From NCBI GenBank assembly GCA_013298125.1, contig JAAFJP010000002.1, positions 124,001 through 188,000 of the forward strand: DNA of 64,000 bases, in the 5' to 3' direction. Source of the DNA: Cytophagales bacterium. GTDB lineage: Bacteria; Bacteroidota; Bacteroidia; Cytophagales; Spirosomataceae. Position 1 is the stretch's first letter. The number at the start of each line of letters is the position of its first letter. Below the pieces are notes generated by a model. The model saw nothing but the letters and a program-made list of their open reading frames with translations. It searched no databases and was not told the origin of the DNA. Both the position numbers and the translations under genes were made by a program. Below are positions 1-64,000 of the stretch, piece by piece.

Positions 1-18
1 AAATATCTCGGTACTCTG

Positions 19-26
19 TACCTTTG
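19..26 (+). promoter_or_regulatory. Probable -7 promoter element (TAnnTTTG)
   Basis: The octamer TACCTTTG matches the Bacteroidota sigma-A -7 consensus TAnnTTTG and lies about 27 bases before the ATG at 53. The -33 part would fall at or before the window edge, so only half of the promoter can be judged. Confidence 0.5.
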
Positions 27-52
27 CATGACAAGAGTTAAATAATATCAAC

Positions 53-295
53 ATGAAAGAATTAATTAATAACCTCATAAATGCCAAAGGTTTAGAGCAA
101 TACGAGATAGCGAGTAGTGCTTGTTTAGCTTTTTTTGAAAATGCTACCGATACCCAAAAAGAACAGCTAAGGGAGGCAATGAGAAAAAAGGCGGATTTAA
201 TTACAGTCGAAGCCAAACAGACCATTAGTAAAATATCAAATCAGCTACGGAGACGTAAAGTTTTGCAGTCCAAGAATCTATACAAACAAAGGTAA
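53..295 (+). CDS. Small hypothetical protein (80 aa)
   Basis: I do not recognise this family. It is a hydrophilic, mainly helical, lysine/arginine-rich protein (net basic in its last 25 residues: RRRK followed by further K and R) with no signal peptide or membrane segment. The opening MKELINNLINAKG and the central segment rich in Q, E, R and K suggest a short coiled coil. It has a credible promoter just upstream, and its codon use resembles its neighbours. It could be a small nucleic-acid-binding or structural protein, but nothing in the sequence decides this. Confidence 0.5.
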   Translation: MKELINNLINAKGLEQYEIASSACLAFFENATDTQKEQLREAMRKKADLITVEAKQTISKISNQLRRRKVLQSKNLYKQR

Positions 296-348
296 AAACA
301 ACTGATTAAACGACAGTTTTGCAAAATATTTAAACAAAAAATAATCAG

Positions 349-954
349 ATGTTTTTTAGACACGGGTACATCAATTTATTTTTCAAAAAACTATTTACTT
401 TTTCCATCATACTTTTTGTAGGAAATAATAGTTTTGCTCAATTATATAAAACAAATATGAAAGTGGCTTTTCAGTATAATAACAAGCTTGATAGTATCAT
501 TATGCCTCCTAAGTATTTAGAATATTCAATTAATAAAGACAAAAAAGATTATCAATATCAGGTCAAGTGTTTTATCTTGATTTACACAGATTCCTTGTTG
601 GTGACAAAATTTACTGAGAACACAGAGGGTAAAATAGAAAGAAATGATTCTAAAATTTATAATCAAGAAACCATAAAATTTGTCAATTATTATGCTGATA
701 AACATTCAAAATATAGACCCTCATGTACGAATGGTGCTTTATTTTCAGATGGAATCGGACATCCTCATGCAAAAGATAAACTTGTTGAATATTCAAAAAA
801 TGAATGGGAGTGTCATACCCAAGGATATACCCGAGAAGAGTGTACAATATTTGAATATTCGTTTAAATGCAAATTATTGAAGTTTAAATGTATCAGTCCT
901 TTTAAAAATATTAAAGCGAGATTATTATTTAATAAACTTGTTTATAAGTTATGA
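349..954 (+). CDS. Exported hypothetical protein
   Basis: A 201-residue protein of unknown family. Residues 1-31 form a signal peptide: a basic start with FFKKLF, a hydrophobic stretch FSIILFVG, and a probable cleavage after NSFAQ, the 'xAQ' type site common in Bacteroidota. The mature part holds six cysteines (for example in CTNGAL, ECHTQG, EECTIF and KCKLLKFKC), so disulfide bonds in the periplasm are plausible. The C-terminus is lysine-rich. No catalytic motif is visible. The gene is flanked by another small orphan and a phosphopantetheinyl transferase, with no obvious operon link. Confidence 0.55.
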   Translation: MFFRHGYINLFFKKLFTFSIILFVGNNSFAQLYKTNMKVAFQYNNKLDSIIMPPKYLEYSINKDKKDYQYQVKCFILIYTDSLLVTKFTENTEGKIERNDSKIYNQETIKFVNYYADKHSKYRPSCTNGALFSDGIGHPHAKDKLVEYSKNEWECHTQGYTREECTIFEYSFKCKLLKFKCISPFKNIKARLLFNKLVYKL

Positions 955-1060
955 GAGACCAATCTCCCGTCTGATCCAAGTTTGTAAATGAACAATCCCT
1001 CATTAGTCTGACAAGTTTAGTCAAAAAGCCCCGAAAAGTAAAAAATAAAACAACCCAAAA

Positions 1061-1696
1061 ATGGCAACAATCTTTTCTAAAAATATCTCAGAAAATTGTA
1101 TCATCTCACTCTGGAAAATCGAAGAAGATACTGATTTTTTTCTAAAATATCTTGATATAAAAGAAGAGAATTTAGAGGCTTGTTCAAAGGCTACTCACCC
1201 CATCAAACAATTGGAATGGTTGGCGAGTCGTACCTGTGTGAAATATACCGTTGAGTTATTAGAACAAAGCTACCAAGGCATCGAAAAAGATGAACACAAC
1301 AATCCGTATCTTTCTAAAATTCAAGGCTTTGTATCACTTTCTCATACAAGCAACTATGCCGTTGCGATTGTGAGTTTGGAAGAAGAAGTAGGTATTGACA
1401 TTGAGAAAATATCCCATAAATTAAGCCGAGTTGCCCATAAATTCTTATCCGAACCTGAACGCCTCCACGCTGGCGATGACCTCCTCAAAATGTGTATTTA
1501 TTGGTGTGCCAAAGAGAGTTTGTACAAATGGTATGGCAAAAAGAATTTATCATTTAAAGACAACATTTTCATCGAGCCTTTTGAAGAAAACCCAATGAGA
1601 ATTACAGGAGAAATTTTTATTGATGGAGTCCTGAAAACAGAACATCAATTGGAGGTTTTTTATGTTGATGATTATGTTATTACGGCTACTGTTTAA
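1061..1696 (+). CDS. 4'-phosphopantetheinyl transferase superfamily protein
   Basis: Expected to transfer the phosphopantetheine arm of CoA to a serine on carrier proteins (fatty-acid, polyketide or peptide synthases). The 211-residue length suits the Sfp/HetI-like group. Visible signatures are SLSHTSNYAVAIVS (about residues 94-107), the magnesium-binding GIDIEK motif and the downstream WCAKESLYKWYG motif, whose glutamate and lysine match the family W-x-x-K-E-(S/A)-x-x-K pattern. The stop codon overlaps that of the convergent gene (1693-2541). No carrier-protein gene lies in this window, so the substrate is unknown. Confidence 0.9.
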   Translation: MATIFSKNISENCIISLWKIEEDTDFFLKYLDIKEENLEACSKATHPIKQLEWLASRTCVKYTVELLEQSYQGIEKDEHNNPYLSKIQGFVSLSHTSNYAVAIVSLEEEVGIDIEKISHKLSRVAHKFLSEPERLHAGDDLLKMCIYWCAKESLYKWYGKKNLSFKDNIFIEPFEENPMRITGEIFIDGVLKTEHQLEVFYVDDYVITATV

Positions 1697-2541
1697 TCTC
1701 GCATCATTTCCTGCAAAGCCTTCTCAATCTCCTTCACCTTATCATCATCCCCCACTTTTTCAAAAGCCAACGTCAAATTTCTCAAAACTCTACGGATTAT
1801 ATCTAAATTATTACAAGGTTGATAAAAAATTTCGTTTTGAGGAAAATTATATTGAGCGATATAATTATCAATATCCACCCGACTGAAAACTAATCCACGA
1901 TTAAAAACATTGATATAAAACTGCATATTGCCTGATTTATAAGTTAGAATGAACAAATTTGGTAGATTTACACCCCAAATGGGCAAGTTCAATTTTTGAG
2001 CCACCAACAAATAAATCACACAAAGCGAAATGGGATTTCCTTTTTTCAAATCAATCACAATATTCAACATTGAGTTTGAAGCTGAGTGAAAATGTTTAGT
2101 ATTTGCACCAAATTTCAACTTCCCAAAAATCACCGAATTTAAGGTTTTTATTTGATCCATCGGGTGCATATTCTCACGCATTTCGAGCCAAACTTCATAA
2201 TAAATTTGCTCTACATCCTGTCGGAGTTTTTCTAAGGAAAGTTCTGGATATTGATAGGTTGCAATTGCCCACATTCCTTCTAAAAGGTCGTCAGAATTAT
2301 TATTTCGCCAATTTTGAAGACGGTCAAAGAAGGCATTATACTGTAAATCATGAATTAAATCTTCTAATTTTTTCTGCATCAAAGGACTAAGAGAAGACTC
2401 CTCCCAACGGTCTTCCAAATACGGAATCACGGTATCGCCCATTGAGCGAATTTTAGTTTCTACATGGTTTAAAACTTCATAATCTTCATCATCCAACAAG
2501 GAGATTAGGGCTTTAATTTCGGATTGTTTCATGGCTGTCAC
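1693..2541 (-). CDS. Transglutaminase-like (SirB1-type) family protein
   Basis: 282 residues. The core near residues 164-215 (GNPISLCVIYLL, then IWGVNLPNLFIL, then YINVFNRGLVF) matches the SirB1/transglutaminase-like 'core 2' fold, where family members usually read NPISL...GVxLPGHFL...IDPF. Here the usual histidine of LPGHF is replaced (LPNLF) and the aspartate of IDPF is asparagine, so classical Cys-His-Asp catalysis looks lost. A helical N-terminal region and a C-terminal tail ending LEKVGDDDKVKEIEKALQ-like surround it. Role unknown; non-catalytic binding is my inference. Confidence 0.75.
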   Translation of the reverse strand: MTAMKQSEIKALISLLDDEDYEVLNHVETKIRSMGDTVIPYLEDRWEESSLSPLMQKKLEDLIHDLQYNAFFDRLQNWRNNNSDDLLEGMWAIATYQYPELSLEKLRQDVEQIYYEVWLEMRENMHPMDQIKTLNSVIFGKLKFGANTKHFHSASNSMLNIVIDLKKGNPISLCVIYLLVAQKLNLPIWGVNLPNLFILTYKSGNMQFYINVFNRGLVFSRVDIDNYIAQYNFPQNEIFYQPCNNLDIIRRVLRNLTLAFEKVGDDDKVKEIEKALQEMMRD

Positions 2542-2844
2542 GAGTAAATTTTATTGAAAATACGATTTCTTTTTGATAATGTCAAGTTTCAATTCGACGG
2601 ATTAAAATCCGTTGTTAGAATATGAGTCGTCCCGATGGGAATTTTTCGTAACCATCAGCCTCAAAGTCCCATCGGGACGACCTATATCCTAACGACGTGT
2701 TTTAACTCGACGAAATTTTGACCGTTTAAGCGAAAATATAAAAGATAGTTTTTTCTAAGATTGCTTTATTGTAAATTTGTATTTGTACACATAAATTACT
2801 TCTTAAATCAAAAATCATTCCTTCGTACATCGGAGGCATTCTTC
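2542..2844. other. Gene-free gap holding an inverted repeat
   Basis: No coding sequence is supported here. The gap between two divergently oriented genes is dominated by the 2593-2714 inverted repeat. The right end is AT-rich and should hold the galE promoter. Confidence 0.6.
2593..2714. repeat. Imperfect inverted repeat with ~48-base arms
   Basis: Left arm 2593-2640 and right arm 2667-2714 are reverse complements apart from roughly nine mismatches. The tips GTCGTCCCGATGGGA / TCCCATCGGGACGAC are perfect. The left arm also contains its own small palindrome (GGATTAAAATCC). This looks like a dispersed repeat of MITE/REP type rather than a simple terminator. Confidence 0.75.
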
Positions 2845-3855
2845 ATGAAAATATTAGTTACAGGCGGGGCGGGTTTCATCGGCTCACATACGGTAGTAGA
2901 ACTTCACAACGCAGGTTTTGAGTCCATTATTTTAGATAATTTTTCTAATTCTGAAAAAAAAGCACTCGCAGGAATTGAGCAAATTATTGGTAAATCAGTC
3001 AAATATTATGAGGCTGACATTAATGATTCTTCTACTTGGGACAAGGTTTTTACCGAACAAAAAATTGATGGGATTATCCACTTCGCCGCCGCAAAAGCCG
3101 TAGGTGAATCCGTAGAAAAACCGCTTAAATACTACCGAAACAACGTTTCTGCAATGGTTTTGATGATGGAGAAAGTATTGGAACACAAAGTTAGTAATTT
3201 GGTTTTTTCTTCTTCGTGTACTGTTTATGGTGAGCCAGACTCTTTGCCCGTAACAGAAAATTCAGCCGTAAAACCTGCCACTTCTCCTTACGGAAACTCT
3301 AAACAAATTGGAGAAGAAATTATTAGAGATACCGTCCAGAGTACCAAGGACTTGCACGCTATTTCACTAAGATATTTTAACCCAATTGGAGCTCATGAGA
3401 GTTGTTTGATTGGTGAATTACCTTTGGGAACTCCTGCCAATCTTGTACCTTTCTTAACACAATCAGTGGCGGGCATTCGTGGACAATTAGCGGTTTATGG
3501 TAATGATTATGATACGCCAGACGGTACAGCGGTTCGTGATTATATTCATGTGGTGGATTTAGCAAAAGCTCATGTCTCGGCATTAAACTTGCTTCTGAAA
3601 CAACCAGAAGGGCGTTATTATGATTTCTTCAATATCGGAACGGGCAAAGGAAGTTCAGTTTTGGAAGTAATTACCGCCTTTGAAGAAGCCACAGGTTTGA
3701 AAGTGGATTATACCATCAAACTCAGACGTGAAGGCGATGTCGTGGCAGTGTATGCAGATTGTACAAAATCAAAACAAATATTAGGCTGGCAAACTGAAAA
3801 GACCCTCAAAGATGCTTTGGGTGATGCCTGGAAGTGGCAGAAAACAATAAGTTAA
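2845..3855 (+). CDS. galE: UDP-glucose 4-epimerase
   Basis: Interconverts UDP-glucose and UDP-galactose using tightly bound NAD, supplying galactose for surface glycans. The 336-residue protein opens with the Rossmann motif TGGAGFIGSHT, has the active-site YGNSK (Y-x3-K) in SPYGNSKQIGEE, SSSCTVYG upstream of it, and the GalE-typical C-terminal YADCTKSKQILGW. I chose the ATG at 2845 rather than the one 84 bases upstream because the protein family starts at MKILVTGG and a GGAGG stands nine bases before it, which is unusual in Bacteroidota. It is followed by rfbB, rfbD and rfbA in the same direction, suggesting a nucleotide-sugar cluster. Confidence 0.95.
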   Translation: MKILVTGGAGFIGSHTVVELHNAGFESIILDNFSNSEKKALAGIEQIIGKSVKYYEADINDSSTWDKVFTEQKIDGIIHFAAAKAVGESVEKPLKYYRNNVSAMVLMMEKVLEHKVSNLVFSSSCTVYGEPDSLPVTENSAVKPATSPYGNSKQIGEEIIRDTVQSTKDLHAISLRYFNPIGAHESCLIGELPLGTPANLVPFLTQSVAGIRGQLAVYGNDYDTPDGTAVRDYIHVVDLAKAHVSALNLLLKQPEGRYYDFFNIGTGKGSSVLEVITAFEEATGLKVDYTIKLRREGDVVAVYADCTKSKQILGWQTEKTLKDALGDAWKWQKTIS

Positions 3856-3971
3856 TTTTTGTCTGAATTTGGATTCGTGGGATTAAGAGATTTTTAGGAT
3901 TTGAATTATCTTGTTAATTAAATCTAATCCAATAAATCCATAAATCTGACGAATCCAAATTCAGACAAAAA
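3856..3971. repeat. Word-type hairpin between galE and rfbB
   Basis: Perfect 23-base arms (3856-3878 and 3949-3971; outer part TTTTTGTCTGAATTTGGATT) enclose partly repeated GGATT/AATCC words that also pair. It begins directly after the galE stop codon. Confidence 0.8.
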
Positions 3972-3998
3972 CACCCAAATAATTGACTCAAAAAATAA

Positions 3999-5054
3999 AT
4001 GAAAAAAATACTAATCACAGGCGGAGCGGGATTTATTGGCTCACACGTTGTACGACTTTTTGTTACTAAATATCCTGATTATCAGATAGTTAATCTTGAC
4101 AAATTGACTTATGCAGGGAATTTAGCTAACCTTACCGATATTGAAAATGCACCCAATTATACCTTCGTGAAAGGTGATATTGTGGATGCAGATTTTATCA
4201 ATAATCTTTTTACCGAACATCAATTTGATGGCGTTATTCACTTGGCGGCAGAGTCGCACGTGGATAGGTCGATTACTGACCCGATGGCGTTTGTAATGAC
4301 CAACGTAATCGGAACTTGTAATCTCTTGAATGCTGCCAAAATGATTTGGAAAGACAAGATGGAAGGCAAGCGTTTCTATCACGTTTCGACGGATGAAGTT
4401 TATGGAGAATTGCATAATCCAGAAGAATTTTTCTTGGAAACTACGCCTTACGACCCACGTTCGCCGTACTCAGCTTCAAAGGCTTCTTCTGATCATTTTG
4501 TGCGTGCTTATGGAAGTACGTATAAATTGCCCATAGTAATTACCAACTGTTCAAATAATTATGGTCCAAATCATTTTCCTGAGAAATTATTGCCTTTAAT
4601 TATTCATAACATTTTGAATAACAAACCTTTACCAGTTTATGGAAAAGGAGAAAATGTGAGAGATTGGTTGTTCGTAGTAGATCATGCCAGAGCCATTGAT
4701 ACTGTCTTTCACGATGGAAAAATTGGAGAGACTTATAACATTGGCGGTTTCAATGAGTGGAAAAATATTGATATTGTGATGTTAGTTTGCAAAACGATGG
4801 ATGCAAAATTAGGTCGCCCAGAAGGTACTTCCGAAAAGCTCATCACGTATGTAACTGACCGTGCAGGGCATGACCTCCGTTATGCGATTGATGCCACCAA
4901 AATTATGAATGAATTAGGTTGGAAGCCGTCTCTACAATTTGAAGAAGGCTTAGAAAAAACCGTAGATTGGTTCTTGAATAATCAGGAATGGTTAGATAAT
5001 GTAACTTCGGGGAATTATCAGAAATATTACGAAGGAATGTACGCAAATAGATAA
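3999..5054 (+). CDS. rfbB: dTDP-glucose 4,6-dehydratase
   Basis: Second step of dTDP-L-rhamnose synthesis: converts dTDP-glucose to dTDP-4-keto-6-deoxyglucose with NAD. At 351 residues it is of family length. Motifs seen: GGAGFIGSHV at the start, LAAESHVDRSI, VSTDEVYGEL (the catalytic DE pair), SPYSASKASSDH (Y-x3-K), NCSNNYGP, and GENVRDWLFVVDHA. Upstream galE and downstream rfbD share its direction, each separated by a self-complementary spacer. Product goes to RfbC (encoded 58 kb away) and RfbD. Confidence 0.96.
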   Translation: MKKILITGGAGFIGSHVVRLFVTKYPDYQIVNLDKLTYAGNLANLTDIENAPNYTFVKGDIVDADFINNLFTEHQFDGVIHLAAESHVDRSITDPMAFVMTNVIGTCNLLNAAKMIWKDKMEGKRFYHVSTDEVYGELHNPEEFFLETTPYDPRSPYSASKASSDHFVRAYGSTYKLPIVITNCSNNYGPNHFPEKLLPLIIHNILNNKPLPVYGKGENVRDWLFVVDHARAIDTVFHDGKIGETYNIGGFNEWKNIDIVMLVCKTMDAKLGRPEGTSEKLITYVTDRAGHDLRYAIDATKIMNELGWKPSLQFEEGLEKTVDWFLNNQEWLDNVTSGNYQKYYEGMYANR

Positions 5055-5055
5055 A

Positions 5056-5137
5056 TATTAGGTGTTAGGTATTAGGTGTTAGGTGTTAGATTTAGCTGAC
5101 TCCTAAAACCTAAAACCTAAGACCTAAAACCTAAAAA
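5056..5137. repeat. Word-type hairpin between rfbB and rfbD
   Basis: The left half is four to five tandem copies of TTAGGTGT-like words and the right half is tandem CCTAAAAC-like words, mutually reverse-complementary. It fills the whole intergenic gap up to two bases before the rfbD start. Confidence 0.85.
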
Positions 5138-5139
5138 AC

Positions 5140-5988
5140 ATGAACATATTAGTTTTAGGCGGAATTGGTCAATTGGGTCAATGTATTAGTAAAGTAGCCA
5201 TAGAAAGAGGCATTACTTCCATTTCTTACGCCGATGAATTTGTGGGTAATATTCTGGATATGAAGGTTTTAGAAGACCTTTTCGTTCAAGAAAAACCACA
5301 ATACGTAATCAATTGTGCGGCTTATACTGCCGTTGATAAAGCGGAAGATGAGGTAGAATTATCTCGAAAAATTAATCGTGATGGGGCAGAGAATATTGCC
5401 AAAATGTGTTTGAAATACGATGCTACAATGCTTCAAGTTTCTACTGATTTTATTTTTGAAGGAAACGTCCCTGCATTATTGACTGAAACTGACCCAGCCG
5501 TCCCTATCAGTGTATATGGTTTGACAAAATTGGAGGGTGAAAAAGCCGTAGAAGCCATTTTGGAGAAACATTATATCGTCAGAACAGCTTGGTTATATTC
5601 TGAATTTGCGGGTAATTTTATGAAAACTATGTTACGCTTAGGTTCAGAGCGTGATTCGTTGGGTGTCATAGCCGACCAAGTGGGTTCGCCTACGTATGGG
5701 GTTGATTTGGCAGGAGCTTTGTTGGATATTATTGCCTCTGGGAAAAAAGCATACGGAATTTATCATTACAGTAACGAAGGAGCAATTTCTTGGTACGATT
5801 TTGCCCAAGCCATTTTTGAATTGGGTAATGTGGACGTTATCGTAAATCCCTTAAAAACAAGCGAATACCCCACAAAAGCCACTCGCCCAGCTTTTTCAGT
5901 CATGGATAAAACGAAAATTAAAAACACTTTTGGTATCGAAATCCCATACTGGCGAGATAGTTTGAAAGTGGCAATTGAGCAACTGTAA
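5140..5988 (+). CDS. rfbD: dTDP-4-dehydrorhamnose reductase
   Basis: Last step of dTDP-L-rhamnose synthesis: NAD(P)H reduction of the 4-keto group. The 282-residue protein begins [14 protein letters not shown] (cofactor-binding G-x-x-G-x-x-G), carries [20 protein letters not shown], and [11 protein letters not shown] with the Y-x3-K pair, and the family-typical RTAWLYSEF and VADQVGSPT-like segment (here [12 protein letters not shown]). It sits between rfbB and rfbA. The stop codon is embedded in an inverted repeat that runs to the rfbA start. Confidence 0.95.
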
Positions 5989-6051
5989 CACGGACAGCCC
6001 TGTCCGTTATCATAAAAATAAAATCCACGGACAAGGCTGTCCGTATTACAG
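5983..6051. repeat. Inverted repeat linking rfbD stop and rfbA start
   Basis: 25-base arms at 5983-6007 and 6027-6051 pair with two mismatches (core ACGGACAGCC / GGCTGTCCGT). Each arm is itself nearly palindromic, so alternative short hairpins are possible. The left arm contains the rfbD stop codon and the right arm ends two bases before the rfbA ATG. Confidence 0.8.
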
Positions 6052-6053
6052 AT

Positions 6054-6914
6054 ATGAAAGGAATCATACTCGCAGGTGGCTCAGGCACACGCCTTCACCC
6101 ATTGACTTTGGCAGTTAGTAAGCAACTAATGCCCGTTTACGACAAACCGATGATTTATTATCCTTTGTCGATTTTGATGCTTTCGGGTATCAAGGAGATT
6201 TTGATTATCTCTACGCCACATGATTTGCCGCATTTCAAAAAACTTTTGGGGGATGGTTCGCAGGTGGGTTGTCAGTTTTCGTATGCCGAACAACCTTTGC
6301 CAAACGGACTTGCACAAGCGTTTGTGATTGGCGAAGAATTTATCGGTGATGATAAAGTAGCTTTGGTCTTGGGAGATAATATTTTCTACGGAAGTGGTTT
6401 GAGTAAATTACTACAAGCCAACAACGACCCAGAAGGTGGCGTAGTCTATGCCTACCAAGTGCAAGACCCTGAACGTTACGGAGTTGTGGAATTTGACAAA
6501 GATTTCAATGTACTTTCTATCGAAGAAAAACCAACAGAGCCGAAGTCAAATTATGCTGTTCCTGGACTATATTTTTATGATAATTCTGTGGTGGAAATAG
6601 CGAAGAATATTGCTCCTTCGCCCCGTGGAGAATATGAAATCACGGACGTAAACAAAGAGTATTTAAAACAAGGCAAGTTAAAAGTAGGTGTTCTGAACCG
6701 TGGAACGGCTTGGTTAGACACAGGCACATTTGCCTCTCTGATGCAGGCAGGGCAATTTGTGCAAGTAATTGAAGAAAGACAAGGCTTGAAAGTTGGTTGT
6801 ATCGAAGAAGTTGCCTACCGCATGGGATTCATTGATGCTGAACAACTAAAAACCATTGCCGAACCGCTTGTTAAGAGTGGATATGGGCAGTATTTGTTGA
6901 ATTTATTGAGGTAG
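6054..6914 (+). CDS. rfbA: Glucose-1-phosphate thymidylyltransferase
   Basis: First step of dTDP-rhamnose synthesis: glucose-1-phosphate plus dTTP gives dTDP-glucose. The 286-residue protein starts [18 protein letters not shown], the nucleotide-binding signature of the family, with [17 protein letters not shown] immediately after, then [10 protein letters not shown], the sugar-phosphate-binding [17 protein letters not shown] and GTAWLDTGT. Length and motifs are typical. It is the last of the galE-rfbB-rfbD-rfbA run and is followed after 15 bases by an unrelated kinase gene. Confidence 0.96.
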
Positions 6915-6929
6915 AAATATACAATTCCA

Positions 6930-7529
6930 ATGAACGACAAATATCTATACATAATTTCAGGTTGTAATGGAGCGGGAAAAACTACCGCTTCATTTACTAT
7001 TTTGCCCGAAATTTTAGATTGTAAAGAATTTGTAAATGCTGATGAAATAGCAAAAGGAATTTCTCCATTTCAACCCGAACGAGTATCATTAGAAGCTGGA
7101 AGGATTATGCTGAATAGAATTAAGGAGTTACTATCTGATAATCACAGTTTTGCGTTTGAAACAACATTAGCAACGAAAAGTTATAAAAATACCATCATTG
7201 AAGCTAAATCAAAAGGTTACATTGTTATTCTACTTTACTTTTGGTTAGAGACAATTAGTTTAGCAAAAGAAAGGGTAAAAACAAGATTTTCAGAAGGAGG
7301 ACACAACATCGAATCTGATGTAATTGAAAGAAGATACAAAGCTGGAATACAAAATTTATTTGACATTTACCTTGATATAGCTGACTACGTGCTTATTTTT
7401 GATAATTCACAAGGAAATCATAGATTAATTGCGGATAAATCTGTAAATGAGTCTCTCCATATTATTGACTCCGTAAAATTCAACGAACTAAAATCACATT
7501 ATCATGATGACTCCACAAAAAACGCTTGA
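6930..7529 (+). CDS. Zeta-toxin-like P-loop kinase
   Basis: 199 residues. A Walker A motif SGCNGAGKTTAS lies at residues 9-20, followed by FVNADEIAKGISPF and the helix VSLEAGRIMLNRI, which is the pattern of the zeta-toxin/UDP-N-acetylglucosamine kinase family. The next segment SFAFETTLATKSY is also family-typical, with the second strand ILLYFWLETISLAKERV and an arginine-rich RFSEGGHNIESDVIERRY lid. Epsilon/zeta toxins phosphorylate cell-wall sugar precursors, but many such genes are housekeeping-like. It overlaps a 49-residue gene (7504-7653) by 26 bases, consistent with a toxin-antitoxin pair in reverse order; this role is inferred. Confidence 0.85.
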   Translation: MNDKYLYIISGCNGAGKTTASFTILPEILDCKEFVNADEIAKGISPFQPERVSLEAGRIMLNRIKELLSDNHSFAFETTLATKSYKNTIIEAKSKGYIVILLYFWLETISLAKERVKTRFSEGGHNIESDVIERRYKAGIQNLFDIYLDIADYVLIFDNSQGNHRLIADKSVNESLHIIDSVKFNELKSHYHDDSTKNA

Positions 7530-7653
7530 AATCAAAGAAAAAATTATCTTGGGGCTTGAAAAAACCTATGAAAATTTGATTGAATATAAGAGATATAAAA
7601 AGTCAGATTTAGTGGTAATGAAAGATAAAAAGATTGTTAGAATCAAGCCTTGA
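7504..7653 (+). CDS. Small partner protein of the zeta-like kinase (49 aa)
   Basis: The frame opens MMTPQKTLEIKEKI, continues with a helix EKTYENLIEYKRYKK, then SDLVVMKDKKIVRIKP and stops. It overlaps the kinase gene by 26 bases in another frame and ends directly before a terminator. Short proteins ending in a 'LVxxKDxKIVxIKP'-like tail next to zeta-like kinases are, from memory, a recurring arrangement, but I cannot verify this here. Its translational coupling suggests a complex or antitoxin role. Confidence 0.65.
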   Translation: MMTPQKTLEIKEKIILGLEKTYENLIEYKRYKKSDLVVMKDKKIVRIKP

Positions 7654-7674
7654 TTTTAGGCTTTGATTTTTTTT
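7641..7674 (+). terminator. Intrinsic terminator
   Basis: Stem AATCAAGCCT / AGGCTTTGATT (one bulged base) with a seven-base loop and a T8 tract. It overlaps the 3' end of the kinase partner gene; its T-run reaches the stop codon of the convergent HAD gene. Confidence 0.8.
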
Positions 7675-8266
7675 ATTGTTCCTTAACTCTATTCCACATC
7701 CGTTTTTCAATAGTTCTTACATTTTGACAATTCTTCAAAGTCTCCAAATATTCCATCAATTTTATTAATTCTGAATCTTCTCTCTCTCCATTAAATTCTT
7801 TGATATAAATCGCATTTCCATAGCTATTAGCGATTTTTGAAGGCGTATCATCAACCATCAAAGCCTTTTCAAGAGTAAATCCTTGCCGTTTTATTTTCTT
7901 TAATTGTTTTGTGTATTGATAATGAGAAAAGCCATCATTTGAGTAATAATCATAATTTCCTGTTAAATCATTTCTCTTGGGAGTACATCTACTTCTCCCC
8001 CACACGAAGGCTGGTTTTTGTTCTTCCTTCGCAATATTTTCAACAATTTCAGAAACATAATCATCAGATGCCGACGACCAAAAAGCTACGTGAAAGTTAG
8101 AGAAAGCATAATCTAAAAATGTAGATAGAGATGGTCTAATGTAAACAAAATATTTGAATACCATAAAATCAAAAGGTATATCTAATTCCTTGGATGTAGC
8201 ATGAATCAGTGTCTCATCAATATCAAGAATCAGTAATATTTTATCGTTTTGTATCTTTTTTGCCAT
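7673..8266 (-). CDS. HAD-superfamily (FCP1/NIF-like) phosphatase
   Basis: 197 residues. Motif I is LDIDETLIHA (D-x-D-E-T-L, the nucleophile and acid of FCP1/NLI-interacting-factor-like phosphatases), followed by YVYIRPSLSTFL-type sequence (here YFVYIRPSLSTF), motif II as FWSSAS and motif III/IV as MVDDTPSK. Such bacterial homologues are usually annotated as HAD hydrolases with unknown phosphoprotein or small-molecule substrate. I start at the ATG at 8266; an in-frame TTG at 8272 is also open, but it lies inside the promoter motif TAATTTTG, which suggests a leaderless message starting at this ATG. Confidence 0.85.
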   Translation of the reverse strand: MAKKIQNDKILLILDIDETLIHATSKELDIPFDFMVFKYFVYIRPSLSTFLDYAFSNFHVAFWSSASDDYVSEIVENIAKEEQKPAFVWGRSRCTPKRNDLTGNYDYYSNDGFSHYQYTKQLKKIKRQGFTLEKALMVDDTPSKIANSYGNAIYIKEFNGEREDSELIKLMEYLETLKNCQNVRTIEKRMWNRVKEQ

Positions 8267-8269
8267 TTG

Positions 8270-8277
8270 CAAAATTA
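8270..8277 (-). promoter_or_regulatory. -7 promoter element for a leaderless transcript
   Basis: On the minus strand TAATTTTG matches TAnnTTTG and ends three bases before the HAD-gene ATG at 8266, leaving essentially no 5' leader. Confidence 0.55.
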
Positions 8278-8349
8278 ATAATTTTCAAGTGGATGTTTTC
8301 ATTTTTAGGTTTTTAGTATTTTTACGAAATAACTAACAAAATACCCCAA

Positions 8350-8553
8350 ATGATTTTCAAAGAAAAAGTCGTTGTTGAGTCAATTAATGAAAACAATATT
8401 CATGTAAAAACACCTACTGGAAAGGTTGGAGTCATAGATTTGAATAAAGTCTCAAAATCTGTTTGTATAGGTGATATTTTGAGGCATTGTGAACATGGGT
8501 ATTATGATATTATTACACCAATAACCCCAATATCAACCCTCCCAAAAATATAA
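8350..8553 (+). CDS. Small hypothetical protein (67 aa)
   Basis: Family not recognised. The sequence alternates short strands with charged turns (VVVESI, IHVKTPTGKVGVIDL, ICIGDIL-like CIGDILRH), which looks like a small beta-barrel, perhaps OB-like. It has no signal peptide. Its last 41 bases overlap the 3' end of the convergent chromate transporter gene, so the two transcripts can form antisense duplex. The final residues ITPITPISTLPKI lie in that overlap and look atypical, so the gene may have lost an earlier stop. Confidence 0.45.
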   Translation: MIFKEKVVVESINENNIHVKTPTGKVGVIDLNKVSKSVCIGDILRHCEHGYYDIITPITPISTLPKI

Positions 8554-9679
8554 AAAACGTAGGAATTTTAGTAAATTGGATAAGAGTAAAAGTAGTCAAA
8601 ACTGTGATAATTCCCAGATAATCAACTCGTTGTACCATTGGGACGATGAATGTAAACGCTGCGGAGAGGGTTAAGCCAATAGAAGTCGCATTGATACCGT
8701 CCAAAGAAGCTCTTATGCCCCTGAATTGTTTTAATTGCCCCCAAATTCGGTAAACAAAAAATATCAAAAATGTGCCTGGTAAAAAGATTCCTGCCGCCCC
8801 TGCCATGCTTCCGAAGAGTTGTTCGTACCACGTTCCGTCTTTCATGACTAAAACGCCCAAGTATGATGTGAGTGAAAAAACGGGTCCTGGTAAGGCTTGT
8901 GAAAGTGCCATGCCCGTAAGGAAGTCGTCTGCACGTATGAGGTGCTTAAATTCTACAAATTCGGTGTAAAGCATTGGGGCAAGAACTTGTCCTCCTCCAA
9001 AAGTAAGGCTTCCGTTACGATAAAAATTCTCAAAAAGTCGGATGGGTTCATAGTTTGTAAAATGCCCCAGAACCGCCAAAAACAAGAGAAATCCCCAAAA
9101 AAGATTGAAGTTTGACCAGGGAATGACCATTTTATGTTTGGTCTGTTTTGGATAATCTTTGTAGTTAAAAGAAGTAAATGTCCCTCCTATTATCAAGGCA
9201 ATCGGACAAACCCAAGGCGATTGGTAGTAAAAAGCAAAGGCAGCCGAAATAATCATCAAGATAATTCCTGTCTGATTTTTGATAACTTTTCTACCCAAAA
9301 CATATCCTGCATGAATAATCAAAGCAACCCCGATGGGTTGAATAAAACGAATAATATCACGATTTCGGAGTAAGGTCATACCAAAAGCTGCCGCCGTCAT
9401 AATGGCAACGGCGGGTGTAATCCATACTAAAAGCGTGATATAAGCTAAATTTGGACCTCCAATTTTATAGCCCAAAGCCGTGATGGTTTGGGTAGAGGTA
9501 GGTCCAGGGAGCATGGCACAAAGTGCCTGTAATTCAAGGAGTTCCGCTTCGGTTAGGTAATTTCTTTTCTTCACAAAACGGTCAATAAACATCGCCAAAT
9601 GCACCTGTGGACCACCAAATGAAGTACACGCCAAAATCAATACGTCTTTTAAAAAAATGAGTCGTCTGATTTTTTTCAT
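8513..9679 (-). CDS. chrA: Chromate transporter (CHR family)
   Basis: An integral membrane protein of 388 residues made of two homologous halves, the long CHR type. Each half shows the family signature: SFGGPQVHLAMF with LCAMLPGPTSTQ in the first, LTFGGGQVLAPM with ALSQALPGPVFSLT in the second. Ten or more hydrophobic segments are visible. Family members export chromate, probably as an anion antiporter. It overlaps the upstream oxygenase gene by four bases (ATGA), so both are cotranscribed on this strand. The link to a 2OG oxygenase is unusual and unexplained. Confidence 0.92.
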   Translation of the reverse strand: MKKIRRLIFLKDVLILACTSFGGPQVHLAMFIDRFVKKRNYLTEAELLELQALCAMLPGPTSTQTITALGYKIGGPNLAYITLLVWITPAVAIMTAAAFGMTLLRNRDIIRFIQPIGVALIIHAGYVLGRKVIKNQTGIILMIISAAFAFYYQSPWVCPIALIIGGTFTSFNYKDYPKQTKHKMVIPWSNFNLFWGFLLFLAVLGHFTNYEPIRLFENFYRNGSLTFGGGQVLAPMLYTEFVEFKHLIRADDFLTGMALSQALPGPVFSLTSYLGVLVMKDGTWYEQLFGSMAGAAGIFLPGTFLIFFVYRIWGQLKQFRGIRASLDGINATSIGLTLSAAFTFIVPMVQRVDYLGIITVLTTFTLIQFTKIPTFFIFLGGLILGLLV

Positions 9680-10644
9680 TTTTTCAACCCTAATTCAATC
9701 AACCGCTCATTCAAAAACTCCCCAGCCGTCATGTTCACGTACATTTTTGGGTGTTGTGCATCCACGCACGAGTCCAAACAAGTCAAGTCCATTTCTGAAC
9801 GTGGGTGCATGAAGAAAGGGATTGAAAAACGTGATGTTCCTAATTTTTCTTTCGGAGGATTAACCACTCGGTGAATCGTTGATTTGAGTTTATGATTGGT
9901 CAGACGGTCAAGCATATCGCCTACGTTTACGACTACATAATCTGGCAAAGAAGTTATCGGAATCCATTTGCCATCAGTTCTCAACACTTCCAAACCTTCG
10001 GCAGATGCTCCCATCAAAAGGGTTATCAAATTTATATCTCCATGAGCGGCTGCACGAACTGCCCCTTCTGGCAAATCTTCGGGATTGGGAATTGGGAAAT
10101 AATGAATGGCTCTCAGAATAGAATTTCCGTGTTTTACTTTATCTTCAAAATAATCTTCGGGTAATGCTAAATACAAAGCAATGGCACGCAATAATTGCTT
10201 ACCCGCACTTTCGAGTGTGCGATACGTATGTAAGGTATCTCGCTCAAAATCAGGTAGTTCACTCGGAAAAACGTTATCTGGATATTCTTCCCAAATTGGG
10301 TCGCCATCATCAATTTTAGGCTGACCTACGTGATAAAATTCCTTCAAATCTGCCACTTTAAATCCTTTGGCAGTTTCTTTGCCTTTACCGATATAACCCC
10401 GCTGTCCAGCGATGCCTTCGATGGCGTATTTTTGTTTTAGTTCATCCGAGGAATAAAAAAACTTTTGTACAGTATCATACAAATCAGCGGTTTTTTCATT
10501 GTTCAAACCGTGATTTTTGATGGCGACGAAACCAATATTATTGAAGGCAGTTCCTAAATTTTGAACAAATTGAGCTTTACTGTTGGCATCTCCCGAAGTG
10601 AAATCAGCCAAATCTAATTGTGGAATTGTGTCGAGAAGTGTCAT
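9676..10644 (-). CDS. 2-oxoglutarate/Fe(II)-dependent oxygenase, isopenicillin N synthase-like
   Basis: 322 residues. The N-terminal DIOX_N region starts IPQLDLADF and has GFVAIKNHGL; the C-terminal double-stranded beta-helix carries the iron ligands in AAHGDINLITLL (H-x-D) and STIHRVVNPP (distal H), and the 2OG-binding R-x-S in SRFSIPFFMHP. This is the pattern of plant-type oxygenases, IPNS and ethylene-forming enzymes. The substrate cannot be told. It is translationally coupled to chrA downstream. The start context is preceded by a word-type hairpin. Confidence 0.9.
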   Translation of the reverse strand: MTLLDTIPQLDLADFTSGDANSKAQFVQNLGTAFNNIGFVAIKNHGLNNEKTADLYDTVQKFFYSSDELKQKYAIEGIAGQRGYIGKGKETAKGFKVADLKEFYHVGQPKIDDGDPIWEEYPDNVFPSELPDFERDTLHTYRTLESAGKQLLRAIALYLALPEDYFEDKVKHGNSILRAIHYFPIPNPEDLPEGAVRAAAHGDINLITLLMGASAEGLEVLRTDGKWIPITSLPDYVVVNVGDMLDRLTNHKLKSTIHRVVNPPKEKLGTSRFSIPFFMHPRSEMDLTCLDSCVDAQHPKMYVNMTAGEFLNERLIELGLKK

Positions 10645-10650
10645 GTTTTT

Positions 10651-10762
10651 ATTAGGTTTTAGGTGTTGGGTTTTAGGTGTTAGTAAGTGGAAATAAAACT
10701 GAAAGGTATATAATAAACCCTTAAAATCTAATCCCTAATACCTAACACCCAAAACCTAACCC
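10651..10762. repeat. Word-type hairpin between oxygenase and sod genes
   Basis: Left arm 10651-10682 is tandem TTTTAGGTGTTGGG-like words, right arm about 10720-10762 is tandem ACCTAACACCCAAA-like words. The words resemble those at 5056-5137 but are not copies. Confidence 0.8.
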
Positions 10763-11512
10763 CTATTTCAAAGCATTTTCAAAGTTCTTATGTACTGCAT
10801 CCCAGTTTACTACATTCCAGAAAGCGGCGATATAATCAGCCCGTTTATTTTGATATTTTAGATAATATGCGTGTTCCCACACGTCCAAAGCTAAGATAGG
10901 TGTACCTTTTTTCTCGGCTACGTCCATCAAAGGATTGTCTTGATTTGGGGTTGAAGAAATGACTAATTTCTTATCCTGAACAATCAACCAAGCCCACCCA
11001 GAGCCAAAACGTCCTGTACCCGCTTTCGCAAACTCTTCTTTGAATTTATCAAATGAACCAAATGTTTTGGTGATTTCTTCTGCCAATGCACCTTTGGGCG
11101 TTCCTCCGCCTTTGGGCGACATCACGTTCCAGAAGAAGGTATGATTCCAATGTCCGCCTGAGTTGTTACGGATAGCGGGCGTATGTTTGCCTGCCTCTTT
11201 CAACAAATCATACAAAGAAGATTTCTCTAAGGAAGTACCAACCAAGGCTTTATTCAAATTATCAATATATGCTTTATGATGGCGACCATGATGGATTTCC
11301 ATAGTCATTTTATCAATGTGTGGCTCTAAACTCTCAGGAGCATAAGGCAAGGCGGGCAATGAAAAGGGAGCATTTTCAATCATAGTTTGCTCCAAAGTCA
11401 TTTTTGGCAATTTGTTATTGTAGCTTCTGTTGAATGAGAAAGCAAACGAATTTAAACCTGTCAGAGCAAAGGCTGAGGCAAAGGTTGTTTGTATAAAATT
11501 TTTACGGTTCAT
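10763..11512 (-). CDS. sodA: Superoxide dismutase (Fe/Mn family), exported
   Basis: Converts superoxide to oxygen and hydrogen peroxide. The 249 residues are about 45 longer than cytosolic Fe/MnSODs because of an N-terminal leader ([20 protein letters not shown], then FAF) that looks like a Sec signal peptide, so the enzyme is probably periplasmic. Metal ligands are visible in [21 protein letters not shown] and [12 protein letters not shown] (D and H). GSGWAWLIV and AFWNVVNWD are family hallmarks. Iron versus manganese use cannot be settled by eye. The gene stands alone, between a word-type hairpin and an exported hypothetical. Confidence 0.93.
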
Positions 11513-11576
11513 GGATTTTGTATCGGAGCTTTGGCGGTTGGCTTCTGCCCATTTTAGAAATATGTTGCTACCTAAT

Positions 11577-11987
11577 TTATTGCGTTGGTTTTGATTTATT
11601 CGTATCTGAATTTACGATTCTCATAGCGTGATGCGTGTTCCCATCTGGACGAACGACTGGCATTTTAATCATTTCAGTCAAGTTTGGTTTTACAATTACT
11701 AAATTATCAATATTCTCTAATTCCTGAGCTGATTTTTTTACATCAGACATACCCACATGGGGAAGGGTAAATTTGTTAATCGTATTTTTTTCTTGGTAAT
11801 TTTTCAAATAATCTTTCGTAATGGGCGACCTGAGCATATTATGGTCATTTCCAAGATAATCTTTTAAATATCCTGAAATCCCTGACGAAGAAGAGCTATC
11901 AGGTGTATTTGGTTTTGCTTCGTGCTGAGAATAGCCACAGAATGCAAATCCAATGAAAGCGATGGTTAAAACTGATTTTTTCATCAT
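11577..11987 (-). CDS. Exported hypothetical protein
   Basis: A 136-residue protein of unknown family. I start at [21 protein letters not shown], a clear signal peptide with a Bacteroidota-type cleavage after YSQ; a longer open frame reaches into recR (to 12077), but its start would lie inside that gene and hide the signal peptide. The mature part is polar, begins with a serine-rich linker (PDSSSSSG) and has no cysteine. It follows recR by 16 bases on the same strand. No function can be inferred. Confidence 0.65.
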
Positions 11988-12003
11988 ATTATTGGTTTTA
12001 GAA

Positions 12004-12621
12004 TTACTCATAAACAATTCGACTAACAATACTTCTTCCCAGGGTGATTTCATCGGCATATTCCAAATCTCCCCCAATCGGAATGCCTCGGGCGATGGTG
12101 GTGATCTTAACGTTCAAGGGTTTTAATCTTTTGGTCAAATAAAATGCTGTGGTATCTCCTTCCATCGTTGGGCTTAATCCCAAGATAATTTCTTTAACCG
12201 CTAAATCTGTCCCTATTCTATCCGAAATACGTTTTAATAAAGATTCTATCTTCAAATCGTTTGGTCCGATGCCTTCTAAGGGAGAAATTATCCCTCCCAA
12301 AACGTGATACATTCCTCTATATTGTGAGGTATTTTCAATCGCCAATACGTCACGAGTATCTTCTACCACACAAATGATTGACTCCTCACGCTTTGGATTG
12401 GTACAAATCTGACACAGTTCTTCATCCGAAATATTATGACATTGGCGACAATACTGAGTTTTGGTTCGCATCGCAATAATTGCCTCCGAGAGTTGAGTCG
12501 TTTGGCGTTCATCACGTTTGAGCAAATGTAGAGCCATTCTCAATGCCGTTTTCTTTCCTATTCCTGGCAATTTTGAAATTTCCTCTACGGCGTTTTCTAT
12601 TAGTTTTGATGGATAATTCAA
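12004..12621 (-). CDS. recR: Recombination mediator RecR
   Basis: Works with RecO and RecF to load RecA on gapped DNA. The 205 residues contain an N-terminal helix-hairpin-helix (SKLPGIGKKTALRMA), a four-cysteine zinc finger (CRQCHNISDEELCQIC), and a Toprim domain with ICVVEDTRDVLAIE, YHVLGGIISPLEGIGP and the C-terminal ARGIPIGGDLEYADEITL. These are the standard RecR parts in standard order. The gene is followed by an exported hypothetical and preceded by clpS, separated by a word-type hairpin. Confidence 0.97.
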   Translation of the reverse strand: MNYPSKLIENAVEEISKLPGIGKKTALRMALHLLKRDERQTTQLSEAIIAMRTKTQYCRQCHNISDEELCQICTNPKREESIICVVEDTRDVLAIENTSQYRGMYHVLGGIISPLEGIGPNDLKIESLLKRISDRIGTDLAVKEIILGLSPTMEGDTTAFYLTKRLKPLNVKITTIARGIPIGGDLEYADEITLGRSIVSRIVYE

Positions 12622-12622
12622 A

Positions 12623-12742
12623 TTAGGTATGAGTTATGAGGTATGAAGTATGAGGTATGAAATTGTAGGCATGAGGTGATGTTAAATTACAATCTAATAC
12701 TTCATCCCTACTAACTCATACCTACTACCTCATACCTAAAAA
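12623..12742. repeat. Word-type hairpin between clpS and recR
   Basis: Left arm about 12623-12664 repeats TATGAGG/TATGAAG words; right arm about 12690-12740 repeats CATACCTA/CTCATACC words. The gap is filled by the repeat. Confidence 0.8.
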
Positions 12743-13024
12743 TTAAATAACTTTCGCATCTATTCCTCTACGGCAAATATCATTACGCATCGGAGCGAGT
12801 TCTTCAAATGTCCCTTTTTTAACCGAACATTTACCTTTGTAATGAATCAACAAAGTACATTGTTCAGCCTGTTCGGGCGTATGTCCACATACTTCCATGA
12901 GCGTATCAATCACAAAGTCGAAAGTATTTATCTCATCGTTGAACACCATGAGGTCGTTTTGATCAACGTCAATTACTTCTTCTAATACCTCTACATCTGT
13001 TTCGTATTGTTCAAAAGGTCGCAT
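12743..13024 (-). CDS. clpS: ATP-dependent Clp protease adaptor ClpS
   Basis: Delivers N-end-rule substrates to ClpAP/ClpCP. 93 residues, family length. It shows the conserved NDEINTFDFVIDTL (family N-D-D-x-x-T), the helix HTPEQAEQCTLLIHYKG and the C-terminal strand RRGIDAKVI. The acidic N-terminal tail (TDVEVLEEVIDVDQND) is expected for the flexible part that enters the ClpA pore. Located head-to-tail upstream of recR. Confidence 0.93.
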   Translation of the reverse strand: MRPFEQYETDVEVLEEVIDVDQNDLMVFNDEINTFDFVIDTLMEVCGHTPEQAEQCTLLIHYKGKCSVKKGTFEELAPMRNDICRRGIDAKVI

Positions 13025-13173
13025 CTATTTTTGTTCTAAATGTTAGGTTTCTCTTTTTTTCAGTAAGATAATACTGAAAATCCAGAGATTGTGAAAAATA
13101 TAAGTCTTTTATGATAGCAAATTTAACAAAAATTCTCAATTTTGGTGAATACAAATCTGAATACCCAAAAATT

Positions 13174-14619
13174 ATGACCACAAGTTTAGCTTTCGGAATT
13201 TTAGCCGTTTACTTTTTGATGTTAATTATCGTTGCCCATTACACTTCTAAGGGTGCCGACACCAACACTTTTTTTACTGCCAATAAGCAATCCCCTTGGT
13301 GGTTAGTGGCTATTGGTATGATTGGAACGTCTATTTCGGGCGTTACGTTCATTTCTGTACCTGGTGCTGTTGGGGTGGATAAATTATCTTACTACCAAAT
13401 TATTTTGGGTAATTTAGTTGGCTATTTTGTGATTGCTACGGTGCTTTTGCCTTTGTATTATCGCTTAAATTTAATTTCTATTTATACGTATTTAGAAAAA
13501 CGTTTGGGCAAATGGTCATATAAAACGGGGTCATCATTTTTCCTTCTCGCTCGTACGCTTGGCTCAGCCGCACGATTATTTTTAGCCGTCCAAGTGCTTC
13601 AATTAGCCATTTTTGATGCTTGGGGAATTCCATTTTGGATTTCGGCTTTGGTAACTATTTCCTTGATTTGGGTTTATACTTATCGTGGTGGCGTGAAGAC
13701 GATTATCGTAACTGATACTTTACAAACTTTCTTTTTATTGACTGCCTTAGTCTTAACTATCATCCTGATTGCCAACAAGTTAGACTTAGGATTTGGCGGA
13801 TTAATTTCGACTATTCAAGAAAGCAAATACTCTCAAATGTTCTTTTTTGAAGATTTTTCTTACAAACACCACTTCGGAAAAGACTTTGTTGCGGGTATTT
13901 TTATAGCCATCGTAATGACAGGACTTGACCAAGATTTGATGCAAAAAAATCTTACCTGTAAAAACATCGGCGAAGCCCAAAAGAATATGTTTTGGTTTTG
14001 TTGCACCTTCGCACTCACGACGCTGATGTTCGTGTGCTTAGGAGCGTTATTGTACATATATGCAGATAAAATTGGCTTTGAAATTCCTGCGAGAACCGAT
14101 TTATTATATCCAAAATTAGCATTGAGTGGAGAGTTTGGCACATTGGCAGCCGTCACGTTTTTATTAGGTATTACCGCCGCCACGTATGCCAGTTCAGATT
14201 CTGCCTTGACTGCCTTAACCACAGCTTTTTGCATAGATTTTATGCACATCGAAAAATACGAAGAATCACAAAGAACGAAGATAAAACATTATACCCACAT
14301 CGGTTTTTCGGCTTTATTTTTCGTGATTATCTTGATATTTCATGCCGTGAGTAGCTCGTCGATTATCTCCACGGTTTTCAATATTGCAGGTTATACTTAT
14401 GGTCCACTTTTAGGACTTTTTGCTTTTGGATTATTTACAAAAACACCTGTAAAAGATAAATTCGTACCTTTTGTGTGTATCATCGCCCCAATTTTGACCT
14501 ACATCATCGACATCAATTCAAAGGAATGGTTGAATGGTTATCAGTTTGGTTTTGAGAAATTATTGGTGAATGGGGCTATTACGTTTTTGGGGTTGGTTTT
14601 GTTGGGGAAGAAAAATTAA
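13174..14619 (+). CDS. Sodium:solute symporter family transporter
   Basis: About thirteen hydrophobic segments in 481 residues and the SSS-family pattern ANKQSPWWLVAIGMIGTSISG followed by TFISVPG near the first helices, then ARTLGSAARLFLAVQ. The best-matching relatives in Bacteroidota start shortly before the first helix (SLAFGILAVYFL), so I use the ATG at 13174; an in-frame ATG at 13111 would add 21 polar residues. The substrate (sugar, proline, sialic acid and others in this family) cannot be read from sequence. It stands alone, divergent from clpS. Confidence 0.88.
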   Translation: MTTSLAFGILAVYFLMLIIVAHYTSKGADTNTFFTANKQSPWWLVAIGMIGTSISGVTFISVPGAVGVDKLSYYQIILGNLVGYFVIATVLLPLYYRLNLISIYTYLEKRLGKWSYKTGSSFFLLARTLGSAARLFLAVQVLQLAIFDAWGIPFWISALVTISLIWVYTYRGGVKTIIVTDTLQTFFLLTALVLTIILIANKLDLGFGGLISTIQESKYSQMFFFEDFSYKHHFGKDFVAGIFIAIVMTGLDQDLMQKNLTCKNIGEAQKNMFWFCCTFALTTLMFVCLGALLYIYADKIGFEIPARTDLLYPKLALSGEFGTLAAVTFLLGITAATYASSDSALTALTTAFCIDFMHIEKYEESQRTKIKHYTHIGFSALFFVIILIFHAVSSSSIISTVFNIAGYTYGPLLGLFAFGLFTKTPVKDKFVPFVCIIAPILTYIIDINSKEWLNGYQFGFEKLLVNGAITFLGLVLLGKKN

Positions 14620-14688
14620 TCATTTCTTTAAGAGAACTATTTTCTTGCACGGTTTTTGTCGTAAGAGGTTTATTCGTCCTTACTTAAT

Positions 14689-16176
14689 ATGAGAGTAAAA
14701 CCAATACAAACCTTCATACATATTTTTGCAATACTTACCTTGTTTCCTTTGTCAAGTTGTAAGGAGAGTAACCCCGTGTCCAAACCTGAATTTCCAGCAT
14801 TGACTTTCGAGAATCCAGATGCAAATGGTGGTGCTTGGAAAACTATAATTATTGATTCTCCACAAGAATATTTGGTTGAAATACCCTTCAATGTAGATTC
14901 TGACGAATATCAAAGAGAGCTAATCCAGTCTAAGTCAGCGGTGAGTCATCGTACTTATGCTCAGGAGGTTGCGATAAATCATTGGGCTTCGGGAGGTGTA
15001 TTACGTTGGAATCAGATTGCTCGTGAATTAGTAGCTAAATACAATCATCCACCCAAAGAAGGCGAAAAACCAGACCCTTCAAAACCAATGGCTTCTCCCC
15101 CTTTTGCGGCTCGTACGTACGCCCTTTTGAGTGTGGCCCAGTACGATGCTTTGGTAGCTACGTGGATGTACAAATACAAATACCGCCGTTTGAGTCCCTC
15201 GCATAGTGGCGTTAAATGTTCATTGCCCGAAACGGAACTTCCCTCCTATCCCTCTGAGGATGCAGTAGTTGCGGCAGTTTCATACAAGATTTTGAGTAAA
15301 TTATTCCCTGCCGAAAATGACTATCTTTACAATAAGGCTCTCGAACACGGCAATACCAGACTATGGTCAGGGGCAAATGTAAGGAGTGATATTATTGCAG
15401 GGGGGCGTTTGGGCGAACAAATCGCTGAAAAAGTGATTGCTTATGCCCGTAATGATAATTTTGACAACGCTCGTGACGAAAAGCAAAACTGGAAAGAAAA
15501 AGCCAAGAGAATTAAGAATGCTTGGGTTAGTCAGGATGACCCCAAAAGCCCTCCTCTCCTACCTCTGATGGGTATGGTACAGACTTGGTTCGATAAAAAT
15601 GAAGTTTTAGGAAATCCACAACCTACCCCTCCGCCTACCATTGGAGGAGATACTTTTCAGAAAGATATTGATTCTGTGAAAGCCATTGGAAATACACAAA
15701 CGCCCGAACAAAAACGCATTGCAGAGTTTTGGGCGGATGGTGTGGGAACGTTTACGCCCCCAGGACATTGGAATAAAATCGCAGAAGAACTTATTAGAAA
15801 TCAGCACTTTACAGAATTACGGACAGCAAAAGTCTTGCAACAACTCAATCGTGCAGAAGAAGATGCTGCCATTGCTTGTTGGGCTACGAAGTATAAATAT
15901 TTCTTCCCAAGACCCACGCAAGTTGATAAGAATATTAAACATTCATTAAACGTTCCAAATTTCCCATCTTATACCTCGGGACACTCTACATTTTCGGCAG
16001 CAGCGGCTTTGGTTTTGGGGCATTATTTCCCAAAAGATTCTACTCGTTTGAAGAAAATGGCTAATGAAGCGGGTATGTCCAGAATCTACGGAGGTATCCA
16101 TTATTTTTGTGATAATGAAGGTGGGAAAATGTGTGGAGAAAAAATCGGGAAATTGGCGGTGGATTGGGGAAAATGA
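14689..16176 (+). CDS. Vanadium-dependent haloperoxidase/PAP2-type lipoprotein
   Basis: 495 residues. The start has a lipoprotein signal ending PLSSCKESN, so the protein is probably an outer-membrane lipoprotein. The C-terminal acid-phosphatase/haloperoxidase core shows all three oxyanion-binding motifs in order: KYKYFFPRPT (K-x6-R-P), PSYTSGHSTFS (P-S-x-x-x-G-H), and SRIYGGIHYFCDN (S-R-x5-H). An earlier KYKYRRLSPSH in the N-terminal half repeats the first motif. Such proteins are either bromo/chloroperoxidases or phosphatases; the vanadate pocket residues are intact, but the activity is not decided. Confidence 0.88.
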   Translation: MRVKPIQTFIHIFAILTLFPLSSCKESNPVSKPEFPALTFENPDANGGAWKTIIIDSPQEYLVEIPFNVDSDEYQRELIQSKSAVSHRTYAQEVAINHWASGGVLRWNQIARELVAKYNHPPKEGEKPDPSKPMASPPFAARTYALLSVAQYDALVATWMYKYKYRRLSPSHSGVKCSLPETELPSYPSEDAVVAAVSYKILSKLFPAENDYLYNKALEHGNTRLWSGANVRSDIIAGGRLGEQIAEKVIAYARNDNFDNARDEKQNWKEKAKRIKNAWVSQDDPKSPPLLPLMGMVQTWFDKNEVLGNPQPTPPPTIGGDTFQKDIDSVKAIGNTQTPEQKRIAEFWADGVGTFTPPGHWNKIAEELIRNQHFTELRTAKVLQQLNRAEEDAAIACWATKYKYFFPRPTQVDKNIKHSLNVPNFPSYTSGHSTFSAAAALVLGHYFPKDSTRLKKMANEAGMSRIYGGIHYFCDNEGGKMCGEKIGKLAVDWGK

Positions 16177-16370
16177 TAAAACTTAGAGGTTTAGAGAAAT
16201 AGAGTTAATGTTTTGTTTTCTCTAAAACTCTAAATTTTGTTTTTCTCTAAGCGGGGAAAGTGATGTAAACTTAGAGGTTTAGAGAAATAGAGTTAATGTT
16301 TTATTTTCTCTAATTCTTTAAACCTCTAAGTTTTTTTTCTCTAATTCTCTAAACCTCTAAGTTTTTTTCA
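16167..16370. repeat. Tandem duplication plus word-type hairpin after the haloperoxidase gene
   Basis: Two copies of a unit of about 88 bases lie head to tail: GGGGAAAATGATAAAACTTA (from 16167) and GGGGAAAGTGATGTAAACTT (from 16255), each followed by CTTAGAGGTTTAGAGAAATA and AGTTAATGTTTT. The first copy contains the end and the stop codon of the haloperoxidase gene. The right part (16311-16370) has two copies of TCTCTAAACCTCTAAG-like words that pair with the left words. Confidence 0.8.
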
Positions 16371-16397
16371 ATCAAAATATTTGCAAAACTGCCAAAT

Positions 16398-16431
16398 GTC
16401 ATATACATTTATGCCATAATGTAAAAATGAC
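16398..16431. promoter_or_regulatory. Candidate operator upstream of the Xre antitoxin gene
   Basis: An imperfect dyad, GTCATATACATT at 16398-16409 against AATGTAAAAATGAC at 16418-16431, ends five bases before the antitoxin ATG. Antitoxins of this family usually repress their own operon, so this is the likely binding site. Confidence 0.45.
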
Positions 16432-16436
16432 GTTTT

Positions 16437-16838
16437 ATGAAACAAACGCTTGTATTAAATCGCCTTCAAAATCCACTGGATTTAATCGAACTTTCTCGGA
16501 AAGGATTGAGCCGTGCTGCCGTTGATTTGGTAGCCAAAAGAGTAGGCTTGTCTGACCGTGAGATGGCTCGTATTTTGAATATTTCAGAAAGAACTTTTCA
16601 TCGTTATACTCCTGATACACAATTAGATACATCTTCAACTGAGCGTCTATTGAAACTCATGCTCCTTTACCAACACGGCGAAGAAGTATTCTCAAACCTT
16701 GAAGATTTCAAACCTTGGATGCGTCAATCGATGCGGGTATTTGGGGATAAATCTGCCTTGGATTTGTTAGACACCATCACCGGCTTTGAGTGGGTGGATA
16801 ATGTTTTGAGTAGAATAGAATTTGGGACGTACTCGTAG
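16437..16838 (+). CDS. Xre/MbcA/ParS-type antitoxin
   Basis: 133 residues. The N-terminal half has a helix-turn-helix, KRVGLSDREMARILNISERTFHRY, and the C-terminal half (about residues 70-130) is the toxin-binding DUF2384-like domain with EEVFSNLEDFKPWM and SALDLLDTITGFEWVDNVLSRIEFG. This is the standard antitoxin of RES-Xre type II systems; the dimer binds DNA and caps the toxin active site. The partner RES gene is 108 bases downstream. The wide, hairpin-filled gap is unusual, since such pairs normally overlap or are a few bases apart. Confidence 0.92.
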   Translation: MKQTLVLNRLQNPLDLIELSRKGLSRAAVDLVAKRVGLSDREMARILNISERTFHRYTPDTQLDTSSTERLLKLMLLYQHGEEVFSNLEDFKPWMRQSMRVFGDKSALDLLDTITGFEWVDNVLSRIEFGTYS

Positions 16839-16946
16839 TCAATTGTTGAATTGTTGGCGGTTCGACGATTGGATTGTTGAATTATTGAATTTTACATTTT
16901 CCCAATAAAAAACCCAACAATTCAACATATCAACCTTCAACAATTA
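16839..16946. repeat. Word-type hairpin inside the RES/Xre operon
   Basis: Left arm repeats TTGTTGAA/GATTGGATTG words (about 16840-16893), right arm repeats CAACAATTCAAC/CCTTCAACAATT words (about 16911-16944). It starts at the antitoxin stop and ends at the toxin ATG. Confidence 0.8.
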
Positions 16947-17489
16947 ATGAGAGTGTATCGCCTTCAATCGGCACGTCATGGCTTACCCAAAGATTTTTTA
17001 TCGGGCAAAGGGGCTGAACTCACAGGCGGACGTTGGAATCCTGTGGGCGTACCTGTGGTCTATACCTCACGCACGGTAGAATTGGCTTGTTTGGAATATT
17101 TAGTTCACTACTTCGAGGGATTTCCGAACAGTAAATTGCCCGATATGTTAGTAGCTACGATTGAGATTCCTGACAATCAAATCTTAACGATTGAGCCAGA
17201 GATGTTGCCTAAAAAATGGAGAGACGTTCCTGCCCCAAAAACGCTGCAATCCGTTAGTAGTCAATGGATTAAAAATGAAAAATATGCAGCGATGCAAGTG
17301 CCTTCTGCCGTACATTCCGCCCAAACAGATTTGTCGTATAATGTTCTTCTAAACCCTAAACACGACCTAATCCAAGACGAAATTATCACAAAAATTGAGC
17401 CTTTTTATTTCGATAACCGCTTCCGAAAACCTCAGATTCAAGGGAATCAAATGAATGATTTGATTGAGGATATTTTGGGGAAGATGTAG
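16947..17489 (+). CDS. RES-domain toxin
   Basis: 180 residues, typical for RES toxins, which degrade NAD+ and so stop growth unless bound by the antitoxin. The R-E-S residues of the name are visible as arginine in GGRWNPVGVPVVYTS, glutamate in ELACLEYLVH, and serine in VPSAVHSAQTDL. MRVYRLQ at the start and NPKHDLI near the end also match. Upstream Xre antitoxin confirms the pair. The message crosses a hairpin before reaching this gene, which would reduce toxin output relative to antitoxin. Confidence 0.93.
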   Translation: MRVYRLQSARHGLPKDFLSGKGAELTGGRWNPVGVPVVYTSRTVELACLEYLVHYFEGFPNSKLPDMLVATIEIPDNQILTIEPEMLPKKWRDVPAPKTLQSVSSQWIKNEKYAAMQVPSAVHSAQTDLSYNVLLNPKHDLIQDEIITKIEPFYFDNRFRKPQIQGNQMNDLIEDILGKM

Positions 17490-17551
17490 GGAATGTTTAA
17501 AAATAATCAAATTTATTCATATAAAACATTCATTCCAAAACACAAATTAAT

Positions 17552-18181
17552 ATGGGATTAGATTATAGTCATAGAATTTATGTAAAAAAGGAGAATCTTA
17601 CAAAGACTTTAAAATATGTTTATGACCATTGTAAGAAAGATTCAACCGACTTTAAGTTTGAGGAAGAGCAATGTTACAAAATAAATGGCGATAAATTAGA
17701 AAGAATAAATTTAGACAGTATCATTAACCAAGATAGTTTTCATTATTCTATGTTTTACTCATGCCTTATTTTTGAAAAAGATGACAAAATCATAGAATAT
17801 TACCTAGAAGACTTAGTCCAAAGATTTGATCCAGAATATAGTCTAAAAGATTATCAAGTTGATAACAACTCTTACTGGGTTGGAACAATTGAAATTGACA
17901 TTGATAATTATTCATCTAAAATTGAAAACATAATTGAAATTTCATTTCGTGCTGTTACAAGTCAAATGAGTCATCTATTGGTAGAATCAAAGTCAATCAA
18001 TATTTTTTTTGAGAATTTATGTAGAGAAATTCAAGCTGAATATGCCTGTATATGGATGGAAGATGAAGGCTATAAATTAACTTGGTTTGAAGGTGAAAAA
18101 TGTAATTATGTGGTTTATAACTGGGATACAGTTCAAGAGTATGGTTTTATCCCAATAATGAAACAAATGCTACAAAAATGA
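17552..18181 (+). CDS. Hypothetical protein
   Basis: A 209-residue acidic protein whose family I cannot name. It starts MGLDYSHRIYVKKENL and contains regularly spaced hydrophobic/aromatic patches (HYSMFYSCLIFEK, YWVGTIEIDIDNY, YACIWMEDEGYKL), giving an alpha/beta impression. There is no signal peptide. The 'MGLDYxxxI' opening recurs in uncharacterised proteins of various bacteria, to my memory. Downstream of the RES toxin but with its own gap of 62 bases and AT-rich upstream region; the connection with the TA pair is unclear. Confidence 0.6.
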   Translation: MGLDYSHRIYVKKENLTKTLKYVYDHCKKDSTDFKFEEEQCYKINGDKLERINLDSIINQDSFHYSMFYSCLIFEKDDKIIEYYLEDLVQRFDPEYSLKDYQVDNNSYWVGTIEIDIDNYSSKIENIIEISFRAVTSQMSHLLVESKSINIFFENLCREIQAEYACIWMEDEGYKLTWFEGEKCNYVVYNWDTVQEYGFIPIMKQMLQK

Positions 18182-18206
18182 CAAAATTTGTTCGTCAATA
18201 AAAAAA

Positions 18207-19388
18207 TTATAACTCAACCTCCACCCTCTCATCAATCTCTTTCAAATCATTATTAAAATTAACCCCACGATTAATTAAAATTTGATTCATACTTTCCCTA
18301 ACTTCCTTATTCGGATAATTTAATATCATCTCACCTGTGTATGGGTCTAACTCCTTGATAGTCAGGTTTCCTGTTTCAAAAAGAAGTGAAATCATCTTAA
18401 TATTATCTAAATCATAAGAGTCTAATGATGTATTATCGACTACCAAATTCTCTATATGAGAATACGTTTCTTTCTTCATTTTTTCCACTAAAAATCGTGG
18501 ACTTCCTGTACTAAACCAAAAGTTTCTGAATACCTTATTTGATAAAAAATTTAATGTCCCGAAAGGATTATAAACACTATTGATGCCATCCCACGAAAAG
18601 CCATTGTACCATTCTCGCATGGTACCTAAAAGTATTTCACGAGTAGTTTGTAGCTTTATTTCTATTTCTGTTAGATAATCATCAAAATATAGCTCTAACT
18701 CTTCCTGTGTATAGCCTACAATAGTTGAATACTTTTCACTGAGTGTAATATCTTTCAAATTATTGAGATGTGAAAAGAGCGAAACCTTTGAAAATTTAGA
18801 AATTCCTGTGATAAAAACAAACTCCAAATGGCTATCTGCATTTTTAAGAACTCCATAGAATTCTCTTAAAACATCTTGATTAACTTTGGCACTGTCCATC
18901 GTATGAGTTTCTAAGAAATCAAGGATTGGCTTATCGTATTCATCTACTAAAAAAACTACTTTCCCGTATTTCCCAGATACTTTTTCAATGAGATTTTTAA
19001 GATTCCCTTTATGATTATGCGGTCCAAATCTTGCATCAATCTCTATATCAAATGATTTTGAAATTCTATTAATTTCATCCGTAATTGCCTGATTTATACC
19101 TACTTGATGATAAGTCATATCGTCAAATGAAAAGTGTATAACAGGATGTTTCTTTGTCCAATCCCAGTTATTTTCAATCCATAATCCTTCAAAAATAGAC
19201 TTATTTCCAGAGTACAATTCTTTGAGTGTAGAAACCAAAAGCGACTTACCAAAACGACGTGGGCGAGAGAAAAAATAGTGTTTCCCTTCGGTTACTAACT
19301 GATGGATTAGTTGTGTTTTATCTACATAAACGCAGTTGCGTTCACGTATTTCGGTTAAGTCTTGTATGCCTATTGGTAAATATTTCAT
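18207..19388 (-). CDS. AAA-ATPase-like protein, truncated (nuclease domain missing)
   Basis: 393 residues. N-terminal signature MKYLPIGIQDLTEIRERNC, YVDKTQLI and the P-loop RPRRFGKSLLVSTL define the AAA-ATPase-like family that usually continues into a PD-(D/E)xK nuclease domain and totals about 520 residues. VDEYDKPILDFL is the Walker B region, and FVFITGISKFSKVSLFS the sensor strand. The protein stops soon after NYPNKEVRESMNQIL, exactly where the nuclease domain normally begins, ending in an unrelated acidic tail. I start at 19388; the longer frame to 19445 would run through a promoter-like TATCTTTG and a terminator. Confidence 0.85.
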   Translation of the reverse strand: MKYLPIGIQDLTEIRERNCVYVDKTQLIHQLVTEGKHYFFSRPRRFGKSLLVSTLKELYSGNKSIFEGLWIENNWDWTKKHPVIHFSFDDMTYHQVGINQAITDEINRISKSFDIEIDARFGPHNHKGNLKNLIEKVSGKYGKVVFLVDEYDKPILDFLETHTMDSAKVNQDVLREFYGVLKNADSHLEFVFITGISKFSKVSLFSHLNNLKDITLSEKYSTIVGYTQEELELYFDDYLTEIEIKLQTTREILLGTMREWYNGFSWDGINSVYNPFGTLNFLSNKVFRNFWFSTGSPRFLVEKMKKETYSHIENLVVDNTSLDSYDLDNIKMISLLFETGNLTIKELDPYTGEMILNYPNKEVRESMNQILINRGVNFNNDLKEIDERVEVEL

Positions 19389-19392
19389 GAAA

Positions 19393-19400
19393 CAAAGATA
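19393..19400 (-). promoter_or_regulatory. -7 promoter element for the AAA-ATPase-like gene
   Basis: Minus-strand TATCTTTG ends four bases before the ATG at 19388, so the transcript is leaderless or nearly so. This supports the shorter protein start. Confidence 0.6.
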
Positions 19401-19426
19401 ATGATTTTTGGATAATCTTGATAACA

Positions 19427-19462
19427 ACAAAAAAGCCCAAACCAAACAGTCTGAGCTTCTTT
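19427..19462 (-). terminator. Intrinsic terminator downstream of the RlpA-like gene
   Basis: On the minus strand AAGCTCAGAC / GTTTGGGCTT forms a ten-base stem with small mismatches followed by T6. A second small hairpin, TCCGAACT / AGTTCGGA at 19474-19491, lies between it and the gene end. Confidence 0.65.
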
Positions 19463-19501
19463 AATATCAAATTCCGAACTGGAAAGTTCGGATTACAGTT
19501 T

Positions 19502-20302
19502 CTACAAATTCAAATGAGAACGAATCACCCCTTTATACCCATGTTGAGACAACCAAAGTAATTTTTCGTTTGCTCCTTCTTTGGTATAAAATTCTCCAAA
19601 TATCAATCTGAGAATTTTTCCTGAGTCCTTCGCTCCTACTTGTACGTAAATTTCTTCTTTCTTGATACCCATTTTCACGAGTTCATCGTATAAATCTTGT
19701 ACCATATTCAAACTCGAAAGTGCCGTTACTTGTACTCCAAAGCCTTTTGGATTTTTCTCAGCTCCACTTATGTCGTAGGTATGATTAATTGAAAATGGCT
19801 CAGCTGGTGTTTTTGGCGTTGTTGCGTTAGTCGTAGCGGCTTTGGTTTCTTCCTTGGCTGTTACTTCTCGTCCTTTTGAAAGTACATTTTCGAGTGCTTT
19901 ATCAATCACTTTCTCGGGCGTTGGTTGTGATACCACTTCCAATTTCACCTTTGCTTTTCCACTTGCCATCATGCCTAATTTTGAGGCAGCTTCTTTCGAC
20001 AAGTTAATGATTTTTCCTTCCTCCTCACATTTACAATAATCATTTACCCGAACCTGTACCGAAAGATTATTTTCTAAATTTGTAACTTTCAATAAAGTAT
20101 TCAGTGGATATTTCGAATGTGAAGCCGTCAGTTGAGCATCATCGTATTTTTCACCAAACGATGTCAATTTCCCTTTGAGGTTTGCCGCATAATAACGGGC
20201 TGTACCCTCTTCTCCGCCCTTATTGACGGACTTAATCTGGTTAGAAAAAATTTGACCAGCAAACCACAAAACTACTAATACGGATGCGATAACCTTTTTC
20301 AT
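19502..20302 (-). CDS. rlpA: RlpA-like double-psi beta-barrel protein with SPOR domain
   Basis: 266 residues: signal peptide (MKKVIASVLVVLWFAGQIFS), an RlpA-like domain (about residues 35-125: EGTARYYAANLKGKLTSFGE, LNTLLKVTNLENN, VRVNDYCKC), a linker rich in T, A and K, and a C-terminal SPOR peptidoglycan-binding domain (GFGVQVTALSSLN to GVIRSHLNL). RlpA cuts glycan strands lacking peptide stems at the septum in some bacteria. Catalytic identity is uncertain here: the family D-H pair reads as D in RVNDYCK with a different neighbour. Envelope-located; single gene with its own terminator. Confidence 0.85.
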   Translation of the reverse strand: MKKVIASVLVVLWFAGQIFSNQIKSVNKGGEEGTARYYAANLKGKLTSFGEKYDDAQLTASHSKYPLNTLLKVTNLENNLSVQVRVNDYCKCEEEGKIINLSKEAASKLGMMASGKAKVKLEVVSQPTPEKVIDKALENVLSKGREVTAKEETKAATTNATTPKTPAEPFSINHTYDISGAEKNPKGFGVQVTALSSLNMVQDLYDELVKMGIKKEEIYVQVGAKDSGKILRLIFGEFYTKEGANEKLLWLSQHGYKGVIRSHLNL

Positions 20303-20526
20303 GATGGTAACGGTTTAAATTCTACTTGGGTTAATTTTTATTCAGGATGTTAGTGATGTATCAATTCTTCAAGAATTATTTATATTATTGTAAATAAATT
20401 CTCTGTAAAATTGCTCATACTGCAAATCTAAGCAATTTCCAGTACACATATTATAGTAAACAATTAGCGTGCCAATTTTTATAAACGAACAAAAAACAGT
20501 TTGCGAAAGCATAAATTAAAAAAACT

Positions 20527-22491
20527 ATGAACCAAATCTCTTCAAACATTCAAGGGCAGCAAAGAGTCATTATTGAGAACGTAAAACCACAATTAGAAGC
20601 GGGTCGTTTTGCCGTAAAAGCCTTCGTGGGTGATGTCGTCAAGGTCGAAGCGGATGTATTTTTGGATGGTCACGACCTCCTCTCGACTAATCTTCTTTAT
20701 AAATTTTCAAAGGATAAAACGTGGACATCTATTCCGATGTCTTTTGTAGGAAATGACCACTATGAGGCATATTTTACCGTTTCAGAGAATGGTTTTTATA
20801 CCTACACCATTGAGGCTTGGGTTGATCATTCTGCCTCGTGGGAGCATGAAATGGAAGCTAAAATCAAGGACGGACAACACGTAAATGTGGAGTTGTTGAT
20901 GGGGGCAAATATCTTGGAAACGATGGCAAAAATTGCTACCAAAGAAGACAAACCCGAACTAAAATCTTACGCAAAACTTTTCCGTGACTCTAAGCATTAT
21001 GACGAAGCCGTAGCTTTTGCGGGCAGTCCACAAATGCACAAATGGATTCATCAATATCCTGACAAACAACACGTTAGCCTCCACAAAGAACTAAAAATTT
21101 GGGCGGATAGAGAAAAGGCTGGTTTCTCGGCTTGGTACTCGATGTTCCCACGTTCGGCGGCATCTAAGCCTAATACGCACGGGACTTTCAAGGATGTTGA
21201 AACAAACGTATTGCCCCGCATGAAATCTTTGGGTTTTGATGTGTTGTATATTCCGCCAATTCACCCAATCGGGATGCAATTTCGGAAAGGAAAAAATAAC
21301 TCAACGACTTGTCAGGAAGGTGAGCCTGGCGTACCGTATGGCATTGGTTCTGAATTGGGCGGACACACAGCCATTCATCCAGAATTAGGTACATTGGATG
21401 ACCTCAAACATTTGATAAGTACCTGTAAATCAATGGATATTGAATTGGCGATGGACCTGGCGATTCAATGTTCACCCGACCACCCTTGGGCAAAAGAGCA
21501 TCCAGAATGGTTCAAGATTCGCCCTGACGGAACGATTCAATATGCGGAGAATCCTCCTAAAAAATATCAGGATATTTACCCGATAAATTTTGAATCGGAG
21601 AATTGGCAGGCTCTTTGGCAAGAACTCAAAAACGTGATTATGACGTGGGCAGAATGGGGCGTGCGGATTATCCGTGTGGACAATCCGCATACGAAGGCGT
21701 TTGGTTTTTGGGAGTGGTGTATTGCCGAGGTTCAAGCGGAATATCCTGATATGATTTTCTTGGCGGAGGCGTTTACGAAGCCCCGTGTGATGGAACAATT
21801 GGCGAAGTTGGGCTATACGCATTCATACACGTATTACACATGGCGAAACACGAAGGCGGATTTGATTGGGTACATGAACGAACTCACCAAGACCGACCAA
21901 GCCTTGTATATGCGACCAAATTTTTGGTCAAATACGCATGATATTTTGCCGTACAGTTTACAAGGCGGACTCGAACCGATGTTCTTGATTCGGTATTTCA
22001 TGGCGGCTACGTTGTCGTCAAATTATGGAATTTTTGGACCTGTTTATGAGTACATGGTCAATGAAGCCAACCCTGGAAAAGAGGAATACAAAAATTCTGA
22101 AAAGTACGAAATAAGGCAATGGGACTGGAATATGGAGAATAAATTGACAAATATTATCCGTATGACCAACAAGGCGAGGGTAGAAAATACGGCTTTGCAA
22201 CGTACCAATAATATTACGTTTTGTGAGATTGACAACGATAATATTTTGGCATATCTCAAAACCGCTTGGAACGGCAATCGTATTTTATCCATCGTAAATT
22301 TAGATGCCTACAATTCACAAGGTGGTTACGTAAGAATTCCATTGGATTTGATTGGAAAAAGACCTGATGAGGAATATATTGTCCATGATTTATTGACGGG
22401 AGCAAAATATTTTTGGACGGGAGAATTTAATCCTGTGGAATTGAATCCGAATTTGATGCCGATGCATCTTTTTCGGATTGAGGATTTGTAA
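20527..22491 (+). CDS. glgE: Alpha-1,4-glucan:maltose-1-phosphate maltosyltransferase
   Basis: Extends linear alpha-1,4-glucan using maltose-1-phosphate, a trehalose-derived donor. The 654-residue protein has the family N-terminal beta domain (GRFAVKAFVGDVVKVEADVF), an inserted helical domain, then a GH13 barrel with YSMFPRSAASKPNTHGTFKD, PPIHPIGMQFRKGKNN, nucleophile D in IIRVDNPHTKAFGFWEW and acid E in IFLAEAFTKP. Those linkers are characteristic of GlgE rather than amylases. Neither TreS nor maltokinase is in the window; GlgB, the branching partner, is 30 kb away at 52757. Transcribed alone. Confidence 0.95.
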   Translation: MNQISSNIQGQQRVIIENVKPQLEAGRFAVKAFVGDVVKVEADVFLDGHDLLSTNLLYKFSKDKTWTSIPMSFVGNDHYEAYFTVSENGFYTYTIEAWVDHSASWEHEMEAKIKDGQHVNVELLMGANILETMAKIATKEDKPELKSYAKLFRDSKHYDEAVAFAGSPQMHKWIHQYPDKQHVSLHKELKIWADREKAGFSAWYSMFPRSAASKPNTHGTFKDVETNVLPRMKSLGFDVLYIPPIHPIGMQFRKGKNNSTTCQEGEPGVPYGIGSELGGHTAIHPELGTLDDLKHLISTCKSMDIELAMDLAIQCSPDHPWAKEHPEWFKIRPDGTIQYAENPPKKYQDIYPINFESENWQALWQELKNVIMTWAEWGVRIIRVDNPHTKAFGFWEWCIAEVQAEYPDMIFLAEAFTKPRVMEQLAKLGYTHSYTYYTWRNTKADLIGYMNELTKTDQALYMRPNFWSNTHDILPYSLQGGLEPMFLIRYFMAATLSSNYGIFGPVYEYMVNEANPGKEEYKNSEKYEIRQWDWNMENKLTNIIRMTNKARVENTALQRTNNITFCEIDNDNILAYLKTAWNGNRILSIVNLDAYNSQGGYVRIPLDLIGKRPDEEYIVHDLLTGAKYFWTGEFNPVELNPNLMPMHLFRIEDL

Positions 22492-22510
22492 TTAGGGAAA
22501 ATACAAATTT

Positions 22511-22633
22511 AAACATACCCACTTGTAACTTCCCGAAAGTAGAAATAACTTTCGGGAAGTTGCTGAGACTCTTACTTCTCGAAAGTTACTTCTACTTTCG
22601 AGAAGTTCTTACAAGTCAGAAGTGGGTATGTTT
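22511..22633. repeat. Nested inverted repeats forming a three-way junction
   Basis: Outer arms AAACATACCCACTT (22511-22524) and AAGTGGGTATGTTT (22620-22633) are perfect. Inside are two independent perfect hairpins: 14-base arms with ACTTCCCGAAAGT (22527-22561) and 13-base arms with ACTTCTCGAAAGT (22574-22606). Together they fold as a clover-like three-way junction. The alternative pair ACTTGTAA / TTACAAGT would compete with the outer stem. Confidence 0.85.
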
Positions 22634-22699
22634 GAAGTGATATACCTCCTTATTCATTTTCAGTAATTTCAACTATCAAAATACTTAAACCCCAAAATC

Positions 22700-23722
22700 A
22701 TGAAATCATCAATCAAGTTACTTGCTATCTATTTTTTAATTTCATCTTGCAGTGATTCAAGTAAAAAAACAGAAACTCAAATGCAGGATTCTGCAAAAGC
22801 AGAAGCTAAAACTACCGAAACCCAACCTACTCAAACTGCCACTTTTGATATTAATTCCATTCCAATTTCGGATAAATTGAACGGAGCATTTCCTTATTTT
22901 AAGTTGCCAGAAGGTTACACTTACACAGCCCCTAATAGTTATCACGGTGAAGGCGAGATTAAAGATTATGATAAAGAGTATTTTCTGATTGGTGGTAAAC
23001 TTTACCCATACGAAGGTAAAACGTTTAAGGGCGTTATTCGACTGGATGAGAAGGCGAAAGATAAAAAATTTAGTGGATTAGAAATTCAAAAAAGTTTTGA
23101 AGAAACTATTTTGAGCTTGGGAGGAGTGAAAGTAAATAATAGCGAGCCAATATTATCAGAAGAAGAAGCCAAAATCAATCAAAATGATATTAGCAATCTG
23201 TATTTACATTCAGTGCAAACAGGTTCAGAAGTTCAAACGTACGTAATTAGAAAATCAAACAAATTGATTTGGGTTCAATTTGATTTTTTGTCTTCTGATT
23301 CCAGATTTACGGTTTTAGAGACTAAAAGTTTTGAGAATAAAATGAGTATAATCTCTGCCAAAGAAATTGAAAAACAGATAGCTGATAACGGAAAAGCCAT
23401 TTTATATATCAATTTTGATGTAGATAAAGCGAGCCTAAAACCCGACGGATTAAGCACAGTGGATGAAATTGCGAAATATCTTTTATCAAATCCAACTGTA
23501 AAAATATCTATTGAAGGACACACAGACAACACAGGTGATGCTAAGCATAACAAAGATTTGTCACTTCAAAGAGCTAATACTGTGATGAATACATTAACGT
23601 CTAAACAAATCAAAAAAGAAAATTTATCAGTAATTGGCTATGGTTCAGAAAAGCCTTTGGTTGATAATAATTCGGAAGAAAATAAGGCTAAAAATAGACG
23701 AGTTGAATTAGTGAAGAAATAA
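22700..23722 (+). CDS. OmpA-family lipoprotein
   Basis: 340 residues. Lipoprotein signal with lipobox ISSC at residues 14-18, then a linker rich in K, E, T and Q. A middle domain (about 60-215) is of unknown type. The C-terminal 115 residues are an OmpA-like peptidoglycan-binding domain: ILYINFDVDKASLKPD, ISIEGHTDNTGD, LSLQRANTVMNTL and NRRVELV. It should anchor the outer membrane to the wall. The gene follows the three-way junction repeat, and the DinB-like gene lies 16 bases downstream. Confidence 0.88.
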   Translation: MKSSIKLLAIYFLISSCSDSSKKTETQMQDSAKAEAKTTETQPTQTATFDINSIPISDKLNGAFPYFKLPEGYTYTAPNSYHGEGEIKDYDKEYFLIGGKLYPYEGKTFKGVIRLDEKAKDKKFSGLEIQKSFEETILSLGGVKVNNSEPILSEEEAKINQNDISNLYLHSVQTGSEVQTYVIRKSNKLIWVQFDFLSSDSRFTVLETKSFENKMSIISAKEIEKQIADNGKAILYINFDVDKASLKPDGLSTVDEIAKYLLSNPTVKISIEGHTDNTGDAKHNKDLSLQRANTVMNTLTSKQIKKENLSVIGYGSEKPLVDNNSEENKAKNRRVELVKK

Positions 23723-23738
23723 TGTAAACCCATGAATC

Positions 23739-24200
23739 ATGCAAACCTCTCTCCTACTACTTTTCCAAAGAGATATTCAAAAACTTCATCAAGAAATAGA
23801 ATCGTATCAAGATGAATCAAAAATCTGGGAAATTTTAGATGGCACAAAAAATTCAGGCGGAAATCTTGCCCTGCATTTAATCGGGAATCTAAATAATTAT
23901 ATTGGAAAAAATTTGGGTAATACTGGTTATACCCGCAATCGTGAGGCTGAATTTTCTTCTAAAAATATTCCGAAAGAAACCCTTTTGAAAGCAATTCTTG
24001 ATGTCAAAGAAGTTGTTACAAATGTCCTCAAAAACCTCTCAGACGAGCAAATGAAAGGTATTTATTCAGAAGAAGTTTTGGGTTATGAGATGACGACGGA
24101 GTCTTTCCTAATCCACCTCCACGGACATCTGACCTACCACACAGGACAAATAAATTATCATCGAAGATTTATGTATCACGATTCTCCTCAATCATCGTAA
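23739..24200 (+). CDS. DinB-superfamily protein
   Basis: 153 residues forming a predicted four-helix bundle. Three metal-ligand histidine positions of the DinB/YfiT fold can be seen in LALHLIGNLNNYIG (first) and HLHGHLTYHTGQINYHRRF (second and third). The family contains bacillithiol/mycothiol-dependent transferases and many proteins without known substrates (DUF1572-like). Close to the OmpA-like gene on the same strand, probably cotranscribed. Confidence 0.8.
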   Translation: MQTSLLLLFQRDIQKLHQEIESYQDESKIWEILDGTKNSGGNLALHLIGNLNNYIGKNLGNTGYTRNREAEFSSKNIPKETLLKAILDVKEVVTNVLKNLSDEQMKGIYSEEVLGYEMTTESFLIHLHGHLTYHTGQINYHRRFMYHDSPQSS

Positions 24201-24247
24201 ACTACTTGAATTTCGTAGCTTTTACTTTAAAATCAGTCGATTCTCAA

Positions 24248-24292
24248 TAGCTTTGTTTGTAAATTTGTTGCAAAATTTATAAACAAAGCATA
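24248..24292. promoter_or_regulatory. Palindromic promoter region before 24293
   Basis: Two TAnnTTTG-like elements (TAGCTTTG at 24248, TAAATTTG at 24260) lie inside a nearly perfect dyad, GCTTTGTTTGTAAATTT against AAATTTATAAACAAAGC, that ends four bases before the ATG. It may be an operator or a hairpin over the start. Confidence 0.5.
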
Positions 24293-25075
24293 ATGACCAC
24301 TCAAAAGTATTCTAAACAAAGTTTTCTCTTTGTTGCAATCTTGCTATTTTCCTTTACGTCTTTTTCACAAAAAACTGATAGCACAACCGCCAGCACTACA
24401 TTTTCTGGAACGATAACGCTCACCAACAACGGCTTTGCTATCATTCCTACTTTTTCGTTAAATAGCCCTGCCGCAATCTTCAATTTATCTTGGCGAAGAG
24501 ATAAATTTAGTGTCGAACCAGACATTCGTCTCGTACCCGATGGTACAAAAGGTGGTTTTTTGTTTTGGTTAAGATACCGTTTGGTTGAGCAAAAGAAATT
24601 TAGTCTTAGAGCAGGCGTACATCCAGCGTTTAGTTTTGTACGAAAAACCGTTACAGACAAAGGCACAAGTAGAGAAATAACCGAAATGCTACGATTTGCA
24701 GCCGTTGAGATTGTGCCAAATTATAAAATTACACCCAATTGGAGCGTTGGGGCAATGTATTTAGAAGGACATGGAATACAAAGTCATGGTCCACAAACGA
24801 CCCGTGTTTTATTCTTGAATACCAGCATTTCTAATATCAAATTAGGTGGAGATTATAGGTTTACTTTCATTCCAAATGTTTATTTTTTGAATACTGACGG
24901 TTATACTGGCGATTATTTTACCGCCACGAGCATTTTATCAAATACCAAACTTCCATTTAGCTTGCAAGGCACTATCAATCAGACATTGAACTCAAATATT
25001 CCAGGTAATCAAGATTTTATGTGGAATGTGGGAATCACTTATGCTTTTAGTAAAGAATTTAAAAGGGTTAAATGA
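24293..25075 (+). CDS. Probable outer-membrane beta-barrel protein
   Basis: 260 residues with a signal peptide (hydrophobic FLFVAILLFSFTSFSQ, cleavage after SQ). The rest consists of alternating amphipathic strands with aromatic girdles (GFLFWLRYRLVEQKKF, LRAGVHPAFSFVRK, NWSVGAMYLEGHG, FMWNVGITYAFSK) and ends in a strand close to the C-terminus, as barrel proteins do. No family is recognised. A palindromic region just upstream suggests regulation. The gene is followed by the 25083-25143 inverted repeat. Confidence 0.7.
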   Translation: MTTQKYSKQSFLFVAILLFSFTSFSQKTDSTTASTTFSGTITLTNNGFAIIPTFSLNSPAAIFNLSWRRDKFSVEPDIRLVPDGTKGGFLFWLRYRLVEQKKFSLRAGVHPAFSFVRKTVTDKGTSREITEMLRFAAVEIVPNYKITPNWSVGAMYLEGHGIQSHGPQTTRVLFLNTSISNIKLGGDYRFTFIPNVYFLNTDGYTGDYFTATSILSNTKLPFSLQGTINQTLNSNIPGNQDFMWNVGITYAFSKEFKRVK

Positions 25076-25082
25076 CTTTTTC

Positions 25083-25143
25083 GTAGGGGCGTATCGCATA
25101 CGCCCTCGGGCGAAATAAACGGGCGTATGCGATACGCCCCTAC
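25083..25143. repeat. Perfect 23-base inverted repeat (REP/MITE-like)
   Basis: Arms 25083-25105 (GTAGGGGCGTATCGCATACG...) and 25121-25143 are perfect reverse complements with a 15-base loop. GC content is far above the neighbourhood. The word GTAGGGGCGTATxGCATACGCCC is, from memory, a dispersed repeat in unrelated bacteria. Confidence 0.9.
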
Positions 25144-25148
25144 AATAA

Positions 25149-26159
<1,011 letters not shown>

Positions 26160-26162
26160 ATT

Positions 26163-27368
26163 ATGAACAACAACCGATTTTTATTAATTCTGATTCTTGG
26201 TTTACTTTCAGCCATTGGTCCATTTTCTATTGACACCTACTTATCGGGCTTTCCCACGATTGCGGCAGATTTGGGCGTAACAGTTGATAAAGTTTCGTAC
26301 TCATTATCCAGTTTTTTTATTGGTATTTCGTTGGGACAATTAATCTATGGACCTTTATTAGACCGTTTTGGGCGTAAAAAACCGTTAATGATTGGCTTAG
26401 TGATTTATGTGATAGCTTCTTTGGGGTGTGCAGTTTCACACTCAATCGAGATGCTCATTGCCTTTCGATTTTTACAGGCTCTGGGCGGTTGTGTAGGTAT
26501 GGTTGCTCCACGGGCGATTGTGCGAGACGTTTTCCCTGTCAATGAAAGTGCCAAGGTTTTTTCTACCTTGATTCTTATTTTGGGCGTTTCGCCAATTATT
26601 GCCCCAACCGTTGGCAGTTATTTAATCACAACTTTGGGTTGGCAATCCGTTTTTTGGGTACAATCTTTTATGGGCTTTTTGTTATTGATGGCGGTACTAT
26701 TCTTTTTGAAAGAAAGTAAACAACCAGACCCTACTTTTTCGCTTAAACCCTCCCCTATCATTGCCAGTTTTTTAGGTGTTTTCAAAACTCCTCAGTTTCT
26801 GATTTATACTCTCGCAGCATCGTTGGTTTCGGCGGGCGTGTATGCCTATCTGTCGGGTTCACCGTTTGTGTTTATGAAGATTTTTAACGTTACTGAACAA
26901 CAATACGGTTGGATTTTTGGGCTTTTGGCGGCAGGATTAATCATGAGTAGTCAAGTGAATAATTTGATGTTGAATAAATTTAGTAGCGAACGAATCATCA
27001 AAACCATTTTGCGGCTACAAACCGTCATTGGCTTAATTTTATGTACATTAAGCCTAACGGGCTGGCTCAATTTATACAATGCTATTGGACTAATATTTCT
27101 ATTTTTATGTTGTCAAGGATTCAGCTTTCCGAATGCCTCCGCCCTTTCGATGGCACCCTTCAAAAAAGAGGCAGGTACGGCTTCGGCACTCATGGGGGCG
27201 TTTCAGATGGGTTTTGGGTCATTGGCAGCCGCTTTGGTGGGTATTTTTAGTAATGGTACGAGTTTACCCATGACAGCCGTAATGGCGGGTTGTGCGGTAT
27301 TGGGATTGGTTACTTTGTTGGTGGGCTTGTCGAGGTTGGGAAATAGTAAGCAAGTAGAGCAATTATAA
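26163..27368 (+). CDS. Bcr/CflA-family multidrug efflux MFS transporter
   Basis: 401 residues with 12 hydrophobic segments. GPFSIDTYLSGFPTIAADLGV in the first helix and its loop, LIYGPLLDRFGRKKPLM (MFS motif A), RFLQALGGCVGMVAPRAIVRD, and LILGVSPIIAPTVGSYL (motif C-like, antiporter) together identify the DHA1 Bcr/CflA group. It should expel small drugs or metabolites by proton antiport. It directly follows an aldo/keto reductase (three-base gap) and precedes an FAD monooxygenase and an SDR in the same direction, suggesting a detoxification or secondary-metabolite cassette. Confidence 0.93.
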   Translation: MNNNRFLLILILGLLSAIGPFSIDTYLSGFPTIAADLGVTVDKVSYSLSSFFIGISLGQLIYGPLLDRFGRKKPLMIGLVIYVIASLGCAVSHSIEMLIAFRFLQALGGCVGMVAPRAIVRDVFPVNESAKVFSTLILILGVSPIIAPTVGSYLITTLGWQSVFWVQSFMGFLLLMAVLFFLKESKQPDPTFSLKPSPIIASFLGVFKTPQFLIYTLAASLVSAGVYAYLSGSPFVFMKIFNVTEQQYGWIFGLLAAGLIMSSQVNNLMLNKFSSERIIKTILRLQTVIGLILCTLSLTGWLNLYNAIGLIFLFLCCQGFSFPNASALSMAPFKKEAGTASALMGAFQMGFGSLAAALVGIFSNGTSLPMTAVMAGCAVLGLVTLLVGLSRLGNSKQVEQL

Positions 27369-27453
27369 AACCTTAAACCCTAAAAAAGGTTAGCATAAAT
27401 AATGGCTTTATGTGTTTACTATTTTCAGTAACTAATAATTATTCAATCACTAA

Positions 27454-28659
27454 ATGAATCAAAGAAAAATCCTTATTTCGGGTGCAAGTATTGCGGGACC
27501 GACGCTCGCTTTTTGGCTAAATCGCTTTGGATTTACTACCACAATCGTTGAACGTGCTGACTCTCTCAGACTTGGCGGGCAGAATATTGACGTTAAAGGT
27601 GCTGCCCAAAAAATAGCCCAACTCATGGGCATTGAAGATGAAATCAGAGCGGCTGATACGGGTGAATTAGGCGTTCGTTTTGTAGATAAAAATGAAATTA
27701 CTAAGGCAGAATTACCAAAGGGAGAATCAGAAATTGGTACAAGTGAATTAGAAATTCTGAGAGGTGACCTTGCACAAATATTATATAATCATACCAAAGA
27801 TGATGTTGAATATCTATTTGGCAATCAAATAGTTAGATTAAAAGAATTTGAAAATGGCGTAAAAGTTTCGTTTCAAAATGGTGAGGAACGAGATTTTGAT
27901 TTAGTAATTTGTGCTGATGGGATTCGCTCTCGGACACGCTCTTTGATATTTGGAGATGAGCCTGTCGTTCGTTTTTTGAATTTGTATGTTTCTTATTTTA
28001 CCATCCCCAAAACACCTTCTGATAGTCGTTGGGCTCGTTGGTATAATGCCACAGGTTCGAGGGTAATTTTTATCCGACCCGATAATGTAGGCACTGCCAG
28101 AGCATCCTTTTCTTTCTTATCCGAACCAAAAGGATATGAACTATTAAGTTTAGCGGAGCAAAAAGAAATTTTAAGACAAAAATTTGCGGATGCAGGCTGG
28201 GAAGCCACACGGATTTTGGCAGCATTGGATAATGATACTGAAATATATTTTGATGGTATCAGTCAGGTAATTGCTCCAAATTGGTCAAAAGGTCGCTGTG
28301 CCATGACGGGCGATGCCGCTTTTTGTCCTTCGCCCCTGAGTGGTATGGGAGCAAGCCTTTCGATGGTGGGTGCGTACATTCTTGCGGGTGAACTTTCGAG
28401 ACATTCAGATTATAAACAAGCATTTGCAGCCTACGAAAAACTCCTTCGACCTTATGTGAATGAGATACAGAAACTTCCACCAGGCGTACCACATTTAGCA
28501 CACCCCAAATCACAGTTAGGCATTTCAATATTCAATACTGTTATCAATATTATTTCGAGTAAGATGGTAAGAAAAATAGCTTCTCTCTTTGCCAATAAAA
28601 ATAAATCTTCAACCGATGATAGTATTGTTTTGCCTGAATATTGGAAGGAAGTAATTTAA
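27454..28659 (+). CDS. FAD-dependent monooxygenase
   Basis: 401 residues. FAD-binding GASIAGPTLAFWLNRFGF at the start, the central DG motif LVICADGIRSRTRS, and the GD motif MTGDAAFCPSPLSGMGASLS near residue 285 classify it as a group A aromatic hydroxylase/TetX-like flavoprotein. Substrate unknown; relatives hydroxylate phenols or inactivate tetracyclines. It is followed after 15 bases by an SDR gene in the same direction; the preceding efflux gene is 85 bases upstream. Confidence 0.92.
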   Translation: MNQRKILISGASIAGPTLAFWLNRFGFTTTIVERADSLRLGGQNIDVKGAAQKIAQLMGIEDEIRAADTGELGVRFVDKNEITKAELPKGESEIGTSELEILRGDLAQILYNHTKDDVEYLFGNQIVRLKEFENGVKVSFQNGEERDFDLVICADGIRSRTRSLIFGDEPVVRFLNLYVSYFTIPKTPSDSRWARWYNATGSRVIFIRPDNVGTARASFSFLSEPKGYELLSLAEQKEILRQKFADAGWEATRILAALDNDTEIYFDGISQVIAPNWSKGRCAMTGDAAFCPSPLSGMGASLSMVGAYILAGELSRHSDYKQAFAAYEKLLRPYVNEIQKLPPGVPHLAHPKSQLGISIFNTVINIISSKMVRKIASLFANKNKSSTDDSIVLPEYWKEVI

Positions 28660-28674
28660 CACTGGAATCAAAAA

Positions 28675-29448
28675 ATGCAAACTAATACATCAACAAAAAT
28701 TGCCATCATCACAGGCGGAGCGAAAGGAATTGGCTTAGGAATTGCCCAAAGATTTCACCAAGAAAATTATGAAGTCATTATCTTAGACCGTGATAAAATA
28801 GCCTTGCAAGAATGTGAAGCACAATTAAAAGATAAAAACCAATATTCGTTTTTTCTTTGTGATGTATCTAATTATCAGCAAGTTACAGATACTTTCAATG
28901 AAATAATTGTTCGTTTTGGACGAATTGATGCCCTTATTAATAATGCGGGTGTTGCTGTGTTTAAGCAAGTGGAAGAGGTAACTTTTCAAGATTGGAGTAA
29001 TGTCATGGCAACTAATTTGAATGGACCTTTCCTTTGTAGCCAAGCGGCTTTCCCAGCATTATTATTAGCCCAAGGAAGTATTGTGAACATCGCCAGTATT
29101 TCGGGTGTGCGAGCCAGCACATTACGAGTAGCGTATGGCACAAGCAAAGCCGCATTGATGCACCTAACCAAACAACTTGCCGTAGAATATGGAAACCAAG
29201 GCGTGCGAGTAAACGCCGTGGCCCCTGGACCCGTTGAAACCGACATGGCAAAATTGGTACATTCTGCCGATATTAGAACTTCTTACAAAGATGCCATTCC
29301 CTTAGCTCGATACGGTTCGATAGAGGAAATCGCCAATGCGGTGTACTTTCTGTGTAGTCCCCAAGCCAGTTTTATCAATGGACAAATCATTGCTGTTGAT
29401 GGCGGATTTGATGCGGCTGGGGTTGGTTTACCGAGTTTGAGGGAATGA
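28675..29448 (+). CDS. SDR-family oxidoreductase
   Basis: A classical short-chain dehydrogenase of 257 residues with TGGAKGIGLG (cofactor-binding G-x3-G-x-G), NNAGVAVF, the catalytic serine in NIASISG, YGTSKAAL (Y-x3-K) and a C-terminal substrate loop ending in AVDGGFDAAGVG. The AVDGG ending is typical of 3-oxoacyl-ACP-reductase-like and sugar dehydrogenases. It is transcribed after the FAD monooxygenase and probably acts on the same substrate, which is unknown. Confidence 0.92.
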   Translation: MQTNTSTKIAIITGGAKGIGLGIAQRFHQENYEVIILDRDKIALQECEAQLKDKNQYSFFLCDVSNYQQVTDTFNEIIVRFGRIDALINNAGVAVFKQVEEVTFQDWSNVMATNLNGPFLCSQAAFPALLLAQGSIVNIASISGVRASTLRVAYGTSKAALMHLTKQLAVEYGNQGVRVNAVAPGPVETDMAKLVHSADIRTSYKDAIPLARYGSIEEIANAVYFLCSPQASFINGQIIAVDGGFDAAGVGLPSLRE

Positions 29449-29533
29449 CAAAATAACTGTAATTTATTGATAATCAAATATTTACAAATCTAATTCTTAC
29501 ACTCATTTGGTATAAAACTCATCATTATTTGCC

Positions 29534-30247
29534 TTAGCTCCTAAACCGATACAAATAAGGTGCTTTATTAGCCGCACCCGTAAATTTCTTTTCGAGGCGT
29601 TCTAAAACCCCTGAATCTAACATTTTCTTTTGAAAATTATTCATGGCAAATGGTTTGGCATAAACGGCTTCATAAAGCTCTTGAATTTCTTTCATCGTGA
29701 AAGTTTCGGGCAATAGTTTGAAGCCTATCAACTTTTGGTCGAGGTGTTGGCGGAGCGTTTCGAGTCCACATTGTAATATTTCGTTGTGGTCGTGTATCAT
29801 TTCGGGTATTTCGTTGATACTTCGCCATTCTAAATAGTCATCTAATTGACCATTTTGTGGATTTACTTTCCGAATATCTACTAAGGCATAATAGCCGATA
29901 CATACAAATCTGGAAGTCATCCAATTGGCATTTTCTTCACCAAATGTCTGTTCCAATTCTGATTTTAAATTTTCTCGAATATTGCTTCCTATAATGCGAT
30001 TTTCAGCTCCAAAAACCTTAAATTGTTCTAAAAAAATATTTTCTAAGTCAGTCCTTTCTTTCAAAATTCTGCTCGCAGCGGCATCTATGCTTTCTGTTTT
30101 TCTGATATACCCCCCTGGCAAAACCCAACTGCCTTGCCCTAATTTGTGCTTAGAAATCAAGACTTTCAAGGTTTTTGCTTCATACCCAAAAATCACACAA
30201 TCAATAGAAAGGTGAGGAATATAATTTTCAATGTCCAATTGCGTCAT
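29534..30247 (-). CDS. Nudix-type transcriptional regulator (NrtR/AraR-like)
   Basis: 237 residues: an N-terminal Nudix fold (IDCVIFGYEAKTLKVLIS, then WVLPGGYIRKTESIDAAASRIL) joined to a C-terminal winged helix (FTMKEIQELYEAVYAKPFAMNNFQKKML). In the Nudix box G-x5-E-x7-R-E-U-x-E-E the two last acidic residues are changed (RILKERTDL), so hydrolase activity is probably lost; this matches regulators that sense ADP-ribose or sugar ligands. It is divergent from a sugar-related operon beginning at 30417, its likely target. I start at 30247 because TAATTTTG lies 17 bases upstream; the longer frame to 30304 would run through that promoter. Confidence 0.87.
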   Translation of the reverse strand: MTQLDIENYIPHLSIDCVIFGYEAKTLKVLISKHKLGQGSWVLPGGYIRKTESIDAAASRILKERTDLENIFLEQFKVFGAENRIIGSNIRENLKSELEQTFGEENANWMTSRFVCIGYYALVDIRKVNPQNGQLDDYLEWRSINEIPEMIHDHNEILQCGLETLRQHLDQKLIGFKLLPETFTMKEIQELYEAVYAKPFAMNNFQKKMLDSGVLERLEKKFTGAANKAPYLYRFRS

Positions 30248-30264
30248 TTTTATTTGCTTTTCGT

Positions 30265-30272
30265 CAAAATTA
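30265..30272 (-). promoter_or_regulatory. -7 promoter element for the Nudix regulator
   Basis: Minus-strand TAATTTTG, 17 bases before the ATG at 30247. Confidence 0.5.
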
Positions 30273-30376
30273 ATTGCAAAAATAGGTTTTAATGTCCGTT
30301 TCAAAAAATATGATTTTATTTAGCAAAAATAATATTAAATTTATTATCTTTTTTATAGAAAATAAAAATTAATATT

Positions 30377-30384
30377 TACCTTTG
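30377..30384 (+). promoter_or_regulatory. -7 promoter element for the 30417 operon
   Basis: TACCTTTG fits TAnnTTTG and is 33 bases before the ATG; the 112-base divergent gap with the Nudix regulator should also hold its operator. Confidence 0.55.
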
Positions 30385-30416
30385 GTCTATAAATTTTAAT
30401 TTTATTCTTAAAAATA

Positions 30417-31718
30417 ATGAAAACTCGATTTTCAATCTTTATCGTTTTAATAATTTTGCAAGGCAAAATTTATGGGCAAAATGATTCGCTTACCATTATC
30501 CGATTATTAGAAAAAGAAGGCATCGCATGGCGTAAAGGTGATGTAAAGGCTTTTACCGAATGTTGGGCTACACGCCCCAAGGGCAAGATTTTCAATTCAT
30601 CTGCTGACGGTGTGAGTAGAGCTATTCCTACATCATTTATGCAAAATCCACCTGTCAATATTATAGGTAGTGGCGGCTTTTCGATTCACTCAAATCATGA
30701 TATGAGTATCGGTGGCAATACCGCTTGGGTAGCTCACGATGAGGTTTCTATAAATAAAGAAGGCAAAGAAACGCTTTCTCGTGAGATTCAGTTATTAGAA
30801 AAAATATCAGGTCAGTGGAAATTAGTAGGGCGTTCTGCACAATTTTATAACCCCGAAAAACCCAAAACTGACACTACCAGCTATATACAAACGGTGGACA
30901 TTACAACAGGCAGAATTGAAACAGTTTTAGTAACCAATAAGCACTTTGAAGCCCCAAACTGGCACCCCAACAACTATTTGATTTTGAATAGTTACGGAAA
31001 ACTTTATACAATTGATGTGGCTACAAAAAAAATGAGCTTGCTCAATACTGGTTTTGCCACTTCAAATAACAACGACCACGGCATTTCGCCCGACAAAAAA
31101 TGGTTGGCAATTAGCAATGTAGCACACACAGATACTTCTAAAAAACGTTACAAATCAGCCATTTATGTGCTTCCGATTGAGGGTGGCGAGCCAAGAAGAA
31201 TCACCTCAGAAGTAATGTCTTTTTGGCATGGTTGGAGTGCCGATGGCAAAACCTTAGCCTATTGTGGCGAGCGAAATGGCAATTATGATATTTATTCGAT
31301 TGGGGTAAATGGGGGCATCGAAAAACGCCTAACCACAACCGAAGGCTTAGACGATGGACCAGATTATTCGCCCGATGGTAAGTATATTTATTTCAATTCG
31401 TATCGCTCTGGACGTATGCAAATTTGGCGAATGAATGCCGATGGCTCAAACCCCGAACAACTCACAACCGATGAAAATTCAAATTGGTTTGCCCACCCTT
31501 CGCCCGATGGGAAATGGATTGCTTATATTTCTTATCAATCAGATGAAAAGCAAGCACATTTATTCGGAAAACAAGTAAAACTTCGCCTAATGAATCTTAC
31601 AACCAAAGAAATAAAAGATTTAACCCCTGTTTTCTTTGGTGGACAAGGAACTATCAATGTACCTTCATGGAGTGCAGATAGTAAGAAAATTGCCTTTGTG
31701 AGTTATGCAATAAAGTAA
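30417..31718 (+). CDS. Exported NTF2-like/TolB-type propeller fusion protein
   Basis: 433 residues. A signal peptide (MKTRFSIFIVLIILQGKIYG) is followed by an NTF2-like domain (about 20-150: IAWRKGDVKAFTECWATRP, NTAWVAHDEV, GQWKLVGRSAQFYNP), then four or five PD40/TolB-type propeller blades, recognisable from repeats such as WSADGKTLAY, YSPDGKYIYF, RMNADGSNPEQLT and PSPDGKWIAY. Propellers of this type bind or hydrolyse sugars, for instance oligogalacturonate lyase-like proteins. It heads an operon with an oxidoreductase and an isomerase, so a periplasmic sugar-derivative role is likely. Confidence 0.8.
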   Translation: MKTRFSIFIVLIILQGKIYGQNDSLTIIRLLEKEGIAWRKGDVKAFTECWATRPKGKIFNSSADGVSRAIPTSFMQNPPVNIIGSGGFSIHSNHDMSIGGNTAWVAHDEVSINKEGKETLSREIQLLEKISGQWKLVGRSAQFYNPEKPKTDTTSYIQTVDITTGRIETVLVTNKHFEAPNWHPNNYLILNSYGKLYTIDVATKKMSLLNTGFATSNNNDHGISPDKKWLAISNVAHTDTSKKRYKSAIYVLPIEGGEPRRITSEVMSFWHGWSADGKTLAYCGERNGNYDIYSIGVNGGIEKRLTTTEGLDDGPDYSPDGKYIYFNSYRSGRMQIWRMNADGSNPEQLTTDENSNWFAHPSPDGKWIAYISYQSDEKQAHLFGKQVKLRLMNLTTKEIKDLTPVFFGGQGTINVPSWSADSKKIAFVSYAIK

Positions 31719-31763
31719 TGTTCAATGAAATTTGAATTGAGATTTAATCAAACCCAAAATATT

Positions 31764-33161
31764 ATGCAAAACGACAGAAATTCAAGGAGAAGATTTTTAC
31801 AGCAAATAGGTGCTACCAGTTTTATAGCCGCCTCATCACCGTTTGCCTCCCTTGCGGCAAGTGCAAAAGCCGAAGAACGTATTTTACATTATGAAAAGAA
31901 AATTTCGGCAAATGATAAAGTCCGTATTGGCGTAATTGGCTACGGCGTACAAGGGCATTTTGATTTAGATACCGCCCTAAAAGTGCCAGGTGTCGAGTTG
32001 GCAGGCATTTGCGATTTATACACGGGCAGAATAGAAAACGCCAAAGAAAAATATGGCAAAGAGCTATTTACCACCACCAATTACAAAGATATTTTAGACA
32101 AACCCGACATTGATGCCGTACTAATTTGCACCACCGACGTTTGGCACGCACGCATCACGCTTGATGCTTTGGCAAAAGGCAAGCACGTGTATTGCGAAAA
32201 ACCAATGATTTATAAAATTAGCGAAGGTTATCCCGTCATGGAGGCAGCTAAAAAATCGGGTAAAGTATTGCAAGTGGGTAGCCAGAGGGTCAGTAGCATC
32301 GGCTATGCCAAAGCCAAAGAATTATTGGCATCAGGCGAAATCGGTAAATTGAACATGGTAAATGCCGTTTATGACCGCCAAAGTTCGATTGGTTCGTGGG
32401 AATATACCATTCCAAAAGATGCTGATGCCATGACTACCAATTGGGATAAATTTATAGAGGCTACACAAAAAATGAGCTTCGATGCTAAAAAATTCTTCTG
32501 GTGGCGAGCATTTAAAGAAGTAGGTACGGGTGTAGCTGGCGATTTGTTTATCCATTTGTTGAGTGGCTCGCATTTTATTACCAACTCAAAAGGACCTGAA
32601 AGTATTTATAGTACAGGGCAATTTAGTTACTGGAAAGATGGCCGCAACCTACCCGATGTGATGTCGGGTGTGATGCAATACCCCGATAGCCCTGAACACG
32701 CCGCCTATCAACTAACTTTGCAAGTGAATTTTATCAGCGGAACGGGTGGGCAAGAGGTGATTCGCTTGGTTGGTTCTGAGGGAATTATTGATGTAATTGG
32801 CAATAATATCACCGTAAAACATAGCCTAATGCCCGAAGCCCCAGGCTTTGGGGGTTATGATTCGCTGTTTACTTTTTCAAAAAGTATGCAAGATGATATG
32901 AGAAAAGACTACGAGGCAAAATGGACAGCCGAACAGCGAAAAAGACCAACCAAAGAAGACATAATTTTCAAAGCACCAGCAGGTTACAACGACCATTTAG
33001 ACCATTTTACAAATTTTTTCGATTCGATACGAACTGGAAAACAGGTAATTGAAGATGCCGAATTTGGTTTTAGAGCCACCGCCCCTGCACTGGCTTGTAA
33101 CGAAAGTTATTTCAAGAAAAAAATCATCCATTGGGATCCAATCAATTTGAAATTAAAATAA
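31764..33161 (+). CDS. Gfo/Idh/MocA-family oxidoreductase with Tat signal
   Basis: 465 residues. I start at 31764, where MQNDRNSRRRFLQQIGATSF gives a twin-arginine export signal; the open frame extends 13 residues further upstream. NAD(P)-binding domain IGVIGYGVQGHFDLD, then AICTTDVWHARITLDAL-like text (VLICTTDVWHARITLDAL in part) and HVYCEKPMI (the conserved E-K-P with catalytic lysine). The middle region includes WWRAFKEVGTGVAGDLFIHLLSG. Family enzymes oxidise or interconvert sugars; exported ones often bind NADP or NAD tightly. It is second in the operon of the propeller protein. Confidence 0.9.
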   Translation: MQNDRNSRRRFLQQIGATSFIAASSPFASLAASAKAEERILHYEKKISANDKVRIGVIGYGVQGHFDLDTALKVPGVELAGICDLYTGRIENAKEKYGKELFTTTNYKDILDKPDIDAVLICTTDVWHARITLDALAKGKHVYCEKPMIYKISEGYPVMEAAKKSGKVLQVGSQRVSSIGYAKAKELLASGEIGKLNMVNAVYDRQSSIGSWEYTIPKDADAMTTNWDKFIEATQKMSFDAKKFFWWRAFKEVGTGVAGDLFIHLLSGSHFITNSKGPESIYSTGQFSYWKDGRNLPDVMSGVMQYPDSPEHAAYQLTLQVNFISGTGGQEVIRLVGSEGIIDVIGNNITVKHSLMPEAPGFGGYDSLFTFSKSMQDDMRKDYEAKWTAEQRKRPTKEDIIFKAPAGYNDHLDHFTNFFDSIRTGKQVIEDAEFGFRATAPALACNESYFKKKIIHWDPINLKLK

Positions 33162-33234
33162 GGTAGAAATAAGTACGTTAAGTTGTTGGGTCAAATTAAA
33201 TTAACAGTTTCAAACAATTAATCAATTATTAAAG

Positions 33235-34110
33235 ATGAAAATCAATTTCTTTTTCAAAATCCTGATGGCAGTTCTATTGTTATCAGTGAATTCAAGTCTT
33301 TTTGCCCAAAAGAAATGGGGCGGAATGACTCTTTATACCGTCAGAAATGAGATGGGGAAAGACCCAAAAGCCACACTTAAAGAAGTGGCAGATTTGGGTT
33401 ATAAATACATTGAGGCAGTTGACTATAAAGACGGCAAGTTTTATGGTATGACTCCCGACGAATTCAAATCTTATACCAAAAGTTTAGGTATAAAACCCAT
33501 TTCAGTACACATGGGTAGCATGACCTTAGACAACGCCGATAAACTCATTGCTGATGTGAAAGCGGCTGGTTTTAAATACTTTATAGCCCCTGTTCCGCCA
33601 ATGGGAATGTTTAAATTTGACCCAAAAACAAGAACATTAGGGATGGAAGGCACGATGGAAAGATTGGCTGAAATTCTGAATACGGTAGCTCAAAAAGCAA
33701 CGGCGGCAGGTTTAGAATTTCTTTATCATAACCATGACTTTGAGTTTCAGAAAAATGCCGATGGGATAGTACCCATTGATTATTTATTAGAGAAATTAGA
33801 CCCCAAATATGTGAATTTTCAGATGGATTTATACTGGGTAACCAAAGCTGGTGCCGACCCAGTAGCTTACTTCCAAAAATACCCAAGACGTTTCAAAATT
33901 TGGCACGTAAAAGACATGGACGAGCAAGGGCGTTTTGCACCTGTGGGTAAAGGAAAAATTGATTTTGGTCGTATTCTGAAAAACAAAAAACTCTCTGGTA
34001 TGAAATATTATATCGTAGAGCAAGACCAAGTTTTTGACGGAATGACACCTATGGAAGCCGTGAAAGTAAGTAGAGAAGGATTAATGAAGTTTGGGTTTGA
34101 TAAGAAATAA
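33235..34110 (+). CDS. Exported sugar phosphate isomerase/epimerase-like protein
   Basis: 291 residues of the AP endonuclease-2/xylose isomerase-like TIM-barrel family. A signal peptide (ILMAVLLLSVNSSLFAQ, cleavage after FAQ) makes it periplasmic. Fold signatures seen: GGMTLYTVRNEMGKDPKATL, YKYIEAV, ISVHMGSM, LEFLYHNHDFEF and QMDLYWVTKAGADP (acidic metal ligands), then HVKDMDEQGRF. Third gene of the propeller/oxidoreductase operon; most likely processes the same sugar derivative. The intergenic gap to the preceding gene is 73 bases. Confidence 0.88.
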   Translation: MKINFFFKILMAVLLLSVNSSLFAQKKWGGMTLYTVRNEMGKDPKATLKEVADLGYKYIEAVDYKDGKFYGMTPDEFKSYTKSLGIKPISVHMGSMTLDNADKLIADVKAAGFKYFIAPVPPMGMFKFDPKTRTLGMEGTMERLAEILNTVAQKATAAGLEFLYHNHDFEFQKNADGIVPIDYLLEKLDPKYVNFQMDLYWVTKAGADPVAYFQKYPRRFKIWHVKDMDEQGRFAPVGKGKIDFGRILKNKKLSGMKYYIVEQDQVFDGMTPMEAVKVSREGLMKFGFDKK

Positions 34111-34203
34111 AACAAAAAAATGGCAGAGTTCGATTTAAGAATTTTGCCATTTTTTTTAATAAATATACCAATTAAACTCTTGAAAATCAATTGGTTAAAT
34201 TAC

Positions 34204-35972
<1,769 letters not shown>

Positions 35973-36126
35973 GGCTATCGATTATGATTTGAAAGCAAAT
36001 TTAGTTTTAAACTTCGTTGTTTGAATTTTATCAGTAAAAATGGTAGTAAAAAGAGTTGTTTTTATACATTAGAGATAACAGAAATTAAAGACCTTTGTCA
36101 ATCATTTAAACATAAATTAAATAAAA

Positions 36127-36579
36127 ATGAAAAATAAAATCATCATATTATTTTTGTTCCTTCTGAGTTCGCTCTCAACTTTCGCTCAATCCTCAAATGA
36201 AGAACAAACCGTTCTCCAACTTTCCAAAGACAAATGGCTATGGATGGCAGATAAAAACGTTGATAAACTCAAAGACCTATTCGATGCCAAAGCTAAGTTT
36301 GTTCACATGAGCGGTACATGGAAAACCGACGAAGAACTCGAAATCATCAAATCTGGAAGCATTTGGTACAAAGAAGCCAAAGTACAGGATTCTGCCGTAG
36401 AAATTTCTGGAAAAACCGCCATTGTTTGGAACAGAATAACATTAGTAGCAAATGTTAGAGGAAATGACGTAACAACGGAATTTACCGTTACCGAAGTCTA
36501 TCAGAAACAAAAGAAGAATTGGAAAATGTTGGCTTTGACATTTAGTAGTGTGCGAGACACGCATCAAATTAAGAAATAA
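36127..36579 (+). CDS. Exported NTF2-like protein (DUF4440 type)
   Basis: 150 residues. Signal peptide (IIILFLFLLSSLSTFAQ; cleavage after FAQ) then a cone-like NTF2 fold: KDKWLWMADKNVDKLKDLFD, FVHMSGTWKTDEELEIIKSG, AIVWNRITLVANVRG and VTEVYQKQKKNWKMLALTFS. Such proteins bind small molecules or act as isomerases or lyases; role unknown. Near-duplicate of the next gene (36604); divergent from the AraC regulator and upstream of the molybdenum hydroxylase genes. Confidence 0.8.
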   Translation: MKNKIIILFLFLLSSLSTFAQSSNEEQTVLQLSKDKWLWMADKNVDKLKDLFDAKAKFVHMSGTWKTDEELEIIKSGSIWYKEAKVQDSAVEISGKTAIVWNRITLVANVRGNDVTTEFTVTEVYQKQKKNWKMLALTFSSVRDTHQIKK

Positions 36580-36603
36580 CAGAACGTTTAAAACAAATAC
36601 AAA

Positions 36604-37041
36604 ATGAAAAAATCAATCTTTGGAGTCGTAACTTTTATCTTAATTTCAATGAATACTTTTGCTCAAAATACAGTCGAAGAAGAAATCAAAACTCTTTCAA
36701 AAAACAAATGGCAATGGATGGCTGATAAAGATGTCGATAAATTAGGCAAATTGTTTGATAGTCAAGCCATGTTTGTACACATGGGCGGCTCGTGGGGCAA
36801 AGAGCGTGAATTGGAGATTATCAAATCAGGATTTATCCATTACAAAAGAGCTGATATACATGAAGTTTTAAAACCAATTATTCTCGACAATACGGTTATT
36901 TTATTGAACAGAATTACGCTTTTGGCAGTTGTTGGTACGAATGAGGTGAGCAATCCATTCATGGTAACAGAAGTCTATGTTAAAGTGGGCAATGAATGGA
37001 AAATGGGTTCACTTTCATTTTCAAAACTTTTGACACCGTAA
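36604..37041 (+). CDS. Exported NTF2-like protein, tandem paralogue
   Basis: 145 residues, clearly homologous with the preceding gene: same signal-peptide layout (VVTFILISMNTFAQ), KNKWQWMADKDVDKLGKLFD, MFVHMGGSWGKERELEIIKSG, VILLNRITLLAVVG, VTEVYVKVGNEWKMGSLSFS. Together they arise by tandem duplication. They precede the iorA-like gene by 93 bases and might be cotranscribed with it, so they could bind its substrate; this is inference. Confidence 0.8.
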   Translation: MKKSIFGVVTFILISMNTFAQNTVEEEIKTLSKNKWQWMADKDVDKLGKLFDSQAMFVHMGGSWGKERELEIIKSGFIHYKRADIHEVLKPIILDNTVILLNRITLLAVVGTNEVSNPFMVTEVYVKVGNEWKMGSLSFSKLLTP

Positions 37042-37133
37042 CTATTTGATTTTCATAATAATTCATTTGAAAATCATTGCTTTTTATTATTTTTTTTATA
37101 TATTTTTGTAAAATTTTAAATACGAATAAAACT

Positions 37134-37589
37134 ATGGCAAAATATAATCTTAAAATAAACGGAAAAATTAGGAAGGTGGATATTGATCCATCTACGCCTA
37201 TGTTGTGGGTATTGCGTGACCACCTTGATATGCCAGGCACAAAATATGGCTGTGGCATGGCTCAATGTGGTGCTTGTACTGTCCATTTAGACGGTACAGC
37301 CGTTCGTTCTTGTTCATTGCCTGTTTCGGCAATCGGAAAAGGAGCAATCACGACCATTGAAGGTTTGTCTGAAAATGGTACGCATCCAGTACAAAAAGCA
37401 TGGATAGAGCATGACGTGGCACAATGTGGCTATTGTCAGTCGGGACAAATTATGAGTGCCGTTGCCTTATTGAAAGAAAATCCAAAACCAACGGATGCGG
37501 ATATTGATAATGCCATGAGTGGAAATATTTGTCGTTGTGGAACGTATTTGAGAATAAAAGAAGCGATAAAAACAGCCTCAAAAAACTAA
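37134..37589 (+). CDS. iorA: Molybdenum hydroxylase Fe-S subunit (isoquinoline 1-oxidoreductase alpha-like)
   Basis: 151 residues, two [2Fe-2S] clusters: plant-type cysteines C40, C45, C48 and C60 ([20 protein letters not shown] start) and the helical cluster C98, C101, C133, C135 ([21 protein letters not shown]). Carries electrons from the molybdopterin subunit. I start at [10 protein letters not shown] (37134) because the family begins there; the longer frame adds a hydrophobic stretch without sense. No FAD subunit is nearby, so this is the two-subunit IorAB-like arrangement with a different electron acceptor. Confidence 0.9.
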
Positions 37590-37607
37590 CCTTAAATCTG
37601 AACGAAA

Positions 37608-39857
37608 ATGGAAAACAAGAATACACAGAGCCGTCGCTCTTTCCTCAAATCGTCGGCATTGACAGGTGGAGGTTTGATGCTGAGTTTTACTTGGTTATCA
37701 AGTTTTAAATCTGCCGATAAAATGGCGACATTGAACCTGCCAGAGCAATGGGCAGAACTCAATGGATATATCAAAATCACGCCCGATAATGTTATCAAAA
37801 TCGTTTGTCCGAATCCAGAATTTGGGCAAAATGTAATGACTTCACTACCCATGATTGTAGCCGAAGAACTGGATGCTGATTGGAAAAATGTGGTCGTAGA
37901 AATGGGCGTGCATGACAACGTGAAATTAGGTCCACAGTTCACAGGAGGCAGTAATTCAGTAAAAATGTACTGGAAACCTCTACGAAACGCTGGGGCTTCG
38001 GCAAGACAAATGCTCATTGAAGCGGCAGCTCAAACTTGGGGTGTTCCAGCAACTGAAATCACTACCAAAGGAGGCGTTTTATCTCATTCAAGCGGAAAGA
38101 CGGCAAAATATGGTGAAATGGCAAGCAAAGCCGCTACCATTACTGTTCCGAAAGACGTAAAACTGAAAGCGGTTAAAGATTTTTCTATCGTTAGTAAATC
38201 TCAGAAAAATTCAGAAGGTTTAAAAGTAGTTACAGGAAAACCACTCTTCGGCATGGACTACCGTGTTGAAGGAATGTTGATTGCTATGATTCAGCATCCA
38301 CCTGCATTTGGTATGAAATTAAAATCTTTTGATGCTTCGCAAGCCCTAAAAATGCCAGGCATCAAGGATATTCATAGCTTTAAATTGTATGATGATGACT
38401 ATGCACAGGCAGGTTTTGATACCCGTACTTTCAATGAAATGATTGCCATTGTTGGTAATTCTACTTGGGAAGTTATGAATGCTCGTAAAAAATTGAAAGT
38501 ACAATGGGAAGCCGCAGGTGATGTGAAAGAAACTGTGAATGGAAGAGGCGGAAAAAAAGAAATTACTGTTCCAGCTCGCTTAGAAACTACGAGTAAGCAA
38601 TTGGAATTAATGGAAGAGTATGCCAAAAAACCAGCCCAGCAATTAAGAAAAGACGGTGACCCAGAAGCGGCTTTCAAAAATGCGGCAACTATTATTGAAC
38701 GTACCTACAACGCTCCGTTCTTGGCTCACAATTGCATGGAACCCATGAATTTCTTTGCTCATGTGCAGGCTGATAAGGCTTTGGTGGCTGGTCCAGTTCA
38801 AGCCCCAGGTTGGATAGAACCTACATTGATGAAAGTATTAAACCTCCCTGCCGATAAAATTGAAATTCAAATGACTCGCATGGGTGGAGGTTTTGGGCGT
38901 AGAGCTTATGGACAATTTGCATATGAAGCGGCTCGTATTTCTCAAAAAATGAAAGCCCCAATCAAGCTGATTTATACCCGTGAGGATGACATGACCTACG
39001 GAATTTATCGCCCGATGTACACGGCTACGTATCGTGCGGCTTTGGATGTGAATAAAAATCTGATTGGTTTTCATATAAAAGGTGGCGGAATTCCTGAAAA
39101 TCCTGTTCATGCTAACCGTTTTCCTGCGGGGGCGGTTGATAATTATTTGGCAGAAGGTTGGGAAATCCCTTCAAATGTTACGATTGGAGCATTTAGAGCC
39201 CCACGTTCTAACTTCAATGCTGCCGCAGAACAATCATTTTTGGATGAAGTTGCCGAAGCGATGGGCAAAGACCCTATTAAACTTCGCCTTGATTTATTGA
39301 AACGAGCCAAAGAAAATCCAGTTGGTAAAAATAATGAATATGATGCAGCCCGATACGTTGGCGTTTTGGAATTATTGAAAGAAAAATCAGGATGGGGGAA
39401 ACCCGAAAATGCTGGTAAAAAACGTGGAGTGGCAGCATATTTTTGTCATAATTCCTATGCAGGTCACGTGGTGGATTTAGTCATGCGAGACGGGCAACCA
39501 TACGTTGAGTCTGTAACCTCTGCAATTGATTGTGGTGTAGTTGTGAATCCAGATGCGGCAATCAATATGGTGCAAGGTGCTGTGGTTGATGGCATTGGAA
39601 ATTCTTTCTACGGAGCTTTGACGCACAAAGACGGTGTTGCCGAACAAAATAACTTTCATAATTACCGCATGATTCGCCATAATGAAGCTCCTAAGAAAAT
39701 AGACGTACATTTTGTACAAAACGAAATTGACCCAACTGGATTGGGCGAACCACCTTTTCCACCAGTTTTTGGGGCAGTGGCAAATGCCTTGTTTAAGGCT
39801 ACTGGGAAACGTTTTTATAATCAGCCTTTTAAAATGGAGACGGAGAAGAAGGTTTAG
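37608..39857 (+). CDS. iorB: Molybdenum hydroxylase large subunit (isoquinoline 1-oxidoreductase beta-like)
   Basis: 749 residues with a Tat signal (SRRSFLKSSALTGGGLMLSF), so the enzyme acts in the periplasm. Molybdopterin-binding segments such as TGGSNSVKMYW, GGGFGRRAYGQFAYEAA (residues near 430), APRSNFNAAAEQSFLDEVAE and the glutamate-containing GLGEPPFPPVFGAVANAL are visible. IorAB oxidises N-heterocycles or aldehydes by adding oxygen from water. The following gene is a close paralogue. The Fe-S subunit lies 18 bases upstream. Confidence 0.92.
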   Translation: MENKNTQSRRSFLKSSALTGGGLMLSFTWLSSFKSADKMATLNLPEQWAELNGYIKITPDNVIKIVCPNPEFGQNVMTSLPMIVAEELDADWKNVVVEMGVHDNVKLGPQFTGGSNSVKMYWKPLRNAGASARQMLIEAAAQTWGVPATEITTKGGVLSHSSGKTAKYGEMASKAATITVPKDVKLKAVKDFSIVSKSQKNSEGLKVVTGKPLFGMDYRVEGMLIAMIQHPPAFGMKLKSFDASQALKMPGIKDIHSFKLYDDDYAQAGFDTRTFNEMIAIVGNSTWEVMNARKKLKVQWEAAGDVKETVNGRGGKKEITVPARLETTSKQLELMEEYAKKPAQQLRKDGDPEAAFKNAATIIERTYNAPFLAHNCMEPMNFFAHVQADKALVAGPVQAPGWIEPTLMKVLNLPADKIEIQMTRMGGGFGRRAYGQFAYEAARISQKMKAPIKLIYTREDDMTYGIYRPMYTATYRAALDVNKNLIGFHIKGGGIPENPVHANRFPAGAVDNYLAEGWEIPSNVTIGAFRAPRSNFNAAAEQSFLDEVAEAMGKDPIKLRLDLLKRAKENPVGKNNEYDAARYVGVLELLKEKSGWGKPENAGKKRGVAAYFCHNSYAGHVVDLVMRDGQPYVESVTSAIDCGVVVNPDAAINMVQGAVVDGIGNSFYGALTHKDGVAEQNNFHNYRMIRHNEAPKKIDVHFVQNEIDPTGLGEPPFPPVFGAVANALFKATGKRFYNQPFKMETEKKV

Positions 39858-39875
39858 TTTCTCCGAAAGTTTTAT

Positions 39876-39964
39876 GGACACAAAGTCGCACAGAGTTTAT
39901 CACGAAGTTTCTCAGAGTATTTTCTTAGTGTAACTTTGTGAGATACTCTGCGAGACTCTGTGAC
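39876..39964. repeat. Word-type hairpin between the two iorB paralogues
   Basis: Words such as CACAGAG, CTCAGAGTA on the left and TACTCTG, CTCTGTG on the right pair imperfectly. It fills most of the 109-base gap. Confidence 0.65.
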
Positions 39965-39966
39965 CG

Positions 39967-42246
39967 ATGACCAATATTCAAAATATGAAACCAGTCAAAA
40001 AAACATACAACAGACGGTCATTTTTAAAATCCTCTGCCCTTTCGGGTGGAGGATTCTTGCTTAGTATTGGGTGGCTATCAAGCGGGCAGCGTTCTGCTTT
40101 TAAATCAACTGATAATCAGACGATTACTAATCTTCCAAGCAATTGGAATGAACTCAATGGTTTCATAAAAATTACTGCTGATAATGTCATCAAAATCATG
40201 TCTCCTAATCCAGAAGGTGGTCAGGGCGTGAAGACCTCTATGCCCATGATTGTGGCTGAGGAGTTAGATGTTAATTGGAAAAATGTAATCGTTGAACAAG
40301 CGGATTTAGACACCAAACACTTCACACGCCAGTTTATTGGTGGTAGTCAAGCCATACATCAAGGCTGGAAACCCCTTCGTACCGCAGGAGCAACTGCCCG
40401 ACAAATGTTGCGTGAAGCGGCAGCTACCCAATGGCAAGTCCCTGTGGATGAGGTCAGTACAGAGTTAGGAATTTTATACCATAAAAAAAGCGGAAAGTCT
40501 GCCAAATACGGAGAAATGGCTTCCGCAGCCTCCCGAATCCCAATTCCGAAAGAGGTAAAATTAAAGGACGTAAAAGACTTTAAAATCATCGGTAAATCAA
40601 AAAGCAATGTTGATATTGAAAAAATCGTAACGGGAAAACCACTTTTTGGCATAGATACCCAAAAAGAAGGAATGCTGATTGCGATGATTATTCACCCACC
40701 TGCAATGGGTCTGAAATTCAAAGCCATTCAGAATGAGGATGTTGTGAAGAAAATGAAAGGTATCAAGGATGTTTTTCCAATCAAGATTTTTAATGAAGGC
40801 TACGAAAAGACCTTTTTTGATACCCTAAATTTCAATGAAGTCGTTGCTGTGGTGGGCAATTCTACTTGGGAAGTAATGAAAGCCAAAAAAGCCCTAAAAA
40901 TTGACTGGGAGCCAATTCAAAGTTCTACCGAAAATAGAAATATGTTGGGTAGAAAATTGACGGTAAAAATTCCTTCGGGCTTGGAAAGTTCAACCGAACA
41001 TACTGAGAAATTGGCGGAAATGTTGAAAAAACCACTCAACGTTCTCCGCAAAGATGGCGATCCAGAAACTGCCTTCAAAAATGCTACAAAAATAATCGAA
41101 CGGACTTATACAGGACCTTTTTTGGCTCATAACTGCATGGAACCGATGAATTTCTATGCATACGTTACGGATGAAAAAGCGGAATTGGCAGGTCCTCTCC
41201 AAAAGCCTGAATTTACAGAACAAGCCCTCTCTGCACGTCTGGGAATGCCTTTGGACAAAATTGATATTCAGATAACTCGTCTCGGTGGAGGTTTTGGCAA
41301 GCGTTCATATGCCCATTGGTTATTGGAAGCCGCTCTGATTTCTCAGAAAGTAAAAGCCCCCGTCAAACTGATTTATTCAAGAGAAGACGATATGACTTCG
41401 GGGATTTATCGTCCTGCCTATTCTGCAACTTATCGTGCCGCTTTGGATGCCAATAATGACTTAATAGGTTTTCATGTAAAAGCCGTTGGTATTCCAGAAT
41501 CGCCTTTGTTTCCTAACCGATTTCCTGCGGGGGCGGTGGACAATTATTTGGCAGAAGATTTCACGATTGACTCCAATATTACAGTGGGTTCGTATAGAGC
41601 CCCTCGTTCCAATTTTATTGCCGCCGCCGAACAATCATTTTTAGACGAAGTGGCAGAAGCTACTGGCAAAGACCCCATCGAATTCAGATTAGATTTATTA
41701 AAAAAAGCCAAAGAAAAACCCGTAGGAAAAACCAACGATTACGACCCCGCACGCTATGCAGGAGTTTTGGAATTAGTCAGAGAAAAATCAGGTTGGGAAC
41801 AAGCCAAAACTACTCGAAAATTAGGTGTATCGGCGTATTATTGCCACGATTCTTACGCTGCCCATGTGCTTGATATAGAAGTGAAAAATGGAGAACCCAT
41901 CGTAAAAAACGTTTGCTGTGCCATTGATTGTGGCATAGTTGTAAATCCTGACACTGCCAAAAATATGGCAGAAGGGGCTGTTATAGACGGTATTGGAGTT
42001 GCTTTATTTGGCAAAATGACCTTCACGAAAGGCGTACCCGATAAAAACAATTTCCACACGTACCGCATGATTCGCATGAACGAAGCACCCAAGAAAATTG
42101 ACGTGCATTTTGTGCAAAACAATATTGACCCATCGGGCATGGGCGAACCAGCCTATCCTCCTGTTTTTGGAGCATTAGCAAACGCCCTTTACAAAGCCAC
42201 AGGTAAACGGTTTTATCAACAACCTTTTATGGATTTTATGGGGTAG
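39967..42246 (+). CDS. iorB: Molybdenum hydroxylase large subunit, second tandem paralogue
   Basis: 759 residues, collinear with the preceding gene over its whole length: Tat signal NRRSFLKSSALSGGGFLLS, TAGATARQMLREAAATQW, RLGGGFGKRSYAHWLLEAAL, RAPRSNFIAAAEQSFLDEV, GMGEPAYPPVFGALANAL with the catalytic glutamate. Both copies look intact, so two large subunits could share the single Fe-S subunit or prefer different substrates. A later ATG at 39985 could also be the start. It is followed by a decayed AraC fragment. Confidence 0.92.
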   Translation: MTNIQNMKPVKKTYNRRSFLKSSALSGGGFLLSIGWLSSGQRSAFKSTDNQTITNLPSNWNELNGFIKITADNVIKIMSPNPEGGQGVKTSMPMIVAEELDVNWKNVIVEQADLDTKHFTRQFIGGSQAIHQGWKPLRTAGATARQMLREAAATQWQVPVDEVSTELGILYHKKSGKSAKYGEMASAASRIPIPKEVKLKDVKDFKIIGKSKSNVDIEKIVTGKPLFGIDTQKEGMLIAMIIHPPAMGLKFKAIQNEDVVKKMKGIKDVFPIKIFNEGYEKTFFDTLNFNEVVAVVGNSTWEVMKAKKALKIDWEPIQSSTENRNMLGRKLTVKIPSGLESSTEHTEKLAEMLKKPLNVLRKDGDPETAFKNATKIIERTYTGPFLAHNCMEPMNFYAYVTDEKAELAGPLQKPEFTEQALSARLGMPLDKIDIQITRLGGGFGKRSYAHWLLEAALISQKVKAPVKLIYSREDDMTSGIYRPAYSATYRAALDANNDLIGFHVKAVGIPESPLFPNRFPAGAVDNYLAEDFTIDSNITVGSYRAPRSNFIAAAEQSFLDEVAEATGKDPIEFRLDLLKKAKEKPVGKTNDYDPARYAGVLELVREKSGWEQAKTTRKLGVSAYYCHDSYAAHVLDIEVKNGEPIVKNVCCAIDCGIVVNPDTAKNMAEGAVIDGIGVALFGKMTFTKGVPDKNNFHTYRMIRMNEAPKKIDVHFVQNNIDPSGMGEPAYPPVFGALANALYKATGKRFYQQPFMDFMG

Positions 42247-42249
42247 TTT

Positions 42250-42393
42250 ATGATAGATTTGATTGTGTTGTTAGTTTCTCAAAACCGACACCACGAAATA
42301 GCCTATTCCTTGGGTTTTACAGAAGTGACCCATTTCAATAATTTCTTCAAAAAATATATGGAAATGAGTCCTTTGAAATTTAGGAATTGGTGA
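42250..42393 (+). pseudogene. Remnant of an AraC-family regulator (C-terminal HTH only)
   Basis: A 47-codon frame ends with HHEIAYSLGFTEVTHFNNFF then KKYMEMSPLKFRNW and a stop. This is the second helix-turn-helix of AraC proteins (EIAYxLGFxxxxHFxxxFKKxxGxxPxxFR), with the usual Gly of the turn retained. Everything upstream of that HTH is missing, since the iorB paralogue ends three bases before. It starts by chance with an ATG, so a minimal protein may still be made, but it lacks a full DNA-binding domain. Probably left by a rearrangement at the edge of the restriction-modification pair. Confidence 0.75.
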
Positions 42394-42438
42394 GGCGAAA
42401 GACCAATTTTCGATAGGCAAAGACTTAAAAAAATAGCT

Positions 42439-42446
42439 TAACTTTG
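42439..42446 (+). promoter_or_regulatory. -7 promoter element for the restriction-modification operon
   Basis: TAACTTTG matches TAnnTTTG and ends 24 bases before the ATG at 42471. Confidence 0.5.
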
Positions 42447-42470
42447 TATTATAGCAAATTAATAAAAAAG

Positions 42471-43586
42471 ATGAATTATTACGACAGAATTAGAGAATTG
42501 ACTAAAAGTGTACCAGTAACATTGGTGGACTTTAACGTTGAAAGAGATAAAGCAAGAACACCTACACAAGCGTCATCCAATTTTATAACAAATAAAGAGC
42601 AAGGAGATTGGGCAGAAAATCTTGTAACAAGAGCTATTAATGAAACCTCAACTAATTTTATAGCAGTAAAGTATGGCAAGTCTGATGATTTAGTAGCTGG
42701 GGAAGACGGCTTTGATGATTTTTACCAAGAATTTCAAAATGAACTTGACACAATTGGGAAAAGACCTGATTTACTGATTTTCCATAAAAACGATTTTGAC
42801 TCAAACTTAGGATTTGATATAAGTCAAATCCCGCATAATCAAATTACGGAATATGTAAGAAAAGCCGTAGCTGGTATCGAAGTCCGTTCAAGTGCTTTTC
42901 TAATTGATCGTTATGAAATGACGATGCAAGCAAAAACTGAGCGGTTTACTCAAATTGCACTTCAAATAAAAGAAATTATCTTATCTGATTTTTTAGACGT
43001 TTTACAACATCCTTCCAGACAAAGCTATATAGATATTCTACACGGAATTACAGAAAAAACACTAAATATAACAGATTTTAGAGTACCGAGTTGGAGTTCT
43101 TCTGACAGATTAATCCAAGTAAAAGACCTATTTAGGCAAATAAAAACAGCAATCAAAGAAATTCAAAAACGAGATTATTTATCTATAACCCCAAAGGTTG
43201 AGGATATTAAGGTCGTCTATAAATGGATTGAAACTTTTAACGTTCCTCACTACTATTTTCAAGTATTTTTCGATAAGGTTTACGGAATTTCATTTGAGCA
43301 AATTCTTAAAATCATATCAGACCCAGATAATGAAGGTGTGATATTTTCTGTGGAGGCAGACACAAAAAATCAAAATAAGACAACCATTAAAATTAATTCA
43401 AAGTCGGGTACTCCAATAGCTTCAAAAATAGACGAACCAATCCATGAAAGCGTTAGAAAAGAAATGGACAGAGGGAGGCTACTCTTTTATGTAACGTTTA
43501 AAGGTGGGACAGCCTATCTTGACGTTGAAAATTTGAAGAATATATTAGAAATTAAAATGGGTGAAGGTTCGCCTAACAATTTCTAA
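42471..43586 (+). CDS. Type II restriction endonuclease, AccI-like
   Basis: 371 residues. It begins [21 protein letters not shown]; the N-terminal part has [14 protein letters not shown], then a putative PD-(D/E)xK core, [13 protein letters not shown] followed by [13 protein letters not shown] where the E-x-R replaces E-x-K. These features match what I remember of the AccI family (recognition GTMKAC in the prototype), but I cannot confirm specificity. The next gene is a gamma-class adenine methylase overlapping the stop by one base, which makes an R-M pair nearly certain. Confidence 0.7.
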
Positions 43587-45232
43587 TGATAGGAATCAAA
43601 GAATATATCACCGACAATTCTATTGAAAATGACTACTCAAAGGTAACTTCATTAGACCATCGCAAGAAATTTGCTCAGTTTTTCACGCCCTTTCCAATTG
43701 CTGATTTGATGGCAAAATGGCTTTTAGGGAATCAAAACTTAAAAACTGTTTTAGAACCAGCTTTTGGGCTTGGAATATTTTCAAGGGCATTATTACAATA
43801 CAAATCAACTATTGAAATCAAGGGTTTTGAAGTTGATGAGACTATTTTTGAAAATGCCCAGCAATACTTTGATAAAACAGAGAACATGAATCTTCTTTTG
43901 CAAGATTATATGTATAATGACTGGAAAAATAAATATGATGGGATTGTTTGCAATCCACCATACTTTAAATTCCATGATTACGATAATAAAAATATTCTTA
44001 AAGAAATTGAAACCAACTTAAAATGCAAATTGAATGGTTTTACTAATCTTTATACTTTATTTTTATTAAAATCTATTCACCAATTAAGCCCAAATGGACG
44101 GTGTGCCTATATAATTCCATCAGAGTTTTTAAATTCTGACTATGGCAAATTAGTGAAGTCATATTTGATAAAAAGTAAAACATTAAGACACATTATTGTA
44201 ATAAATTTTGACTCAACTATTTTTGATGATGCACTCACTACATCTTCAATAATCTTTTGTGCAAATGATAAATTATCGGATAGTGTTCAATTTAGCAATA
44301 TTGAATCTTTACAGGATTTGGGTAAAATCGAAACAATAATTTCTTCATATCCAAATTTTGCTGAAAATAAACAGGAGAGGGCCTCCCAAACTTACCATTT
44401 TTCAGAACTTAATCCCGAAATAAAATGGAAAGCATATTATCAAAAACAAAACGGAATTAGATTTAAAAACCTCGTTCCCTTTTCAACTTATGCAAAGGTA
44501 GTTCGTGGCATTGCGACAGGTTCAAATGAATATTTTACATTTAACCAATCAAAAGCACAAACATTTTCAATTGATTCCAAGTATTTATTACCATGTATTT
44601 GTAGAGCAATAGATGCTAAAAAGCCATTTTTTACTATTTCGGATTTTGAAGAATTAAAGTCTTCGGATAAAAATATTTTTCTTTTGAATGCTATAAATTC
44701 TATGGGAGTGACTGTCGCTGACAAAAATGTAACTGACTATTTAAAAAAAGGGGAAGCGGAAGAAATTCATAAGCGTTTTTTAACTGCAAGTAGAACACCC
44801 TGGTACTCCTTGGAAAATAGGAAACCTGCCCCAATTTGGGTTTCAGTTTTTAATAGAACTGGCTTACGTTTTATAAGGAATGAAGCAAATATTTCAAATT
44901 TGACTTCTTATCATTGTATTTATCCCAAACAAACAGACCTTTTTTCCACCCTCGAAATAGATTTATTATTTGCTTATTTACTTACAGATACAGCAAAACA
45001 AATATTCACAGACAATAGTCGTGAATATGGCAATGGATTACAAAAATTTGAACCAAATGACTTGAATAAAGGAATGATGCTTGATTTAACAATGCTATCC
45101 GAAGCAGCGAAACAACAGATTTTACTTTTATACAAACAATATAGACTTGCAGTAATTGAAGATAAAATTGGGGATGAATATATTAGTAAAATTGATAAGA
45201 TACTGATTGAAAGTTTTATTCTTCATGAATAA
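43586..45232 (+). CDS. Type II DNA N6-adenine methyltransferase (gamma class)
   Basis: 548 residues. Motif order X-I-IV, as in TaqI-like gamma methylases: FAQFFTPFPIADLMAKWLL (X), VLEPAFGLGIFSRALL (I, AdoMet-binding), and GIVCNPPYFKFHDYD (IV, the NPPY catalytic motif). The remainder (about 200-548) is the target-recognition and C-terminal helical part. It protects host DNA against the upstream endonuclease; the ATG lies within the endonuclease stop (TAATG), so translation is coupled, the methylase coming second. AT content is higher than its neighbours, suggesting acquisition. Confidence 0.9.
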   Translation: MIGIKEYITDNSIENDYSKVTSLDHRKKFAQFFTPFPIADLMAKWLLGNQNLKTVLEPAFGLGIFSRALLQYKSTIEIKGFEVDETIFENAQQYFDKTENMNLLLQDYMYNDWKNKYDGIVCNPPYFKFHDYDNKNILKEIETNLKCKLNGFTNLYTLFLLKSIHQLSPNGRCAYIIPSEFLNSDYGKLVKSYLIKSKTLRHIIVINFDSTIFDDALTTSSIIFCANDKLSDSVQFSNIESLQDLGKIETIISSYPNFAENKQERASQTYHFSELNPEIKWKAYYQKQNGIRFKNLVPFSTYAKVVRGIATGSNEYFTFNQSKAQTFSIDSKYLLPCICRAIDAKKPFFTISDFEELKSSDKNIFLLNAINSMGVTVADKNVTDYLKKGEAEEIHKRFLTASRTPWYSLENRKPAPIWVSVFNRTGLRFIRNEANISNLTSYHCIYPKQTDLFSTLEIDLLFAYLLTDTAKQIFTDNSREYGNGLQKFEPNDLNKGMMLDLTMLSEAAKQQILLLYKQYRLAVIEDKIGDEYISKIDKILIESFILHE

Positions 45233-45259
45233 TTACCAGCTACCTCAATGGTACATTTC

Positions 45260-46186
45260 CTAATTCTGCCCCGCCAGCAAATAAAGTACCGCCATTCTCA
45301 CAGCAACGCCATTTTCCACTTGGTCAAGAATAATAGAATGATGCGAATCTGCCGCATCTGAGGATAATTCAACGCCTCTGTTGATGGGTCCAGGGTGCAT
45401 TACTACGATTTCTTTATTCAAATCATCTAACATTTTTTTGTTGATGCCAAAGTACAAAGAATATTCACGAAGCGAAGGGAAGTATTTGATTTGCTGACGT
45501 TCCAACTGAATTCTCAATACATTCGCCACATCACACCAAGCCAAAGTTTGCTTGACATCGTGCGAAACTTTTACGCCTAAATCTGTTATGTATCTGGGAA
45601 TCAAGGTTGAAGGTCCACAAAGGGTAACTTCTGCCCCTTGTTTTTTGAGGGCTAAAATATTGGATAATGCTACTCTCGAATGCAATATGTCGCCAATGAT
45701 GGCGATTTTCTTTCCTGCCAAATCTCCCCCTAATTTTTCACGCATCGAAAACGAATCTAAAAGGGCTTGGGTAGGGTGTTCGTGCGTACCGTCACCTGCG
45801 TTCACGATGTTAGCTGTGATGTGCTTTGAAAGAAAATGAGGTGCTCCTGGGCTGGCGTGTCGCATCACAATCATATCCACTTTCATTGCCAAAATATTAT
45901 TGACGGTATCTAAAAGTGTCTCGCCTTTTTTTACAGAACTCCCTGATGCTGAGAAGTTTAGCGTATCGGCAGAAAGACGCTTTTCGGCTAATTCAAAAGA
46001 CAAACGGGTACGAGTAGAGTTTTCAAAAAAGACATTCGCAATCGTTACATCACGCAAAGAAGGCACTTTTTTGATAGGACGATTAATGACTTCTTTGAAC
46101 TCACGGGCAGTAGCCATAATGAGTTCGATGTCGTCGGGCGTAAGGTCTTTAATACCCAATAAATGTCTTGTACTTAGTTTTTGCAT
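45260..46186 (-). CDS. pyrB: Aspartate carbamoyltransferase catalytic subunit
   Basis: Second step of de novo pyrimidine synthesis: carbamoyl phosphate plus aspartate gives carbamoyl aspartate. 308 residues, starting MQKLSTRHLLGIKDL; an upstream in-frame ATG at 46216 exists but lies in a repeat arm and would add ten residues unlike the family. Binding motifs STRTRLSFELAEKRL, HEHPTQALLDSF, GDILHSRVALSNI and HPGPINRGVE are intact. No regulatory PyrI subunit is nearby. The gene follows pyrR by 150 bases, with a hairpin between them. Confidence 0.96.
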   Translation of the reverse strand: MQKLSTRHLLGIKDLTPDDIELIMATAREFKEVINRPIKKVPSLRDVTIANVFFENSTRTRLSFELAEKRLSADTLNFSASGSSVKKGETLLDTVNNILAMKVDMIVMRHASPGAPHFLSKHITANIVNAGDGTHEHPTQALLDSFSMREKLGGDLAGKKIAIIGDILHSRVALSNILALKKQGAEVTLCGPSTLIPRYITDLGVKVSHDVKQTLAWCDVANVLRIQLERQQIKYFPSLREYSLYFGINKKMLDDLNKEIVVMHPGPINRGVELSSDAADSHHSIILDQVENGVAVRMAVLYLLAGQN

Positions 46187-46200
46187 TGCGGTTTTAAAGT

Positions 46201-46311
46201 AATTTTCAATGTTCAATGCTCAATTTAAAATGTTCAAGTAATTAATAATCAAACATTTGAACATTTTTACTTACTTGAATACTGATTATTGAACATTGGG
46301 AATTGAAAATT
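46201..46311. repeat. Word-type hairpin between pyrR and pyrB
   Basis: Outer arms AATTTTCAATGTTCAATG and CATTGGGAATTGAAAATT pair with small interruptions; inner TGTTCAAGTAATTA / AATACTTGAA words continue the stem. It lies in the pyrR-pyrB gap, where PyrR-responsive attenuators are found in Gram-positive bacteria, but the sequence is the local word type rather than the PyrR anti-antiterminator. Confidence 0.75.
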
Positions 46312-46336
46312 ATTTTCTTTTTTTTAACAAATTTTA

Positions 46337-46873
46337 TCAATTCGTAATAAGCCAAATTTTATCAACTTCATGTCCTTGTTCTTGCAACTCTACTAATACC
46401 TTTTCAGTGTCTAAGGTATTCACTTTTTTACCTACATAATCCGCATGAATCGGGATGTCTCGATTATAAATTCTATCTATCAAAACGCATAATTCTACCT
46501 TCTCTGGGCGACCAAAAGCGGTCATTGCATCTAAGGCTGAACGTACCATTCTACCCGTTGCCAAGACATCATCTACTAAGATAACTCGCTTATTTTCAAT
46601 GACAAAGGAGATTTTTGTCTCATTAGCCTTCACCAATTCTCTACGGCGATAATCGTCCCGATAGAAAGTTGCATCCAAGAATCCGAAAGGAATTTTTACG
46701 CCCGTGATGTCTTCTAATTCTTGATGAATTCGTTGGGCAAAATGAATACCTCTGGGCTGCAGTCCGATGATAACGGAATCGGCAAAATCTTGGTGGTTCT
46801 CTATCAGTTCTTGACAGAGACGACTAATGGTTATTTCCAGAAGTGGGCTTGAAAGGATGAGTTTGCGTTGCAT
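46337..46873 (-). CDS. pyrR: Bifunctional pyr operon regulator/uracil phosphoribosyltransferase PyrR
   Basis: 178 residues. The phosphoribosyl-pyrophosphate loop VILVDDVLATGRMVRSAL is typical, with IGLQPRGIHFAQRI, ALDAMTAFGRPEKVELCVL and DYVGKKV matching PyrR proteins. PyrR makes UMP from uracil and, in many bacteria, binds pyr mRNA. Located immediately upstream of pyrB. The transcript seems nearly leaderless: TATCTTTG ends seven bases before the ATG. Confidence 0.93.
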   Translation of the reverse strand: MQRKLILSSPLLEITISRLCQELIENHQDFADSVIIGLQPRGIHFAQRIHQELEDITGVKIPFGFLDATFYRDDYRRRELVKANETKISFVIENKRVILVDDVLATGRMVRSALDAMTAFGRPEKVELCVLIDRIYNRDIPIHADYVGKKVNTLDTEKVLVELQEQGHEVDKIWLITN

Positions 46874-46879
46874 AGCTCA

Positions 46880-46887
46880 CAAAGATA
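46880..46887 (-). promoter_or_regulatory. -7 promoter element of the pyrR-pyrB operon
   Basis: Minus-strand TATCTTTG, seven bases before the pyrR ATG, leaving almost no leader. Confidence 0.6.
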
Positions 46888-46947
46888 TTAATAAATGAAT
46901 TGAAAATTTAAGATTTTGAGAACAGAATTATAAACAATTTGGTACAA

Positions 46948-47007
46948 TACCCTTCCAATATCCATAGCGAGGGGTTTAAACCCCTCGCTATGGATATTGG
47001 AAGGGTA
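46948..47007. repeat. Perfect 60-base palindrome
   Basis: 30-base arms (46948-46977 and 46978-47007) meet with no loop at GGGGTTTAAACCCC. As DNA it can extrude a cruciform; as RNA the tip would open to about four bases. It is not followed by a T-run on either strand. Confidence 0.95.
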
Positions 47008-47430
47008 ATTTCATCATAAGACTAAGTTCTTTATCAAATTCTTTTTAGTTACAACTGAAAATTACCATTAGATAAATATTAGGTCGAAATATTTGGATAA
47101 TTCCAGAGAAACGTGTAATTTTATTCAGAATTCAATTCGCCCCTCCTAAGTTTTATAAAAACAATTCCTAAGTATCTTCTTAAAATTTTTCTTAAAAAAC
47201 CCTCTCAATAGCATTGACAAGGTTTTCAGTATTTGCCCCTCCTAATTAGTTTAAAATTATATGTTCGGTTTGTCTGCAATGTAGAAAACCGCTGGATATT
47301 TATTTTTAAATCAATCCAACCTTTTTAGATTTTATTGAGTCTTTCATCAGAATTCTCAAATTTCCCCTGCCCAAAATTAATTCTATATTTTTTTAAGCGT
47401 ATTAAATCGTTTCACTATAATTTTTTCACT

Positions 47431-50226
47431 ATGAACAACAAATTTACCGCCCGAATCAAGGCATGGCTACCCTCATTCGCTCTAATGTGCATTTTTGTCC
47501 TTACGGTTGGGCAAGCACGAGCCGCTACCACCACCTTCACAACAGATTCTTCTTGGCGTGTTACCAGTACGCTTTTTGGTGGTTGGATGAATACTGGTTA
47601 TGCTCTCAATGCCTCTTGGGTAGTGCCTGGAGGAGGTAATGTCAATTGTGGAGTTGCTCAGCCTGGCGTTGTGGGAGCTCCCAAGATTTGGTTTCCTGCC
47701 ACAAATGCGTTTAGGAATTGTTATTTCCGTAAAACATTCTCTATCAGTCAGTTATGTGAAGTAAAAACGGCAATTATTGAAATTGCTGCGGCAGATAATT
47801 ATTTAGTATTTGTCAATGGTGTTGCCATTGGTTCGGGTAATGCAACTGCCAATAAATTTAATATTCCTGTTCAGTTATTGCAATGCGAAAATGTAATTGC
47901 CGTGCAGGCACGGGACCTTGATGCCAAATGTTGGTGGATGTCGGCAAAGGTTACGATTAACTCAACGCCTTATGTTTTTACGGCTTCGTCAAATAGCCCA
48001 GCCACTAATCCGCTTTGTGCAGGACAAACCCTTAATCTGAGTTCAACAGGTTTGGCGGGTGCAACGTATTCATGGACAGGTCCAAGTGGGTTTACTTCTA
48101 ATCAACAAAATCCGACAGTTTCTAACGTTTCTGCGATTGATACAGGAAGCTATGTTGTTACGGTTTCAGTAGGCAAATGTTGTAAGTACGTCGCAAGAAC
48201 TTACGTAAACATCAAAAAATGCAAAGATTGTTTAGATTTTTCTTTGAAAGAAATTGTCTGTAAAAATGGTGTTTATTATTTGTCGTTATGCGTAAAAAAT
48301 ACTTCTTCTCATATTGCAAATAGCATCAATCTCATCAGCACAACGCCTGGGGTAACGTATAGCCCTAATATTCTGAATCCACCTGGGGGATTATTGCCAG
48401 GAAGTACCTACTGTGCGACGGTGGTCGTAGGTGGTTCTGGGGCTATTTCAGGAGCAAAAATTTGTTTGAAAGGAATGTTAGTCGAAATCAAAGACTGTAA
48501 ACAATCGTGGTTCTGTACAACGGATGATGATTTCTGTATCATTTTGCCAGACTGTGTAAAACCTTGTCAATGGGCTGGGATGGTGAAAGACTCTATCCTC
48601 ACTATTTGTAGAGGTGGTTCTGTGACACTATCTGCCTATACAGTCCCTGCCGTAGGAGCTACCTATTTATGGACTTCGGCACCAGGTTCTTTGATTGTGA
48701 ACGGAAATACCGCTACTCCAACCGTAACTCCATTAGTCAATCCAACGATTTACACGGTTTATTATATAGCTACAAATGCTGATGGAACGCTGTGTAGAAA
48801 GTCACGGAATGTAATTGTGAGTCTAAAAGATTGTCCAAATCCGTGTGACTCTGTTTCGGTAAACTTTAATCCAAATACCGTCACGATTTGTTTGGGAGAT
48901 TCTGTTCAATTAAATCCAATCGTTACCCCAGCCGTAGGACCAACCTATCTCTGGATTCCATCGACGGGTTTGAGTAGTGCGACAATCAAAAATCCTTGGG
49001 CAAAACCCACGGTAACGACGACTTATAATTTGATTGTATCTTATAATGTCAATGGCGTAACTTGCAAAAAAGACCGTTCCATGACTGTTGTCGTTCAACG
49101 GTGTCAGCCGCCAAATTGTGAGTGGAAAGCGATGGTAAAAGATTCCATTTTAACCATCTGTAAGGGTACTTCAACTACATTGGGAGCTTATACTTTACCT
49201 GCGATTGGAGGAGTTTCTTACAACTGGACATCATCACCAGCATCAGGGATAGTAAATGGAAATACCGCTAATCCAACGGTTACACCAACGGCTAATCCAA
49301 CAACATACACCGTTACAATTACGCAAACAAGTACAACAGGCATAATATGTAAGAAAACGGCTACGGTAAAAGTTTACTCGAAGGACTGTCCACCAATACC
49401 TTGTGATTCAGTCAAAGTGGGCTTTGTACCAAATAACGTTACGATTTGTCTGGGAGATTCTGTACAGTTAAGTCCAATAGTAACACCATCATCAGGACTG
49501 ACGTATTTGTGGACTCCATCGACTGGTTTGAGCAATGCGACCATCAAGAATCCTTGGGCAAAACCTTTGGTAACAACGACTTACAATTTGATTGTTTCTG
49601 TTCCAAATTCAAATTGTAAAAAAGAGGCTTCGATTACAATTAAAGTAATTCAGTGTCCTCCTCCAAAACCTTGTGAATGGCGAGCGATGGTAAGAGACTC
49701 AGGAAAGTATATTTGTAGAGGGGCATCGACGGTATTGAGTGCATATACTATACCTGCCGTATCAGGAGCTACTTATACATGGACATCATCGCCAGCTTCA
49801 ACGATTGTGAATGGAAATACTGCTAATCCAACTGTTACACCATTATCCAGTCCGACGATTTATGTAGTTACGATTTCTGTACCAAATTCTGATGGAACTG
49901 TTTGTACAAAAACTGCGGTGGACACTCTTTTCTGGAAGGACTGTACAACTCCCATTAAAACAAGAGTTGGCGTAGAAGAAAATACAGATGAAATAACAGT
50001 TGCTCCAAATCCTACGCAATCGGTTATTTCTGTACAAATACCAGATTCGTTTAACTGGAAAAGTGCTACTTTAATCAATCAGCAAGGGATTATTTTGAAC
50101 GAACAAGACAGAACTGATGATGCTAAATCAGTGAAATTTGATGTTCAAAAACAACCTTCGGGAATGTACATTATTCGTGTCAAAACTGATAAAGGTTTTG
50201 TGAATAAGAAGGTGATTAAGGAGTAA
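47431..50226 (+). CDS. T9SS-exported surface protein with alternating Cys-rich Ig-like repeats
   Basis: 931 residues from MNNKFTARIKAWLPSFAL (signal peptide to about ARAATT). Residues near 35-170 form a jelly-roll-like module (WRVTSTLFGGWMNTGY, YLVFVNGVAIGSGN). An Ig-like domain (LAGATYSWTGPSGFTSNQQN) follows, then a Cys-rich region, then five 90-residue repeats in A-B-A-B-A order; A units start C-E-W-x-A-M-V-x-D-S, B units start C-D-S-V-x-V-x-F. The C-terminal 80 residues (VAPNPTQSVISVQI to GFVNKKVIKE) are a T9SS type-A sorting domain. Likely an adhesin or polymer-binding protein; ligand unknown. The start is at 47431, since the longer frame reads an improbable leader. Confidence 0.85.
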   Translation: MNNKFTARIKAWLPSFALMCIFVLTVGQARAATTTFTTDSSWRVTSTLFGGWMNTGYALNASWVVPGGGNVNCGVAQPGVVGAPKIWFPATNAFRNCYFRKTFSISQLCEVKTAIIEIAAADNYLVFVNGVAIGSGNATANKFNIPVQLLQCENVIAVQARDLDAKCWWMSAKVTINSTPYVFTASSNSPATNPLCAGQTLNLSSTGLAGATYSWTGPSGFTSNQQNPTVSNVSAIDTGSYVVTVSVGKCCKYVARTYVNIKKCKDCLDFSLKEIVCKNGVYYLSLCVKNTSSHIANSINLISTTPGVTYSPNILNPPGGLLPGSTYCATVVVGGSGAISGAKICLKGMLVEIKDCKQSWFCTTDDDFCIILPDCVKPCQWAGMVKDSILTICRGGSVTLSAYTVPAVGATYLWTSAPGSLIVNGNTATPTVTPLVNPTIYTVYYIATNADGTLCRKSRNVIVSLKDCPNPCDSVSVNFNPNTVTICLGDSVQLNPIVTPAVGPTYLWIPSTGLSSATIKNPWAKPTVTTTYNLIVSYNVNGVTCKKDRSMTVVVQRCQPPNCEWKAMVKDSILTICKGTSTTLGAYTLPAIGGVSYNWTSSPASGIVNGNTANPTVTPTANPTTYTVTITQTSTTGIICKKTATVKVYSKDCPPIPCDSVKVGFVPNNVTICLGDSVQLSPIVTPSSGLTYLWTPSTGLSNATIKNPWAKPLVTTTYNLIVSVPNSNCKKEASITIKVIQCPPPKPCEWRAMVRDSGKYICRGASTVLSAYTIPAVSGATYTWTSSPASTIVNGNTANPTVTPLSSPTIYVVTISVPNSDGTVCTKTAVDTLFWKDCTTPIKTRVGVEENTDEITVAPNPTQSVISVQIPDSFNWKSATLINQQGIILNEQDRTDDAKSVKFDVQKQPSGMYIIRVKTDKGFVNKKVIKE
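48564..49943 (+). repeat. Five in-frame DNA repeats (A-B-A-B-A) in the surface protein
   Basis: Units of about 275 bases begin near 48564 (A), 48843 (B), 49117 (A), 49402 (B) and 49670 (A). B units share the run AAAATCCTTGGGCAAAACC (49.0 kb) with AGAATCCTTGGGCAAAACC (49.5 kb), and A units share GTGAATGGAAATAC, so recombination between copies could change the number of domains. Confidence 0.75.
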
Positions 50227-50243
50227 GTATTTTCATTAAATAA

Positions 50244-50280
50244 AAATCCCCACCCGCCAATGGCGAGTGGGGATTTCTTT
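50244..50280. terminator. Bidirectional intrinsic terminator
   Basis: AAATCCCCAC / GTGGGGATTT gives a ten-base perfect stem (50244-50253, 50267-50276) with CGCCAATGGCG inside the loop; T-rich on the + side. It separates the convergent surface-protein and CpsB-like genes. Confidence 0.75.
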
Positions 50281-50293
50281 ATATCAACAATCC

Positions 50294-51055
50294 CTAAACC
50301 CTATTATTCAAAATCTCCCCCGCCCTCAACACCGTCTTATACATCGGTGAGTCCATCGTTTTTTGGAGCATTTCTATTTGTTCTTGTTTGTGGCAATCCG
50401 TACCCAAAAAGCTAACCATTTGAGCCACAGATAGATACTCGGCTAATTCACGAGATTCATTACCGTAATAGCCCGAAAAAGAATTAATATTTACTTGAAA
50501 TAAAACGCCTGTTTCGTACAATTGATGAACCAAAAGGCGGTTACGTTGTAGATAATTATATCGTTCGGGATGAGCCAAAACGGGCGTATATCCTCTTCTC
50601 TGAATCCTCTTAATCGCCTCAAAAAGTTGCTTAGGTTCGTGGAGATGCTGTGTCTCGAAAAGGAGATATTTCTTTCCATCTTCCTCTGAGTCAAACGTCA
50701 TTAATTCATTTTTAGAAATCAATTCTTTCATAAAAAACGCATCTAAATAGTATTCTGCGGCGGCTTCTATTTCGATGTCGATGTTTTTTTCTTCCAAATA
50801 TTCTCTCAGAATCAATAAACGTTGCTGAATTTTATGGGGAGAATTGGGGTAAAATCCCGCCATGATGTGTGGGGTCAGAATCAGTTTTTGAAAACCAAGA
50901 TTTCGGAGTTCCAAAATCAAATCTAAACTTTCTTCTACGCTTTTTGAGCCTTCATCTAAGGCAGGTAGTAGGTGCGAATGTACATCCACACGCAAGGGGG
51001 AAATGGAAATTCTGTCGGGTCGTTTTTCCCGATTCTTTAAGAAAGTTAGCCGCAT
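50294..51055 (-). CDS. CpsB/CapC-type PHP tyrosine phosphatase
   Basis: 253 residues with the PHP-domain metal motifs DVHSHLLPALDEGSKS (H-x-H), LTPHIMAGFYP, VLAHPERYNYL and LGTDCHKQ. Manganese-dependent phosphatases of this family (CpsB, CapC, YwqE) dephosphorylate the tyrosine kinases that control capsule polymerisation, which fits the nucleotide-sugar genes elsewhere in the window, though no kinase is close by. A basic N-terminal tail (LKNREKRPD) precedes the domain. Divergent from the SDR gene at 51573, with which it shares a repeat-filled gap. Confidence 0.9.
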   Translation of the reverse strand: MRLTFLKNREKRPDRISISPLRVDVHSHLLPALDEGSKSVEESLDLILELRNLGFQKLILTPHIMAGFYPNSPHKIQQRLLILREYLEEKNIDIEIEAAAEYYLDAFFMKELISKNELMTFDSEEDGKKYLLFETQHLHEPKQLFEAIKRIQRRGYTPVLAHPERYNYLQRNRLLVHQLYETGVLFQVNINSFSGYYGNESRELAEYLSVAQMVSFLGTDCHKQEQIEMLQKTMDSPMYKTVLRAGEILNNRV

Positions 51056-51572
51056 GAGATATTGTGTTTTTTTAGGTCGGTATGGTTTCGTAAATAATAT
51101 CTAATTTTTAGCGGGCTTTCTATTCATAAATACATAATAAAATCTATGTGAAAATACCTAATTAAAATTGGTAGTATCTACTCAATAATGGCGGCTATCG
51201 TGCGGTAAATCAAGCAAAAAACGTGCCTTGCTTCATTTTTTAAAGGAAAATATATTTATCGCCTTTTTTGAATACCCTAAGCCACATTGACATTTTCTCC
51301 GTTTTTTATGGCATTATCTTTGTGCAAATTGCTTTCTCAAAAAATTCAACAATTTCCACAAAATATTGTATCTTCGAGAGATTATTTAACCCATAATTTT
51401 TCAGATAAATACTTTTATAATTCAGCTTTTCATACAAATTCATACACCCAGAACATCCCCCTACCCCCTTCAAAGGGGGATTTACCATTCGTGCAAGTCC
51501 CCCCTTTGAAGGGGGTAGGGGGATGTTCTGGGGAAGTAAGATAACGAGTTTATATCTAAAAATCCATAATTT
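51056..51572. other. Gene-free divergent gap with promoter candidate and inverted repeat
   Basis: No coding sequence is supported. TATCTTTG at 51315-51322 (with TTGACA near 51287) may start a plus-strand transcript. A TGGCGG site at 51189-51194 stands on the plus strand in a weak hairpin. The 51447-51533 inverted repeat lies before the SDR gene. Confidence 0.55.
51447..51533. repeat. GC-rich inverted repeat (MITE/REP-like)
   Basis: Arms 51447-51480 and 51498-51533 are reverse complements with about one length difference; the arms contain CATCCCCCTACCCCCTTCAA and its complement. The motif CCCCCTTCAAAGGGGG is itself a small palindrome. GC content is well above the surroundings. Confidence 0.85.
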
Positions 51573-52400
51573 ATGAACAACACACACTTCATCATCACGG
51601 GGGCAGGCTCTGGAATTGGGCAGGCATTGGCTATTTTGGCGGCTTCAAAAGGGGCAAAAGTTATCGCCACTGATATCAATGAGATAGGATTAGAGGAAAC
51701 TCGCAATAAAATCATGGCTCAAAACGGCTGGGTAAACATTCACCGCCTTGATGTGGCTGATGCTCAGGCAATTATCGCTTTTGCCGAGATGGTGAAGAAA
51801 ACCTATAATCCACAAAAAATCGTGTTGGTCAATAATGCGGGTGTTGCTCTAAACTCAGGCACATTTGACGAAACCCCAATGGAAGATTTTGAGTGGCTTT
51901 TAAACATAAATCTCTACGGAGTCGTACGTATGACAAAGGCATTTTTACCCATGATGTTAGCTCAAAATAATGGGAATATCGTCAATGTGTCCAGCATTTT
52001 TGGAATTATTGGTGTTCGCTATCAGTCGGCTTATTGTACGGCAAAATTTGGCGTAAAAGGCTTTTCGGATGTATTAAAATTTGAATTATTAGATACCAAT
52101 ATCAAAGTTTCCTCCGTACATCCAGGCGGAATAAAAACCCAAATTGCAAGTAGTGCCAGAGTTTCGGAAGGACAAAATCCAAAACAAGTAGCAGCAGATT
52201 TAGAGAAATTTGAAAGAGAAGCCCTAATAAATACGCCCGAATATGCCGCTGAGGTAATTATGAAGGGCATTGAGAAAGGAAAATCAAGAATTTTGATTGG
52301 AAGAGATGCAAAGGTTTTGGATATTTTAGCCAGAACTTTTCCGAATAATTATTTCAAACAAATTCCAAGGAGCATGACGGAGCGGGCTAAGGTGGATTAG
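51573..52400 (+). CDS. SDR-family oxidoreductase
   Basis: 275 residues. ITGAGSGIGQALA, NNAGVALNSGT, NVSSIFGIIG (serine), YCTAKFGVKGF (Y-x3-K) and SSVHPGGIKTQIA mark a classical SDR of the DltE/YqjQ-like type with a long C-terminal extension (RILIGRDAKVLDILARTFP), commonly found on membrane-associated lipid or retinol dehydrogenases. Substrate unknown. Stand-alone gene between two repeat-rich gaps. Confidence 0.9.
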   Translation: MNNTHFIITGAGSGIGQALAILAASKGAKVIATDINEIGLEETRNKIMAQNGWVNIHRLDVADAQAIIAFAEMVKKTYNPQKIVLVNNAGVALNSGTFDETPMEDFEWLLNINLYGVVRMTKAFLPMMLAQNNGNIVNVSSIFGIIGVRYQSAYCTAKFGVKGFSDVLKFELLDTNIKVSSVHPGGIKTQIASSARVSEGQNPKQVAADLEKFEREALINTPEYAAEVIMKGIEKGKSRILIGRDAKVLDILARTFPNNYFKQIPRSMTERAKVD

Positions 52401-52756
52401 GGGTTGGTTACTTGGTTACTGGTTGATTGGTTATTAGTTATTGGTAACAATCAACCCTCTCTCTGTCATTCTTGTAAGAATCTATTTAGTGGTTTCGCAA
52501 TGTTTGATTTTAACACTAAAATTACTTTTCACAAATTAAAAATACTTTCAATAAGAAATTTTATCTTTACAAATAAAGTTTCCATTATTATTTAGGTCAG
52601 ACTGTCATCCCGACGAAGGAGGGAACTGGTATTTTATTCCTTCAATCTTATTTTGAGAATAATCCGACAGTTCCCTCCTTCGTCGGGATGACAAATACCT
52701 TATCATAGTAAAATCCAAATAGACAAAAAACATCCTCCATTAACCATAAACAAAAA
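52401..52756. other. Gene-free gap before glgB
   Basis: Holds tandem GGTTACTTGGTTACTGGTTG words (52401-52457), an AT-rich stretch, and the 52603-52693 inverted repeat; a 63-codon frame at 52404 is not credible. The glgB promoter should lie in 52700-52750. Confidence 0.55.
52603..52693. repeat. Perfect 26-base inverted repeat
   Basis: Arms TGTCATCCCGACGAAGGAGG... (52603-52628) and their exact complement (52668-52693). The motif GTCATCCCGACGAAGGAGGGA resembles a widely dispersed bacterial repeat. Confidence 0.9.
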
Positions 52757-54769
52757 ATGGCAAAAACGTCAAAAACAATTACTGATACAACCGAATCAAC
52801 TAAGAAAAAAGCTACTAAGAAAGAAGCCGTAGCCACTGTTGAGAAGACTCCTCCCCCACCTCCACAACTCAAAAATGTAGAAGCATTTACTCGCTTTACT
52901 GATTTTGACATTGACCTTTTCAAAGGCGGAAAACATTATCGTCTTTACGAAAAAATGGGTTCACATCTCACTGAATTTCAAGGAGTTGCGGGTACATACT
53001 TTTCAGTTTGGGCTCCTTCGGCAAAGTCAGTTTCAGTAATTGGCAACTTCAATTTTTGGGATAAAGACACCCACCATCTCTTCGTGCGTTGGGATTCTTC
53101 GGGTATCTGGGAAGGTTTTATTCCTCACATTGGCAAAGGCGAAACGTATAAGTTTTGTATCCAAGCCCAAGACGGACGTTTCTTGGAAAAAATGGACCCG
53201 TATGCTCAAAGTTTTGAAGTGCCCCCTCGCACGGCTTCCATCGTTTGGGATAACTGGTACGAGTGGACAGACAAGGACTGGATGGCAAAACGCCATACCA
53301 AAAATGCCCTCAATTCGCCCATGTCGGTCTATGAAGTTCATGTGGGTTCGTGGAGACGAAAAAGCGATAATGAGAAACTTTCTTTCGTAGAACTCGCCGA
53401 CCAATTGGTGAATTATGTGAAAGAAATGGGCTTTACGCACATCGAGTTTATGCCCGTGATGGAACACCCTTACGAGCCTTCGTGGGGTTATCAGGTTTTG
53501 GGATATTTTGCTCCATCTTCTCGTTTTGGTAAGCCACAAGATTTCATGTATTTGGTCGAAGAATGTCATAAAAACGACATTGGAGTCATTCTGGACTGGG
53601 TTCCGTCTCACTTCCCAGGTGATGCACACGGCTTGTATGAGTTCGACGGCACGCACCTATACGAGCATCCAGATATGCGTAAGGGCTATCATCCCGACTG
53701 GAAATCGTATATTTTCAACTATGGCAGAAACGAAATTCGTAGTTTCTTGATTTCAAATGCCATCTATTGGTTAGAGCGTTATCATGCCGACGGACTCCGT
53801 GTAGATGCGGTGGCTTCGATGTTGTATTTAGATTATTCTCGTAACCATGGTGAGTGGGAGCCAAACATTTTTGGGGGCAATCATAACCTTGATTCTGTTT
53901 CAATGTTCAAGGAATTGAATGAAACCGTTTACGCACAATTCCCTGATGTTCAGATGATTGCGGAAGAGTCAACTTCTTTCACAGGCGTATCTCGTCCGAT
54001 TTATACGGGAGGTTTAGGCTTCGGTCAAAAGTGGATGATGGGTTGGATGAACGACACTTTGAAGTATTTTGAGCGTGACCCAATGTACCGCAAACACCAC
54101 CAAGATGCTCTGACTTTCTCGACGGTTTATGCCTTTACAGAGAATTTTATATTACCATTTTCACACGATGAAGTTGTCTATGGAAAGCACTCATTAGTAG
54201 GCAAAATGCCAGGCGATGAATGGCAGAAATTTGCCAATTTACGTTTGTTGTTTACGTATATGTTCACGCACCCAGGCACAAACTTAGTATTTATGGGTGG
54301 TGAATTTGGACAAACTTCTGAGTGGAATTTTGAAAAAGGACTTGATTGGTGGCTTTTAGACCATGCTCCTCACAAAGGAATGCAGGAGTTGATGAAGGCT
54401 TTGAATAATTTGTACAAAACTCAGCCAGCACTTTATGATAAACAATTTTCGCCCGAAGGTTTTGAGTGGTTAGACACGACAGACCGTGAAAATTCAATCG
54501 TTATATACACTCGCAAGGGCAACGAACACAAAGAACAGTTGATTGTAATTCTGAATATGACTCCCGTTCCAAGACCAGATTATCGTATTGGAGTGCCACT
54601 GCAAGGTGTTTGGGAAGAAATTTTGAATTCGGACGACCCTAAATTTTATGGCAGTGGCAAGTTGAACAAATCTGCGATGATGGCAGACCAAATTGCTTGG
54701 CATGGAAAGGCGTATTCGATTTCATTAACAATTCCTCCGCTTGGGGCTGTGGTTTTGAAGGTGAAATAA
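52757..54769 (+). CDS. glgB: 1,4-alpha-glucan branching enzyme
   Basis: Forms alpha-1,6 branches in glycogen. 670 residues: a lysine/proline-rich N-terminal extension (about 40 residues, with TPPPPPQLKN), a CBM48 module (GTYFSVWAPSAKSVSVIGNF), and a GH13 barrel with VYEVHVGSWRR, EFMPVMEHPYEPSWGYQVLG, nucleophile D in DGLRVDAVASMLYLDYSR, acid E in MIAEESTSFTG and FSHDEVVYGK. Pairs with GlgE (20.5 kb) in trehalose-derived glycogen synthesis; the two genes are far apart. Confidence 0.96.
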   Translation: MAKTSKTITDTTESTKKKATKKEAVATVEKTPPPPPQLKNVEAFTRFTDFDIDLFKGGKHYRLYEKMGSHLTEFQGVAGTYFSVWAPSAKSVSVIGNFNFWDKDTHHLFVRWDSSGIWEGFIPHIGKGETYKFCIQAQDGRFLEKMDPYAQSFEVPPRTASIVWDNWYEWTDKDWMAKRHTKNALNSPMSVYEVHVGSWRRKSDNEKLSFVELADQLVNYVKEMGFTHIEFMPVMEHPYEPSWGYQVLGYFAPSSRFGKPQDFMYLVEECHKNDIGVILDWVPSHFPGDAHGLYEFDGTHLYEHPDMRKGYHPDWKSYIFNYGRNEIRSFLISNAIYWLERYHADGLRVDAVASMLYLDYSRNHGEWEPNIFGGNHNLDSVSMFKELNETVYAQFPDVQMIAEESTSFTGVSRPIYTGGLGFGQKWMMGWMNDTLKYFERDPMYRKHHQDALTFSTVYAFTENFILPFSHDEVVYGKHSLVGKMPGDEWQKFANLRLLFTYMFTHPGTNLVFMGGEFGQTSEWNFEKGLDWWLLDHAPHKGMQELMKALNNLYKTQPALYDKQFSPEGFEWLDTTDRENSIVIYTRKGNEHKEQLIVILNMTPVPRPDYRIGVPLQGVWEEILNSDDPKFYGSGKLNKSAMMADQIAWHGKAYSISLTIPPLGAVVLKVK

Positions 54770-55101
54770 TTTTTGGTTTGAGGGTAAACGGTCAAAGGTA
54801 AACTAATACTTATAATTAAGTAAAAACAAAAGCGGCAAGAATGGTGGTTCTTGACGCTTTTTGTTTTTTGATAGTATTTCATAAGTGAGTTCTATCATCA
54901 TTGGTTTATTGCCCAATAACGATTTGTTTATTGAATTTAATTCATCTTATTTTACTTCCTCAATCAAATTCTATTTTCATTGAATAAACCATATTTTTAT
55001 ATCAAATAAATTAAGTGTTAAAAATGTTGGATAATTGTATTTTATTGTTGTACTTTATTGTGTTATTAGCTATTCAAAACTTTAATCTAAAACAAAAAAC
55101 A
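54770..55101. other. Gap between glgB and the metalloprotease
   Basis: The first 100 bases hold the glgB terminator; the rest (54870-55101) is very AT-rich and should carry the promoter and leader of the protease. No further gene is supported. Confidence 0.55.
54823..54870 (+). terminator. glgB terminator with TGGTGG loop
   Basis: A 14-position stem with one mismatch, AAAAGCGGCAAGAA against TTCTTGACGCTTTT, has the loop TGGTGG and a T-rich 3' flank. The loop differs by one base from the TGGCGG loops at 58-59.6 kb. Confidence 0.8.
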
Positions 55102-55120
55102 ATGAAAACATCTCAATTTA

Positions 55121-55131
55121 CCCCCCCCCCC
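55121..55131 (+). repeat. C11 homopolymer tract in a signal-peptide region
   Basis: Eleven consecutive C residues follow ATGAAAACATCTCAATTTA. With C11 the frame from the ATG at 55102 ends at 55197; with C10 it joins the protease frame. Candidate slipped-strand phase-variation tract, or a sequencing error. Confidence 0.75.
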
Positions 55132-55150
55132 TCCCGCAAAATTCCTCTTT

Positions 55151-56977
55151 TTGCTTGTTCTAATCTTTTTTGCTCGTTTGACTATGGGACAGTCTGAATT
55201 TAGCGAGAAAGGAATGTCTTTATCTGATGATAACGACAAGAAAATGAAAAAAAGTATGAAGGCATACAAAGCCTTTGAGTTTAATGTAAGCGAAGTGAAA
55301 AAGTTAATTCGGAAAAATACCGACCCGAGTAAGCCTGTTGAATTTACCTTAAATCTTGATAATCAAAAATTCAAATTTACACTTTTTGAAAACGATGTTT
55401 TGAGTGAAGACTGCCAATTTTATTTGGATGGGAAACCTTATAAGCAAAAACGTGAAGTTGATACATTCTCAGGTTACGTAAATGACCATCCTAAAAATGC
55501 TTTGCGTTTATACATCACAGATAATCGTATTTCTGGCATTTTTAAAACAAACGATGCCGACTATGTTATCGGGCATCTGGCAGACCAAGGCGTTTCAGAA
55601 AAAACAAATAATGGCTCAAAAAAGCAACTCTATATTGTAAAAAGCGAAGATGAGTTTTCAAGTTTAGGAACTAATTTTTGTGCTAATGCAAAACTCACAA
55701 AACCATCAGGTGGCAGAGTTTCAGCACCAGCAAATTGTGCTAATTCTCCACGTTGTCGTTATGTAAGGGTAGCAATTGAAACAGATAATGAATTTGCAAA
55801 CAATATAAGTAGCACAAATGGTTTTCCAACAGGCTTAAATATTTATGGTGTAATTCAGGACATGGTCAATAGAGCTGACTATGCCTACTCTACCTCTTTA
55901 AACATTCGTCTCAAATGTGTGTATATGGGTGCATATGTTGGGGTCACAGACCCATATACAGCATCACTGGCAAATATTTGGACTGAATTCGGTAATTTAA
56001 TCTTTCTGAATAACGTCCAGAAAGATGTTTTACATTTGTTATCTGGTCGTCCTTTCGGAGGAACGTCCCAGACAGGTTTTAATTTTGGTCAGGCATTCAC
56101 TTCGAGTATTTGTTCTCCATTTCCAAGTCAATCACCTGCTGGTTTTAGACCAGGTTCGATGAGTACTATTGCTTGCGATAGTAACTATGGTAATTGTGCA
56201 ACTGGTACCGGGGTTATCTCATTTAGTGATGCCAGTTTGGTAATGGCACATGAAATTGGACATATTTTAGGAGCTTCTGATGATGTTAATACTTTGCCAA
56301 AGTCTGTAATGTACACAGGTGAAGGTAAAAATAACTATTTTTCTTCGACATCATCTGGTGAAATTTATAATTTTCATTGCAACAAAACTTGTTTAGAAAA
56401 TAATATTGTCAATTCTTCATTTACGAATCGGCTTCAATTGACAATGAATGGTAACATTATCAATACGACTCCAGTTTTTATCAATAAAAATACAAAAGTT
56501 ATTAATATCCCACCCGATAATAACCCTTATATCGAACTTCTGCCAAATACAACAGTCTTTAACTATTCCAATCCAAGTGTTTATGTTTTTTACAATACAA
56601 ATACCAGTACAAGTTTTGCATTAGGTTCAGCTAACGGTTTTACATTAAATGTTTCAGCTAAGGACAAATGTAATAATTATTACTGGAATGTTCCCTTTAC
56701 GTATTCTCCAGCGGGGGCACGGTTAAGTGATAATCTTTATCCTGTACCTACGAATGAGACGTTGAATATAGATGTAGAAAATCCCGAGTCTATTGAAATA
56801 GAAAGAATACAAGTGTTTGATGAAAAGACAAATCTAAAATTAGAGATTGAGCCAAACCAAACGGATAATAAATATCAGTTGAATACTTCGACCTTAAAGT
56901 CAGGAGTACACTATGTGCATATTATATACAAAAACGGTGAAATCTCTAAAAAAAGAATCCTTATCAGCCATGAATAA
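55151..56977 (+). CDS. Secreted metzincin zinc protease with T9SS sorting domain (signal peptide interrupted)
   Basis: A 608-residue frame from MLVLIFFARLTMGQ. An M12B-like propeptide region (up to about 195) precedes the catalytic domain (CRYVRVAIETDNEF onward), with zinc motif AHEIGHILGASDD (H-E-x2-H-x2-G-x2-D, aspartate in place of the third histidine) and Met-turn SVMYTGEG. The C-terminal 80 residues (LYPVPTNETLNID to KRILISHE) are a T9SS type-A sorting domain. The natural start is probably the ATG at 55102: with one C fewer in the C11 tract, MKTSQFTPPPPAKFLFLLV would give an uninterrupted signal peptide. Followed by two lipoproteins, the first overlapping. Confidence 0.85.
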   Translation: MLVLIFFARLTMGQSEFSEKGMSLSDDNDKKMKKSMKAYKAFEFNVSEVKKLIRKNTDPSKPVEFTLNLDNQKFKFTLFENDVLSEDCQFYLDGKPYKQKREVDTFSGYVNDHPKNALRLYITDNRISGIFKTNDADYVIGHLADQGVSEKTNNGSKKQLYIVKSEDEFSSLGTNFCANAKLTKPSGGRVSAPANCANSPRCRYVRVAIETDNEFANNISSTNGFPTGLNIYGVIQDMVNRADYAYSTSLNIRLKCVYMGAYVGVTDPYTASLANIWTEFGNLIFLNNVQKDVLHLLSGRPFGGTSQTGFNFGQAFTSSICSPFPSQSPAGFRPGSMSTIACDSNYGNCATGTGVISFSDASLVMAHEIGHILGASDDVNTLPKSVMYTGEGKNNYFSSTSSGEIYNFHCNKTCLENNIVNSSFTNRLQLTMNGNIINTTPVFINKNTKVINIPPDNNPYIELLPNTTVFNYSNPSVYVFYNTNTSTSFALGSANGFTLNVSAKDKCNNYYWNVPFTYSPAGARLSDNLYPVPTNETLNIDVENPESIEIERIQVFDEKTNLKLEIEPNQTDNKYQLNTSTLKSGVHYVHIIYKNGEISKKRILISHE

Positions 56978-57437
56978 CATACTCAGAATTTCATTGATTT
57001 TGGGGATTTTTATGTTCATGTTAGATTCTTGTAACAAGACGATAGCCCCTGTTGAAGAACCAGAGCAAACACTCTTTGAAAATATCCCCACTTGTTGTAA
57101 ACTCGTTACTTGTGATTATAAAGATCCATTAGACATAAAACTCCGCTCTGATACCATAGTTATCAAAAACGCAACAGCGTTCTTGACAGATTTTGGGACT
57201 ATTTCAGGAATAGATGTTAAAAATAATTACGTTGATCCGAAACGCTTTCCAGGATGGAATAATGGTAAAATAGGAATTTGGGCTTGCAATACGCCAACAT
57301 TATTAAGAAAAAGAAGAACAGGCAAAATTGATAAAATAGAATTAGATTTTACTTTATTCTATTTTATTCCACCTGTTGGCGGAGATTATTCAGGTTATCC
57401 AATTGATTTGATTAGGATAAAGATTTTACCTAATTAA
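56970..57437 (+). CDS. Lipoprotein of the protease operon (1)
   Basis: 155 residues. I start at MNNILRISLILGIFMFML with lipobox LDSC (Cys 22), overlapping the protease stop by eight bases, a sign of coupling. The remainder is a compact cysteine-containing domain: FENIPTCCKLVTC, RFPGWNNGKIGIWACN and LFYFIPPVGG. Its cysteine pattern and the motifs FENIP.C, RFP.W and AC are shared with the next gene. No known family. Could be an inhibitor or chaperone of the protease or a separate surface lipoprotein; this is inference. Confidence 0.75.
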   Translation: MNNILRISLILGIFMFMLDSCNKTIAPVEEPEQTLFENIPTCCKLVTCDYKDPLDIKLRSDTIVIKNATAFLTDFGTISGIDVKNNYVDPKRFPGWNNGKIGIWACNTPTLLRKRRTGKIDKIELDFTLFYFIPPVGGDYSGYPIDLIRIKILPN

Positions 57438-57452
57438 AAATCTATTATAGCC

Positions 57453-57911
57453 ATGAAGAAGATTCTTTTCATAATTTTTATGGCTTATGCTATAATATCC
57501 TGTAATAAAGAAATAGCGAAAGAGCCAACCGTTTTTGAAAATATACCCGCCTGTGTTTTTGATTTAACAAAACAATATCCAGCAGATGTAAAAATTGCAT
57601 TGAGCGATAGATTTGACTTAATTGACGTAGAAGGTAAACTTTATTCAACCGCAAATTATAGCATTAATGTTAGACTTGTTTGGTCGGATGCTACAAAAGT
57701 AGATTTAAATAGATTTCCTTTATGGGATAAACGGAATAGAACAATTGAAGCTTGTAATATGCCCAAAGAGTTAAGTCAAAAGGATTTGGATGGTGTAAGA
57801 GTAAAGTTAAGTTGCCGTTTATTTTATGAGCCTTCACCTTGGGCTGGGCGAAGTATTCCCTCGGCAAATGGTTATGGTGTTGAACTTTTGAGAATAGAAT
57901 TATTGCAGTAA
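57453..57911 (+). CDS. Lipoprotein of the protease operon (2)
   Basis: 152 residues, paralogous with the preceding gene: MKKILFIIFMAYAIISC (lipobox, Cys 17), FENIPACVFDLT, RFPLWDKRNRTIEACNMP, LFYEPSPWAGRS, ending GVELLRIELLQ. The similarity covers the whole mature part, so they are tandem duplicates that have diverged. Function unknown, but an operon with a T9SS metzincin implies an envelope role. A strong terminator follows 62 bases later. Confidence 0.75.
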   Translation: MKKILFIIFMAYAIISCNKEIAKEPTVFENIPACVFDLTKQYPADVKIALSDRFDLIDVEGKLYSTANYSINVRLVWSDATKVDLNRFPLWDKRNRTIEACNMPKELSQKDLDGVRVKLSCRLFYEPSPWAGRSIPSANGYGVELLRIELLQ

Positions 57912-57972
57912 AAGAAACGAACGGATATTTCTCTGTCCAATGGCTGGTCTTCCCACCAGCCAAGTAAGCTAA

Positions 57973-58011
57973 CAAAAAAAAGCGACGAAGATAATCTTTG
58001 TCGCTTTTTTT
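57973..58011 (+). terminator. Intrinsic terminator of the protease-lipoprotein operon
   Basis: AGCGACGAAGA / TCTTTGTCGCT (one G-T pair) with a three-base loop, A-run before and T7 after; works in both directions. Confidence 0.9.
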
Positions 58012-58031
58012 GTACCTGAATTCTAAACACA

Positions 58032-58064
58032 AAAAAACCCTTGAATCCGCCAATTCAAGGGTCT
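58032..58064 (-). terminator. Minus-strand intrinsic terminator with TGGCGG loop
   Basis: On the minus strand ACCCTTGAAT-TGGCGG-ATTCAAGGGT is a perfect ten-base stem with a six-base loop, followed by T7. No annotated minus-strand gene lies close upstream, so a noncoding transcript is implied. Confidence 0.8.
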
Positions 58065-59178
58065 AATAATTTTTATGGGTATGGATTATTTAAAATCCTT
58101 TAATTACTTAGGCAAATTTTCTTCCTTACTATCTTTTGATTCTTTTTGAAAAAATTAGATTTAATTCATTACCGCCATAAATCTTTAAATCAAATTTTTT
58201 CAAGAATCTTATCATACAATTTAATTACCGCCATAATTGCCTTGTTTGATGATACAAAATTACCATACATTCATTAATGTACAAACATTTAAGATATAAT
58301 TTTTTCAAGAATTACACAAACTAAGAATTAAAGGAAAAATCGTTTGATTTTAATATGTGATTTTCAGAAGACTGCGTTCACCCCGCAAAATAGTACATTA
58401 ATATAGCATTTTAGTATCAATTTTAGCAAATCACGCATTTATGTATGTAGCATCGTAGATAATTCATTACGATTAAAGAAATTTGATACTTGTAATATTT
58501 CAAGAAAATGCCCTAAATTTTCGTACTTTATTTTCTACTTCTGGAATACAAATTTTTGAGTTTGTGGATAGGTATATAAAAAAATAAAGACTCAGTGCAT
58601 AGCTCCGAGCCTTTACGCAATCCGCCTAAGTAGTTATCTTCTGTGCCTTAGGAGGCTACAATATTTTAAAAATCATTTCAGGATACGCTGTGAACTCTTA
58701 CATAAATGCAAAAAGACAACACTCCACCTTCAATGCTTTGGGCAATAAAAGGTTGGAATCTTGTCTCATTTTACTTGGCGGAAAATTGTTAAAAAATGTG
58801 AAATAAAAGGCAACTAAGTGGCGGCTCAGTTACCAAAAACGTAGTTGGCGGACTACGCCCAAAATTGAATAGTAAAATGGCGGTTTTACCTACTCAAATA
58901 TTATTAGTGGTCTGGTTTCATATCTTTGGATACAAACAAAAACGACTGAACAATTCATACTGAATCATCAGAACAATGCCGAGAAATATTAAGGATTAAA
59001 ACAAAGAGGAAAAAGTATGCAAAGCCACTTAGACAGGAGCAAAATTTTTCTCATCCTAACATCTGGCGGAATGTCGCTGAGTGTAAAATATAGGGCAAAT
59101 ATTATGCCAGAATAGCTTTCTACCTACAAAATGAAAAATTAAATACCAATAATATCTACATTATAGCAAGTCCAACAA

Positions 59179-59268
59179 AACCTCACCCCCAACCCCTCTC
59201 CTACTGAGAGGGGAGAAAAATCGGACAAATGCTCCCCTCTCAGCAGGAGAGGGGTCGGGGGTGAGGTT
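59179..59268. repeat. GC-rich inverted repeat (37-base arms, two mismatches)
   Basis: Arms AACCTCACCCCCAACCCCTC... (59179-59215) and GGGGTGAGGTT-ended complement (59232-59268). The CCTCACCCCCAACCCCTCTCC word is a dispersed repeat known from diverse bacteria, to my memory. Confidence 0.9.
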
Positions 59269-59289
59269 ATAAAATTAAATCCCAATAAA

Positions 59290-59322
59290 AAGCAAAACCC
59301 CAAAGTCTTTCGACAATGGGGT
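59290..59322 (-). terminator. Candidate minus-strand terminator downstream of the SDR operon
   Basis: On the minus strand ACCCCA..GTC / GAC..TGGGGT forms a nine-pair hairpin with a tetraloop, followed by TTTTGCTTTTT. It would end transcripts coming from 59808 that carry three TGGCGG hairpins as a long 3' tail. Confidence 0.55.
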
Positions 59323-59807
59323 CTCTGTTTAATTGGGTCGGGGTTTTAACCGATAATAGCTAATCATTAAATATCTTAGGCAAATTACGATTCTTGAATC
59401 TGAGCCGCCACTCATTAAAATAAATCGTAAGTTTCTGAATCAAATAAAACTCCTTCCGCCAAATTCGTTTTTCTTTAATTCATTTCTTATTTCAAAAGCT
59501 TCCTTTCTTTATCCATAAGTCTTTTTGTTGCTATTGAATTGATTGAAAATTTCTTCCGCCAAAGTCCTTTTCTTTCAATTCTTGCTTATTTCGGAGGTCT
59601 TTTCCTCGTCGATAAGTTTGTTTGCATTAATCTGTATCTGTAATTGTAACGCAGGGTTTTATAGAAAGTCACAATAGATGTAACAACATTTAACATATAA
59701 TTATTCTGAGAAAATGGCATCATGTATTTATGTCGTTCGGCATAAATATTTCTCAATCGACCTCAAAAATATGGGGTAAAATAGTTAAAAATATTTTTGA
59801 AAAAAAT

Positions 59808-60593
59808 TTAGTTCAACCAGTTTTTTAGCTTTTTTGCATAAAAATATTGGTACGGATATGACATGATTTCAAATAGTTTTTGAGAAAATCTACTGATTTG
59901 AAACAATTTGGAGGGATAAATGTGAGTTTCGTTTCGGAGAATACCTTTTATCATGGCTCTCGCAACGTCTTCGGGTGTATGGGCAGGGAAAGGAATGGGT
60001 ACTTCTTTTGTAGGTTTTGTTTTGAGAGAAAAATCGGTAGAGCGATTGAAGAAGTTTGTTTTGGTAGCAATAGGATAAATCAAAGAAAGATGCCCAAGGT
60101 CTTGATTCTCAAAACGATAGGCATCTTCAAAACGGTCAAGGGCGGCTTTGGTAGCTCCGTAAAGAGCATAACCCGGGATAGCGAGTTTTGCCATTGCCGA
60201 AGAAGTCATCAATACAAAATATTCTCGACCCACATTAAGGTCCTTCATTTTCTGAAAAGCATAAATGGGCGAAAATACATTTACTTGAAAAATCTTCTCC
60301 ATCCGTTGCCAATCAGGTTTGTCAATGACTTCATAGTAAGCAAAACCCGCATTGGCAATAAAAATATCAATCGTCTGAAACTGAGTAAGGGCAAATTCAA
60401 AAAGCCTATCCACTTCTGATTGTTGGGATAAATCACATTTGAAAGAAATTATTTTATTGGAAGTATTTTCAACCTCATTCAAATCAACCGCCAAAACAGT
60501 AACTCCCTCAAAGCCAACTAATTGATTCAGCAAAGCATTACCAATACCTGATGCCGCACCTGTGAGGATGATATTTTTGTGAGTGATTTTCAT
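59808..60593 (-). CDS. SDR-family oxidoreductase
   Basis: 261 residues with ILTGAASGIGNALL, IANAGFAYYE, the serine in MTSSAMAKLA and YALYGATKAALDRF (Y-x3-K), and a C-terminal amphipathic end (KLFEIMSYPYQYFYAKKLKNW), typical of membrane-associated SDRs. Substrate unknown. Overlaps the acetoacetate-decarboxylase-like gene by four bases (ATGA), so the two work in the same pathway. The 3' flank carries TGGCGG-type hairpins. Confidence 0.88.
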   Translation of the reverse strand: MKITHKNIILTGAASGIGNALLNQLVGFEGVTVLAVDLNEVENTSNKIISFKCDLSQQSEVDRLFEFALTQFQTIDIFIANAGFAYYEVIDKPDWQRMEKIFQVNVFSPIYAFQKMKDLNVGREYFVLMTSSAMAKLAIPGYALYGATKAALDRFEDAYRFENQDLGHLSLIYPIATKTNFFNRSTDFSLKTKPTKEVPIPFPAHTPEDVARAMIKGILRNETHIYPSKLFQISRFSQKLFEIMSYPYQYFYAKKLKNWLN

Positions 60594-61264
60594 GATTTGA
60601 AATAATCCTTCTTCACCAAAGGCACATTAAACGTCATTTCAAAATCTTTGACCTTCATGGTTATCAAAGGAGATGCTTTTGATACATCTGGAAAGAAATT
60701 TTTATCAACTTTCATTGATTTTATCGAAGCCAAAGTCGCTTTTCCTTTCGCCGTTGGATTGGTGATAATCAAGTCTTTACGTAATTTTTGAACAACTTTC
60801 AAAGGCAAAATTGAAGTTGTTAATGGAAAAGAGATAAAACCTTTTTTTATAGTTGTTTTAAAAAATTCTTTGCCGTCTATATTTACAGAAATATCCTCCG
60901 TTCCATCGGCATTGGTCTGCCAATCAAAATCTGCGTATTCTTTCGGAATTCCCCAATTTTCGATACCATTATAAACGCTATCGTGACTGGAAACGTAGAT
61001 TTTTGAAATTGAAAACATCTTTTGCCAGTCAAACGTAAACATCCCAGGAATAAATAATAACTCACGATAAGGTCCAACGCCCGAAGTTTTATAGTCCACC
61101 AACATCACTGTCCCGACATATCCCAAAAACCTATCTTGCTGATAATCAGTCATAAAGCCATATTCATACACAAAATCTTTTGAGAATTTATAGACCATGA
61201 TGTAAGCATCTCCTGTGAGATTCCATGGGGCTGGGGCGATTTTTATGTTTGGGGTATGTTCCAT
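60590..61264 (-). CDS. Acetoacetate-decarboxylase-family protein
   Basis: 224 residues. Starts at MEHTPNIKIAPAPWNL (61264). Family signature sequences: APAPWNLTGDAYIMVYKF, GPYRELLFIPGMF, and ENWGIPKEYADFDW. The true decarboxylase uses a catalytic lysine paired with another; I cannot confirm both here (KK in TTIKKGF is one candidate), and many relatives are non-decarboxylating aldolase-like enzymes. First gene of a two-gene operon with the SDR. Confidence 0.8.
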   Translation of the reverse strand: MEHTPNIKIAPAPWNLTGDAYIMVYKFSKDFVYEYGFMTDYQQDRFLGYVGTVMLVDYKTSGVGPYRELLFIPGMFTFDWQKMFSISKIYVSSHDSVYNGIENWGIPKEYADFDWQTNADGTEDISVNIDGKEFFKTTIKKGFISFPLTTSILPLKVVQKLRKDLIITNPTAKGKATLASIKSMKVDKNFFPDVSKASPLITMKVKDFEMTFNVPLVKKDYFKS

Positions 61265-61335
61265 TATTTTCAAATGTAAATAAACTAAAAACAAAAAGGG
61301 GACATTTCCCCCTTTGTAGAATTTAAAATTAGATT

Positions 61336-61824
61336 TTAAAGTATTCCTCTGACCTTAGACGGTAAAACGACCTGTACATCGAATGGGTCAAAATCTTTCT
61401 TGTTAAAAGTAACAATGTGAGTACATTTATGCTTTCGTGAAACGGTAAATTGCAGAGCATCCTCCATATCTTTCACTAAGGCGTTATTTTTGAATTCTTC
61501 CAAAGTGTTTTTAATCAAATTTCCTCCCAATGAAACAATCGTATTCTTATCGACCAAACCCTGTATTTCTTCAATTTGCATCTCCTTTTTAACTTTTATG
61601 CTATCCATCAAAGAAATCATTTTGGCTACTGAAAAGTCCGCAACGAAAGTATTGAAATGCCTTTGCTGACGAATATAGTTCATTGCTTGATTAGCAAATA
61701 ACCTGTTCTTAATCTCAATATTTGTTTGTGAACGTGCATACGTAGGATTCCGAAATAAAAAATCATTAAAAAGAAGGTTGATGTCTAATAAAATTCTTCT
61801 TGGAATGCTTGTTTTACCTGTCAT
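61336..61824 (-). CDS. PIN-domain protein (probable VapC-type toxin)
   Basis: 162 residues. PIN-like RNase features: RILLDINLLFNDFLF (first Asp), FVADFSVAKMIS, ALVKDMEDALQFTVSRKHK (central Asp/Glu) and THIVTFNKKDFDPFDV (terminal Asp). Together these supply the usual three or four metal-binding acids. The ATG overlaps the stop of the small upstream gene (61821-62012), typical of type II toxin-antitoxin pairs. VapC toxins cleave tRNA or rRNA; the target here is unknown. Confidence 0.8.
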   Translation of the reverse strand: MTGKTSIPRRILLDINLLFNDFLFRNPTYARSQTNIEIKNRLFANQAMNYIRQQRHFNTFVADFSVAKMISLMDSIKVKKEMQIEEIQGLVDKNTIVSLGGNLIKNTLEEFKNNALVKDMEDALQFTVSRKHKCTHIVTFNKKDFDPFDVQVVLPSKVRGIL

Positions 61825-62012
61825 ATTGTTACTAAAAACTTACCAAATGTCTTTCTTTCTTTTTCTGTGATTAAATCGGCATTTGCTCTAATAAATAGGG
61901 TAAACGCACTATCTATGACATCATCAGTTGTCAAATTTGCTTTTTGGAGGAGAATATCAACGAGTTGTTTTTTCTCACTTTGAATATTTCCAGATACTTT
62001 TACCTTAGTCAT
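61821..62012 (-). CDS. Probable antitoxin of the PIN toxin
   Basis: 63 residues, mostly helical (SEKKQLVDILLQKANLTTDDVIDSA), with a short beta start MTKVKVSGNI. The start VKVSGNI could be the ribbon-helix-helix strand and the helices fit that fold, with the C-terminal part TEKERKTFGKFL left for toxin binding. Overlap with the PIN gene by four bases. Family not identified. Confidence 0.65.
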   Translation of the reverse strand: MTKVKVSGNIQSEKKQLVDILLQKANLTTDDVIDSAFTLFIRANADLITEKERKTFGKFLVTI

Positions 62013-62050
62013 GTTATTTTATATTTAATGAAACAAATATACAAACGTTT

Positions 62051-62878
62051 TTACAAATATTTCTCCAAATACCCTTCCATCTCCACCTGCATTTTCTTGG
62101 CTTCCTCTCCTGCCTTCTGAGCAAAATCTTTATCCGAAGAAGCATAAATAATGCCTCTCGAAGAATTGACTAAAAGCCCACACATTGAATTCATCCCATA
62201 TTTTGAGACTTCCTCCAAACTCCCACCCTGAGCTCCAACGCCTGGGACAAGCAAAAAATGTTCGGGTGCAAGTGTACGTATGTGAGTGAGCATATCCGCC
62301 TTCGTTGCCCCTACTACGTACATAAGTTGCTCGTCAGTCGCCCATTCTTGCGATTTTTGGATTACTATTTCAAATAATTGTTTATTATCGTCAATTTTTA
62401 AATTCTGAAAATCCTTACTTCCTGCATTGGACGTAAGAGCCAAAAGAATCACCCACTTTTCTGGAAAATCAAGAAACGGTTTTACAGAATCTTCTCCCAT
62501 GTAGGGTGCAACCGTTACAGAATCAAAATCAAGTCCAGAAGAGTTTTTATCAAAAAATGCCCTTGCGTATAGTCCAGAGGTATTTCCAATGTCACCCCGT
62601 TTGGCATCAGCGATGGTAAAACATTCCTTTGGGATATATTCCAAAGTCTTTTGCAAACTCTCCCAACCTTTTGAACCATGAGCTTCATAAAAGGCAATAT
62701 TGGGTTTATACGACACTGCAAACTCGTGAGTCGCCTCAATTATTTGACGATTAAATTCAAAAATAGGGTCTTTTTCAGTTAATAAATGTTTCGGAATTTT
62801 CTGAATATCAGTATCTAAACCTACACATAGATAGGATTTCTTTTGTTTGATTTGGTCAAATAATTGAGCTTTGGTCAT
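62051..62878 (-). CDS. pyrF: Orotidine 5'-phosphate decarboxylase (type 2)
   Basis: Last step of UMP synthesis. 275 residues, longer than E. coli PyrF and typical of the Bacteroidota/actinobacterial type-2 group. [16 protein letters not shown] opens the barrel, [21 protein letters not shown] carries the catalytic K/D pair, [14 protein letters not shown] and [14 protein letters not shown] bind the phosphate. Complements the pyrR-pyrB genes at 45-47 kb; the gene itself is monocistronic, divergent from rfbC. Confidence 0.96.
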
Positions 62879-62955
62879 TTGAAGTTGTTAAGTTTTAAGT
62901 TGTTGAGTTGATAAGAATGCATCAAATAACTCATACAAATTAGATAACGTTTTCA

Positions 62956-63036
62956 TTTACCACAAAAGAATCAAAAGATACCAATAGTTTCGACGAATAA
63001 ATACTTTTTGTTTTCTTTTGACTCTTTTGTGGTAAA
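62956..63036. repeat. Inverted repeat in the pyrF-rfbC divergent gap
   Basis: Arms TTTACCACAAAAGAATCAAA... (62956-62978) and ...TTTGACTCTTTTGTGGTAAA (63014-63036) pair over 23 bases with one mismatch. Preceded by tandem TTAAGTTGTTGAGTTG words (62881-62912). Confidence 0.75.
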
Positions 63037-63142
63037 ACAAAATTTGCTAAATGTTTTGATTAGTCTTAATTTCGTAAACAATATTACTCTGTTAGGTTTC
63101 AATATCAAAAGATTTTCAATTCAAAAATTATCATTTTTCCAA

Positions 63143-63673
63143 ATGCAATTCAAACCCCACGAAATAGAAGGCTTAATCGAATGTATCCCCACAAAATTTG
63201 AAGACGAGCGTGGGCTTTTTTACGAATCATACAACCAAAAACTTTTTGCTGCCAACGGAATTCCCTACGATTTTTGTCAAGATAATTATTCGTGGTCAAA
63301 AAAGGACGTGATACGTGGTTTACATTTTCAGTACGAACCCAATGCACAAGGTAAATTGGTGCGTTGTATGACAGGAAGAGTGATAGATGTAGTGGTTGAT
63401 ATTCGTAGAGATTCACCAACGTTTGGACAACATGAAAAATTCCTTTTAGACTCATCAATTGGCAATATGCTCTACGTACCAGCGGGTTTTGCTCATGGAT
63501 TTGTAGCTTTGGAAGAAACAATTTTTGTCTATAAATGTACTGACTACTGGAATAAAGCCGCTGAATCAGGCATTATTTACAACGACCCTGAATTAAATAT
63601 TGATTGGGGTGTAGAAAATCCAATTGTTTCTGCGAAGGATTTGTTATTGCCTACTTTTTCGGAATTGAGGTGA
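63143..63673 (+). CDS. rfbC: dTDP-4-dehydrorhamnose 3,5-epimerase
   Basis: Third step of dTDP-L-rhamnose synthesis, epimerising C3 and C5 of the keto sugar. 176 residues from MQFKPHEIEGLIEC; an upstream in-frame ATG at 63008 gives a nonsensical leader. Catalytic histidine in VIRGLHFQYEPNAQGKLVR, and the acid partner region VVDIRRDSPTFGQ, tyrosine in DYWNKAAESGI, plus YVPAGFAHGFVAL are intact. Its partners rfbBDA are 58 kb away, so the pathway is split within the window. Confidence 0.95.
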   Translation: MQFKPHEIEGLIECIPTKFEDERGLFYESYNQKLFAANGIPYDFCQDNYSWSKKDVIRGLHFQYEPNAQGKLVRCMTGRVIDVVVDIRRDSPTFGQHEKFLLDSSIGNMLYVPAGFAHGFVALEETIFVYKCTDYWNKAAESGIIYNDPELNIDWGVENPIVSAKDLLLPTFSELR

Positions 63674-63914
63674 CAAGCTAAGTAAAACGCCAAACGCCTT
63701 CTACATTTTTTATTATTTTGTTAATATCAGCGTTCCACAGTCTAATATTATATCAAAATAATTCTGTAATAGGATTTTAAAGATATTTCAGAGAAAGAGA
63801 ATTATTTGTTTCAATTTCTTCTTCTCTGAAATTTGTCAATCTACAATTTTATGGCAAAATTTGGAACAGTTATTGATATTCTGTAATCTAACATTCCTTA
63901 TAAAAGCCCATAAA

Positions 63915-64000
63915 ATGAAAAAAAGTAAAGCCTCAAAGGTGTCTGCCAGTACTCCTGTGGTTAATTCGCCAATATTATCTGCTGAAAATAATTCCACCAA
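63915..64000 (+). CDS. Partial CDS running off the window
   Basis: An open frame from ATG at 63915, MKKSKASKVSASTPVV then NSPILSAENNST, continues past the window end. The first 28 residues are lysine, serine and threonine rich and resemble the low-complexity extension of GlgB here, so the family cannot be judged. Confidence 0.4.
   Translation, partial: MKKSKASKVSASTPVVNSPILSAENNST

Follow-up and report, generated by a model that had tools for sequence, protein, structure and literature searches.

The protein-sponge RNAs CsrB, RsmY and RsmZ repeat a loop motif on many hairpins, and pairing by way of the apical loops of a regulatory RNA is a feature of the FinP-traJ system. Apical-loop pairing is also described for RNAIII and rot of Staphylococcus aureus, where two loop-loop contacts are needed, and the same source reports that SroC and AgvB bind and inactivate the sRNA GcvB (PMC8383071). 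Further RNAs that act as sponges of sRNAs are CrfA, which takes up SisA-D in Caulobacter (PMC12559287), and CJnc180, the sponge of CJnc190 in Campylobacter (PMC8687705). Kissing loops whose intermolecular contacts are evolutionarily conserved occur in OLE, ROOL and GOLLD, which form homo-oligomers of one RNA (PMC12286853), and within the Bacteroidota GibS is a described Bacteroides sRNA (PMC7366714). Kissing sRNAs, sRNA sponges and oligomeric ornate RNAs are each already known; in the open-licence literature we found no paper on RNAs of the present kind in the genera considered here, and no sRNA work for this freshwater Bacteroidota family.

The locus described below resembles RNAIII-rot and FinP-traJ in that recognition by a regulatory RNA would proceed via apical loops. 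It differs from them in that both partners are apparently non-coding, that one hexamer loop recurs up to three to five times, and that loop identity has shifted jointly in two lineages. Compared with SroC/AgvB, CrfA and CJnc180, it has an array of complementary loops on top of an anti-seed, and its sponge activity is putative. With CsrB, RsmY and RsmZ it shares the many hairpins and the repeated loop motif, but here two complementary loop classes covary between RNAs and there is no fixed GGA. Unlike OLE, ROOL and GOLLD, it involves two or more different RNAs, and it has no match in Rfam. GibS and the other Bacteroides sRNAs belong to a different order of the phylum, and no kissing array is described for them in the accessible portion of that source (PMC7366714).

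The DNA that was analysed (the window) is a stretch of 64,000 nt from a genome of 5.85 Mb (G000), positions 124001-188000 of its contig C12; positions given below are those of the window. No ORF of at least 50 aa lies wholly inside 58054-59138. Our analysis indicates that the locus consists of three minus-strand units, denoted L, M and R, and that the CCGCCA loops of M are exactly complementary to the UGGCGG loops of L and R; wobble asymmetry, folding, terminators and promoter boxes together are the reason for separating three units. Between M and R lies an unrelated palindromic repeat (59179-59268, with no strand assigned), recognised from its repeat matches in the genome comparison and overlain by a 54-aa ORF (59139-59303). 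A first-pass annotation of this DNA had seen one array with one shared loop; the array of hairpins stands, and the single loop and single array give way to three minus-strand units with two complementary loop classes.

All ten sites listed in that annotation carry TGGCGG or CCGCCA exactly where they had been placed, and an eleventh CCGCCA, absent from its list, lies at 58776. The pairings that it quoted could also be reproduced, namely 15 of 20 positions at 59556, 13 of 20 at 59405, and 14 Watson-Crick plus two G-T pairs among 19 at 58228. Its view that the pairing exceeds chance held up as well: in 58001-59620, 8 of the 11 sites reach six or more paired positions out of 10 in their flanks, against a mean of 0.008 such sites (maximum 1) in 500 dinucleotide shuffles of the whole region, and a mean of 0.99 (maximum 4) in 500 shuffles in which the 11 loops were retained and the flanks alone were shuffled.

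Several measures bear on the strand from which these hairpins would be transcribed. Wobble-type interruptions of the helices read as G-U on the minus and plus strands in ratios of 13:1 for L, 17:4 for M and 3:1 for R, counted as distinct helix-flanked events that are phylogenetically non-independent. In coding DNA the CCGCCA strand has a background of 372 GT against 551 AC, so the M result opposes this background, and the L and R results follow it. RNAalifold energies were lower on the minus strand throughout (minus/plus -47.4/-26.1 for L, -99.9/-76.9 for M and -32.8/-25.8 for R). With 20 column shuffles the z score was better on the minus strand for L and R and slightly better on the plus strand for M (-18.0 versus -16.1 on minus). 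The folding energies of single sequences gave z scores of -4.5 for L and -5.2 for M against shuffles, and only -1.8 for R, which folds hardly above shuffled sequence. Because the wobble asymmetry and the RNAalifold energies both favour the minus strand, M most likely displays CCGCCA, and L and R most likely display UGGCGG, all three as minus-strand RNAs.

The stems covary strongly. Hairpins entered the comparison with at least 5 of 10 positions paired, yielding 47 L/R rows and 37 M rows; the covariation count took 44 of the former (three outside L were omitted) and all 37 of the latter. Cells changed on both sides numbered 164 for the UGGCGG-type rows, against 66.6 +- 6.1 in shuffles, and 128 for the CCGCYA rows, against 49.8 +- 5.6, with none of 500 shuffles as high in either class. 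Slid registers gave 35-83 such cells, two-sided changes occurred at all 10 inner pairs of the 44 UGGCGG-type and 37 CCGCYA rows, and smaller row sets (32 L/R and 31 M) gave 128 versus 50.1 and 115 versus 42.5. The percentages of paired positions (77.6 and 79.2) are biased upward because the rows were preselected at five or more paired positions. Orthologous hairpins hold their position across genera, with compensatory change in the stem and a constant loop, and the copies have the loop alone in common, without the repeated stem sequence of REP or BIME elements. The earlier suggestion that stems change around a fixed loop, and that this acts at the level of RNA, is supported by the analysis.

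Unit L (58030-58256, minus strand) is a putative RNA of ~225 nt, delimited by folding, wobble pairs, a terminator and a promoter box. It carries three UGGCGG-loop hairpins supported by pairing and covariation: hairpin 1 at 58214-58247 (loop 58228-58233), hairpin 2 at 58158-58191 (loop 58172-58177) and hairpin 3 at 58033-58066 (loop 58047-58052), all on the minus strand. The last is followed by U7 and is the intrinsic terminator that the first reading had recognised. Outside g19/g37 we found a strong M core in 14 genomes, all 14 of which have both hairpin classes, and a UGGCGG-capped terminator closes L in 11 of 14 genomes; G005 and G023 do not have it, and in G041 the contig stops first. Between hairpins 2 and 3 the minus strand reads GCCUAAG (58107-58113), a complement of the M seed described below, which we term an anti-seed from its occurrence in L units and from duplex energies. 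Just upstream of L, also on the minus strand, stands the -7 box TAATTTTG (TAnnTTTG; 58255-58262), with TTTG at 58282-58285 as the -33 box. TAnnTTTG is the -7 consensus of the primary sigma factor in Bacteroidota, as stated for Bacteroides (PMC7366714). It occurs shortly 5' of L in 13 of 14 genomes, and TTG-N17-23-TAnnTTTG in 7 of 14, both being raw counts with no shuffled baseline. These sequence elements suggest a promoter of the housekeeping type for L.

Unit M (58568-59086, minus strand) would be an RNA of ~520 nt in which five CCGCCA sites are followed by a conserved 3' module. Upstream of it, on the same strand, is a sigma54-type -24/-12 box, TGGCATAATATTTG followed by C (in full TGGCATAATATTTGC; 59096-59109). 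Of 14 genomes, 13 show the pattern TGGCAY-N5-TTG ahead of M, 12 of them in two copies, and G001 is the one in which it was not seen. The source genome encodes an RpoN domain, and sigma54 promoters have been mapped in Flavobacterium psychrophilum (PMC9723704). Four of the M sites are minus-strand hairpins with pairing and covariation, at 59050-59083 (loop 59064-59069, not open in the minimum-energy fold of the whole unit), 58864-58897 (loop 58878-58883), 58832-58865 (loop 58846-58851) and 58805-58838 (loop 58819-58824, on a 10-bp stem with two G-U pairs on the minus strand). The fifth, weak site is the CCGCCA at 58776-58781 (within 58762-58795, minus strand), which folding predicts to be paired with no clear hairpin loop. 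Overall, CCGCCA is open in three of the five M sites of the source genome in the predicted minimum-energy structure. The 3' module, defined by cross-genome alignment, comprises a near-invariant stretch of ~20 nt that we call the seed, ACUACUUAGGCGGAUUGCGUAAA (58612-58634, minus strand), conserved across genera, and the terminator AAAGGCUCGGAGCUAUGCACUGAGUCUUUA with its U-tract (58576-58614, minus strand), whose stem varies between genomes with compensation.

Unit R (about 59297-59600, minus strand) is a set of UGGCGG-loop hairpins that lies 3' of a gene for a short-chain dehydrogenase (59808-60593, minus strand). No promoter was recognised for R, and it may be the 3' UTR of that gene. Its hairpins lie at 59391-59424 (loop 59405-59410) and 59542-59575 (loop 59556-59561), both with pairing and covariation, and at 59442-59475 (loop 59456-59461), which is supported by pairing and whose counterpart is absent from the aligned congeners. 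R ends in a terminator-like hairpin, ACCCCA..UGGGGU, recognised by sequence and folding and followed by UUUUGCUUUUU (59297-59322); all of these are on the minus strand. Hairpins of the R type were seen in 7 of 14 genomes (G000, G002, G004, G005, G007, G012 and G041).

R also contains a second kind of complementarity to M. Its anti-seed CGUAAUUUGCCUAAG (59375-59389, minus strand) is a 15-bp complement of the M seed, three G-U pairs included, with a duplex energy of -22.3 kcal/mol against -12.9 +- 2.3 for shuffled sequence, 1 of 300 shuffles being as good. Across five genomes 1, 2, 0, 0 and 21 of 300 shuffles were as good, so that the R-seed pairing is strong in four of the five. For L the corresponding energies are weak: more than 95% of shuffles were beaten in only 4 of 14 genomes, and G001, G012, G005 and G041 were no better than average. 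GCCUAAG itself is present in 11 of 14 L units; its exact form is missing in G001 and G012, and the G041 contig stops first. Searching the genome for CTTAGGCGGAT with at most one mismatch gave 58 places; two of them match exactly, M itself and a place in what looks like coding sequence. An 11-nt search of the genome for complements of the M seed gave no intergenic target.

If M and L meet through their loops, a change in one loop should be matched in the other. We scanned 19 loci for loops at structured positions that are exactly one substitution away from either hexamer. The scan gave 12 rows, which correspond to 9 distinct hairpins because three genomes were entered twice, and each can pair with a partner-class loop in its own genome. 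G023 has the M loop CUGCCA together with the L loop UGGCAG, an exact complement, in one hairpin per class. In G005, one M hairpin has CCGCUA, and one L and one R hairpin have the exactly complementary UAGCGG. The Flectobacillus-group genomes G008 (twice), G049, G064 and G087 combine CCGCUA in M with UGGCGG in L, which are U-G compatible. With 18 possible substitutions, we estimate that an exactly compensated loop change would arise by chance about once in 18 per lineage, and it is seen in two lineages. The exact cases come from two genomes, G023 and G005, both metagenome-assembled. The UAGCGG loops of G005 mismatch two unchanged CCGCCA loops of its M, some of its other loops are gone, and its L hairpin, folded alone, is weak at -1.4 kcal/mol. 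The M hairpin of G023 is weak as well, with a closing-pair probability of 0.86-0.93 in three contexts and 0.42 in a fourth, and it is missing from the 60-nt minimum-energy fold. Folding predicts that the first U pairs with the last G in the UGGCGG hairpins, which reduces the loop to GGCG; this inner U-G pair would have to open, since six kissing pairs need the full UGGCGG.

Of 19 genomes searched, 12 (its own included) have matches to the 1.9-kb region, some of them through the palindromic repeat alone, and the region is alignable over most of its length in G004, G007, G002 and G005. The M core was found in 35 of 150 genomes of the family and 9 of 36 genera, and a covariance model of it, under strict filters, hit 10 of 291 genomes of the order, eight in the family (its own included) and two borderline ones outside. 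Weak core hits in G100, G123 and G138 are partial, and neither core nor hairpin turned up in the stretches taken from G100 and G123 or in those surrounding the second hits in G049 and G064. In g19 the core stands as a short module with an amylase-type gene, which we take to be glgB, on one side and an OMP decarboxylase gene on the other, and it has neither the hairpins nor a sigma54 box. An examination of seven core-bearing g19/g37 genomes for the six known loops gave no M-L pair in any of them; four have isolated loop matches, at least 607 nt away. In G008, G049, G064 and G087 a distance of 2.0-2.3 kb separates the L hairpins from the M core, and in G008 a 541-aa gene (M20 dimerisation domain) stands between M and L. 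To judge from these sequences, the hairpin array seems to have been added to an sRNA that is older.

The same loops occur elsewhere in the source genome, at loci found through a whole-genome search for two loops at 18-79 nt spacing, in the neighbourhood of one hit, and by sampling; single hairpins elsewhere were missed, because the search required two loops at that spacing. L035 (contig C2 near 75.3 kb) has minus-strand UGGCGG hairpins and two CCGCCA hairpins, placing both loop types on one RNA, and two sigma54-type boxes. It is conserved in G004, G002 and G007 and partly in G006 and G003. One loop of this RNA reads UGGCAG in G003 and one is lost in G006, changes that test nothing about the partner loops because M was not found in either genome. 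One-substitution hits at this locus (CAGCCA in G007, UGGGGG in G006, CCUCCA in G003) were set aside as unpairable and off the conserved hairpin positions. L005 (C2 near 126.0 kb) has three CCGCCA sites, the strongest with plus-strand G-U pairs, and matches in four congeners; L191 (C14 near 56.1 kb) bears a pair of CCGCCA hairpins, of which one is a terminator; and L214 is a UGGCGG-capped terminator. L235 (C29 near 47.4 kb) has three CCGCCA sites, is flanked by a molybdopterin oxidoreductase gene (presumably a nitrate reductase) and an ABC transporter gene, and is conserved in part in G004, G007 and G002. Tested against the RNAs of L035, L005, L191, L235 and L214, the M seed gave no clear pairing (196, 22, 59, 239 and 159 of 300 shuffles as good). 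One could imagine a loop code shared by eight RNAs or sites at six places of one genome (M, L, R, L005, L035, L191, L235 and the L214 terminator), in which any CCGCCA RNA could bind any UGGCGG RNA. RNA-only assemblies or a common titration pool would then join sigma54 control to other genes, the L235 site beside the molybdopterin oxidoreductase gene among them, and the code would drift as a unit in each lineage; we regard this wider scheme as rather unlikely.

In a sample of 785 kb from the same genome, hexamers were compared if they had 15 or more intergenic sites, and none had flanks as well paired as TGGCGG/CCGCCA (n=38; on average 4.53 of 10 positions paired versus 2.84; z=7.0). The 397 coding sites showed no effect (mean 2.57); equality with coding DNA, which the first-pass annotation had named as an outcome that would speak against its reading, was therefore not what we found. 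The z score drops to 3.3 (n=27) without the 11 sites of this locus and to 1.2 (n=21) when the L005 and L035 arrays are also left out, and in a second sample of 400 kb none of 8 intergenic sites was structured. We therefore dropped the idea of a genome-wide loop signal; this collapse without three loci, together with the second sample, restricts the structured hairpins to a few loci. A preference for these loops in terminators was likewise rejected: among 408 terminator-like hairpins in ~1.2 Mb, CCGCCA is the commonest 6-nt loop, yet with 3 cases, two of them in M, and TGGCGG has 1. Loops one substitution off either hexamer were not enriched in the 785-kb sample. Neither hexamer was conspicuous in a sample of G008; in a sample of G012 the hexamer was conspicuous mostly via this locus, which had been deliberately included. 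A survey of three Flectobacillus-group loci revealed no second recognisable recurrent loop besides CCGCUA. Rfam gave no match in the 64-kb window, and a relaxed Rfam search of 57900-59810 gave 36 matches, none at the gathering score.

A fixed loop on variable stems, in several copies per RNA and in arrays at unrelated loci too, is what one would expect if the arrays titrated a loop-binding protein, as RsmY and RsmZ do with RsmA/CsrA; the first-pass annotation had proposed this. The results do not support it, and we consider it quite improbable: the two loop classes are complementary and lie on the same strand, changes in M loops go together with complementary ones in the L of that genome, which is unexpected for a protein that reads one loop, and UGGCGG is followed by A, U or C, giving no fixed GGA, with no GGA in the CCGCYA loops either. 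Since a protein sponge fits one class only, complementary same-strand classes that change together argue for direct kissing. An element acting as DNA, either single-strand recombination sites, as had also been proposed, or palindromic repeats of a mobile element, could draw on the palindromes in intergenic DNA and on the true palindromic repeat inside the locus. Wobble pairs accumulate on one RNA strand, however, and the unrepeated stems with their positionally kept, compensated orthologues speak against it as well, so that this explanation is hardly credible. The suggestion of packaging-like signals found no support, nothing phage-like having been noticed in passing at the locus.

Two other arrangements retain pairing between the loops. 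R, M and L could form one long RNA of ~1.6 kb with intramolecular or homo-oligomeric kissing in the manner of GOLLD and ROOL, which would agree with the single strand, the order conserved in Arcicella, the complementary loops and the L035 RNA that bears both loop types. We think this unlikely, as M and L each have their own terminator and promoter boxes, a whole gene stands between them in G008, R hairpins were not seen in half of the 14 genomes, and no Rfam family matches. Alternatively, the polarity could be reversed, with L (and R) regulating other CCGCCA-loop RNAs via UGGCGG and M serving as a sigma54-induced decoy. Further CCGCCA-loop loci do exist (L005, L191 and L235), and the housekeeping-type promoter belongs to L; against this, the M seed is the most conserved single-stranded stretch and is present without L hairpins in g19 genomes, for which reason M looks like the older regulator. 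We treat reversed polarity as possible but doubtful.

We propose instead, as a reading that we hold to be moderately probable, that L, M and R are regulatory RNAs and that M is captured by L and R through multiple kissing loops plus seed pairing, in a multivalent sponge. M would be the likely regulator, and L and R the captors, because it is M that carries the invariant seed. All three would be transcribed from the minus strand, with sigma54 responsible for the induction of M and the housekeeping sigma factor for the synthesis of L. Several 6-bp loop-loop contacts between CCGCCA of M and UGGCGG of L or R would gather the RNAs; the 3' seed of M, which is invariant, would next be paired and thereby blocked by the anti-seed that R or L carries (GCCUAAG and its neighbours). 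Since M would be sigma54-induced and L housekeeping-made, L and R could in this proposal act as a multivalent sponge that sets a threshold for M. Hairpins, strand, stem covariation, complementarity and coevolution of the loops, promoter boxes, terminators and the complementarity of R to the seed are read from the sequences themselves. Kissing is supported by covariation, while we infer its occurrence in the cell, transcription, the order of events, the sponge role, which partner controls which, and whatever mRNA the M seed may target.

The analysis suggests that neighbouring RNA genes of Arcicella- and Flectobacillus-related freshwater bacteria grip each other to control a regulator. If this is true, the locus would offer a natural case of multivalent RNA-RNA recognition, copies of a hexamer against copies of its complement, in which the code can be read. 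The alteration of the hexamer on both sides in two lineages would allow a direct test of how such a code evolves, the partner loop being predictable. It would also be the first regulatory RNA circuit for this freshwater Bacteroidota family, and one linked to sigma54.

Upstream of M, the candidate RNA with CCGCCA loops, an additional and more distant sigma54-type box was found in 12 of the 14 genomes that carry a strong M core (seed plus terminator) outside groups g19 and g37. These include A. aurantiaca, where the box lies at about +668 from the core (locus L069); no such second box was found in the window. Most of the 14 genomes also have, upstream of the promoter box of unit L, equivalents of an element resembling GTGTAATTCTTGRAAAAATT (window ~58293−58320, minus strand), which is perhaps an activator site.

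Between M and R lies a palindromic repeat (window 59179−59268) with 37-nt arms, 95% complementary, and a 16-nt spacer. It has dozens of matches in the source genome and its congeners, and was not seen at the equivalent place in the congeners aligned at this locus. Another palindromic element, GC-rich and present in many copies in the genus, occurs at L005:6150−6190. Locus L021 (G000:C1:77001−78000) contains an apparently coding tandem repeat of ~138-bp units, most of them with CCGCCA, which is unrelated to the hairpins.

Further CCGCCA hairpins (L235:1130−1560) adjoin genes for a molybdopterin oxidoreductase and an ABC transporter, with one strong hairpin upstream of the former, and a link to nitrogen control is possible.

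In g19 genomes, a short module (L164, L152 and other loci) carries the M seed and terminator without the hairpin array, convergent to an amylase-type gene. This module is a conserved candidate sRNA in its own right.
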